64,000 bases of DNA from Cunninghamella blakesleeana (lineage: Eukaryota; Mucoromycota; Mucoromycetes; Mucorales; Cunninghamellaceae): positions 513,501 to 577,500 of the forward strand of contig JAFCIZ010000011.1 of the NCBI GenBank assembly GCA_017871115.1, in the 5' to 3' direction. The first letter of the stretch is position 1. Every line of letters starts with the position of its first letter. Position numbers and translations under genes: made by a program. The notes under the pieces are model-generated. The model did not search any database. It worked only from the letters and a program-made list of their open reading frames with translations, and had not been told where the DNA came from. Below, piece after piece: positions 1 through 64,000 of this stretch.

Positions 1-122
1 AATAAAAAATAAAAAAAAAAAGATCTCGAATTAAAAGTCCTTTTTTTTAATAACTTTAAATTTATTCATTTATTCCATAATTCTATTTTTATTCTTATTT
101 TTAAAAATATATACATATATAG

Positions 123-804
123 CCATCAAACAATAGAACCTCACCAAAGACCTACCAAGGCCTTTGAACATTACTATCATGCCGAACATTTAACATGTTA
201 TCATTGCCATAAACCTATTGATGAAGTCACTACAGGGATAGTTCAACATAAAAAAAGAATGTATTGTCGTAAAGACTTTAATCGATTATATTTACCTAAT
301 TGTCAAGGATGTAAAAAACCAATAGAAAAAGAAACCGTTTCATCATCAGATGGGAAATTAAAAGGAAAATGGCATAAACACTGTTTTCACTGCTATCAAT
401 GTAAACAGCCATTTTTAAATAATACTTTTTATGTTTTTCAAAACCAACCTTATTGTCAACATCATTACCATCAATTAAATAAATCTTTATGTCATCGTTG
501 TCAACTACCTATTGAAGGAAGATGTGCTCAGACTACTACTTTAGATGGCTTGGTTCACGCTAAATATCATCCTTCTTGTTTTACCTGTCATGTAAGTACA
601 CACATATTTCTATACGTATTAAAATATATAAACATAAAAGAAAAAAAAAACTATTTTTATTCATTCTTCTTTTTTATTCAATTTACATAGACTTGTCATG
701 AACAAATAACTAACATCTATTTTACTGATAAAGATCATGCTATTTATTGCTCTATTCATGGTCAACAAAAAAAGAAGAGAGAAACTTTATTTTGTGATGT
801 ATAA
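123..804 (+). CDS. LIM-domain protein (5' partial), paralogue of the gene at 9602
   Basis: Exons 123..591 and 691..804; earlier exons lie left of the window. Position 122 is the G of an AG acceptor, and the first exon base completes a split Cys codon exactly as in the paralogue at 10914. The visible part encodes the end of one LIM domain and two complete ones (starting CQGCKKPI and CHRCQLPI), each with the double zinc-finger Cys/His spacing, and ends in a short basic tail before TAA. LIM domains bind proteins rather than DNA; fungal multi-LIM proteins of this kind (Pxl1/paxillin-like) act at the cytoskeleton or in polarity and Rho signalling. That role is inferred from domain type only. The intron inside the last LIM domain sits at the same codon in both copies. 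Confidence 0.85.
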
Positions 805-1669
805 ATAATAGTAAAATAAATAAAAAAGTATAAATTTAGATTCCTTTTTTAGAAACCACTAATGTTCCTTTTTAAGAATTGATATGAAAAAAAAAAACTT
901 TTTTTTTATTCAAAGGAAACAACTTGAATTATTTTATTATTTTGAAACTATATAATTCACTGTAAAAAAAACACACACACATTTTGTTATATATGTATGA
1001 ACATTTTAACATTGAAAAAAAAAAGAATATCTATATATATATTTTGAAGTAAATTACACCAAAATATAATACCATAAAAAAAACCAATACCTGTTTGAAA
1101 TTACTTTTATTTTATATTTTTTAGATATATGTTACATTTTTTTTTAAATATATATATAAAATAATAAATAAAAAAACCATGTATTATTGGTTATCTATCA
1201 AATAAAAAAGAAAAAGACAAAAAGAAAAAGAAAAAATTTTTAACGAAATACCAGGTTATATACTTTGAGTAACGTAAAATTCATTTTCAGTTAATATTAT
1301 ATTCTATTTCCATTTTTGAAAAATAGTTATTTTGGAATATACCAGGAAAAATAGAAAAAGAATAATAAATCGTATGAAGAAAAAAAATTGATTTGTATAA
1401 AATACATTTCTAAATCAAGAATTTATATATATATATATGTACATATACAACCACCGCAGTTTCTGTGTTTTAAAGTAAAAAAGTAACATTTACATGTGTT
1501 CTGGTCTTTAACCTAAACTTAAATATTTACATTGGATTTCAAAATACATCTTGTAATAAATATTTATTATTATTATTATTTATTTATTTTATTCTCTTTC
1601 TTTTTCTCTTTCTTTCTTTTTACTTTATTTCTTTTATATATATATATATATTTCAAATAACAAGCTTCA
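805..1669. other. Intergenic region; left part of tandem duplication unit A
   Basis: Contains no gene. From about 832 onward it aligns by eye with 2824 onward, so it belongs to the duplicated unit that carries the small membrane protein. It is rich in TA and A/T microsatellites. It includes a 46-bp block shared exactly with the second unit (separate entry). Confidence 0.6.
1458..1503 (+). promoter_or_regulatory. 46-bp perfectly conserved upstream element, copy A
   Basis: Identical to 3470..3515. In both copies the block ends exactly 167 bp before the ATG, while the DNA around it has diverged. It contains AAAGTAAAAAAGTAACA and ACATGTG. Conservation at fixed distance suggests a shared promoter element; no factor can be named. 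Confidence 0.5.
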
Positions 1670-2095
1670 ATGGCTGGATTTACAGTTTTAACAGAAGAAA
1701 ATTCAGATGGAACCAAAACAACCTATAGAGTTTCTAGATGGCGTTTCTATTGTCCTATTATAATTTTTATTGTTGGCGTTACGGTAATAGGTTTAGTAAT
1801 GGGGTTAGTAGTAGTTCCAGGGTTCAATAGACGAAGTGATGAAATGGAAGCTGAAGCAAAAAAACGCAATGACACGGCCACTGAAAATCAAAAGAAATTC
1901 GACGAAATAAATAGTATAACTCAAAAACAAAAGGAAATAGATGGAAAAAGACATGAGTGTAAAATGGGCTGCTTTTTTGATAAATGTATGATGCTTTGCG
2001 ATACGTTGGATAATGATTGTAGAGATAAATGTCGTAAAGATAGAGTAGGTTGTGAACAAAATTGCGAACTGACATACCCTGCAGCACCATTATAG
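1670..2095 (+). CDS. Small single-pass membrane protein with four CX3C motifs (copy A)
   Basis: 141 aa, single exon, family not recognised. N-terminal about 26 residues are polar with basic residues just before a hydrophobic segment (about 27-50, IIIFIVG...GLVMGLVVV). By the positive-inside rule this is a type II signal anchor with the C-terminal part in the lumen or outside. Then follows a charged Lys/Glu-rich stretch that could form a short coiled coil, and a Cys-rich end with spacing CX3C-X4-CX3C-X6-CX3C-X6-CX3C, ending in YPAAPL. Eight paired cysteines at helical spacing suggest a disulfide-stapled helical hairpin. The CX3C pairs recall small Tim proteins, but spacing and the membrane anchor differ. 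The paralogue at 3682 keeps every Cys and all spacings. Confidence 0.85.
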   Translation: MAGFTVLTEENSDGTKTTYRVSRWRFYCPIIIFIVGVTVIGLVMGLVVVPGFNRRSDEMEAEAKKRNDTATENQKKFDEINSITQKQKEIDGKRHECKMGCFFDKCMMLCDTLDNDCRDKCRKDRVGCEQNCELTYPAAPL

Positions 2096-3681
2096 TAATT
2101 TAATTTGTCATTTTAATCCTCTTTCTCCTTTTTTCGTTTATAATTTGTAACTTTAATAATAATAATAATAAAATGTATATATATTTTTTTTAACAATCCT
2201 TTTTTTATTTTTTTTCAAATATACTTTTTATTTTTTTAAATAAATGAAAATATATTATGGCATAATACAAAATAGCGCTGTAATGAAAAAAAAATTGAAT
2301 TCCTTTAAAGTTTGCTGCATTTTAATAAAGAAATGAAAAATAATGGTTTTTTGAATTCGAAGTTTTGATTCAATGCTTCTTTTTGTTACACAATATGAAT
2401 ATAATTCAGTTCTAATAAAGTAAAAGTTAATATTGTTCAATTCTGGTTGAGCATTATTCAATGGTATTTAATTCTAATAAGATTATCAATCTTGTTATAT
2501 TTTCGATAATTGTAACATTTACTAATAATAAAAACAAGTTAGTAAACACAGGTATATTTTTAAAGTATGCTGATACGGAATTAATCTAAATACAACCAAT
2601 CAAAAAGAAATACTAATAAACATTATGGAAAAAAAAAGAGAAGGGAAGAAAAAAAGTGTAAAAATAAATAAATAACAAAATTACTTTTTAATTATTTTTT
2701 TGCTTTAGCTACTACCATTACCACTGGGTTTATCGCTCCTTCTATTTATGTAATCTCTAACATCATATGCTGTTGGTAATTTGTATTTGGATTTTGTTTT
2801 GTGAATTATAAATAAAAAAAAAAATATAAATATGGGATTCTTTTTTAGAAATTACTGATGTTCCATTTCAAGAACTAATACGAAAAAAAAAACTCTTAAA
2901 CGTATATATATATATCTTGAGCTGTTTTAATATTTTTAGAACTTTATATTTTACTGTAAATATATATATATATATGTACGTGTGGACATTTTAAATTTGT
3001 TGAAGAAAATAAAAAAGAATATATATATATATATGTATATAATTTGAAGTAAATTACTCTATATATAAAATCTTCAGAATCAACCAATGTACGCTTGTAT
3101 TATCTTTATTATTTATTTGTTGCGAATATATGTATTATTTTAAAAAATTAAAAAAAATATAACAAATAAAAAACTGTACGCCATTAATTATCCATAAAAA
3201 AAAAAAAGAGAGAGAAAAAAGAAAAAAAAATTTTAACATAAAACCTGGTAGATTATACTTTGAGTAACATAAATAATTCGTATTCAGTTTATATTATTTT
3301 CTATTTCCATTTTTGAAAAATAATTATTTTGGAATATACAAGGAATAAGAAGAAAAATAATAATTAATCATATGAAGAATAAAAAAACAGATTTTATGGA
3401 ATACATAAAATATACATGTTTTGAGAACTATTTCTAAATCAAGAACTTTTATATATATAAAGCCAATAGAGTTTCTGTGTTTTAAAGTAAAAAAGTAACA
3501 TTTACATGTGTTCTGACCTTTAACTCGAACTTAAATATGTATAAATATATATATATATATATATCTGATTTCATGATACATCTTGAAATATATAATAAAT
3601 AAAAACTTCTTTTTTCTTTTTCATTTATTTTATTCTTTTTCTTCGTAATACATATATACATATTTCAATTAACTATCACCA
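2096..3681. other. Intergenic between the two duplicated genes
   Basis: Holds the 3' flank of unit A (to about 2280), about 540 bp of unique AT-rich DNA without a convincing ORF, and from about 2824 the promoter part of unit B with TA microsatellites. Confidence 0.6.
3470..3515 (+). promoter_or_regulatory. 46-bp perfectly conserved upstream element, copy B
   Basis: Identical to 1458..1503 and again exactly 167 bp before its ATG. See copy A. Confidence 0.5.
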
Positions 3682-4074
3682 ATGGGTGGAGTTGCAGTTT
3701 TATCACAAGAACATGCCGATGGAACCAAAACAACATATCGTATTCCTAGATGGAAAATATATGGTCCAATTATTTTTTTCCTTATTTTTGCATTGATATT
3801 TGGTTTAGTAATGGGATTAGTAGTAATTCCAGGGACCAGAAGACGAGGTGAAGAAATAGCAGCAGCTAATGAAAAAAAATTCGATGAAAAGGTCAATGAA
3901 AATCGGAAGCAATTCGAAATAGATAGTAAAAGACATGATTGTTTATTTAATTGCCCCTTTGGTAGTTGTATGTCGCATTGTGGTTACCGAAATACTACTT
4001 GTGTAGATAATTGTCATGAAGATGAAAAAGCTTGTAATCGAAATTGTGAACTATTATACCCTGCAGCACTATAG
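3682..4074 (+). CDS. Small single-pass membrane protein with four CX3C motifs (copy B)
   Basis: 130 aa, single exon, paralogue of the gene at 1670. Same plan: a short N-terminus with the shared DGTKTTYR motif, one membrane segment at about 28-50 (IIFFLIFALIFGLVMGLVV), a charged linker 11 residues shorter than in copy A, and a C-terminus with exactly the same CX3C-X4-CX3C-X6-CX3C-X6-CX3C spacing, ending YPAAL. Residues between cysteines are largely substituted, so the cysteine framework looks selected. Function unknown. Confidence 0.85.
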   Translation: MGGVAVLSQEHADGTKTTYRIPRWKIYGPIIFFLIFALIFGLVMGLVVIPGTRRRGEEIAAANEKKFDEKVNENRKQFEIDSKRHDCLFNCPFGSCMSHCGYRNTTCVDNCHEDEKACNRNCELLYPAAL

Positions 4075-7000
4075 TAGCTATTTATTTTATTATTTTAATC
4101 TTCTTCTTTCTCTTTTAATTTATAATTTGTAACTTTAATAATAATAATAAAATGTATATATTCTTATTTTAACTATCTTTTTAATTGTGTTTGTTACTTT
4201 TTTTTTTAAAAAAAATAATAAAAGTATATTATGGTATAATACAAAATAATAAAGTAAAAAAACGGCTATTAATTAGCTGACCTAATTTATTAAAAAAAAA
4301 AAAGGTGTAACCTTATTGTTCTCCCAAATATCAGTAAAACCAATAAAAAATATGTTTACATAAATGAACGCAATAATAGATGATAATTCATGAGCTTATT
4401 TTCAATATACACCTTTTTTATTATTTCATTTATTTCATTAATAATTGATATACACATGTATAGTACAACTTTATATATATATATATATACTTTAAATAAA
4501 TTATACTTTTCTAATCCTAATCTACTATCTTTTGCTTATTAAAGTATTGTATATATATTGGCGTTAAAAATAAAAATCAAGATGTAAATAAATCGGCCAA
4601 ATAAAAAATGATTTTGTTAATGAGCTATTAAAATTTCAAGCCACTTAGTCCACTATTTATGGCACTAAATAATTACTAACTTGAGTATGATTATTTAATA
4701 AATTAATTAATCTTTAAATTTTCCTCAAAAAATGAATCCGTATATCAAAGAGATTGGTATTATTGAACCGTTAAAATATCAAATCAACTTGTTTATTATT
4801 TATAAAAGTATATGAGTACTTAACAATAAATAATTATTACAAAAAAAAAAAACTAATCAAAGCGATATTAGCATTATTAAGTATATTTTTATTTACAGTA
4901 TTCTCTTGTTTATAACGAAAAAAATAAAATAAAAGGTAGCTTTAATCAATTTGATTATTTGAAAAATATACAATTTGCCATATAAATATAACTAAAATAA
5001 GTGAAAAATAAAAGCAATAAAAAGCGGTTTAATTTAATATATGAATGTACCAATAAATACAAATTTTATTAATTATAATTAGATAAAATAAAATAAACAC
5101 TGGTTAATTGAATAAAAGTTCATTTGATGGTTTATATGATAATAATATATAATTGGATAATATAGATTATCATAATAACTTTTTTTATAATAATTTAATC
5201 ATTATAATATGATATTCTTTATCTGAAAAATACTTGAAATGATAAAGGCTAGCTATAACTGAAAGTACGTCTTCCATGGATTTGCGACCAATTTTCCTTT
5301 AACATTGTTTTTGGTGATTCAGTAAAATTTAATATATTCATTTTATCGTCGTAGAAGAAGAATAGAACAGTTGAAAATGATCGTTCTAGTAAGGCAGTAC
5401 TACCTTTTTATTCTTATATGGGACTTACTAAATCACCTGTTGCCGATAGTTTCAATTTCATCATTATATAAATGTGTATATATCATGTAACACACTTTTC
5501 TCTTGCACGAGTTTTTATGAATGATTACTTTTGGGATATCTGTATAAGAGAACGTTTGCTCCATTGCGCAATCACTGATATTTTTGGGGATTTGTGGCAC
5601 TTAATGTATACCACTTATTTCGAGGAATGTTATAATTGTAAAAAGAATTTTATTTGACAATAATAATATTCCATGTAAAAAAAATAGTTTTGGTAAAAAG
5701 ATGGCAAAAAAATTGAAAAGGGAAACTCTTTTTCTCATCTTGTATTTGTATTAATTTTTAATTGTTATATGCTGAAGAAGTACCTAGGAGAGTTAGATCA
5801 GCAACTACGCTCTTATAGACTATTATATATTTGAGTACAACCAATATGAGGTGATATAAACGATAGCAATATAAAAAGGTTGCCTCATTCTGGTTAAATA
5901 CTCATTTTGTTACTATTGAATTTTTTTTATTAATATTTTGTCTATTTTCTTGATCAAAAGAATCTATTCATTTTTCATACTTTATATATTATTATATTGT
6001 GATTTTCCACATCTCTCGCTATTTTTTTAACCCAATATCAATTTCATATATGCAATTATTTTAATTTTTCCTTTGTTGGTATAGATTGTATTGAGTTTCA
6101 ATTTTATTTTTTATTTGAAAAAAAACCATTGTTTCCTTTCCTTCGCATCTATTCCTTTCCCTTCCATTTCCTTTCCTTTTTTATTTTTATTTTTTACTAC
6201 TATTATCACTTTTAATCACCGATATATTTTTTTAATTACTATAATTATTCACTAGAATCTACTAAATATAAATTTATTTTATTAAGTCTAGGTAAAATGT
6301 AAGGGTAAGAATTGCAAAGCAATGATTATATGTAAATGAAAAGTTTGCTGAAATGTAAAAATTATAAACAATTAACGAGATATTCCTTTCTTCCTATGGT
6401 TATTGAAAAAATAATAGATCCAGTTGCTGTTGTTGAAAAAAATATAATATATTTTACTATTATAGTTAGAGAAGTTATAGGCAATTTGGTTATGTAATCT
6501 ATCCGTGTTGTTAAGAAAGATCTATTTTTATGAGCTAATAGTACAGACAAAAATTTAAGAGGATACAATGACAATTCATCAAGAATTCACAGTGGAGAAA
6601 AAAATAAATCAACAGAATAAACTGCTAGAAAATGTTAGAAAAAATTAGATATGTTTAAAATAAATCCAGGAAATAGATCATCATCAAATCAAGAAATGAA
6701 ATTAAATACATAAAGATAGTCAAAAAAAGCGGATGTTTTGAGTTATGTATATTTGAACGGAGAGAAAAAGCCATAAAAGGAAAAAAATCAGACAACCTAT
6801 TAATAATACTCATGGCTTTTCTACCAAATACCAATAGCATTAAACTATAATATATTGCTATCACTTGGAAAATTTGATGCATCCTTTTTCCACTTCTATA
6901 TACGTTTAATAACAAATATCAAGAACTTTTTATATTAAATATTCGATAAAAGAAATAATAAGGCCGATAATTTCTGGATCTAATAGATAGGATATGAACC

Positions 7001-9601
7001 ACTAAAAAAGTGTGTAAACCTTTCTATTTAGCAAAAATAAATAAACATATAAATAATAATTTAAAGAGAGATTAATTAATTTGACCACTTTGTAGTAATA
7101 TTTTAGGTCAATTGAGATTTGTAACTTTTTGTGCATAGGAAGGATTTTAGGGAAAGAAAACTGAAAGAACCCGAACAACCTATACAACCAAATGACGAAT
7201 AATAACAATAATAACAAAATCAAGAACTTATTAAAAGGGAGAAAGATAATAATTATAAAAAAGGTTGAAGAGAGAAAAAGGTTTATTTAGTTATTTTTCT
7301 ATACTGTTTTTATTTTTCTTACTATTCTTATTATCCTTATTATAGGTCCAGCGTTATATTTTCATTAATAATTAAAGAAGTGAACAAATGTTATATTAGA
7401 CCTGACATTCTTTTTATATAAAATATCCATACAGATTCCTAGTGAAAATAGAAAATGATGGAATTAAATTAAAAAAGGCGGCATCAAAAATTAGTTGTAG
7501 TCAGGATATTAGGTTTGGTTAAAAAAAAAAAACAGATAGACTTACATGGACTATTGTGCTCATGGGCAAAATGTCAGCTTTTCAAAAGTCGTGAAAAAGT
7601 AAATAAAAATATATTATACAATATTGAACTTTTTTTAAATAAGTTAATTATGATCTATATAAAGAAAATAATAAAAAAATTAAAAAATACTCACAGTTTA
7701 CGTACCCCAACGTAAAGTCTACTTTTTTTTTTTTAATTATCACTTAATTTAATAAATAATAAATGATCATATATATACGAATTATGATATGGAATACATT
7801 TAAGATTAATATCAAAATTAAAAGTTGTTTTTTATATAAATTTAATAAAAAATCATTTATATAGCAACTAAACCATTTTTAATATATTCCCCACGTAACA
7901 GATATAATGATAATGATCAACTAATATCTCCTTATCTTGATTTATTATGTAATAAAGGACTAACCAAAATAAATAAATAAATAAAATAAACTCGTATATA
8001 TATAACATATTAAATGATTATTGTAAGAGAGGCACTTGGTTATTTTTTTTATTCAATAAATCATAAAAAAATGAAAAAGTAAAATATAAAAAAGTCGTAA
8101 AAGTATTGGTGTACTTGTTACCATCGTACTTGAAAAATTATACATTGATTATATTTTTTTATTTTGAAAGATTAAGTTTAAAAGCATGACCATTGCCATT
8201 TTTGTCTTTTTTTAAAAAGAATAAAAATAAAAAATTATTCAGAGTACGCGCATATTACTGAAATTTGTAATAATATATGCATATTTTTATATATTTATAT
8301 TAATCTAAATTAATATTTATTTATTTATTTATTTATAAATATAGACGCATTACTATTAATAAAATATTAATTTTTGATCAGTTGTATTATTTATAACTTC
8401 CATATATAGATTTAAGAATTTTTTTTCATTTCAGATCGGTAAGTGTAACTGCAACAGACCCAATGAGAAAAAAAAAAATCAAAGAAAGTTTAATTTTTAA
8501 TTTATCTCTCCATGTTTTTTAACAAACACCAAGAGAAAGGACTATAATAAATCTCTATGTAAAATCGAAAAATGACTTACTATATTCGCGTTATATCGAA
8601 AACTTGTTCTTTTTTCCGTTGGCATTGACATTGACCACACGTGGCTAAAATAATATATAGTATATAAATCAAAAAGATTTTATATGAAAAAGCAGTATAT
8701 TTTAACTTTTGTTTTTAAAATGAAATACTATATATTTTTTTAATAGTATTATATAAACATAAAAACTTAAATACAGTGGATTTTTTTTTTAAAAAAAATA
8801 TGTACGTAAACATTGTTAAAAAAAAAATGACCGAGAGTTTACTGTTAAAACCGCGCACGTGTATTTTTTAAAGTTTATAACAATCTGTCAAAAATTTTTG
8901 GTTGCCATATCGGTAAGTGAGCCGCATATTCAACAATAAGCGCGCTTAAACATATTGGTTTACTCCGTTAAACAAAAATAAAACCTGTATGTATGTTGAG
9001 AAAAGAAACAATGATAACCGAATAGTGGGGTGAATCAAGAATCAATAAGAAAACAACTACATTATATAATTATATGAATATTAAAAAGTCTTTTATAATT
9101 AATTATTCTTATTTTATTTTTCATTTTATTGTCTAAACATTGGTAGTAATATGTAGACATGGAAAAACATTGACACTTTTGCGTTGGTTAATTTAAATTA
9201 CATATACACAAAAACACGGACCGATTTTTTTTCTCTTTTTTTTCCCACATTGCACATAAATTAATCAATGATTAAAAATCCCATCTTTTTATATATATAT
9301 ATATTCATTATATATATACAGTTACGGATGATTCTATTTAAAGTAGGCGTAACCAGTAAAAAAAAAAAAAGCTCAATTTTCATTTCATTTATTCTAATAA
9401 TGATAATATATTTCATTTTTTTTAATCACAGATGATCAGAAACATAAAATAAAATTGGATTCTTTTTTTTTTTTTTTTTTGATTCGATCTGAAATTTTTT
9501 CTTTTTCTCATTTTATTCTTTTTTTTCAAAATAATAATAATAATAATTAAAAATAATAACTACTTAATTACTAATACTATTTAATTACTAATATAATCAA
9601 A
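4075..9601. other. Gene-poor AT-rich region, about 5.5 kb
   Basis: No gene I can support. A 61-aa open stretch at 5472..5657 has more mixed codons and a C/W/Y-rich composition than its surroundings and may be a relic. Open stretches at 6362-6915 (minus) and 7515-7715 (plus) are low-complexity and unconvincing. Two short copies of ATCGGTAAGTG occur near 8436 and 8909. CACGTG-like sites occur at about 8638 and 8851. TA and A/T microsatellites are frequent. The last few hundred bases serve as the upstream region of the LIM gene. Confidence 0.5.
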
Positions 9602-10572
9602 ATGATGGAAAGGTCTACTTCTCTCTTACCAATGATTAAATGTTCTACTTGTTCAAAGGAAGTGCCAATACAAGCATTATCTTCTCATTTATGCTATGAT
9701 CAGCATGCTTTTAAATTATCTAAACCTGATATACCTTTAACTTTAGATACATGTAAAAAATAAAATGAAATAAGATAATTTCAAAATATTATTTTATATA
9801 AAACAAAAAAACTAATTATAATACTTTTTTTTAATAGCTTCATCACCACCACTTAATATCAGTAAATCTACTTCTACTTCATCTATATCGTTAATATTAA
9901 ATAAGTTCAATCGTAAAAGGTCAAATAGTAATAGTATTCCTAATACCGAAGAGCCAACAAAACCATCTCAGAATAAAAAAAATAATCCATCAATGATGAT
10001 ACCAATTGGAAAAGGGGTATATAAATCAAGCTCCTTTGATTCTTCCTTGTCTTGTTTTCTTCATAAAAAAAAAAAGAAACCATTTCAAGTTTTAAATAAA
10101 TCAAGCCATTTAAATCATGAAATAGAAGAACAAAAAGAAGAAGAAAAAGGAGGAGACCAATTATATAGAACATATTCCAATGAATCTACTCATTCTACTT
10201 TATCACCGATAACACCTCCTGTATATCCTCAGCATCATCGTCATTACGGCCATGATCATAAAAAATCAATTAGCAATAGTAGTAGTATTTCATTTCGTAC
10301 TTTTACTATATATCATCCTTCTCCATTAGATTATCAAATTACTGAAGAAAATAATTATAGCCAGTCTATTTTTTTCCCATCACCACCTGATGATCATCAT
10401 TTAATAGATGACAATATACCTTCTACATCAACAACAACTACAAAATTATTATCCACTTATTATAATCACCTTAATTTATTAAATCAACAAAAAGTTAATT
10501 GTTTTGGTTGTAAACGACCAATACATGATATAGCAAGCTCCATTCAATTTGACCATCATCATGTAAGACTTG

Positions 10573-10603
<31 letters not shown>

Positions 10604-11572
10604 GTATCTAATCACTACTATTGTTTCATTTCTTATTTAATTGTTATTTTTGTATTAGAATTATCACCAACATTGTTTAAAATGTCATTTATGTCGTACT
10701 TCCTTAAAAAATAAACCTTATAAAGTACATGATGGCCAGGTGTATTGTCATCAAGATTTTGAAGAATATATTCAAACAAAACCAAATTGTACTACATGGT
10801 AATAAAAAGATAAATTATGTTCTCTTATCTATATTGAAAAAAAAAAAAAAAATGATGTTTTAAAATAATAGTCTCATTTTTATTTTATTATTTTTCCATA
10901 TTAAAATATATAGTCATGAAACAATAGAACCATATCAACGACCTACTAAAGCATTAAACCAATACTATCATGCAGAGCATGTGACCTGTCACCACTGTCA
11001 TAAACCTATCGATGAATCTACCACAGGCATAGTTCAACATAAAAAGAAACTTTATTGTCGAACAGATTTCAATCGTTTATTTTTACATACATGTCAAGGC
11101 TGTCAAAAACCAATAGAGAGAGAATCTATTACTTCTTCCGATGGCAAATTAAAAGGAAAATGGCATAAACACTGTTTTCATTGTTATCAATGTAAACAAT
11201 CATTTCCCAATCATCAATTTTATGTATTTCAAAACCAGCCTTATTGCCGACAACATTACCATCAACTAAATAAATCTTTATGTCATGCTTGTGAATCTCC
11301 TATTGAAGGAAAGTGTGCTCAAATCTCTTTAAATAGCCAAATTCATTTTAAATATCATCCACAGTGTTTTATTTGTTACGTAAGTAAAATAAAATTAATA
11401 ATAAACGTATAAGGAAAAAGAAATGATTATTAACTTTTTTTTATTACTATTCATTTAGATTTGCCAGGAGCAAGTAAAAGATATTTATTTCACTGATAAA
11501 TTTCATCATATATATTGTAAAGTCCATGGTCGACAAAAAGAAACAATTATTTCTGATCTTTCCATGTTATAA
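9602..11572 (+). CDS. Four-LIM-domain protein (paxillin-like)
   Basis: Five exons: 9602..9752, 9838..10562, 10659..10798, 10914..11379, 11459..11572; 531 aa. The N-terminus has a small CXXC...H...C..H motif (KCSTCSKEV), followed by a long Ser/His-rich disordered region (about 50-290). Four consecutive LIM domains then run to the end, starting CFGCKRPI, CTTCHETI, CQGCQKPI and CHACESPI. The 5'-truncated paralogue at 123..804 shares the last domains with high identity and the same intron positions. Multi-LIM proteins with a disordered N-terminus in fungi (Pxl1 type) work at the septum or cell cortex; I infer a similar scaffolding role and do not assign orthology. Convergent with ARB1, only 229 bp apart at the 3' ends. 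Confidence 0.85.
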
Positions 11573-11801
11573 ATAAATAAATAAATAAATAGATAAATAA
11601 ATCTTTTATAGATCTATTGAACTTAAATTTTTTTTTTTGAGTTGAATTAAGTAATCAAAAGTAACACAGACATTAAAAAAAATGAAACGTGGTGTCTGTT
11701 TTTTTTTTATTTCTTTATTTCTAATCAATTAAAATACCGTCTTTTTTTTAAATTATAAAACATATTTATATTTATTATTACAATTTATTAATTTATTATT
11801 T

Positions 11802-13475
11802 TCAATCAATATAGTCATTTTCATCAAATTGATCTCTCATATAAAAAGTAGGGTACACACCGAAGGAAGTTTTCAAATACCATTGGCCATTAGATAATTG
11901 ATTTAAAACAAAATGAACCACACCATTAAGAATCAATTCTTGTTTAATTTCTTCTTCGAAATATAAATCATATAATTGATCATCTAAAGTTGTTTCTTGC
12001 TTACGATCATATTGAACCAAGGTCACTTTATAGTATTTTATGTTGTTATTATAATCACTATAGGGTTGAATATCTTTTATTTTTGCCCATAAACGAAGGT
12101 CTTCCTTTTTTAAAATGATATTATCAAGGTCCTTTTCGTTATTATGCCATAAACTTGTTATTAATTTTTTAGCTTCTTTAATTTTTGTCGATTCCTTATT
12201 ATCCGTTGTTGATAAACCCATGAATTCGGCTGCTAATTGCCTTGCTTTTGGGTCTGTTAATTGTTTTAACCACTCATTATCGTCATCATCTATATTATTA
12301 GAGAGTAATTTGCCTTGAAATAGTGTATGACAAGCAGAATTAAACGCACCAGGTAATAGGTTTTTTACTTTTTTACATGGAACCAATTGTTCTTTAGCTA
12401 ACCCCACAAACTGTCTTGCTTTTGCAATATCCTCTTTATACTCTGGTGCTACATTTCTTATTTCCAAATATCTTAAAAAGGCATCAATCATTTTAGGCGC
12501 TTGTTGATGATTGGACAAACTAATAAAAAGACTATGAGGAGATAAAAATTTATTACCTAAATAAATTTGAGCAACTTCGCTAAAACTGATATAAATACCA
12601 TCTTCCAATTCATCTTCTTCATTATAAAAATCTTCATCTTCAATGGTAGCTGTAGCAGCTTTGGCAGCTTCAAAATCTACTTCGACATCGCCATCATTGG
12701 CATCAGCTTGAGCAGAATCCCCACCAGTAGCACGACCAAGGAATGCATTTGGACCGACATTGACGCCTCCAAATTTTAAATAATCATCAAAAATGGCTCG
12801 GTTTTCTTCGGTGAAACGGTGATTCCGTTTATATTTCCAAATGGCATATTCAATTCTTCTTGCTAAAGAACGTGATCTATATATAAAATAGAAAAAATAG
12901 TGTATATATCAATAAGTACAGATATTAATTTCTTTTTTGAGTAAATAAATAGATAAAGTGATTATATGTAATATTTATAACTTTACGGATCATAGGGATC
13001 TTCAACAGCATCTTCGTCATATTTTTCTTTATAGTCTTCAGTTATTTCTGACCCAGCTTCAGGTAATTTGGAAGTCTTTGATCTTTTCTTTCTTTTCTTC
13101 TTTTTTTTTTCGGTGGTATTATTAGGTGAACCGTTATCATTGTTATCATTATTATTTCTTTGTATATTATTTAATCCTCCCGAAGGTATCTTGGCTGTAA
13201 GTTGAGCTGGAGTAGATAAACCAACAGTAGGCACAGAAGGATTTAAAGAATCCATATCGAAGTTTTCATCTAAATCTTCATATGCTGCCTTCATAGCTGC
13301 TTCATTATATTGCTGTAGTAAAGCACTACAGAGGAGAAAAAAGTAAAAACATAAAACAAAAAAAGACCGAGAGAAGTATATTGTATAAGTATAATTCTTT
13401 TTTGTTATATAATTATTGTATAGAATTTATATATCGAGCGAATTACAGAAGCTTATCTCTTTCTTCGGGATCCAT
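11802..13475 (-). CDS. ARB1: Argonaute siRNA chaperone complex subunit Arb1
   Basis: Exons on minus: 13447..13475, 12987..13325, 11802..12876; 480 aa, all joins in frame. Recognised from the Arb1 layout: an N-terminal lysine-rich stretch (KKKKKRKKRSK), then an acidic YxEEY/YDEDAVEDPYDP segment, then the RIEYAIWKYKRNHRFTEENR helix and YLKFGGVNVGPNAFLG motif, and a long helical C-terminal domain. In fission yeast Arb1 sits with Arb2 and Ago1 in the ARC complex, blocks slicing, and promotes maturation of siRNA-loaded Argonaute for heterochromatin assembly. Start chosen at 13475 because exon 1 (MDPEERDKLL) splices in frame to the conserved part. It shares a 458-bp upstream region with the divergent YTH1 gene. 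Confidence 0.8.
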
Positions 13476-13933
13476 GGGCCTTTTTTGTTGAAAAAATAAT
13501 GAAAACAATGAATTAAAAGGTTGAAAAATTCGCGTCTCTTAATTTTTAAATAATTTAAATGGCCGACTAATTCTTTGTATTAATGTTATTTTTTATTTTT
13601 GCATGTTATTTTGATGGTTTTTATAAACTATTACAATTTATAATAAAAATATATATTAAAGTTTAATCGTTTTAATCAGATTATTATGAATCTAATACAT
13701 ATATATATATATATATAAATAATAATAAAAATAACAATGGCATGATGAAAATAAAAAGTGATATGGTTAAAGAATAAAAAGGTAAATTATTTTAAAACTC
13801 AGTATCTTATTTTTTTTTAAAAATGGTCAACTTTTTTTCTCCACTTTTTTTTTCTTTTTTTTTTTCATTCCAATTTTTTTTACACTATTTTTATTTATTT
13901 GTTTTATTTAATAATAATAATAATATTATAAAT
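13476..13933. promoter_or_regulatory. Divergent intergenic region ARB1 / YTH1
   Basis: 458 bp between the two start codons. AT-rich with a TA microsatellite near 13699 and long T tracts just before the YTH1 start. No specific binding site could be assigned. Confidence 0.4.
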
Positions 13934-14943
13934 ATGTTAATTTCACCTATATATAATAAAGATCCTTTTGATATAAAGTTCGACTTTGAAGATTTTATTA
14001 AAGAGGAATTAGGATTGGATTTAAATAATTTTACTAAACCCGAAGGTAAACAAAACAGAGGATTATAAATCTCTTTACTCTTACTCTCATTCTCTATGCA
14101 TTATTATGATTGAATTCTTACTTACTTTTTTCTTTCTTTCTTTATTTTAATACAGATGAAAAAATATGTAAATATTTTTTAAAAGGGTCTTGTACAAAGG
14201 GTAATTCCTGTGCATATAAGCATCGTGATGCGGAAAAGGACAAGTTAGTAGTTTGTAAACATTGGTTAAGAGGGTTATGTAAAAAAGGGGATCGATGTGA
14301 ATTTCTTCATGTCTTTAATATGAAAAAGATGCCTGAGTGTTGGTTTTATTCAAAATATGGTGAATGCTGTAATGGGGACGAGTGCATGTATTTACATATT
14401 GATCCGGAAAGTAAACAAAAGGAATGTCCTTGGTATGCTCGTGGATTTTGTAAACATGGTCCCCACTGTCGTCATAAACATGTAAGGAAGATGGTGTGTC
14501 AAAACTATTTAACTGGGTTTTGTCCTGATGGTTTAAATTGCCCTAATGGACATCCAAAATATGAATTACCTGTAAGTAATAACCCATCATCAGGTGATAA
14601 TCCACAACAGCAACAACAGCAACAGCAACAACAACAGCAATCACAAAGACAACAGCATCATCAACAACAATCATCACAACAACAATATCACCCACAACAG
14701 CAACAACAACAACGTTCTTTTCAACCACCTTCTATGTTACAACCTCCTTCTTCTATGTTTCCTGCACATCAGCAACAACAGCAACAAGGAAATAAAGCAT
14801 TTAGAAAATTGGAAGAAGTTACTTGCTTTAAATGTATGCAAAAGGGTCATTATGCTAATAAATGTCCAAATCCTAAAGTAGGACAAGGGATGCAAGGCTT
14901 ACAACAACAAATGATGCAAGGTGGAATGCCGGGAAGAATGTAA
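13934..14943 (+). CDS. YTH1: CPSF30/Yth1, mRNA 3'-end processing zinc-finger protein
   Basis: Exons 13934..14045 and 14156..14943; 299 aa. Five consecutive CCCH zinc fingers (CX7-8CX5CX3H), starting CKYFLKGSC, CKHWLRGLC, CWFYSKYGEC, CPWYARGFC and CQNYLTGFC. A Gln-rich linker with many CAA/CAG codons follows, then one CCHC zinc knuckle (CFKCMQKGHYANKC) and a Met/Gln/Gly tail. Five CCCH fingers plus a knuckle is the metazoan CPSF30 layout; budding-yeast Yth1 lacks the knuckle. In the polyadenylation factor, fingers 2 and 3 read AAUAAA and later parts contact Fip1 and RNA. Start chosen at the internal ATG (MLISPIYNKDPF) because the open frame upstream is Phe-rich low complexity. Confidence 0.93.
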
Positions 14944-15460
14944 TGATTTATATGTGTGTGTGTGTGTTAAAAAAAATAATTAAGATTTTGTAAATATATA
15001 TATCTATTTAATTGCTTTAATTTCAGCTAGCTTTATTATTGAAATAATAAAAAGAAAAAGAATAAAAAATGATTAATTATGTAATTTGATATTTTTTTTC
15101 AAGGGTACACTAAAAAACATTATAGTTGTTTTTTTATAATTACATTTTTATTTTTCGAATAGACATAATTTTTTTAAATGAAATAAATAAACATTTAAAA
15201 ACTAGTTTATAAGCATATTAAGAAAAAAGATAAATAAACTTTAGAAACATGTTAATAAAAAGTAGACGTGATTTGGTATGTGTACTCTTTATTTTCTTGG
15301 TTCAATTTTATTTTTAAAATGCCGCCCACTACTATTTTTTTTAAAATTTCGATTTTTCCTTTTTTTCTCTCCTTTTTTTCGTTCATTATTCATTATCTTT
15401 TTTTTTTTTTTCTTATCAAGACTTGTATATAAACTATATACTTATTAATATATATATATA
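14944..15460. other. Intergenic YTH1 / SNF1
   Basis: 3' flank of YTH1 with a short TG microsatellite at about 14951-14967, and upstream region of the kinase gene with pyrimidine-rich tracts (15355-15415). No gene seen. Confidence 0.4.
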
Positions 15461-18573
<3,113 letters not shown>

Positions 18574-20688
18574 GGAAGTAACTCAATAAATAACTATCTT
18601 CATCATCGTGTAATAAAAAATATTATTAATTGTATGTCCAAAAAACAGAAAAAGTAAAAGTAGAAAAATTACAATCTTTTGAGGTTATAATACTTTTTAA
18701 AATAAACGATCCATATAAATATGTGGCTGGGAACCGAAAATTAGGAATCGAATAAAAGCATTTTATTTCACTTTGCCTATTTATTATCTACAAATAAATA
18801 TAAATTTGTTTTTATAAATAATGCCACTTTATATGTAATAAAGTATGCTCTTTTAAACAAAAAGCAATTAAAGAATGTTTGTATAAAAAATATATTTTTT
18901 AATTTTTACAACGGAAATTTTCGTGATCATCCTCCTTTTCCAGCCACTTTTTAATACACTGTATTTTTACCATAGAAACTGGTTTTAAAACATGTGTTAA
19001 AATCTCTAGATTATAAAGAAATGAATCATAATAACTTTTTAGAAAATTTTAAAAAGATGTAACCTATACTCATTTATTTTATCATTTCAATGACCATATA
19101 CAGCATTCGAATTGATAGAGAATTGTTTTCGTATTGATTTGATTCTTAATAAATTTTAGTACATGTTTATTTTTAATTAAATCAATAAAATTTTTTTATA
19201 TGATTACTATATATACCCTTACTAGTATTATCTATAAAAGATATCTTTATTAAATTATTAGAACTTGTGTGATTTAATTTTTTTTTATAGTGTAAACGAA
19301 AATTACAAAATCATGCTCGAAACAAAAAAAAAAAAATTAATAGCATCTAGTAATAAATTTCAATCATGTATTTAATTATCCTTTAGACATCATAATATCA
19401 AAGTAATCAGCTATTTATATTATATAGTTGTTTACTTACGATTTACACCATAATTAAAAAAAATAGAAGCAAATGATGTAATTTAAGTAGCTTTTTTATT
19501 ATATAATTGATTTTTAGAGAATGTATATTAATAAAGAAAAAAAAAACTTAAGATACTAAATGATAAATAAAAAAAAACCAACCTATCTTGGTACCACTAT
19601 ATACTAAAAATCAATATTCCACCTATACAAAATATGTTGCCAATAATAGTTCATATATTGCTAATTAGAATATACAGATGCTTATTATTTTACTTGGGGT
19701 ATTTATAATAAAGCAAGTGATCATTAATGAACATTCTGCTTAGACATACCATTGGAAAACACAAATATTCACAGTAAAAAAAATTCAAACTCAACGTTGG
19801 GTACTTACAAAAAAGGCAACATTTGCTTATACATAAATATATGCAAATATTATTGGCGATTCTTTATTTTTTTTTTTTTTTTTTTTGCCATAATATAACA
19901 TTCGTTTTTTTTTTTAATGAAAAAAAAAAATTATAATATAGTGATGAATACCCATATATAGAAAATATATATTTATTAGTAAGCTATAAAAATAATTAAT
20001 ATTAAAAAAGTATATATATATATATATGAGTCTGTGTGTGTATGTATATGTATTTGTATATATATATGTATATTGTTAAAATTATGAATCAATATTCAAG
20101 ACTATGATCGATCATTATTTTAATTATTAAAAAAATCATGCCACACCAAATGAGACAAAAAATTAAAAAAATTACTATCATCTGAAACCAAGGAACAAAA
20201 AAAAAACGATCATATAGAGGCCAATAAAGTCACCATATAAAGAAAAATGAAAGAACAAGTTTCGCAAAATAGGACCTTTTTTAAAATGTGTTCCATAAAA
20301 AAAATACCACTGAACGCACCTTTTTTTAAATAAATAATAATGCTTTATATTATATTATATTCATTTTTAATATTTTAAACAGTGGAAAAATTAGTAGTTA
20401 CAGTATTTGTTTGTTCAGTTGTTTGTTTGTTTTTTTTTTTTTGGCCATCATACATAAGAAATGAAACAAAATTAAAAAGAAAAATCAAGATATACCTCGT
20501 TTTTTATACTATCAATGAAACCGGGCATAATTATTTATCCCTCTTTTTTAATATAAAAAGATACAAATTACGAATGAAAAAATGATCATTAAATTTCTTG
20601 CATTCACTTTTTTTTCTCTTTTTTTTCTAAAAAAATTACATTCTTACATTAAGATTTTTTTAGTTAAAATAGACATATATATTTAATA
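18574..20688. other. Intergenic SNF1 / catalase; contains outer part of inverted-repeat left arm
   Basis: No gene supported. From about 19790 to the catalase start the DNA matches, in reverse complement, about 29910-30870. Clear shared blocks are the 'CAACGTTG ... GCTTATACATAAA' stretch (19795-19850 against 30805-30860) and a 'CTGAAACCA...AAAGAAAAATGAAAGAAC' stretch (20180-20260 against 30345-30440). The outer 1.2 kb (18574-19785) is unremarkable AT-rich DNA. Confidence 0.6.
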
Positions 20689-23032
20689 ATGCTTGTTTAT
20701 CTTCCACTCTTTTTGTTCTTTATATTTAATGTTAGTTGGGCCATTGGTAATATTGATAATAATAATAATAAATTAAAAAAAGTTAATTTATACAAGCTTC
20801 AATATTTACACTATATTTATTTATTTATTTAGCTGAACCTGCATCTGATGGGTCTAAACCTGAAGACGCAAAAATGGAACAACTCAACAAGTTTACTTTA
20901 ACTGATAAAGGAGAACAAGAAACTACTACTTTTGGTACAAAAATTGATAATCAAGAAAGTTTAAAAGCTGGTTTAGATGGTCCAACTTTATTAGAAGATT
21001 TTATGATTCGTGAAAAAATCTTTCATTTTGGTACGTGAAAAAAATAAGATTATTAATAATAATAGTTTATTTTTGAATTTTTTTTTAAACTTCTTTCTTA
21101 ACTTTATTTTTTATATATCATATAGACCATGAAAGAATTCCTGAACGTGCTGTTCATGCTAGAGGTGTAGGTGTACATGGCTATTTTGAATCTTATGGGG
21201 ATTATTCCAATATTACAGCTGCTTCATTCTTAAGAGAAAAAGGAAAAAGGACTCCTATGTTTGTTCGGTTTTCTACAGTACTTGGTTCACGTGGTTCACC
21301 TGATACAGTAAGAGACGTTCGCGGTTTTGCTTTAAGATTTTATACAGATGAAGGCTTATTTGATTTAGTAGGAAACGATATTGCTCCATTTTTCGTTCAT
21401 GATGCTATCAAGTTCCCTGATTTGGTTCATGCTGCTAAACCCCAACCTGATACTGAAACACCTCAGGCTGGCTCTGCTCATGAAACTGCTTATGATTTCT
21501 TTGCTGAATTCCCTGAATCTCTTCATACAGTCTTTTGGGCCTTATCTCCTCGCGGTATTCCTAATTCATTACGTCAAGTAGAAGGTTTTGGTGTTCATAC
21601 TTTTAGATTGATCAATGAAAAAGGCGAATCTCATCTTGTTAAATTCATGTGGAAACCTAAACAAGGGTTATCTAATTTACTTTGGGATGAAGCACAAAAG
21701 ATTGCTGGTAAAAATATCGATTTTCATCGTGATGATCTTTATACCGCTATTAACAACGGTGATTATCCTGAATGGGAATTTGGTGCTCAAATTTTAAAAG
21801 AAGACCAATTTGATGATTTCCCCTTTTCTCTTCTTGATCCAACAAAAATCATTCCTGAATCTTTGGTTCCTTTTACACCTTTAGGTAAATTTGTCTTGAA
21901 TCGTAACCCTGAAAATTACTTTGCTGAAACAGAACAAGTTACTTTCTGCCCTGGCCATATTGTACGTGGTATTGGCTTTACTAATGATCCTTTGCTTCAA
22001 GGTCGGTTATTCTCTTATATTGATACACAAACCAACCGTATGGGCAGTGCAAATTACATGCAATTACCTATCAACCGTCCTATCAACCCTGTTCATAATA
22101 ATCAACGTGATGGGTTTATGCAAACTCAAATTCACCGCGGTAAAGTGGCTTATTATCCTAATAGACTTCAAGATAATACACCTAGTGTTGTACCTCCACA
22201 AGATGGCGGCTATATTGATTATCCTGAAAGAATCTCAAATGTTACTAAAGTGCGTGGTAAATCTGCTAAATTCTTTGACTTCTATTCCCAAGCTCAATTG
22301 TATTATAATTCTTTAACAAAAGCTGAAAAACAACAAATGATTAATGGATTACGTTTTGAAATTGGTAAATCTAAAAGCCTTGATGTACGTAAACGAATGA
22401 TTCGAGTCATTAATCAAGTAGATAATAACTTGGCCCGTCGCATTGCCTCAGCTGTAGGTGTTCCTTTACCTGAAAAAGAAGTTGAAAACAAGAATCAAAC
22501 TACAGTAGGTATCTCTATTGAACGTTTCCCTAAACCTGATAATATCAAAACTCGTCGTGTAGCTATTTTAACGGCCCCTGGTACAACAACATCTGAAGCT
22601 AAAGCCATGTATGATTTCCTTAAATCCAAAGGCGCTTATCCTACTTATGTCGGTCCTAATTTAGGTGATCAAGACGGCCTCGATATTACAGATACTTATA
22701 CCACTACTTCTTCTGTTCTTTTTGATGCTATTTATGTTCCTACTGGTAGTGACAAGGCCTTTAAAACTTTGACTTCCAAAACTTCTCTCTTCCTTATGGA
22801 TGAACCTAAAATGTTTGTTTTAGAAGCCTTCCGCCATGGTAAACCTGTTGCTGCTACTGGAAAAGGTATCGATTTATTGAAATATGCTGATGTTGACCTT
22901 CCTGGAAAGAATAAAAAAGAATTGCATGGTGTCGTTGTGGGTAAAAATGCTAATGACATCACTGATGAATTGGAAAAAGCTTTAAAGCAACAAAGATTCT
23001 GGGACCGTTTACCTTTAGATGATGATGCTTAA
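20689..23032 (+). CDS. Large-subunit (clade 2, HPII-type) catalase with predicted signal peptide
   Basis: Exons 20689..20746, 20833..21030, 21126..23032; 720 aa. Converts hydrogen peroxide to water and oxygen using heme. Exon 1 encodes a hydrophobic leader (MLVYLPLFLFFIFNVSWAI) typical of a secretory signal, followed by the mature start AEPASDG. Catalytic His96 lies in AVHARG, distal Asn169 in GNDIAPFF, and the proximal heme-ligand Tyr383 in RLFSYIDTQTNR. The C-terminal about 150 residues (RRVAILTAPG..., GKPVAATGKG) form the class I amidotransferase/DJ-1-like domain found only in large catalases. Near-identical paralogue on the opposite strand at 27614..29903; the main difference is exon 1. 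Confidence 0.95.
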
Positions 23033-24984
23033 TTAATAATAATAGTACATATAAATAATATCCCTTTTTATTTTTCTTAGAGATTTTTTTCATTTTTATT
23101 ATATAGAAATCAAAGTCAAAATCAAAATAAAAAATATAAACAATAAATAATAAATAATAAATAATAAATAATAAATAATAAATAATAAATAATGAAACTT
23201 AAATAAAATTAAAATTAAAAAAAATATTGAATTATAAACGAATTTACAATTTTTTTTTAAAAACATATATACAAAATACAATAAGATGTGATATATTAAG
23301 CAAGTAGAATAAAAAAATTGACTCATTACAAAAATTCTTTTAAAGTTATATTAAATCAGTAAACTATGAAATGAGCTAACAGATAATATATATTAATAAA
23401 AAAATAAAAAAATAAAAAAAAAGAGATAGGATTTCAAATTATTAATATCTAATCTTTTTTTTCGATTTCTTTTTTCACAATTAATATCCTACTTAGATGC
23501 TCCGTTTTGTTACTAATATCGCAATGATATATTTTATTTTTATCAAAGGCACAAACTTTTTAATAATACCTTTGTTTATAAAATAGTGTTGCCAAATCGA
23601 TGAACAAATTGATTATTCATTATTATCACTTGATAATAGAAAATTCTAGACCATGTATATTGACTTGTCTTATAGTAAAATGATGCCCATTCATTAAATT
23701 GGGTATCTATACTAAATAAGAGTTTGAATATAAAATAGATATTTTATTATCTTTAAATTATCAAAAAAATGCTTTATAAACGTACTGTTAAAAGTCCCTA
23801 TACTGAATCTAAGTTCATTACCATACCAATATAGAAAAAACCTATGACAATTTTTATGGATTATCATATAGTAATAAAATATATGAACAATCATAAAAAT
23901 GAGATTATTAAATCATATTGATTAATATCACTAACCATATAAAAGTGAATACTTATTCTATATAAATACCATATCAAAATTATATTATTATTTCATCTTC
24001 ACTTTATATTTATAATAAAAATATACCACCCAAGAAATTCTACTCGGCTGTTTTGCCTTTATTACTATATTCGATTCTTTAATTACTTTTTACATATAGA
24101 TATTTTTAATATGCTCTCCACAATGTGATAAAAAATGGACTTAAAAGTTCTTTTCAGTTCTTTTTTTATCATCGTTCAGAATTACCCAATCATTTTTTTA
24201 TTTCATTCTAGCGTTTTGACCAACTCTGATAGAATTTAACGACACATGAAGTTGTCTTCTCTTCCAGTTTTTTTTTTCTTTTTCCAAAATCAAAAAGTTT
24301 TCAAAAATTTTTTTTTTCATTTATGTTATTTATTTTACCTATAATATATATTACAATATAATACATCGTTTATTTGAAACGCTAGTATATATATTATATT
24401 TGATTATAATATTGATTAATAGCATTAATTTTATTTTTATTATTATTGTTACATTTCTAAGAGATATTATATAAAATCATAAGTGTATTGCGTTCCCTTT
24501 TTAAGTGTCAAAAAAATAACCTTTTCTTTTTTTGATTTTTGCATAAAAAGGGTTTCTTTGATTGTATCTAATTGTAATCCCTATATATCTCTGGTTCTTT
24601 ACTTTATTGGATTAGTCTATTAACAATTAAATATTTTTTTATTCATTAGTATTCTCTCTCTTTGATCTCTTTTTTATTATCCTTATCTTGGCATGATTTC
24701 CTCCTTGATTGCGCATTTTTCTGATTTACTATTAGTGAATTTTTTGTGTGCTAAACTTCATACGCTTGTTATTATAAAATGTAACTAACAAAAATAATAA
24801 TGATATTAAGTAATATGGCAACTTTATTTTTTATTTTTTATATATATTCATTAATTTATCCACCCCAATTGCTTTTCTACATTTGGTTAAGTATAACCAA
24901 AGCAAAAGTAATAAAAGAATGAATCAAGCTTGTTAAAAAAGCTTATCAGTTTTAACTCAATAAATTTTTCATAAATGTAATTAG
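23033..24984. other. 3' flank of catalase 1 and left half of the palindrome loop
   Basis: 23033-23690 is the inner part of the left arm, including a 7-bp tandem repeat (AATAAAT)n at about 23140-23190. Beyond about 23700 the sequence is unique, AT-rich and without a convincing gene. Confidence 0.5.
23140..23192. repeat. (AATAAAT)n heptanucleotide microsatellite
   Basis: About seven perfect copies of a 7-bp unit in the 3' flank of catalase 1. The matching place in the other arm (27478-27510) has a shorter, diverged TTTAATA array. Each unit contains AATAAA, so the array could supply overlapping polyadenylation signals; that is inference. Confidence 0.8.
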
Positions 24985-26925
24985 GCTATGAAAAATTCAT
25001 ATATGAAACAAGTAGCGTAGAGGTACTTGTAAAATATAATGAAATGGCTGAAAATGCTATGATAGACTTGAATGCTAGTTCAAAAATAACATTGAAATAT
25101 AAATATGAAATTGCTGAAGTCGACAAAGACAATGCCATAATTTATAGTTATCAAAGAAAGTTGGTCGCAATTTGCTTTGAAAAGGTAATTATATATTGTG
25201 AATATGATGAATTCATATTTACTTTATATTAATAAACAAGCGATTTTTTTATTTATTTAATTTAAAAGTGTAAATTTTTATGAAGACGAAAATCTTTTTT
25301 TAAAAAAATTATTATAAATGATAACTTCTAAACTGTTGCTGTATAATAAACTTAATGAAGATAAAACCTACACATTGAACCAGGTTATAAGACATAATTA
25401 ACGATTTTAAATAGGAAGTTGTTTTAATAAAATTATTTTAGTTATTTATTTATTTATTGAATAGGCTATGCTTATTAATAATAATCAATATGATTAACCC
25501 TAGCCAAATTAAATTGATTATTGGTGACCTTTCTTCTAAATGGAAGTTTTTAAATATATATATATATATATATATTGTAGTTTCCGTGAAAGCAATATTA
25601 ATAATATATCAGTAATGATTATCAAAGAGCAAGCCGCAGCCCTTTTAATCAATGGTCGATAATCACAGAAATACATCATGTTATCTATTTTAAATTTTAT
25701 GCAAGTAAATTAAAATATTTAAATGCGCGTATTATAAGCTTATTTAGTAAATTTATGAATCTATAAATACTTAATTGATATAGAATTGAATCCGTTGAAG
25801 ACTGGAATGACGATAATGATGTATCTGAACTTGTCATCTATAGAAGATTTGCAACTATTATGAACATAATATTTCAGCATTTTTCAATATTGACTTATAA
25901 GTATTATTCTATTAACTTTATTATTATTATTACTATTATTTATCGAGTATTTATTTTTTATTATTTCATTCTATAGTAGATGGCCAATTAGCTATACTAC
26001 CCATAAAGCCGCAAAAAATAATGAAACTCTTTTTGGGTCAGTGCTGCCCTTGTCAATAAACAACTTTGGTCACAAAATTGACTTATTATTTAAATACAAT
26101 AAAAAAAGTATACTTGAATTTCTAGCAATGAATTCAAAAAAAGCAGTGTTGGAAAAAGTTTAAAAATCATCCAAAAATGTAAAAATATACATACTAATGG
26201 AGCTATTCCCCATTATTTTAAAAAATTGAACAATATTTCCCTTCTTTTGCTGCGATGAATTGGATATGGATGCTTGTTTGTGGCATAAAAAAGTAAATTG
26301 TTAAAACATCTACATTCTAATATTGGGATTGATTTAGATCATTACGGGTACATCTACTTATTGGTAGGCATAGACTGTTTATTCTTTTCAAAAAAATAAA
26401 AAAATTAATAATAACTACTTCACTTTCTGAGGTTTCTAAATTTAAGGAACAATAACAATATTATTTTATTATAAAGTAAATAAATATTAATACATATGAG
26501 TATAGTAAAAGTTAATTTATTAAAGAAAAATTCAGAATTTTATTCAAATATTAGGTAAAATAGTCTGAACAGCAGTGGTGGAACGCAATCAGATTGATCA
26601 GTTATATGAATTCGTCTACGTTAATGATAGGTTTAATAATGTTGGAGACGTTGATGGTAAAACATCCTATAATAATTTTTTCTCCAAAAATAGTAAGGCA
26701 AAAAAAAAAAAAACCTTTAAAATCAAATTTAGATCTTTTTTATTTTAACATTTTTTTATCCTATGTTTTTATTTTATTTACAAAATTACATATATATATA
26801 TATATATATATATATGTAAAACATTGAAAAATAAAATATATCATTAATACTTCTATCTTCTAAAATATATGTTGCTATTAGCCATTATGGCAATATCTAT
26901 TTATTGATAGATAGAGATGAGATTT
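24985..26925 (+). pseudogene. Decayed multi-exon gene of a dispersed Mucorales-type family (loop of the palindrome)
   Basis: Exon-like fragments are separated by stops and frameshifts. 24985-25182 (GYEKFIYETSSVEVLVKYNE..., ending at a GT donor) is the first. About 25784-25900 (IESVEDWNDDNDVSELVIYRRF...) is followed by a canonical intron to about 25977. About 25980-26160 contains TTHKAAKNNETLFGS...FGHKIDLLFKYN. About 26585-26695 encodes IDQLYEFVYVNDRFNN. C-terminal-like pieces HYGYIYLLV (26337) and HYGNIYLLI (26890) occur twice. The GHK(I/V)DLLF motif recalls a large family of unnamed proteins in Mucorales genomes; that match is from memory and weak. No intact reading frame exists. Confidence 0.4.
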
Positions 26926-26994
26926 TCTTTAAAAAAAAAGTAAATTTAAATATACGTACAACAGGCACCAAAATTTGCTAGTTTAAGGAAACGC

Positions 26995-29900
26995 TCACAA
27001 TATCATTTTACTATAAAGTGAGTCAATAACTATGGTCTGGAAACTTCTTTTATGAAGCGCTAATAATAAATAATCAATCATTTGTTCATCGATTCGAAAA
27101 AAACCTTCGCTATATCACACTTTTAATGGATAGAATAATTACTAATTCAACAACACTATTTTATAAATAAAAGTGTCATTAAAAAGTTTGTATCCTTGGT
27201 AAGCATAAAATATATCATTGGGTTATTAGTAACAAAGTGTGAGCATATAAATAGGGTATTAACTGGGAAATACCTATATATTATTTGTAAATTTATTTCA
27301 TAATTTTTTGACTCAACACAATTTAAACATTTTTTTGTAATGGGTCAATTTTTTTATTCTACTCGCTTAATCTATCACATTTTATATTTTGTATATATGT
27401 ATATACATATATATTTAAAAAAGTATTGTTAATATATTTATTACTCAATATTTATTTTTATTTTTATTTTTAATTTTATTTAATATTTAATATTTAATAT
27501 TTACTATTTACTATGTATATTTTTTATTCCAATTTACTTTCACTTATATACAATAAATATGAAAAAAAACTTTAAAATAAAAAGGGATATTATTTATGTA
27601 CTATTATTATTAATTAAGCATCATCATCTAAAGGTAAACGGTCCCAGAATCTTTGTTGTCTTAAAGCTTTTTCAAATTCAATAGTGATATCATTAGCATT
27701 TTTACCCACAACAACACCTTGCAATTCTTTCTCACCCTCTTCAGGAAGGTCAACATCAGCGTATTTCAATAAGTCGATACCTTTTCCAGTAGCAGCAACA
27801 GGTTTACCATGGCGGAAGGCTTCTAAAACAAATATTTTAGGTTCATCCATAGGGAAAAGAGAAGTTTTGGAAGTCAAAGTTTTAAAGGCTTTGTCACTAC
27901 CAGTAGGAACATAAATAGCATCAAAAAGAACAGAAGAAGCAGTAGTATAAGTATCTGTAATATCAAGACCGTCTTGGTCACCTAAACCAATACCAACATA
28001 ACCAGGATAGGCGCCTTTGGATTTAAGGAAGTCATACATGGCTTTAGCTTCAGATGTTGTTGTACCAGGGGCCGTTAAAATAGCTACACGACGAGTTTTG
28101 ATATTATCAGGTTTAGGGAAACGTTCAATAGAGATACCTACTGTAGTTTGATTCTTATTTTCAACTTCTTTTTCAGGTAAAGGAACACCTACAGCTGAGG
28201 CAATACGACAGGCTAAATTATTATCTACTTGATTGATGATTCGAATCATTCGTTTACGTACATCAATGCTTTTAGATTTACCAATTTCAAAACGAAAACC
28301 ATTAATCATTTGTTGTTTTTCAGCTTTTGTTAAAGAGTTATAATACAATTGAGCTTGGGAATAGAAGTCAAGGAATTTAATGGATTTATCACGTACTTTA
28401 GTTGCATCAGAAATTTTTTCAGGATAATCAATATAGCCATCATCTTGTGGAGGTGCAACACTAGGTGTATTATCTTGAAGTCTATTAGGATAATAAGCCA
28501 CTTTACCACAATGAATTTGAGTTTGCATAAATCCATCACGTTGATTATTATGAACAGGGTTGATAGGACGGTTGATAGGCAATTTCATGTAATTTGCACT
28601 GCCCATACGGTTGGTTTGTGTATCAATATAAGAGAATAACCGACCTTGAAGCAAAGGATCATTAGTAAAGCCAATACCACGTACAATATGGCCAGGACAG
28701 AAAGTAACTTGTTCTGTTTCAGCAAAGTAATTTTCAGGGTTACGATTCAAGACAAATTTACCTAAAGGTGTAAAAGGAACCAAAGATTCAGGAATGATTT
28801 TTGTTGGATCAAGAAGAGAAAAGGGGAAATCATCAAATTGGTCTTCTTTTAAAATTTGAGCACCAAATTCCCATTCAGGATAATCACCGTTGTTAATAGC
28901 GGTATAAAGATCATCACGATGAAAATCGATATTTTTACCAGCAATCTTTTGTGCTTCATCCCAAAGTAAATTAGATAACCCTTGTTTAGGTTTCCACATG
29001 AATTTAACAAGATGAGATTCGCCTTTTTCATTGATCAATCTAAAAGTATGAACACCAAAGCCTTCTACTTGACGAAATGAATTAGGAATACCACGAGGAG
29101 ATAAGGCCCAAAAGACGGTATGAAGAGATTCAGGGAATTCAGCAAAGAAATCATAAGCAGTTTCATGAGCAGTACCAGCTTGAGGCATTTCAGTATCAGG
29201 ATGAGGTTTAGCAGCATGAATCAAATCAGGGAACTTGATAGCATCATGAACGAAAAATGGAGCAATATCATTCCCTACCATATCAAACAATCCTTCATCT
29301 GTATAAAATCTTAAAGCAAAACCGCGAACGTCTCTTACTGTATCAGGTGAACCACGTGAACCAAGTACTGTAGAAAACCGAACAAACATAGGAGTCCTTT
29401 TTCCTTTTTCTCTTAAGAATGAAGCAGCTGTAATATTGGAATGATCATCATAAGATTCAAAATAACCATGTACACCTACACCTCTAGCATGGACGACACG
29501 TTCAGGAATTCTTTCATGGTCTATATGATATAAATAAACAAATAAAAATAAGAAAAAGAGATTTTATACTATTGTTATTATTAATATTATTATTTTCACA
29601 TACCAAAATGAAAAATCTTTTCACGAGCCATAAAATCTTCTAATAAAGTTGGGCCATTTAAACCAGCTTTTAAACTTTCTTGGTTATCAATTTTTGTACC
29701 AAAAGTAGTAGTTTCTTTCTTTCCTTTATCAGTTAAAGTATGCTTCTTAAGTTGTTCATTTTTTGCATCTTCAGGTTTAGATCCACCAGTGAGAGATTCA
29801 GCTAGATAAATAGAAAATTTATAGTGTAAATATTGTAGTTTATATAGAGCTAGTTTTTCTTTTTTTATTTATTATTACCAATAGTACCAAGTGTTTGACT

Positions 29901-30865
29901 CATATTAAATATAAAGAACAAAGAGTGGAAGGTAAATAAGCATTATTATATACATCTTTTTAAATAAAAAAAAATCTTGAAAGTGTGACTTTTTTAACTA
30001 AAAAAATACTTAATGCAAGAATGTGAAATTTTTTAACTAAAATAATCTTAAACGAAAAACGTGAACTTAAAGAAAACAAGGGTAAGAAAGTTAGCATTTA
30101 TTTTTTCGTTTAGAATTTCTAACCTTTTATAATAAAAAAAGAGAGATAAGTAATTATATCCGGTTTCATTCAGATAAATGCTGTTATTATAAATTTTTTT
30201 ATTATGTATATTATTATTTTTTTAAATGACCATTCTATATTAAAGATAAATATAAAGTAAAAGAAAGTATTATTATCTTATTAAAAAAAGGTACACACAG
30301 TAGATTATTTTTACGGGAAATATTTTAAAAAGAAATCTTTATATTTGTGACGCACGTTCTTTCATTTTTCTTTTTATGGAGAATTTATGGGTCTACATAA
30401 GATCGATTTTTTTTTAGGTTTCATGGTTTCAGACGATAACTATTAAAATAATGCAATTGTAACCTTGAATATTGATTCATATTTTAAATCCAGACCCTTT
30501 TTTTTTCGTTTGGCATAAATTACATTACGAATATATATAGTTGCCCCATTTTTAAACATATACATAGTACATTTGTATTCAATGTTTTTATATTTTTTAC
30601 TGATAAAATCATAATTTAACAAAAAAAAAAGTATATTTCTTTTAATATTAAATTAATTTTATAGTTTATTGATAAAATATATATTTATTTTATATGGATA
30701 TCCACTATTGTATTGCATATCGTTTTTATGTTTTTTTTTAAAAAAAAACGGATGTTATACTATTACAAAAAAAAAAGAATTGCCAATAATCTTTTCATAT
30801 CTTTATGTATAAGCAAACGCTGCCTTTTTTGGAAATAGCCAACGTTGAATTTGAATATTTTTTTC
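26995..30865 (-). repeat. Large inverted repeat, right arm (contains catalase 2)
   Basis: Reverse-complement partner of about 19790-23690; see the left arm for shared blocks. Coding parts are almost identical, while non-coding parts are clearly diverged by indels and substitutions. Confidence 0.8.
27614..29903 (-). CDS. Large-subunit (clade 2, HPII-type) catalase without signal peptide
   Basis: Exons on minus: 29879..29903, 29604..29801, 27614..29520; 709 aa. Exons 2 and 3 have exactly the same lengths (198 and 1907 nt) as catalase 1. Catalytic His85 (VVHARG), Asn158 (GNDIAPFF) and Tyr372 (RLFSYIDTQ) are intact, as is the C-terminal DJ-1-like domain, so both copies look functional. Exon 1 encodes only MSQTLGTI before the shared splice site, so this isoform should stay cytosolic; no PTS1 tripeptide is seen at the end (DDDA). 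By eye about 95% protein identity to catalase 1 in exon 3, lower in exon 2. Confidence 0.95.
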
Positions 30866-31444
30866 TAACTATATGACTAAGAATAAAATGTATTATTGAT
30901 ATTTAGTAGATTACCAGACTAATGAAAACTGGAAGAAATATAATACGCAGATTAATAATAACCTTATTTTTTTTATTTTTTCTAATTTTTTTTTTTAATA
31001 TTTATAAACAGGTTAAAAGACTGTTTTATTTCGCTATTTTTGATCCAATCACTTGTATACCACGTGATCATCACTACATAATGTAAAATAATAATACAAA
31101 GTAAAATCATATAATACACTATTCTTCTATCAATTTTTCTTCTAGTGCATTAGGAAAAAGTATTACATATTGGTTTAGCTTTTACAAATAAAATATTCCT
31201 TGAACCACATCTTTCGTTGATCAGTAATAAAAGAAGTCCTTTTTGTCCTACACTCGGTGCATAATAAAAAAAAATGCAGTTCTTTCTTTTTTTACTTTTT
31301 CTTTTCTCTAAACATGTCTTCTTTTATATTTTACTTTGTTTTTATTTTCAAAACATTTTTATTTACTTATCCATTTATTTTTCAAAAAGGATATGCTACA
31401 AACAAAAGCTATATTATTAACAGAAAGAGAAAAAGTGTGAAATG
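29904..31444. other. Upstream region of catalase 2 and flank
   Basis: To about 30865 this is the right inverted-repeat arm (catalase promoter region). 30866-31444 is unique AT-rich DNA; a short open stretch at 31257 is low complexity. A CACGTGATCA site lies at about 31062. Confidence 0.45.
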
Positions 31445-31966
31445 GGCCAGGATACAATTCATTTGATAAAGAATTGACTCAATTGAGAAATGAAGCCGAA
31501 ATGAAAACATACAAATTAAAAAACAAATTAATCCTTTTGAAACGGAAAAATGAAAATATTTATTGAAATTTCTACTTGTTAAATTCCATATTGCCAATAT
31601 CGAAGCACCTTTTCGATACGATTATGAATTTAATATTCATTTAAGAGAAAAATTTTTATGAATTTTGATTATGATCTTTTAGATGTGAACGAAATCATCA
31701 TTGGATTAATAAATTGACCGGACCAGCAGCTCATTTTTATTCTGCCACTCACCCTTTGGATCTGGTAGAAGGAAGAGCAAAAAAAAATAATAAGAAAACT
31801 GATTTATATTGGTAATAGTTGTTGGATTGGTAGAAAAGATATTATTTGTCCAGGTGTCAAAATAGGTAGTGATGTCACTGTTACCACCAGTTATATAGTA
31901 AGATTTTTCTAATTTTGTAATGGTGGTGGATGTACCAGCTAAAATTATTAATAATATACAGTTAAA
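31445..31966 (+). pseudogene. Maltose/galactoside O-acetyltransferase (NodL/Maa-like) relic
   Basis: Fragments in family order but in different frames with stops. Near 31450 is the N-terminal YNSFDKELTQLRNEAE. Near 31600 is IEAPFRYDYEFNIHLREKF. Near 31725-31770 is GPAAHFYSATHPLDLVEGR. At 31806-31875 is IGNSCWIGRKDIICPGVKIG, the left-handed beta-helix hexapeptide region. Near 31928 is VDVPAKII. Intact members transfer acetyl from acetyl-CoA to sugars. Frameshifts and premature stops (for example after 31560 and near 31660) show it is no longer coding. The active-site His position (HFYSATHPLD) is still readable. Confidence 0.8.
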
Positions 31967-32040
31967 CCATCATTGAAAAAATTAAATATTAAAAATTTAA
32001 AAACTCAGTTCACATATAGATTATGTATTAAAGATACGCA

Positions 32041-32485
32041 GGCTATATAAAACTCCATAAAAATTTTTCCTTCATATAATTAAAAGTTTATTTATTTTTA
32101 TAAAAAAAAATAATTAGGTTAATCAACACTCCCATCGCAAGCATTATCTTGATCTGGTAATGAGGGTTTGGTATTCTCAGCCTTATAGTTTATATAAAAT
32201 TTATAAAGGTATATAAAAAATATATATACATAAGGGCTCCCCTAGTTGATTAACCAATTAAAAATAAAAAATAAACTATGATCCCCAACAATAATTTTTT
32301 TTTTTAAAAAAAAAATAAAAGATCAAAAACCCATACCCATATAATAAAATAAAAAGATGAAAGTGAGTAAAAAGCGTTTATATATACATATGTGCATTAC
32401 TATTATTATTATTATTACAATTTTGATTACCTTTTACAATGGAACTATTTTAAGAAGGAAATATTAAAATGATGAGACTTAAAAA
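32041..32485 (-). other. THI5 3' region with candidate regulated intron and poly(A) signal
   Basis: Read on minus from the THI5 stop: a candidate 5' splice site AAAAG|GTAATC (GG at 32431-32430), then the TPP aptamer (32255-32117), then AATAAATAAA (32096-32087), then a candidate acceptor TTTATATAG (AG at 32044-32043). Splicing between these would remove both aptamer and poly(A) signal. The splice sites are predictions from sequence only. Confidence 0.45.
32117..32255 (-). ncRNA. TPP riboswitch aptamer (THI element)
   Basis: Minus strand, 139 nt. P1 is a perfect 11-bp helix (GGTTAATCAAC at 32255-32245 with GTTGATTAACC at 32127-32117). The core follows the TPP consensus in order: GGGGAGCC (P2/P3 5' side), P3 closed by GCC-CTTAT/ATAAGGC around an AT-rich extension of about 40 nt, CTGAGA in J3-2, ATACC, ACCCTCATTACC (P4), GATCAAGATAATGCTTGCGATGGGA (P5 loop and return, here given in parts: AGATAATGCTTGCG). 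CTGAGA and the GATAATGC..GCG motif contact the pyrimidine and pyrophosphate parts of TPP. It lies 230 nt downstream of the THI5 stop on the same strand, and no minus-strand gene follows it, so it belongs to the THI5 3'UTR. Confidence 0.93.
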
Positions 32486-33651
32486 TTAAGCCGAAGCAAC
32501 TTGAGGTTGTTGTTGTTCTTGACAACAAGCAGAAGTACGACAAAATTCTTTATCTTGTTTTTTTTCATCGAATTGTTTCAAAACACCAGTATCAATAGTA
32601 GGATAAATAAAGCCAGGAGCTGATTCAGGAAGTAAATCCCAAGTCAAGAAATCATTAGTTTGATTTTGTTTAAAAGAAGCATCAACGATATTTAAACGTT
32701 GACAATACTTGGTAACTTTATTCCAATCACGATCGACATTTTTAAGATCGCGAGACATATAACGGAAGGAGCGCTGATAAATCTTACGGTTTACAATAGA
32801 ATTCATCCATGGTTTCATATCCACAAATACTTCATATGCTTGGGATGGATTGGCAAACATATAATCGGCACCACGTTTCACTGCCTTCATAAACTTTTTC
32901 ACCTTTTCAGGGTTTTCATGAATAAACTTGTCATTACCAATCATAAGAATCTATATAAAAAAATAATTAAAGTTAGATTATTTTTTTTAGAAGCGTGTCG
33001 TTTTATTTTTTAAATAAAAAAAGTAAAATAAAATTAACCACTTACAGAGCAGAAACAGCAACAACCTAAATCTGCCAATTCATCAATACGTAGCATTTGC
33101 ACATCATCAGGAGAACGACCATGTTGAACAGACCATTCTTCCAATTCGACCATTTGAACATTTTCAAGCCCAATACCACAATCGATTTCACCATCCATTA
33201 ATGCTTTGGAAACATTCATACCTACGCGAATAGCTTGATAATCAGTATCAGGATTCATACCATATTGGCGAGCTAAATCGTCCACTTGAATTTTTCCAAA
33301 TTCACCAACGTAACCAATTCTTTTGCCCTTCAAGCTTTCAAATGAACCATCAATTTTATTTTGATGTTTTAAATAAATCACACCCGTAAAAGGTTCATCT
33401 AATAAAGTGCCAATGGATTGAATATCATACCCACGGCTTTTTCCAGCGATGGTATGGATCATAGCTTTACATCCTAAATCGGCTTTACCAGATCCAATGA
33501 TTTCCGTAACATCGGATGGATTATTTGGTTCCATAATGGCCACTTGGATCCCTTCTTCTTGGAAATAACCTAATTTATCGGCTAAGAATAATGGTAAGTG
33601 GTATGGTGTAGCATGCCAGTTTAATAAACAAGTGATTTTTTCGGTAGACAT
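32486..33651 (-). CDS. THI5: 4-amino-5-hydroxymethyl-2-methylpyrimidine phosphate synthase (Thi5/Nmt1)
   Basis: Exons on minus: 33046..33651 and 32486..32950; 356 aa, intron phase 0. Makes the thiamine pyrimidine precursor HMP-P from PLP and a histidine of its own chain, so it is a single-turnover enzyme. His66 (donor) and Lys62 (PLP site) are present at exactly the yeast positions in GCKAMIHT; the iron-binding CCCFC motif is at about 197-201, just before the intron. N-terminal [12 protein letters not shown] and the GYVGEFGK region are typical of the family. Start chosen at the second ATG (MSTEKI), matching family N-termini; the upstream ATG would add five residues. Thiamine control is likely through the TPP riboswitch downstream of the stop. 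Confidence 0.96.
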
Positions 33652-35133
33652 TGTTTTAATTTTCAAAATAAAAATAAAAGTAAAGAAAGAAAGGAAAAAG
33701 AAGTTGGATAAACAATAAATATAAATATATAGTAAATACTCTAATCTTTTTTCTTTAATTTAAGCAGCACTGATCCGTTCATCTCCGAAATAATGAAAAA
33801 AAATTCACATACTAAAAATATGAATCATTTGAAACTTGAAATTCACTCAACAAAAAAAAATTAACCAAGTTATGCATTTTGTAGTATAAATAGAAAGGGA
33901 AAGGGTGGGTACCCTGTTTTTTTATTATAAAAACTCGGACATGGTTATAACAACTCGGTGATTTTTTTTTTACAGTCACTAGAAAAGAAAAAGATCGCTA
34001 GTTTTTCCTTTTATGGAATTGTATTTATATAGTGTATTTATAGTGTACTTAACGCGCGCTGAATATAGTACGCACAGAAACAATAAAATTTAGGGATGCT
34101 CAATTTTTTTTATTTAGTTTTTAATAGATACAAAAAACATGGGTATTATTATGTACGCCAATACTCGTAAGTTATCACTAGTTGTATGAGAGCGTACTCC
34201 TTTTTCATTTATCTTGGATGTAAAATGTAAAAATAAAGTTAGTTTTTACCAATAAATATTTAGAGGGAGCTGTTAAGCATTGTTTCAAAATAATAATACC
34301 AGATATATATTCTATTTATTTTAAATTCATTTTAGAATAATAAATTAAACTAATTATTCAAGTAAAATATATTTTATCACAAAAAAATTGATTTCTGGAT
34401 TGAAACAATTAAATATAAGAAATATTATATGAATATTATACACAGTTATAAAATTGTACAACATAAAACAATAGAATTAAGAGATTTTATATGTTTCTTT
34501 CCTTCCCACCCTTTTTTCTTTATTTATTGTTATTTTTATGGTTCTCAATTAAGAAAATACGGAAAATAGAATAGGAAAATAATTTAATTATATATTAAAA
34601 AACAAAATAAAAATAAAATTCGATTAATGAAGAGAAGAGTAGTTGGAGCAATAATTAATATCACCTTAATCTCTTGTAAAATATATTATATACTTCGAAA
34701 TAAAGATATTAGTTATGCATTCAGAATATAGAATTAATTAATTATGTTATAATATAAGGTGGCAAAAGATAAGAATATATAAGTAAATGTATTAAGTTAA
34801 TAAAGAATGAGTAGCAAATATGATATGAATTTTATTAACTATTGCGGTATAATGATCAGAACTGACATATAAGTGATAAATATAATGTAATGATAATAAA
34901 TATAATATTTTAAGTGCAAAATGATAATTATGTAGGCTAAAAAGTGCTATTACAGGAGCTATATTAATATGCCTTTGTATAAGTTATATAATTGTTATGT
35001 CGAATAAAAATATGATAACTTTTATAATTGTTATCACTACTGAAAGGGATGGTTAAGTTTTTTTTTTTTTGTAAAAAGTGCTTATTTTATTTGAATAAAT
35101 AAATAAATAAATAAATAATTGAATAAATACTAT
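33652..35133. other. THI5 upstream region and carboxypeptidase 3' flank
   Basis: 1.5 kb, AT-rich, no gene seen. I looked here for a second TPP aptamer on the minus strand (CTGAGA plus GATAATGC core) and saw none, so the only one visible near THI5 is downstream of the gene. Confidence 0.5.
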
Positions 35134-36274
35134 TTAAAGTTCATTGTGAATCCAAGTATTTAACATTTGAAGAGATGCTTCAGGTTGATCATAAGGCACC
35201 ATATGACTATATTCATTAAGAAAAAATAAGAGAAAAAGAGTGAGAAAAAATGGACCATAATCTTCATCGTTATTATGAATGTATTTTTTTATTTTTTATT
35301 TTTATTTCTTTTTCTTTTTTCATTTACCCTGCACCAAAGACACGTAAGAAAGCGAATTTACCATCCTTAGTAGAGCGAAGTTCACCAAATTGAGTGGTTT
35401 GATCAAGAGCGGAAATCCATTTTTCATCCTTAGCAACATTCTTAAATTCTTCGCCACCAGACCAAGGTAATTCCAAAGACCAAGCCTTATTACCCATCTA
35501 AAAAAATAATAATAAAAAAAGAAATGAATAAATAAATATATTTTAATTATCATTATTGTTATTTTATTTTTTTAAATTGCTTACCCAGTTACAAATGAAA
35601 TCAGCATCACCTGCGTAGATTAAAACACGAATGTCATCTTCTAATAAAGGAGGAACGTCATTTACATAAGGTCGCATCCAATCTCCAGCCAAACTGAATC
35701 TAAAGTTGATTTGCATATTACAACTTTCGTATTGTTCTACTTTAGCACCGACTTCCTTTTTCACATCATCACGATTAAGATACTTTTGAACGGATTCCAA
35801 AATTTCATAACATAAGTTGCCACCTTTGCATTTTTCACGAACATCATAAGGGTTCATTCCAGTTTGTTGGTAGGGGGCAATTTGATCTTTATTACATTTC
35901 ATTGCGGCTGGTAAACATGAAAAGACGCTACCAGATTTATAACAGCTTTCAATTAAACGAGCACAGGCTGGGTAGGCTTCGTCCATTTGGCGACAGGTGG
36001 ATTTTTCCAAAACGGGGCCATAGGAATTTTCACAAGCCATTTTAGCATAATATTTATATTGAATTAAAGGATCAGTTAAACCATTACCAATCATTAAACT
36101 TTTTAAATTGATAGGGCTTAAAGTGGATTGCATACTATATAAAAGGGAAGAGGAGTGTTTGCCTTGATTGTTTTTGTTGATTTCAGTACCAATACGTGGA
36201 ATATAATGACCAGCATATCTATATAAAGAGAGTGTTTTGAAATAATAAAAAAAGGAAATAAATTAATACATACT

Positions 36275-36310
<36 letters not shown>

Positions 36311-37355
36311 GTAAATTGAATTATTATTATTTTTATTAGTTATGACTTACGATTCACCGGCCACATGGAAATCCAAATCAGCATATTGTTTGAAATTCTT
36401 GAAAAATAATTGTAAAAAGGCATATACATGTTTAGCTGCTACTTTGGTGTCACTTGCTCCACCTTCTCCATAAGAATATCCAACATTTAATGGTTGATCT
36501 AAAAATACAATACTGCTATTACTATTCCATGAATAAGGATTAATGGTTGTGTCGTCACCAGCTTTATTTACTGTACAAGGACTATATTAAAAATTAAAAA
36601 AAATAAAAAATAAAAATCAGTTTATTTATCTATACACACACAGTTGCTTCTCTATTTTTTATCTTATTAAAAATAAAAAACTTATACTTTTGTAAATATT
36701 TACCCTAATTCCATAAATAATCCAGTCAAAGAAGAACAACCTGGGCCTAATAATAGTAAAGAAAAAAAAAAAAAGTATATCATCTTATCAATGATCATGC
36801 TATATGTATATATGAAATGGTAATATAAATATATATCCTATCTTTTACCTCCATTAAGCCAAAGTACCAAAGGATCTTCTTTGGGTTTATTTCTAGATTC
36901 AAAGAACCAGAAAAAGAAATGCTTATCATTATCGACGTCCAAATAACCACTTATCTGTATTAATATATAAAAAAGAAAAAAGAAAAAAAGGGGGTGGGAG
37001 GATAAGCAAAAATAATTTTGAAACAATAAATAAATTATTATTTTTTTTTTATTATTATTATTGTTTTTTTTACCTGTTTCACATTAGGATCACATAAGGA
37101 GGGGGTTTTATAACGCATTGTATATTCAGGGAAAGCAGGATGATTAAAAGTATTAAATGTATCGGTTAAATCATCTACAACTTGATGTACTTTATCTTTT
37201 GTATCTTGGATAACATCTTGGAATTGTTGCCAAGCATCGTTCACACCACTTTGAAACAAGAATTTTTCGCTAATGGCAGGTTCAGCAAAAACTGATGGTT
37301 GGAAGAATAAACTACATATAGATAATGTAGATAAGATTTTAAAACTTGTACGCAT
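35134..37355 (-). CDS. Vacuolar/secreted serine carboxypeptidase (carboxypeptidase Y family, S10)
   Basis: Seven exons on minus: 37074..37355, 36849..36954, 36704..36746, 36351..36581, 36218..35585, 35497..35328, 35206..35134; 512 aa. N-terminal signal peptide ([18 protein letters not shown]...), a pro-region, then the S10 fold: [37 protein letters not shown] (oxyanion region), [17 protein letters not shown], and nucleophile Ser in GESYAGHYIP. Catalytic Asp is in [12 protein letters not shown] and His in [11 protein letters not shown]. Removes C-terminal residues from peptides, usually in the vacuole. The serine codon (TC|A) is split by an intron. No vacuolar QRPL-type signal recognised, so secretion cannot be excluded. 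Confidence 0.93.
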
Positions 37356-37577
37356 TATTTATATTAAAAAAAAAAAAAGAAGTAAAAGAAGAAGAAAGAG
37401 GAAAACGATAAAAAAAAATTATTTAAATTGTCGGATTATGTCAGGTGAGTGCGTAAACTTTTTAAAATTAAAACTCCGTTTGTATTTTCGTTTATAGTAT
37501 TTTTTTTCAAAAGAAAAAAGGGCCGAGTATCATTATTTTTTTTACATATATAAAAACAAATAAAAAAAATATAATTT

Positions 37578-40500
37578 TTATTTTATTTCACCCTGTTCAT
37601 TATCATTTAATAAAGGTTTTCTACCATCAAATTCTTGGGCTAAACTGATTTCTTTTGATGCCGTCATCCAAAATTGACCTAATAATGTTTCCGAATCATA
37701 GTGGGAAATAGGATTCTTGGTTGTTTTATCAAATTGCATTTCTTCCCATGTTGGTTGAATAATAGGTAAATATGGAATAGCAATGGATGGGTCTGGGTAA
37801 TGTCGTTTTTCTTGTTGATGTTGCATTTTCATTTTTTTGTAATGATGAGAATGAGGATGATTTGTTGTTGTTTGTTGCTGTTGTGGTTGTCGACGACCTC
37901 TAAAATGTGGATTAATTGTTCCTATATCATTTACTGCGTCTGATTTTTCACGATGGGTCATATTTTGATATCTTGTCGCTTGTTCCCAGGCCATATTAAT
38001 TGATGAGTTTCCTCCCCCTCCAGATTTTTTTTTCATCATCATGGCTGGTGTTAATTTTGTATCCATTTCTTCTTCTTGCTGTTGTGCTGGTGCTGGTGAT
38101 GGCTGTTCTTTATCTAGCTTTTTTTCAAAAATGGAGTTTAAAACATGTTGGCATATCTAATAAATAAATAAATAAAAATATGATTCATTAATAAGATGAA
38201 ATAAAATACGCATCTTATAGTATACTTTTGTATTATTATTATACTTACCATGTAATGAGATTTAGAATCATCATTAAAACGAATAGCAATAAAATAAAGT
38301 GAGGCAAGACATTTTAATGCAAGGGATCTAACAAAAATAAATTACGTAATGTTATTCTAGTTGGTATCAATTTCCTTTTTTATCATCTACTAATCTCTTT
38401 TTCGAATGTTTCATCTATTTTATTTAATTACTGTGTTTGCTGTTGGTCAACCATTTTAGAAAATAGTGTTTTTTTTTTAGGATTTCTTATCACTGATAGT
38501 AACTCGTTTATCATCTAATAATAATATAAATAAAAGAATTAACTATTTCTATCCAATAATTATAATCATATTAATAATAGAGAAAATGGAGTGAGGATTT
38601 ACCATATCAACAAGTGATTCTACAGAAGTTGGGTTTACAATTGTATCTTGAACAAAAGCACTTTCCAATTGATCAAAAAGATCATTAATAAGTCCCTATC
38701 ATAGAATAATAATGATGATTATATATATATATATATATTCTATTAGCTACTTTACTTATTCCTCTATACATCTGTGTTGCTCAATTAATAATATCGTAAT
38801 AAAAAGTATACTTACAAAAGATACTATTTCATAACCAGAAGAAAGATGGGAGTTTGGTTTCATGGCATTTAATAAATGGATATCCAAAGTGTGGTCATTA
38901 TTGTTAAAGGTTGAATAATGATACCCATCCCGAAGACACGTTCGCCATTTTGTTCTTTTTTCCATATTTTTTGTGGTTTTAATCTTAATATAATCATTTT
39001 GAAGACTTGAGTATTGATAAGCATTATAATCTATTAAATGTGTCGTAGGTGATGTGGTTGATGTATCTTTAAATAATGAAAATATATCTTGATGTAAATT
39101 TGGTTGAACAATGGTATTCAGAAATTCCTAAAAATATATAAATTAAAAATATATCATGTATTAGTATGATTTTATATTCTCCATACTTTAAAAATATATA
39201 TTTATCTTTTTTTTTTTTCCTTACATGAACTTTATCATTATTATTCAATAAAGATGGAAATGCTAATTCTTGTTTTACTTTAGGATGAGGTAACTGCATA
39301 TTTAATTCTGTATCTAATTCATGCCGTACGCATTTTAAATAAACTTTATCCTTGATACACACTAACACTTGATTCCAAACTTTACTTTGTTTATTTTTTT
39401 CAACGGTTGAAAGGTATATTGGAACGCCATTTAATATAACATTCAGTAAACGTTTAGCCTGTTCATCTATTTGCTATTAAATAAATAAAATAAAATAAAT
39501 TAGTAAGAAAAAACAAAAGAATGAAATAAAATTAATTAAAAAAGCTATCATTCATTATTAATTATTTCATTTCATTTCAATTTTATTTTTTCTACATTAC
39601 ATTAAGAGTAGTAACAGGGTGAATACAGGTACACCATTCATTATTATCTATAATAAAAGAAAGAGAAAGAAAAAAAAATCATATTAATAATTTATTTTTA
39701 ATTCATTCAAATTTATATTATAATATATGTATAAATCACCTGATGATTCTTTTATTTGATGTTGATTTTGAACAATGCTACTAGTTATTGTGCGACTAGA
39801 TAAATAGGTTGGGTCATAAATAGCAATATTATATACATTAGATTTGATTGATTTTTGCTTTATAAAATGTTGATCATTAGATTCAAAATAATAATTGATG
39901 GTTTCCATATCAGATTCCTATTTAAACATACAAATATATTCAAAAATTTAGTTTTTTTTTTAAAAAAAAAAGCATATATAGATATATAATTATGAGTTTT
40001 ACTTGTTCAGTTGAAGAATTGACTGTATTGTAATGATGAATATTGATACAATCGACATTAAAATAAAGTTGCATTAAATGGTTCATAGTGTATCTTAAAT
40101 CGTCTTCTCCATTTGGTATATTATAAACAGTTACATTCACTCCTGGCATAATCTTGATAAAAAAAATAATATAATAATATTAATTTTTTTTTTATAATTA
40201 TGATATTTTTTTTCTATTCATTTTCCCCTTAATATCTATTTTTATTACTTGTTCTGATATTGGAGGGATTGGATAAATAATATTTCTTGGTAATATACGA
40301 ATAGCATCTATTTGAATATTCATTAATCTATCACCATAACCATGTTTTTGACAAGCAAGATAGAGATTGGCCCTTATGTCGGTGACATTTGTTTGATGGT
40401 TATTTCGAAAGCTAAAAAAAAAAAAAGGAAAAAAATTAATGAATTTGTTTTATATATATGCATGTTTACTGGTGATAATCTTTCAAAGATATACATAGTT

Positions 40501-41265
40501 ATTATTTATCATACACACATGCATACTTACTTGAATCCTGTATCTTCTTCTCCGGTAGCAATATATAATATACGACTTGTTATCACATCCTGATCCGTAT
40601 TACCCAATATTAAGTCTAAGCTTTTTTCAAATATTTTCTGCATTCGTTTTCCGTTATTAATTTTCTTTGGTCGATACTCTTGAAAAGCTTTTTGCATCTA
40701 AAAAATAGCATAAAAAAAAAGAGAGGAGAGAGAATATGTATGTAAGAGTGAGAAATAAAGTAAAGATTCCAAGGGTTACATCTTTGTTTTATTTTTTATT
40801 TACTTGACTTAATCGATCATCGCGATGTTTATTCCATTTTACTATAACTTCAGGACTATTTCCAGATACCAAAACCGTGATCTATACATTTAAAGATAAT
40901 TATTATAAAATATATTTTATAAATACTTGCGTAAATGTATATTACTATAAAAAGACTATTATTTATATTACCTTGGCATTGTCAATCAAGTCCCAAATAA
41001 TACGGCAAGCATTTATAGTACTACTCACCATATTTGTCCATATAGGAAAAGGTGGTAGATTCCCTAATACAAATAAAAATTATATAGAAATATAGAAAAA
41101 TATATATGTTTATATTAATATTAGTAAAATAAAATATGAAAATCAATCTATCATAGCAATGTTATTTATTATATTACGTGAAGCTGGTATTTCTGCATTT
41201 TCTTGTATTAAACTAGGGAGTGAAAATGAAGCCAAATGACCATCTAATATAATTACTGTATACAT
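37578..41265 (-). CDS. INTS13: Integrator complex subunit 13 (Asunder/Mat89Bb homologue)
   Basis: Fourteen exons on minus: 41178..41265, 40972..41063, 40804..40881, 40531..40697, 40249..40411, 40003..40152, 39740..39917, 39601..39647, 39225..39473, 38816..39127, 38603..38695, 38432..38514, 38249..38327, 37578..38156; 785 aa, all in frame. N-terminal VWA-like domain: YTVIILDGHL, the PIWTNMVSSTINACRIIWDL helix, VLVSGNSPEVIVKWN, and a strand/helix segment ending VYNIPNGEDD. A beta-barrel-like middle and a Gln/Gly/Lys-rich linker follow. The C-terminal motif SETLLGQFWMTASKEISLAQEFDGR corresponds to the animal SLLSLW...EFAGR tail that docks on the Integrator cleavage module. Integrator cleaves snRNAs and attenuates transcription. 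Identification is from recalled animal sequence; it is strong in several separate blocks. Confidence 0.85.
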
Positions 41266-41567
41266 GAATTTACATAGATATATATAAATATATAAAGTTA
41301 AAATGTTGAAAAGAAAAAAAGTTCATAGCATTAGAAAATCAAGCCTTTTTTTTTACTACAAATTCAACTTCCGATTTTTTTTGCCTTCAAAGTTTTACAA
41401 ATGGTATACTTTTATAAATATATTATTAATTTTTATTTACTTTTATTATAAAAACGATGATGATGAATTTTTATATATATGAATATATTTCTATTATTTT
41501 ATTTTTATATAAATTACTGCTATTGTTACTATGATAATGAAAAATAAAAATAAAAATGGTACGTAGA
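41266..41567. other. Short intergenic INTS13 upstream / EF-Ts 3' flank
   Basis: 302 bp, AT-rich, no gene. It must hold the INTS13 promoter and the EF-Ts terminator. Confidence 0.4.
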
Positions 41568-42691
41568 TTAAAGTTTAGCGGCCTTCATGACTTCTTCAGT
41601 AAAATTATTTACTTTTTTTTCAATATTTTCTCCAGCTTCCCAACGAATAAAATCAATAACTTGAGCACCGCCTTGAATGCCTTGCTCTTCTGCTACAGAT
41701 TTTACGTATTCTTCTACGGTTTGGCTAGGATTCATCATATAACCTTGTTGATTTAATACCACGTCCTTGATAGAATTTTGACTTTCTTCATCATCCAAAG
41801 GAATATCTTGTTCATTTAAGTATTTAGGGTGGAATCCGACAACTTGTCTTGCAATTTGACGGGCGGTTTTATGTATTACTTCACTTTGTTCAGGGTTAGT
41901 ATTTCCATTGACTTTTAAAACGGCCACACCACCAATTTTACCTGTGGATTGATCCCCTCCATGAAGATAACTTGCTGAAATACCTTTATTTACCACTGCA
42001 GCTCTTCGTAAAGTAATATTTTCTCCTAAAATACCAATGGTTTTTACAATCATTTCTTCTACTGTCTTACCAAGGTCCTCATCATCGTCTATATTAGTTG
42101 ATGTTGTTCCTGTTTCTGTAGTTGTAGCTTCGGGCATTAATGGTGATTTTAATAATGAATCAATAGGAATGGTTTCAATAGCTCGTTCAAGGTTGGTAGG
42201 TTCATGCATTAATAATGAAGTGGCGGCTATACGTGAAGCTAAATTTTTAAATACACTATTACGAGATACAAAATCGGTTTCGCAGTTAAGCTATGCATAT
42301 ATCAAGAAAAAAAAAAAAAGATAAGAGCGAGTGAGTTGAACAATAAGAATAATAATTTTTTGTTTTTTTTTTTTTAATAAACATTTACTTCAATAATAGT
42401 ACTACGCATATTCACCGAGGCTGTACTAATAAGACCTTCTCCAGCAATTCTATTAGCAACTTTGGCGGCCTTTTTTGCTCCAGATACTAAAGCATCTTCT
42501 TGTAACCAAGCTAAAGCCAAATCATAATCGTTATTATTTTTTACTAAAGCTTCTTTAGCTTTAGTCATAGAAACTTCAGTTTCCTGTCTTAGCTTGGAAA
42601 GTAACTTGATATTAGGTTTAATAGCCGTGCTATATCCTCTTATTATAAAGGAAACCCGTGTAGAATGAATCAATGGTTTGGTGAATAACAT
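41568..42691 (-). CDS. TSF1: Mitochondrial translation elongation factor Ts
   Basis: Exons on minus: 42389..42691 and 41568..42290; 341 aa. Guanine-nucleotide exchange factor for mitochondrial EF-Tu. The N-terminus is a mitochondrial presequence (MLFTKPLIHSTRVSFIIRGYSTA). A UBA-like N-domain follows (LLSKLRQETEVSMTKAKEAL...YDLALAWL), then the EF-Ts signature NCETDFVSRN, directly after the intron, and the core and dimerisation regions with MHGGD...KIGGVAVLK-like and AVARQI..HPKYL-like motifs, ending FIRWEAGE. Start chosen at the second in-frame ATG because the 14 residues before it do not improve the presequence. Confidence 0.93.
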
Positions 42692-43917
42692 TCTTTTTTT
42701 CTGTATGTGTGAGTGCAAAATAAAAATAAACAAAAGAAAAAAGTGTCAAAAAAAAAACCACGCTTAAATTTTTTTTAAAAATAAAATTAAAACTCCGATT
42801 TACTTATTTGCTTGCCCATAGAAATACTTTTTTTATTTTATTAAACACGCTAGTATTAAAAGAACATGTTAATGATTACTAGAGAATTTATTGGGACCTT
42901 CACCACCTTAAAAACGTTCATAAACTATAATGAATAATTAAATTAAAAGCAACTAATTTTTTTTAAAAAAAACCGTAGATCATAAAAATAATCCAATTGA
43001 AAAGCTTTTTCTGTATAGAAAGAAAAAGATAAAAAATATATGCAAAACATTACCTTTCGCTTCTTTCATGATATATATTATTTATAAAAAAAATCAATTT
43101 TTTAAGGTATAGTTTTTAATCTTACCATAATAATACTAATAATAATATTAATAATAATGATAATAATAAATAGAAAGATGCTTATCTATCCTATTAAGTG
43201 TAACAAAAAATAAATACAAGTCGTTCATGTGGAACAAAAAACCTTTTGAATTGAAATTGGAGTATTTTTTAAACATTACCAGTAAAAGATTGATTTACTT
43301 TACTTGGCAATATAAAAAAAAGTTATCTTTGTAGAGATGGTTTAATCACATTATCAAAATAAATATATATATATAGGTAACCATGATATATATATATATA
43401 TATATATTGAATATACTCTTTATTGTAAAAAGTCACACCAACCCAGCCATTTTTATTATTTTGTGTATGTGTACATATAGGTAGATCATTAGCTTATAAA
43501 AGTATTACAAAAAAAAAAAAAACATTATTATTATCCATATTAATGCATACGTAAAACTTTAAAAGATAGTAATAATAATAATGCCATTTTTTTTTTTTTT
43601 ACTTTTTATTTTTTTTATTATCTATTTACAAAAATAGGGAAGAGGGAAAGAGAGAACAAGGAAAAAAAAAAAATCAAATTTTTAAAAGATCATATTTTAT
43701 GGTTGAACAAAATGTTTCTCGATATTTCCTATATAAGGATTGAATTTGCCATATATATATATTTAAATAAAGGTGTGTATTTATTGGTTCAGTATTTTCA
43801 TTGAGAGTGTGTATGAGTGTGTACGTATGTGTATGTATATGTATCCAAGTGAATATGTGAGTGAGAGTGTATAATATATAAATATATATAAATAGGTGTA
43901 TTTTTTATTTATTTATT
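42692..43917. other. Intergenic EF-Ts upstream / 3' flank of transposase-derived gene
   Basis: 1.2 kb without a gene. TA microsatellites near 43360-43410, ATAATA runs near 43130-43170, and an imperfect GTGTGTATGTGAGAG-type tract at about 43805-43870. Confidence 0.45.
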
Positions 43918-44802
43918 TTATTTTCTTGCACGCTTTAAATTCATTTCACATTTGATAGAAATATGACGTTGAAGAGCCGATATAGAGATATGAGGTATGG
44001 AAGGATGAGCCATTAATAAATGCTTTTTAATTTTTGATAACGTGGCGTCTTGGTGTTGTCTTAGGAAATCATCAATCCATTGTGTATGTATACTTGATAA
44101 TGTAGGTGGGGCGGTTCTGCCACGAGGTCGACGAGCAGGAATAATACCTTGGTTGGATTTATATTTCTTCATTAAAGTTGCGGCTGTAGATCTTGCAATT
44201 CCCGCTTTTCTAGCAGCAGCAGAAATGGACAGTTTACTATTGACATGTTCATCCACTAATATATCCAATTGTTGCTTGGTAGCTGTTTTATAAGGCGTTC
44301 TTTTACCACGTTTATTTGTAGCGTCTGCTGTAGCGGTGGTAGTAATACTACCATCATCATTACAAGTGGTAATATTGGTATTGGTGTCACGTTCATCGTT
44401 ACTGTTTTTCATATCGCTATCGTTTTCGTTGTTGTTATTTTCCATGCTGCTATCACTTTCATTTTCCAGTTCATTCTCCTGTATATTACTATTTTCTTCC
44501 TTTTCTACTTGATCTATTTGTTGCTGTTCTATTTTGATAATATCACTAGTTGACATAGCTTTTTCCATACCTTGATGACTACTAGAATCCATGGCTTCAG
44601 CTGTTGATGTTGAACGGGTTCCTTCATGTACAGTTTTTAACATTATAGCGTTTTCTTTTACTTTTTCATCTTGGCGAGTTTCTATTATTTTATTATTGTT
44701 CTCATTATCATCATCAAATTGTTGTGGTTGTATTTTTTCATTATTCTTTATAAAGTCAGGTTGATTAACAATAATATCTGTTGTTTTATTCGAATCGCTC
44801 AT
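43918..44802 (-). CDS. Transposase-derived DNA-binding protein (Tc1/mariner-type HTH, no catalytic domain)
   Basis: 294 aa, single exon. Residues 1-165 are acidic, Asn/Glu/Thr-rich and disordered. Then comes a basic KRGKRTPYKTATKQQ segment, a helix-turn-helix (LSISAAARKAGIARSTAATLMKKY), a GRP-like hook (PARRPRGRTAPP), and a second winged-helix half (LSKIKKHLLMAHPSIPHISISALQRHI) ending KCEMNLKRARK. This order is that of the bipartite DNA-binding region of Tc1/mariner transposases, and the ISISALxRH..KC block is typical of Mucorales copies. The chain stops where the DDE domain would begin. An intact open frame with a long new acidic N-terminus suggests a host regulator made from a transposase; this is inference. 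Confidence 0.75.
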   Translation of the reverse strand: MSDSNKTTDIIVNQPDFIKNNEKIQPQQFDDDNENNNKIIETRQDEKVKENAIMLKTVHEGTRSTSTAEAMDSSSHQGMEKAMSTSDIIKIEQQQIDQVEKEENSNIQENELENESDSSMENNNNENDSDMKNSNDERDTNTNITTCNDDGSITTTATADATNKRGKRTPYKTATKQQLDILVDEHVNSKLSISAAARKAGIARSTAATLMKKYKSNQGIIPARRPRGRTAPPTLSSIHTQWIDDFLRQHQDATLSKIKKHLLMAHPSIPHISISALQRHISIKCEMNLKRARK

Positions 44803-46064
44803 AACCTAAGTAAAAGAGAAGGGAAAAAAAATAAAATAAATTGCTGTAAAAAAATAAAATAAAACATCATCAACTAAAAAATAAAAAACCGGCTAAATAA
44901 ATAAAACTCCGCACACTTATTATTTTTTTTATATGTATGTGTCAATACACATATAGTAAGGCATTACTCGGTTTTTTTTTTATTATTTCAGTTTTGTGTC
45001 TAATATCATTTGATTTATATAATAATAGATGATAATGGATATAGTATTAATATGAATTTATGACAGCTTTAAATTTAGTTTACTATTTTTATATTTTCAT
45101 GAGGTGATTTTTAATCGAAATTTTTTTTAATATAAACAGGCATGTTTTTTAAAAATAAATTCCATTAAATAGGATCAACCTATTCGATCATATAACGCAT
45201 GGTTTTTTCAAGTATTTTTTTTTTTTTTTAATGATGTATATAAACAAGATCAAGAATGAATGATGATATGTATTACTATTGATAGAATGATTGACAACTT
45301 GTTTTATGATCACCCATCCCCTCATTCTCCTTTTTTTTTCTTTCTATGATTCATAAGTGCACGTAGCTAACACATATCTAACTATACATGTATCAAGAAA
45401 AACATCCATTGAATAGGATTCAGGATCCTTTTTTTTTTTTTTTGACAAGTTGGTTTTTTTTTTTTTATGTATTGCCTCATGTACGTGGTTTTATATATAT
45501 ATATATATTTTAAAATAGAACCCAAAATCTAGTTTTTTTAATATTAAGACCAATATATAAGAAAGTTTTATATATCAAGTCTAAACTAATATGGCTATCA
45601 AGTAATTTGATGAAAAAAGTATTAAGCGTTGATAATAAATACTTATTCAATTACAGATTACGGACTTTTTGTAACAAGCGGTTTTAGAATCATTAATTTA
45701 TGGTTGGTTCCTTTTTTTTTTTTTCTAGATTCTGAAACCATGAATAAACTTCAGCATACATATATAAAATATAATTTGTTTGTTAAATATAATATCTCTT
45801 TTTGATTATCTCGATACTAGACGAGGATTACAGCTCATATGATGATCATTTTTTTTAAAAAAATAATAATTTTACACAACATATAAGAATTGGTATCACC
45901 ATTATTACTTAGAGAATAAAATATAACTATATCAAGTATAGTAGACTAACCCGAAAAAAAACAATAAAACCCTCTTTTTTCTTTTATCTATCTATTTCAA
46001 AAAAGCATATTTCTTCTATCCTTGGTTAAAAAAAAAAGATAGTTATATTATTTAATACTTTCTT

Positions 46065-46096
<32 letters not shown>

Positions 46097-46634
46097 TTAA
46101 TCATATATATATATGTATATATGTATAAAAGATGATTCCATGTGATTGTCCTTAAGGAGAAAGTTTAAAAAAACTACAATAAAATAATTATGAAAACACT
46201 TTTTATTATATAAATATATATATATAACTTAATAATAGGATTAATTATAGTATCATAATATAATATAATATAAATACAAAAAAAGGGGAATGAGAGGAGG
46301 AGGAGTTTTTTCATTAAAGGTGGTGTCAGTAACACAAACCTTAAAAATACATAAAAGTAATTTTTTTTTTTTTTCAATTAATGGGATTTCTATATAAAGT
46401 AACTGACTTTCATTTTTAATTTTTCTGTTTAATTATAATATAAATTCGACTCATTTCTTTTTTTTTTTTTTACTTTTCTTTCTCTTTCTTTAACCTCTTC
46501 TACTTTTTCTCTTTTTATTATATACATATATACACACCCATTTTATTATTATTATTTTTTAATATTTCATTTCATTTTTTTTAATTGATTTAAAAAAGAT
46601 TTTTATATTTTTAAAATAATAATAGTAATATATA
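44803..46634. other. Divergent intergenic region, 1.8 kb
   Basis: Between the start codons of the transposase-derived gene and the SH3-SAM-PH gene. AT-rich with long T tracts, (TTA)n at about 46070-46096 and TA runs. No gene supported. Confidence 0.45.
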
Positions 46635-47700
46635 ATGACAATTCAAACTGTATATGGACTTCACGATTATGAACCTGATAATGTAGATGAAATCAATTTT
46701 AAAATAAATGAACCCATTACAGTTATAGAAACAGACGAAAAATATATGGACGGATGGTGGAAGGTAAATTAAAAAAGATACAGTCAGTCAACGTTTATCA
46801 TGATTAATAATATATGTACTTTTGTTTATGTAGGGTCGTAATGTAGAAGGCAAAGTAGGTTTGTTTCCCAGAAATTATACAACCGCTACATTAACCAATC
46901 AAAATGCTCCATCACCATTGTCATGGAAATACACTTCGCCTGAAAAATGGGATTTAAATCAAGTGAACTCATGGTTACAATTTAAAGATATGTCATCTAT
47001 TGCCACTTTATTTATGGGTAAGCTTATGTTTATAAAATAAAGCAATTGTCTTACTATTTAGATAAATCATTGGTCCCTAATCATTTCCCTTCCTTTTATT
47101 ATTAGAACAAGAAATCACTGGTGATATTTTGTTGCAGCTTGATATGGATTCCTTAAAAGAATTAGGCATCACTGCTTATGGAAAAAGATATAAATTAATG
47201 CTGGCCATTCAATCATTATTATCTTTATCAGAAGATGATGGATCTACTTTACCACATGTAAGTAAATCATTATCACATTCTATATATATATATAATAAAA
47301 TAAATGATGAAATGGAATATATATCTCATTCTTTTTTTTTTAAAAGTCTTTATCAATTAAAAGTAATGAATTCAATTGTTCAAGTCGACCTAGTTCACAA
47401 GAATCCACTACTCCAACCCCTACATCCACATCATCTTATCAGTTAGATACAATGTACCAATACCCACGTAAAGCCCCCGCCCCACCAAGACAACGTTCTT
47501 CTTTTGCTTCCTCAGTAAAACAATCCTTCGATCTTGCTCAACGCCCTTTATCTCCTCCAAATACAGTCTCTACTGGTATTAGTCGCTGTAACACTTTATC
47601 TTCTCATCATACTGATTCTTCTCTTCGTCAATCTTTTACATGTAATAATAACAAACAAGATTATCACCAATCTCAAATGAGGTAAGCTATTTATACACTC

Positions 47701-47735
<35 letters not shown>

Positions 47736-49118
47736 GTAACATCCCAATTAACTCATTCAATGTTCCCCTCTTCTAGTGAAATGACTTTGCCGGCAAAGTT
47801 ACCTACTACCACTATAGATACATCCGATGCACCTACCCAAGAAGGCTGGTTATATAAAAAGAGCGATAAATTCAATAAACGATGGAACAAACGATGGTTT
47901 GTATTGAAAAATCAACACTTATATTACTTTGCCAACCCTTCCAACCCAAGAGTAAAAGGAATTATTTATTTGAATGGATATCGTATTCAGTCAGATCCTA
48001 ATCTTTATCCTGGAAAATATTGTTTTAAAGCTATTCATGAAAAGGAAAGAACTTATCTTTTTTATATCGACCAAGAAGAACAAATGAGATCTTGGATGAG
48101 AAGTTTAATCAAGGCTACTATTCATCGCGATTATCACACTCCCGTCATGTCATCTAATGCTATCAATACTATTCCTTTAAATCAAGCCCAACAATTGCAA
48201 CCTCGTCCTCCCTCTATTTTATTATCAAAAAATAGCCACAATGACTCTTCCTTTTTTTTAAATCATCATCAGCAACCTCCATCTTCAATTGATCAATTCA
48301 TGTCAACTTCTAAATCATCACCTTTATTATTGTCTTCTTCATCTAAAAAGCAGCAAAAAAAATCTTCTTTAACCAAATTAGAACCTCTTTATCAAAATGA
48401 AATGGAGGATGATGAAGATTTAATTGATCCCTATCATAAAAATGTATTTCATCCTTTACAAAAAGCAAATAGTATAAACCATAAAAACCAATCTCAGCCT
48501 GGTTTATCTCCTCGTCCTATGATCAATACTAATACTACATCTACGTTACCTCAATCTAACTCAACTCCATTCTCTCCTTTATCACCTACTTTATCCATGT
48601 CTTCCTCTACATCCAATTCCTCTTCTTTATCCTCTTCTTTTATTCAAGCCTTGCCATTACCTCCATCCAATGAATCTATCCATGAATGCCATGATCATGG
48701 TCATTATGTACAATGGGTTAATCAACATATATCAAAAGATCAACAGCCTATTCAATCCTTATCTACTTCATTTCGTAATGGCGATCTTTTAATCATGTTA
48801 TTAGAAACTATTAGTGGGAAAAAAGTACCAAGATCTTTATCTTCTCGACCTCACGTCTCTTCTATGAGTATGATCATATTAGATAAAATCGTTGACGCTT
48901 TTAAATTCATGGAACAAGAAGGTATCCCTATTGTGGGTTTTACTATTAAAGATGTGTTACATGGTGTAGAAGATAAAATCGTTCTTTTATTGGATTCTCT
49001 TGAACAATGGGAACGCTCTTTAAAAAATCATAAAGTGGAACGGGATTCCTTAATTGTTAAACCTTTTGATAATGATCACCCTATTACTGCTGCTGCTGCT
49101 GATTCTCTTGTTTATTAA
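46635..49118 (+). CDS. Boi-like polarity scaffold: SH3-SAM-PH plus C-terminal CH domain
   Basis: Exons 46635..46763, 46834..47017, 47106..47257, 47347..47681, 47777..49118; 713 aa. Domains in order: SH3 (1-62; ALYDY-like GLHDYEPDN, GWWKGRN, GLFPRNY); SAM (about 75-155; WDLNQVNSWLQFKDM, DGDSLKEL-like MDSLKELGI); a Pro/Ser-rich linker with PAPPRQ; PH (about 287-381; EGWLYKKSDKFNKRWNKRWFVL); a long Ser-rich linker; CH (about 574-686; VQWVNQHI...LSTSFRNGDLLIMLLETISGKKVP). Yeast Boi1/Boi2 are SH3-SAM-PH scaffolds linking Cdc42, Bem1 and exocytosis. The CH domain, usually actin-binding, is absent from them and is the special part here. Confidence 0.88.
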
Positions 49119-49458
49119 ACCGTAAATCATCAACATTCTCCTTTTATATATATCATTTTTTTTTTTTTTTGAAATTCTTTTAAAGTATATATGTTTATTT
49201 ATTTATATGTATAGTTATAAAAAAACCCCCCATTTAATAAATTTCATCACTACACTTCTATTACTAATACTATTACTACTTCTACTACTTAATAATAACT
49301 AATAAATATTACCTATTTTTACAATTTAAATATTCTATCTTTATTTGTGAGGTTATTTTTTTTAATAAAAAGGACGGAGTTTTAATGTCACTAACAAATT
49401 AATTTTTTTTTAAAAGGAAAAAAAAAATAAAGAGCGCGTTGCACCTCTCTTTTTCTTT

Positions 49459-49496
<38 letters not shown>

Positions 49497-49544
49497 AGTT
49501 TCATTTTTTTAAAAAAATAGAACCATTTTTTTATATTTTATAAT
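49119..49544. promoter_or_regulatory. TOP2 upstream region with very long T tract
   Basis: 426 bp. Contains an uninterrupted run of about 32 T at 49461-49492, about 55 bp before the TOP2 start, preceded by pyrimidine-rich DNA. Such tracts exclude nucleosomes in fungal promoters; the role here is inferred. Confidence 0.45.
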
Positions 49545-52500
49545 ATGACTGTCAGTGATAGTGAAGAAGATTATAAAAGCGATACTCCTTATGAAGAAGA
49601 TTCAGGATCTGATTTCGAATCAGAAGCTCCAGTTAAAAAGAAGGTATATGTGCGAATTAAATAAAAGCAAATAATATAAATCGTAGATCAAAAAAGAAAG
49701 GGGGAATCGTATTTACTTTTTATCATTATTAATATACATTTATACATATACATATATATATTAGGCCAAAGTAGCAACAACAACAACCAATAAAAAAACT
49801 GAAACCAATAAAAAACCAGCAGCCAGTAAAAAGTCCACACCTAAAAAGACTACCACCACCACCAAAAAAGCAGCTGCTAATGGTAAATCTTCCACAACTG
49901 GTGATATTACAAACTTTTTAACTAAATCAACCAAAAATAAAGATGACAATGAAGATCAAGATGTTGTTATGATTGAAAACGGTGCATCCTCTTCTATCTC
50001 TTCATCCAGCTCAACACCAGCACCAACATCATCTAAGGCAACTGATGATAAACGCACTATTGAAGATATTTACCAAAAAAAAACACAGTTAGAACATATT
50101 TTATTACGCCCTGATACTTATATTGGATCTATTGAAACCGAAGAAGAAGAAATGTGGGTCTTTGATTCTGAGCAAGATATGATTGTGAAGAAGAAAATTA
50201 AATATGTACCAGGTTTATATAAAATTGTGGATGAAATCCTTGTGAATGCTGCTGATAATAAGGTAAATGAATAACGATTATTTTTTTATTCTATATTGAT
50301 AAAATAATAACAATAATATATTAGAAAAATGGTCGATTTATTTATTAATCATAGTTTTTATTTTTATTCTTTTTGTATACCCTAGATCCGTGATCCATCC
50401 ATGACTCAAATCAAAGTTTATATCAATCGAGAAGAAAATTTTATCAGTATTTACAACAATGGCAAAGGGATCCCTGTCACCATGCATAAAGAAGAAAATG
50501 TATATGTTCCTGAATTGATTTTTGGTCATTTATTAACCTCTTCCAACTATGATGATAAAGAAAAAAAGGTCACTGGTGGTAGAAATGGGTATGGGGCCAA
50601 ATTATGCAATATTTTTAGTAAAGAATTTACTGTGGAAACTGCTGATAAAGAACGTGAATTGAAATACTCTCAAGTATTTAAAAACAACATGTCTATCAAA
50701 ACAGCACCTAAAATCACTAAAAATACAAAAGATGAATACACTCGTATTTCCTTCAAACCGGATTTATCCAAGTTTGATTTAACAGAAATGGATGCTGATT
50801 TTGAAGCTTTAATCAAGAAACGTGTTTATGATTTAGCAGGTTGTTGTGATGGAGTTACAGTCTATTTAAATGGTACCAAAATTCCTGTGAAAGGTTTCCA
50901 AAAATATACTGAACTTTATACTAAATCTATGACTATTCGTAATGCAGAAGGCAAGAAACCTATTATTTTTGATAAAGATGGTCAAACTAATCGTTGGAAT
51001 GTCAGTTTTGCTGTTAGTGATGGTCAATTCAATAATGTAAGCTTTTTTCTAAAAAAATAATAAAAAAAAGTTCATATATTTATTTATACATACATGTATG
51101 TATTTTATATTATAGGTCAGTTTTGTAAATAGTATTTCTACTTCAAAAGGCGGTACTCATGTGGATTATATTGCTAACCAATTAGTCAAAGCTATTATGC
51201 CTAAAGTACAAAGTAAAAGTGGAAGTAAAAATGTCAAGCCATTCCAAGTCAAATCTCATATGTGTCTTTTTATTAATTGTTTGATTGAGAATCCATCCTT
51301 TGATTCTCAAACAAAAGAAACAATGACCCTTCGTGCTTCTAGTTTTGGTTCAACTTATACACTTAGTCCTAAATTCATTAAAGATGGTAATATTAAAGAA
51401 AAATTAAAAGTGATAATAGAAACAATGATACTATTAATTAAATCTCTGATTACTCATCAACTATCTATTTATTTGTTTTTATGTTTTTATGAATATAATA
51501 GTTGAAAACTCTGGTATTATTGATAATATTGTTAAATTTGTAAAATATAAAGAGCAAGAGCAAATGTCCCGTGCTGACAGTGGAAAAATGACTCGGTAAT
51601 AATAATAACAAAAATAAAAATAAAATCTAAAGTATGTTTATTATGTATAATAATAGTGATATTTATATTCTATTTTCTATATAGTCGCCTCAATATTCCT
51701 AAACTTGATGATGCTAATTTAGCTGGTGTTCGACCTCATAATAAAAAATGCACTTTAATTTTAACTGAAGGGGATTCTGCCAAAGCATTAGTTCTTAGCG
51801 GTTTATCCGTAGTAGGCCGGGATTTATATGGTGTTTTTCCTTTACGTGGTAAACTACTTAATGTTCGTGAAGCCTCTAACTCCTCTATCATGGGTAATTC
51901 CGAAATTACTCATATTAAAGCCATTCTTGGTTTAAAACATGGTCAAACATATACTTCTGTAGATCAACTTCGCTATGGTAAATTAATGATTATGACGGAT
52001 CAGGTAATATATAAATAAATTAAATATTTATTCAATAATAGCAACATATTTAATATGATTCTTTTTTCTTTTCTTTTTTTAGGATTATGATGGTAGTCAC
52101 ATTAAAGGCCTTGTTATCAACTTTATTGATGAGATGTTCCCAAGTCTTTTAGATATTCCTGGTTTCTTATTGGAATTCATTACTCCTATTATTAAGGTAA
52201 ACAATTATACATAAATGTAATAGTCTATATTTTTTTATAATCAGTTTCTTTTATATTAATCATTATTATTTTCACATTGTAATTTTTATACATATTTTAC
52301 AGTGTACTCATAAAAGAACCAAACAACAAATTCCTTTCTTTACTATTCCTGAATATGAAAGATGGGCTGAAGAAAATAATCAACATAAAGAATGGAAACC
52401 AAAGTACTACAAGGTATAAATGATCTTTTTTTTTTATCTTAGTAATAATAATAACAGTAATAAGATTTTATAAATATAAATTTAATAACATATACTCTCT

Positions 52501-54968
52501 CTTGTATATATAGGGGTTAGGTACTTCTGATAAAAAAGATGCTCGTGAATATTTTAACAATTTACCTATTCATCAAAAAGAATTTGATACACCTACTCAA
52601 GATGATCGTGCTTTAATTGATATGGCATTCAACAAAAAGAAAGCTGCCGATCGTAAACAATGGTTAACCACTTATGAAGTAAGTGATTATTAAATAATAA
52701 TAAGGAAAAGAATAAATTATATATATATTTATATAATAAAAATAAATTGCTTAGTTCATTTATTAATTTTTATCTTTATAGCCTGGTATTTTCATTGATC
52801 ATAGTGTTAATAAAATCAAAATTTCCGACTTTGTGAATCAAGAATTATTATTATTCAGTATTGCTGATAACATGCGATCTATCCCTTCCATGGTTGATGG
52901 TTTCAAACCTGGTCAAAGAAAAGTCTTTTTTGGTTGTATCAAACGAGGTAGAAATACTGAAGTAAAAGTAGCTCAATTAGCTAATTATGTTGCTGGTGAA
53001 ACTCAATACCATCATGGTGAAGCTAGTGTTGCTACTACTATTATTGGTATGGCTCAAGATTATGTTGGCAGTAATAATGTTAATTTACTTGTTCCTTCTG
53101 GTCAATTTGGTACTCGTCATGATGTAAATGCTTTATAATAAGAAAAAAAAAATAGAATAATAATAATAATGTCATTGGATGTTTTATTGATGTATTATTT
53201 TTATTATCGCTTCTATTACTTTTTTATAATTAGGGTGGTAAAGCAGCTGCTAGTCCTCGTTATTTGTTCACTCGTTTATCTAAAATCTCACGTACTATTT
53301 TCCACCCTGACGATGATGATGTTTTAACTTATCTTATTGAAGAAAGCACTTCCATTGAACCTAATTGGTAAACATGACCATTTATTTATGATATATATGT
53401 GGGTATATTTATTTTATTTATTTATTCATTAACATTACGATTTGTACTTTTATTATTTTTTATGTAATTATTATTAGGTACATGCCTATTTTACCCATGG
53501 TACTTGTTAATGGTGCTGAAGGCATTGGAACTGGTAATTATATATATATAAAACTAAATATTAAAATATTCTCATATTATAGATGTTGATATTATTTTTT
53601 AAACCAACTTTTTATTTAATCTTTTTCTTTTTCTTTTTTTTTATTTCATTTTATTAATTTAGGTTGGAGTACAAACATTCCTAATTACAATCCAAAAGAT
53701 ATTGTTCAAAATTTATTACGTATGATGAATGGAGAAGAACCACTTCCTATGGATCCTTGGTTTAGAGGTTTCAAGGTAAGAATCAAATTTGTACTTTAAT
53801 GAAAAAAGAATCAAATGTAAATTATGAAAATATAAATATTCAATTTTTTTTTTATACACTGTTATTATAATTACTACTGAACTTATAGGGTACCATTACA
53901 AAAACAGACCCTACAAAATATACTGCTAATGGTATAGTCGAAATCACAGAACAAGGAAAAATTAAAGTATCAGAATTACCTGTCAGAGTTTGGACAGATA
54001 ACTTCAAGGAATATTTAGAAAATCTTCGTGAACCTAAAGAAAAGAAAGTGGATATCCGAATTGAAGTAAGTTTATATTATATAATGTGCGCTATCAATTT
54101 ATTTTATTTTGATTATTATTTATTAATTTTCATCATTATCATTGCTATTTTACTTATTATTTTCATTTTGTATGTGTATATATAGGAATACAATAACAAT
54201 TCTACAGATAGTTCAGTTGAATTTACTATTGAAATGGAACAAAGCCAACTTGAAAAAGCTGAAGATATTGGATTGTTAAAAGCATTTAAATTAACCAATT
54301 CACTCAATGTAGGTAACATAGTTTGTTTTAATCAACATGGCAAACTTCAAAAATATGGATCACCTATAGAGATTTTGAAAGAATTTTATGAATTACGGTT
54401 AACCTATTATTCCAAACGTAAAGAACATATGGTCTATGTCTTACAAGATGATTATGAACGTTTACACAACAAAGCCAATTTTATTGAATTTGTCTTGAAC
54501 GATCAATTGAAATATTATAAACGTAAAGAAAAGGATATTATTGTAGATATGGAAAAATTAGGCTTGAAAAAGATGTATTCTCGTCAAAAGAAGAGTGTCT
54601 TAGCTGTAGACGACCACGATGATGATGATGATGAAGGTGATAAAAAGAAGGACAAGACGAATAAAAAGGAGCAAAAGAATGAAGATTCAGGTTATGATTA
54701 TCTTTTCACTGTCAATATTCGCGGCTTTACGGAAGAAAAGATTGCAGAATTACGTCGTCAACGGGATAATAAAAAGAGTGAATTGGATCAAGTGAAAGCT
54801 ACAGCCCCTACAGATTTCTGGAAAAAGGATTTAGATAAATTCTTGATTGAATGGGATCTTATTTTGAAAGAAGATGAGGAAATGGCTCGCTTGGCTAAAC
54901 CTCTTGCTACTTCCAAACAGGCTACTAAACGTAAACGTGTCACCAAACCTAAGAAGGAAAAGGATTAA
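49545..54968 (+). CDS. TOP2: DNA topoisomerase II (type IIA)
   Basis: Fifteen exons: 49545..49643, 49765..50262, 50386..51036, 51116..51386, 51502..51595, 51685..52003, 52083..52196, 52303..52413, 52514..52678, 52782..53123, 53234..53367, 53478..53533, 53663..53775, 53889..54065, 54186..54968; 1308 aa. The N-terminal tail is Lys/Thr-rich. The GHKL ATPase has ILVNAADNK, NGKGIPV and GRNGYGAKL. TOPRIM has LTEGDSAKALV and DQDYDGSH. The cleavage core has AGETQYHHGEASV, PSGQFGTRHDGGKAAASPRY with the catalytic Tyr, and a TLMP-like MPILPMVLVNGAEGIGTG. The coiled-coil region is followed by only a short basic tail (ATKRKRVTKPKKEKD). Passes one duplex through another to untangle chromosomes. The C-terminal domain is shorter than in yeast (about 1430 aa in total). 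Confidence 0.96.
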
Positions 54969-55431
54969 AATTTGGTTTTTAGTTTTTTAATCTTAATTTT
55001 TTATGCACATTGCTTTTTTCAATAATATATATATATAAATACAATTCTATCTTTTATATGTATACAAGTAATTTTATTAATAAATAAATAAAACAAATAA
55101 TTAATGCAAGAATTTCTTAGATAGCAAAATATAAAAAATCAGCTGATAACCTTTTCTTATATACTGACTACGCATTTTTATTCTGTTATTTTTGGTATTA
55201 ATGTTTTGTTTCTCAACATTATATTAATTATTATACATTACAAAATAAAAAAAAAAATTAGTGCTATTCAAACCAAATTAGTATCAAATATAAATTGTTC
55301 AAAAGATCATATATATATATATATAAAGCATTTTTTTATTTAAAGGATGAATGTAAATATACTAATATTACTATTACAATAATTATTTAATTAATAAATA
55401 AATAAATATAAAAGCAAATCAATATTTTTTT
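54969..55431. other. Convergent intergenic region TOP2 / F-box gene
   Basis: 463 bp between two stop codons, AT-rich, with A/ATAA repeats; holds both 3' ends. No gene. Confidence 0.4.
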
Positions 55432-57870
<2,439 letters not shown>

Positions 57871-58730
57871 ATTATATTAAATAATTATATGTATATGTAT
57901 ATGTATATAAGTATATATGTATATATGTATATATATCGTTTTGTTTTGTTTTGTTTTGTTTTGTTTTGTTTTGTTTTTCTTAAATAAGAAACGGAAAGGA
58001 AAGGAACAACAAAAAATTCTTGATAGATTTATATATACAACTTTAAAACCCCGTTCCCACTTATAATTATATGATCAGCTACTATTCTTATCAGATAAAT
58101 TGTCACGAAATACTTTTATTATAAACCAACTTTGGCCAACTCTCATTTATAATTAAATAACATAGAATTTTCGGCTTATAGTAAATAAATAAATAAAATT
58201 CCTATTTTGATGCATTTTTACTTTTATTTTTTATTTTTCTAAATGTTTTAATTTTAATAAATTTACTAATTCCTTTTTACGCGACTAAATATTTTTATAT
58301 CTTATCAAAGGCATCGTCGCTAATTGAATTTTTGGCGTTTTTTTGCCTTTTTTCTTATCTTGGTATATTTATGCTAGTGTTTTTGCACCGACGTTCTTTT
58401 TCATCTAATCACAAATATTTTTTTTATTTTGGTTTTATTATTAAAAATATTATAAATTCAATCATTTATATAAATTTTATTTTATTTTACGTTATCTTAT
58501 ATTGTTCTGATTTACAATTAAATCTACATATTTATTTTATACATATATTAATAAATATATCGTCTAATTCTTTTTTTCTTCTACTTCCTAAAAACTATCT
58601 ATCTACTTACATAACTAAAGCTACGTATACAAATAATTTTAAGCATACGTATTTTTATTTTTTTATTACAAATATATATCTACATAACACTATTATTACT
58701 ATAACAAAATTTGTTTTGAATTTTAGTAGT
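57871..58730. other. Intergenic between the two F-box genes
   Basis: Contains a (TTTTG)n pentanucleotide microsatellite at about 57936-57975 in the upstream region of the first F-box gene, and TATG repeats at 57888-57930. An open stretch at 58332-58748 is Phe/Tyr/Ile-rich, overlaps the F-box 3' end and is not credible. Confidence 0.5.
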
Positions 58731-61088
58731 TTAAACTTTAAATACTAATGTTTCAACTGATTGACATATTATACGTAAACTAAATTGATTAAAAGGCTGC
58801 ATTTCAACAAAGTATTGATTATTTTCGCGACAGGGAATATCTAAATAATCGGGAAAGCTATCAACATCCATTGGAAACTTCGTAGGATAGCGACCAGGAG
58901 CGCGATGACAATCACTATATATCATGATATCCTTGTTATTGTATATCGTTTCTTTTAAGATTAGAGTCGTGATGGCGGGTTGCTTATTATATTCAATAGT
59001 GAGCCAAGGTATATAACGTATTTTATAAAATAATACATATTCCAACCTTAAATGAGATAAATCGAATATCATATCTTTATAAAGTTCACTATTTTCATCC
59101 TTTTGATTTATATGCGTGATTTGAAGAAGGTCCTGTTCCTTCCAGTGAGGTAATGCATAATATATATTCCGGAGATCAATTCGTTTTAGACGAGGACATT
59201 TACGACTAAATGCTGTAAATCCATTTTTAAAATAAATTCCGCCTCCACGTAAGATTAATTCTTCTAACGGATAAGATTGAGCAATAAGAGACTCATTTTC
59301 TTGTTGCTGTTGTTGCTGTTGCTGTTGTTGCTGTTGCTGTTGTTGCTGTTGCTGTTGTTGTTGTTGCTGTTGTTGTTGTTGTTGTTGTGCATCCGAATTA
59401 GATTCATTATTTCTATTGTCTTTTGGTCTTATTCCATCTTTTATTAATACACCTGATTTAAAATTAAAGATCTTCAATTTAGGGAACATGGCCAGCCATT
59501 CATAGATATAAAAATCATCATTTATTGTAATTGATTGATAGTTATCCAACACATCAAGATAAATATCCACATCATGGCGTGTATACTTCATTTTCAATTC
59601 ATTTAAAGTCAAACAAACGGAGGTTTTCCCACCCTGTGACAAGAAATTAGCTAGCTTCTTTATATCAAAATCAATAGTGAAGGATAAAGAAGTCAAACCA
59701 TTAGTCAAATATTGATGAAGGTTAAAATATAGAAGAGAAGGATCTTTCATACCATTGTTATTACCATCATAATTATTGCTATCGTTTTCAGAATAGAAAC
59801 GATGATCTGTTATTTTTTTAATTTTATAGCCCTTCTCTAATATCATATTTAAAGGACATTTCAAATGTGTAATAGCTGGTGAATAATTAGTCGGTGAAGA
59901 TAATAACCAAGAGATGATTTTGGAATGCGCCCATGAGCGATTTGTTAAAAAGGTTGATAAGGTCGGCGTAAAATCATTGCAGCTAAATTTTCCAAACTTC
60001 GATAGCAAAACTAAATTTAATTGTTTTAAATGTTGGTAACTTGCCATCATGTTGTGTAAAGAGAGATAAAAAGTCTCATACAATCCATTTTGATGATCTT
60101 GTGGTAGAGATTCATTTTGTGATGGGTTGGACCATTTCAAACTTAATTTCAATTGTTCTAGTTGAGGGTATTTGACAGATAAATAATAATAACATCTTGC
60201 ATCATATATACAGCCATATATTTCCAACGCCTTGAGCGATGTGATGGGTTTTATTCCAGAGGAGGAGGTCAATGAAGTTTCAAAAGCATCAGAGATATTC
60301 ATTTTTAATGATTTAAATTGTAAAGATTTAATTAGAGGACAAGATTGATGAATGGATTCCAAGGTACGTTCATCGAGGTCATAGTTGATTGTGTCCCATT
60401 GATCTAAGTCTACAAACTCAATGCCTAATGTTGTCAAGTGTAATAAATAGGGCAATTCCAATACTTTACTATAATGATGAAACGTTTCACCTGCTTCTAC
60501 AGCTAATCCAGAATCCACAGCTTCTTCATCATCTCGTAAAATACTACACTTTCTATCCATATCTTGTCGTAAACCAAATTGTTGATGAGATGCATGATGA
60601 TTCGTTAAATATAGATAATTTTCATGTACATAAAACTGAAGAGTAGAAATTTTATTTACATTAATTAGCTGCATTAATTTTGGTTCGAGCGGCGCGTTCC
60701 AATAATATAAGTGAGTCAAGTTGGTTATTTGAAGTTTTTGTTGGAGACGTTCACGATATCTTCTATCTTCTGTGAGCTCTATAACGTGTTGAATATTTGG
60801 TAAAGTATAGGGTATCTTAGCAATTATTTCTTTGGATAAATCATTTGTATATAATTTTAAACAATAAACAAATTGACCAATAGGTACACCATTAATATTT
60901 ATTGTTTTAGCAAAGTGAAAAAACTTTATCGCTTGGGATGAGGAAGCCAATTCAATTGTTGAATATATAATAGGTACACTTAAAACTGATTGCCATCTTT
61001 TACACACTCTTAAACAATTAGAAAAATCTCTTTGTGAATATAAACGAGTTAAAATATCATATAGTATTTCAGAAGGTAAAGTGTCCAT
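58731..61088 (-). CDS. F-box protein with polyglutamine tract, tandem paralogue
   Basis: 785 aa, single exon. F-box at the N-terminus (DTLPSEILYDILTRLYSQRDFSNCLRVCKRWQS), then the same irregular Leu-rich body. 29 Gln at 59301..59387 (CAA/CAG interleaved). About residues from DNYQSITINDDFYIYEW to LSHLRLEYV are nearly identical to the gene at 55432, whereas the F-box half and the last about 100 residues match only at the level of an old paralogue. Likely a substrate adaptor of an SCF E3 ligase; the target is unknown. Confidence 0.88.
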   Translation of the reverse strand: MDTLPSEILYDILTRLYSQRDFSNCLRVCKRWQSVLSVPIIYSTIELASSSQAIKFFHFAKTININGVPIGQFVYCLKLYTNDLSKEIIAKIPYTLPNIQHVIELTEDRRYRERLQQKLQITNLTHLYYWNAPLEPKLMQLINVNKISTLQFYVHENYLYLTNHHASHQQFGLRQDMDRKCSILRDDEEAVDSGLAVEAGETFHHYSKVLELPYLLHLTTLGIEFVDLDQWDTINYDLDERTLESIHQSCPLIKSLQFKSLKMNISDAFETSLTSSSGIKPITSLKALEIYGCIYDARCYYYLSVKYPQLEQLKLSLKWSNPSQNESLPQDHQNGLYETFYLSLHNMMASYQHLKQLNLVLLSKFGKFSCNDFTPTLSTFLTNRSWAHSKIISWLLSSPTNYSPAITHLKCPLNMILEKGYKIKKITDHRFYSENDSNNYDGNNNGMKDPSLLYFNLHQYLTNGLTSLSFTIDFDIKKLANFLSQGGKTSVCLTLNELKMKYTRHDVDIYLDVLDNYQSITINDDFYIYEWLAMFPKLKIFNFKSGVLIKDGIRPKDNRNNESNSDAQQQQQQQQQQQQQQQQQQQQQQQQQQQQQENESLIAQSYPLEELILRGGGIYFKNGFTAFSRKCPRLKRIDLRNIYYALPHWKEQDLLQITHINQKDENSELYKDMIFDLSHLRLEYVLFYKIRYIPWLTIEYNKQPAITTLILKETIYNNKDIMIYSDCHRAPGRYPTKFPMDVDSFPDYLDIPCRENNQYFVEMQPFNQFSLRIICQSVETLVFKV

Positions 61089-61600
61089 ATTATGTTACTT
61101 TAAGGTTATGTTTTTATTTTTTATTTTATTTTATTTATATTTTTTAAAATAATAATAATAATAAAAAAAAGGGGGAGGCAAAAGAAAAAACCAGCTTATA
61201 CTCTTTAAAAATAATTTAATGCCCGTAAATCTAATTTTTATTTTTAATGATTTTACATATAAAGCTTATACAAGTAACATCAATAGTATATATCTTTTTT
61301 CTTAATAAAGACAATCATATATAGTCTTGGCTATATAAGATTTTTTTATAGAAACTTCGTAATATTTCAGATTTATTGAAGAAATAAGTTATAATACGTA
61401 TAAAAATCGCTTTATTTACAAAATCCTTTTTTTATTTAATAAATATAAAAAAAAATGTATTGATCTAGATTATATATAGTATAAATTATGCTGAATGTTA
61501 CAATAATAAAATAAATAAGTCATACTGCATGTAATTAAAATAAAATAATAATGGTTGGTATATACATATGCAAAGATTATAATAAAAATAACTATTATTA
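61089..61600. other. Intergenic F-box upstream / CCDC174 3' flank
   Basis: 512 bp, AT-rich, no gene; upstream region of the second F-box gene and 3' end of CCDC174. Confidence 0.4.
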
Positions 61601-62228
61601 TTATTTTCTGACTTGTTGTCTTAAAGAAGTTAATAAACTAGTAATACTATCTTCGTTTACCACTGGGTAATTATCGTTATTATTATTATCATTTGTTTGT
61701 TGTTGTTTTTTACGCCTTAATATAGCCCTTTTTTGATGTATCCATTCTGCTCTTTTCGCTAAAATAGCCCTACGCCGTTCACTTGCTGATCTTGATTGTT
61801 TTCGAGCCAATTCTGTTTCTTTGCGGATTCGATTTAATTCATCCATTTGCCTTTGTCTCTCCTCTTCATCGTCGGCTGCAAAACTATAATGCCCTACCCC
61901 TTTTGTTCTAATTTCTTTTACATTGGTATAATGACGTATATGTGATCGATCTGCTAATCCTAAATAAGACGGATTTAGAGTAGTGGCGTGTTTAGGTGAT
62001 AATGGTGGCGATATAGATGATGTTGGCGATGGCGGTGCAGAGGAGGATGGTAATTGGCTTTGTCGAACAACTCTTGTTCTACCAAATTCATCCAAATATT
62101 CAACCCATGGATCATCATCACTAAGTTCCTCTTTTTCACTTTCATTAGCATACACGTTTTTCTTTTTTCCTTTATCTTTTAGTTTATCCTATAAATATAA
62201 AAATAATACGAACAATTAAATACATAAG

Positions 62229-62271
<43 letters not shown>

Positions 62272-62850
62272 ATGTTACCTCTTGCATATATTTTTGTGTA
62301 AAGTCAATCAACATGTTTTCGTCATCACTAAAGTCTTCATCAGATGGTTGTATTTGTTGTTGATAAGACTCATATAACTTGGCCTTTCTTTTTAAGGCTT
62401 CCTGACTTTTTAATATAGCGTCTTGTTCTTCTGGATTAATAACACCATTTTCTTTATCGCGTTTTGCTCTTTGTTCTACACCTTTATTTTGTTTAATCCA
62501 ATCCGTTTTCTTTTATATATATAAGTAAATTAATAATAATGATAATAATAATTAGTAAATTATTATTTATAAATACTATATATATATATATATATATAAG
62601 TTAAAAAAAACATATTTTACTTTAGTAGCTGGTTTTTTCTTTTGTGAACCATGTCGTTCTCGATCAAATTGCTCTTTTTCTAATGCAAGCTGTGCTTTTA
62701 GATTAATAATCTATACAAATATATATTAGAGAAAAATAATAGCATAAATCAATAAAACAATTAAAAAAAAAAGATTATTTTACAATTTATAATATATATC
62801 TATATTAGTACCGAAGCTGCAGTAGTTTCAATAATTTGTTTAGGTGGCAT
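61601..62850 (-). CDS. CCDC174: CCDC174-like nuclear coiled-coil protein
   Basis: Four exons on minus: 62812..62850, 62621..62710, 62279..62509, 61601..62188; 315 aa. Matches the animal CCDC174 layout: an N-terminal helix (INLKAQLALEKEQFDRER), KTDWIKQNKGVEQRAKRD, the AKLYESYQ...MLIDFTQKYMQE segment, WVEYLDEFGRTRVV (animal WVDYVDSLGRSR), a Ser/Pro linker, then GVGHYSFAADDEERQRQMDEL and a long basic helix (RRRAILAKRAEW). The family is nuclear and associated with spliceosome/exon-junction proteins (eIF4A3 in animals). The exact role in fungi is not known. The fungal protein ends just after the basic helix, shorter than the animal one. Confidence 0.85.
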
Positions 62851-63399
62851 ATTTTAATGAAAAGAATAAAAAAGTTTGCAAAACTATTTTGCTAAAAAAA
62901 TAAAATAGCCTTAAAAAAATTAAACTCCAGTTAGATTTTTTTTTTTTTTTGGATAGGTGACCTATGAGAGTAAAAAGGAAATAAAATAGGATGAACTTTG
63001 TAAAAAATTAAATTTTATGATATTGACGATTGCTCACTGCACGTATTATTTATATAAAACCAAAATAACTAACCAAATTATTTTTAATCTTTTATATTTT
63101 ACACTGAACGCTTTTAGTATAAATACGATTAATTTATACTTTATATTAATTTATAATTTTTTTACACAATATAGTTTCTTTAAAAATTAAATTATTTTTA
63201 TTATTAAATATTGTTTGTAATATTCTTCTAATATTATCATTATATATGTATATCATATATATAGCTAGTTAAGTAGGTATAAGTAAAAGATGCTTTTATT
63301 GTTATTATTTTTTAAAGAAAAGAAATATATTTATGTATTATATAATTTTATTTATTTATAATATATATAATTATATAATTATATATATATATATATTAT
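62851..63399. other. Intergenic CCDC174 upstream / probable TAF4 3' flank
   Basis: 549 bp, AT-rich, TA microsatellites near 63360-63396, no gene seen. Confidence 0.4.
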
Positions 63400-64000
63400 T
63401 TACTTTAAATAACGATTATAAGATTTTATTAAAGTACGGTTTCCACTTTCACAACCACCTTCTAACTCTTTTTCCAGCGCATGAATGGTATCTAAAACGG
63501 TAACTTTCCGACTTGATTGCTCATTTAATTTATGCTGATGTCTACTTAACATAGAAGGAGGTAAAAATGAATCTTGAGATCGATCTCTTTTAAAAGAAGG
63601 AATAGATGACTTTGTTCTTTTTAAGCCTTGGTGTTCTAATAAAGATCCTTTTTTTCCACCTTTTGGTCGACCTCTTCCACTATTATTATGATTCCCGCGT
63701 TGTTGCTGTTGTTGAGAAGGTGAGGACTGAGATAAATCATCTACAGAAGAATTTGGGAAGGATGATAAATCTTTTTCATTGGATGATGATAATAAAGATG
63801 AGGATGACGTAGAAGGAGATAATAAAGACGATGATGAAGAAGAATGTGGTAAAGTTGATGCTGATGACAATGCATTTATCGATGAGGAAGAGGAAGATGC
63901 ATTAGATAAACCTGTCAACATCCAACTTTTACGTACACCCCCTGCCAGCATAAGAGCAGTATAATTTGTTTCGTTGGTTGTTTTTTTACGTATATCTTCT
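63400..64000 (-). CDS. C-terminal part of a probable TFIID subunit TAF4 (5' part outside window)
   Basis: Open to the window edge on minus; about 200 residues visible. It begins EDIRKKTTNETNYTALMLAGGVRKSWM, resembling the fungal TAF4 segment with a (N)TA..M..GG.(K)..SWM motif. A Ser-rich linker, a GRGRPKGGKKG AT-hook-like stretch and the end VTVLDTIHALEKELEGG...RTLIKSYNRYLK follow. The end resembles the conserved C-terminal helix of TAF4 (V.(x)D.(x)ALE...). TAF4 forms a histone-fold pair with TAF12 in TFIID. The histone fold itself would lie upstream and is not visible, so the call is provisional. Confidence 0.6.
   Translation of the reverse strand, partial: EDIRKKTTNETNYTALMLAGGVRKSWMLTGLSNASSSSSSINALSSASTLPHSSSSSSLLSPSTSSSSLLSSSNEKDLSSFPNSSVDDLSQSSPSQQQQQRGNHNNSGRGRPKGGKKGSLLEHQGLKRTKSSIPSFKRDRSQDSFLPPSMLSRHQHKLNEQSSRKVTVLDTIHALEKELEGGCESGNRTLIKSYNRYLK

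What the first reader, a model, noticed from the sequence alone, without database searches (positions are those of the whole stretch)
32117..32485. TPP riboswitch placed downstream of the THI5/NMT1 stop codon in a fungus
The minus strand at 32117-32255 carries a full TPP aptamer (11-bp P1, CTGAGA, GATAATGC..GCG core), 230 nt after the THI5 stop on the same strand. Classic fungal TPP riboswitches sit in 5'UTR introns or 5' regions of NMT1/THI4 and transporter genes; a 3'UTR position is the hallmark of plant THIC. I see no minus-strand gene downstream that could own it as a 5' element (only a plus-strand acetyltransferase relic), and no aptamer upstream of THI5. This would be a convergent or ancestral 3'UTR thiamine control in fungi.
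Basis: partly seen in the sequence, partly recalled or inferred. Interest (0 to 1): 0.92.

Follow-up and report, generated by a model that had tools for sequence, protein, structure and literature searches.

The report
Thiamine sensors after fungal stop codons
In the fungus Cunninghamella echinulata the vitamin-B1 RNA sensors that were found lie just after the protein-coding part of four genes, two of them thiamine-making genes, rather than before or inside them; this plant-like placement is unexpected for a fungus and could show how one sensor RNA was wired differently in different kingdoms.

Summary
A full-length TPP aptamer (RF00059, 52.2 bits, E 2.2e-8, just under the 54.3-bit gathering score) lies at window 32253-32112 minus; its P1 starts 225 nt after the THI5 stop. 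It is not alone: RF00059 finds four aptamers in this 32-Mb genome, and 4 of 4 lie on the same strand 161-225 nt after the stop of a complete gene: THI5, THI4 and two sugar-porter genes. P1 pairs far better than shuffles at all four. No downstream gene is a plausible owner. The organism is Cunninghamella echinulata or very close (THI5 99%). The two porters sit in separate old clades, so the 3' place may be ancient. In the papers I could see, fungal TPP riboswitches lie in 5'-UTRs or internal introns, except eIF5B of Postia; a 2024 survey puts Mucoromycota sugar-transporter aptamers in the 5'-UTR, which conflicts with this genome. Mechanism is unproven: candidate splice and poly(A) sites exist, but aptamer complementarity is no better than shuffles. 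Diatom 3'-UTR aptamers failed thiamine tests, so RNA data are needed. New variant of a known kind.

The parts
33046..33651 (-). THI5/NMT1 exon 1
   Evidence: gene model; Pfam NMT1 1.5e-69; one copy in the genome
32486..32950 (-). THI5/NMT1 exon 2 with the stop codon (ends at 32486)
   Evidence: same C-terminus as the Cunninghamella echinulata protein P0001, 352 of 357 identical
32261..32485 (-). 225-nt stretch between stop and aptamer; donor-like sites AAAG|GTAATC (G of GT at 32430) and GTATGG (32336)
   Evidence: GTAA count 4 against 1.25 expected (3% of shuffles reach it), but aptamer pairing no better than shuffles
32111..32260 (-). TPP aptamer with its extended P1 (Rfam match 32253-32112)
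   Evidence: RF00059 52.2 bits, E 2.2e-8; P1 better than 2000 of 2000 shuffles
32245..32255 (-). P1 5' strand
32117..32127 (-). P1 3' strand
32175..32180 (-). CTGAGA, the conserved J3-2 motif (name recalled)
32136..32138 (-). GCG of the pyrophosphate pocket
   Evidence: role from PMC11683625 section 7
32087..32096 (-). two overlapping AATAAA, possible poly(A) signals (speculative)
   Evidence: 39% of shuffles also hold one
32043..32052 (-). TTTTATATAG, possible 3' splice site (speculative)

Best explanation
It is a TPP aptamer in the 3' untranslated region of THI5, one of four found in this Mucorales genome (THI5, THI4, two sugar-porter-type transporters), all 161-225 nt after the stop. Most likely it works as a 3'-UTR riboswitch: when TPP is plentiful it binds the aptamer on the new transcript, changes how the 3' end is spliced or cut and polyadenylated, and so lowers the amount of mRNA. 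SHOWN: four aptamers with conserved core and well paired P1, their strand and place, complete coding regions before them, and that two of the genes make thiamine precursors. INFERRED: inclusion in the transcript, TPP binding, negative feedback. Best guess for the switch itself: a plant-THIC-like choice between splicing and an early poly(A) site (about 0.4 of the functional cases); control of the poly(A) site without splicing is nearly as likely (about 0.35).
For: RF00059 genome-wide gives four full-length matches, E 2.7e-8 to 1.5e-5, and the same four at E up to 10. 4 of 4 follow a same-strand stop by 161-225 nt. The genes are the single THI5, the single THI4 and two Sugar_tr proteins. C-termini agree with same-species proteins, so the aptamers lie behind real stops. 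P1 helices of four different sequences pair better than shuffles: 0, 0, 1 and 10 of 2000 do as well. CTGAGA and GCG are kept in all four. At MFS7 the next gene is convergent.
Against: No transcript, binding or expression data. All four score below Rfam's gathering score. The first look scored 49 of 695 candidates, so a 5'-placed divergent aptamer could be missed. Splice-site complementarity to P4-P5 is not beyond shuffles and splice or poly(A) landmarks are not the same at the four loci. Diatom 3'-UTR aptamers did not respond to thiamine (PMC9544697). PMC11683625 reports 5'-UTR places for sugar-transporter aptamers in Mucoromycota.
Confidence: 0.72

Rival explanations
1. The aptamers are the 5' leaders of separate downstream transcripts, the usual fungal arrangement, and only happen to follow these genes.
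For: At THI5 and MFS6 the next recognised same-strand gene lies downstream (catalase about 2.2 kb, PHO4-type phosphate transporter about 1 kb).
Against: The downstream neighbours have nothing in common; at MFS7 a convergent PHP-domain gene follows; within 1500 nt downstream the longest same-strand ATG frames are 42-49 codons, at MFS6 the start of the phosphate transporter; all four aptamers keep a narrow distance to the upstream stop.
Confidence: 0.05
2. A conserved 3'-UTR aptamer that does not regulate these genes in response to thiamine, as reported for diatom THIC, perhaps with another role.
For: Diatom 3'-UTR aptamers are well conserved yet gave no change in transcript level, splicing, polyadenylation or reporter (PMC9544697, passages).
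Against: The four genes are the first enzymes of both thiamine branches plus two transporters, the target set of known fungal TPP riboswitches (PMC5882874, PMC11683625); different P1 sequences that all pair suggest use.
Confidence: 0.15
3. A riboswitch, but through an intron that the gene models miss: a donor inside the last coding exon and an acceptor beyond the aptamer, so that TPP swaps the protein's C-terminus.
For: Introns are common in these genes and an acceptor-like TTTTATATAG lies 3' of the THI5 aptamer; internal-intron riboswitches are known in fungi (PMC5882874).
Against: The proteins end normally and match same-species predictions to the last residue; no shared downstream coding exon was seen.
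Confidence: 0.06
4. Chance match or relic.
For: All scores are under the gathering score.
Against: Exactly four hits in 32 Mb at E up to 10, two beside the only THI5 and only THI4 gene; P1 pairing.
Confidence: 0.02

Closest known systems
Plant THIC 3'-UTR TPP riboswitch (Wachter 2007, Bocobza 2007; seen only through the review PMC10226581, passages; the Wachter paper is not held)
   Same: Aptamer behind the stop codon of a pyrimidine-branch thiamine gene; donor-like sites between stop and aptamer
   Different: Fungus; THI5, THI4 and transporters instead of THIC; donor pairing with the aptamer not above chance; no transcript evidence
Fungal TPP riboswitches types I-IV (PMC5882874, sections and passages)
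   Same: Aptamer class and target genes THI4, NMT1/THI5, transporters
   Different: Those lie in 5'-UTR introns, internal introns or 5'-UTRs; here 4 of 4 lie behind the stop. The one 3'-UTR case there is eIF5B of Postia placenta, which its authors could not validate
TPPsw-SUGAR of Mucoromycota and Basidiomycota (PMC11683625, passages and sections 7 and 12)
   Same: TPP aptamers at sugar-transporter genes in Mucoromycota
   Different: Reported as consistently 5'-UTR; here both are 3'. Cunninghamella is not named in the main text
3'-UTR TPP aptamers of algae and diatoms (PMC4260697, PMC9544697, passages)
   Same: 3'-UTR place, including THI5-like genes of Aureococcus and Micromonas; AATAAA touches P1 at MFS7 as AACAAA overlaps P1 in Phaeodactylum THIC
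   Different: Other lineages; the diatom one did not respond to thiamine

Membership tests
RF00059 TPP aptamer | Full-length match to the covariance model | tested here: met
   model 1-105 of 105 for all four, E 2.7e-8 to 1.5e-5
RF00059 TPP aptamer | Score at or above the gathering score 54.3 | tested here: not met
   52.2, 46.4, 43.8, 41.1 bits; so membership rests on E-value, core motifs, P1 and gene context
RF00059 TPP aptamer | CTGAGA and GCG core kept, P1 paired | tested here: met
RF00059 TPP aptamer | Binds TPP | not testable with these tools
   needs in-line probing or similar
Fungal TPP riboswitch types I-IV (PMC5882874) | Aptamer in a 5'-UTR, a 5'-UTR intron or an internal intron | tested here: not met
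   4 of 4 behind the stop
Plant THIC-type 3'-UTR riboswitch | Aptamer in the region behind the stop of a thiamine gene | tested here: met
   THI5 225 nt, THI4 205 nt; that this region is transcribed was not tested
Plant THIC-type 3'-UTR riboswitch | Donor site between stop and aptamer complementary to P4-P5 | tested here: inconclusive
   pairs exist, but 10-78% of shuffles do as well by helix and 31-50% by duplex energy
Plant THIC-type 3'-UTR riboswitch | TPP-dependent splicing removes a poly(A) site and lowers mRNA | not testable with these tools
   no RNA data
TPPsw-SUGAR | Aptamer at a sugar-transporter gene in Mucoromycota | tested here: met
   MFS6 and MFS7, Sugar_tr 1.9e-98 and 4.2e-86
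TPPsw-SUGAR | Located in the 5'-UTR of the transporter | tested here: not met
   193 and 161 nt after the stop

The most novel reading that the evidence does not exclude
Mucoromycota as a group use 3'-UTR TPP riboswitches: thiamine control by 3'-end choice is an old fungal mode, present before the two transporter clades split and moved to 5' introns or lost elsewhere, and published 5'-UTR assignments in Mucoromycota need revision. If the switch is a splicing or poly(A) choice as in plants, a plant-type riboswitch works in fungi on four genes at once.
Probability: 0.35. Interest if true: 0.85.

Novelty: new variant of a known kind. Interest (0 to 1): 0.68.

Why it matters
TPP riboswitches are the classic riboswitch of eukaryotes. 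Plants place the aptamer after the stop; fungi in the papers I saw place it before the coding region or in internal introns. A fungus with four 3'-placed aptamers makes an open question testable: is the 3' mode old or did it arise several times, and can a 3'-UTR aptamer control mRNA outside the plant THIC context, given that diatom ones seem not to? It also points to two sugar-porter-type proteins as candidate transporters of thiamine or a precursor, and says where to look for riboswitches in Mucorales.

Tried and rejected
Splice-site masking as in plants: tested by duplex energy (fraction of 500 shuffles at least as good: THI5 0.50, THI4 0.31, MFS6 0.43, MFS7 0.40) and by contiguous helices with P4-P5 (300 shuffles; upstream 0.37, 0.10, 0.41, 0.78; downstream 0.27, 0.86, 0.04, 0.76). 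Not supported beyond chance; the 0.04 (MFS6 downstream) is one of eight tests and was not followed. In one search, GTAA is enriched before the THI5 aptamer (4 against 1.25, 3% of shuffles) but absent at THI4 and ordinary at MFS6 and MFS7; AATAAA follows P1 within 30 nt in 3 of 4 loci (18-74% of shuffles hold one in those three); branch+acceptor patterns differ. No common design was found.

5' leader of a downstream gene: rejected by the neighbours.

Further aptamers: RF00059 at E up to 10 gave the same four, with 49 of 695 first-look candidates scored. I built no covariance model of my own. The MAFFT alignment of the four misplaced MFS7 and was not used for pair counts.

I did not use the scans of viral or prokaryote contigs.

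Literature searches: (8 answered; one search found 0 papers, probably because of its wording). In their listings and the passages I read I saw no 3'-placed TPP aptamer on a fungal THI4, THI5 or transporter gene. Moldovan et al. 2018 (Fungal Genet Biol 114:34) was seen only as a citation and not read; it could hold such cases.

Full report
WHAT IS THERE. The minus strand of the window carries a THI5/NMT1 gene in two exons, 33651-33046 and 32950-32486. The spliced protein matches Pfam NMT1 (1.5e-69) and the yeast THI5/THI13 structures (best E 1.8e-123). It is 99% identical (352 of 357, to the last residue) to a protein of Cunninghamella echinulata, so the genome is that species or a very close one, a Mucorales fungus. 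The extended P1 of a TPP aptamer begins 225 nt after the stop: aptamer 32260-32111, Rfam match 32253-32112, 52.2 bits, E 2.2e-8 in the local scan. It misses Rfam's gathering score of 54.3 by two bits, so the default scan of the window is empty.

IT IS ONE OF FOUR. RF00059 against the whole 32-Mb genome gives four matches, all full length: 52.2, 46.4, 43.8 and 41.1 bits, E 2.7e-8 to 1.5e-5, and the same four at E up to 10. The search scored 49 of 695 first-look candidates, so it is not proof that no other exists. The other three lie in loci L005, L006 and L007. In 4 of 4 a gene on the same strand ends shortly before the aptamer (stop to P1): THI5 225 nt, THI4 205, a sugar-porter gene called MFS6 here 193, and its relative MFS7 161. 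Pfam: Thi4 5.4e-108; Sugar_tr 1.9e-98 and 4.2e-86. THI5 is single (two matches, its two exons). THI4 gives one match of 326 bits; the other four of five are weak pieces of 24-27 bits. TMP synthase and thiamine pyrophosphokinase domains lie on contig C2, where none of the four aptamers is.

SELECTION ON THE APTAMERS. The four P1 helices differ in sequence but pair: -17.0, -12.8, -12.2 and -11.7 kcal/mol; of 2000 shuffles of the 3' flank 0, 0, 1 and 10 pair as well. CTGAGA and GCG are intact in all four. This argues for maintained aptamers rather than relics.

WHY THE 3' REGION IS THE RIGHT FRAME. The coding regions before the aptamers are complete: same-species proteins agree over the whole length or to the last residue (THI5; THI4 99% over 100%; MFS6 96% over 100%; MFS7 482 of 487, where the database protein starts ten residues later). 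The genes after them share nothing: at THI5 a catalase about 2.2 kb on, and frames like an acetyltransferase on the other strand; at MFS6 a PHO4-type phosphate transporter that starts about 1 kb on; at MFS7 a convergent PHP-domain gene; at THI4 the frames of 70 aa or more up to 4.9 kb downstream are on the opposite strand except one low-complexity frame of 70 aa, and the one tested has no Pfam match. The MFS7 case speaks most strongly against a 5' leader.

AGE. In this genome MFS6's best relative is MFS7 (about 50% identity over most of its length; next 38%; 42 matches, a lower bound). In a tree of 41 rows MFS6 groups with Absidia and Halteromyces proteins (100/99) inside a Mucorales group of 15 rows (81/89, weak), and MFS7 with other Absidia and Halteromyces proteins (100/100), then with Rhizopus and Choanephora (9 rows, 97/92), then with Basidiobolus and Phycomyces (13 rows, 100/100) (midpoint root; three own-genome rows and one Umbelopsis row are long and unsure). 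The split therefore predates the separation of these genera. That both copies carry a 3' aptamer suggests, without proving it, that the 3' place is as old.

HOW IT MAY WORK. In plants TPP binding frees a donor splice site between stop and aptamer; splicing removes a poly(A) site; longer, less stable mRNA results (PMC10226581, passages). Donor-like sites exist at each locus (AAAG|GTAATC at THI5; TTAG|GTAAGG four nt after the MFS6 stop; CTAG|GTAATT at MFS7; GTAT-type and GTGT-type sites only at THI4), and at MFS6 and MFS7 the same TAGGTA could pair with TACCTG of the aptamer. Shuffles do as well. AATAAA follows P1 within 30 nt in 3 of 4 loci, not beyond chance. I hold a 3'-UTR riboswitch as likely and the exact switch as open.

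AGAINST. There are no transcript, binding or expression data. Diatom 3'-UTR aptamers, also well conserved, did not respond to thiamine in transcript, 3'RACE or reporter tests (PMC9544697, start of abstract, passages). The 2024 survey of medically relevant fungi puts sugar-transporter aptamers of Mucoromycota in 5'-UTRs (PMC11683625, passages and sections); either lineages differ or strand and side were assigned differently. I could not open its supplements, and its main text does not name Cunninghamella.

COMPARED WITH WHAT IS KNOWN. Aptamer class and target genes are known. 3'-UTR TPP aptamers are known in plants, algae and diatoms (PMC10226581, PMC4260697, PMC9544697, passages). The fungal 3'-UTR case that I saw is eIF5B of Postia placenta, not validated by its authors (PMC5882874, section 5 part 1; its conclusions also list 3'-UTRs). 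[quoted passage not shown] A fungus in which all detected TPP aptamers stand after the stop of thiamine-related genes is a new variant of a known kind.

Noticed in passing
L005:3542-4663 (+): THI4 of this fungus is of plant type: in the PDB its best match is Arabidopsis thiazole synthase (436 bits, against 331 and 286 for the next two entries), and in the protein search plant proteins follow directly after Mucoromycota ones, with chytrid and Mortierella-group proteins among them (120 best of 3049 listed). Probably an old form that changed in other fungi.
   Followed up: partly
L005:4446-4552 (+): The last THI4 intron has an unusual donor (GTTAGA) and follows an exon of only 39 nt; retention would bring an early stop.
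   Followed up: no
L006:4737-6663 (-), L007:5066-6866 (-): Relatives of the riboswitch-linked transporters occur in social amoebae (Heterostelium, Acytostelium; about 56% identity) and group with Umbelopsis proteins (100/100), which could mean gene transfer between fungi and amoebae.
   Followed up: no
31675-31912 (+): Short plus-strand frames that look by eye like pieces of a hexapeptide-repeat acetyltransferase, convergent to THI5; a family search was not done because of stop codons.
   Followed up: partly
L006:4445-4543, L007:4798-4904: Both transporter aptamers are 3' here, while PMC11683625 says Mucoromycota sugar-transporter aptamers are consistently in the 5'-UTR; the published assignments deserve a re-check of strand and side.
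   Followed up: partly
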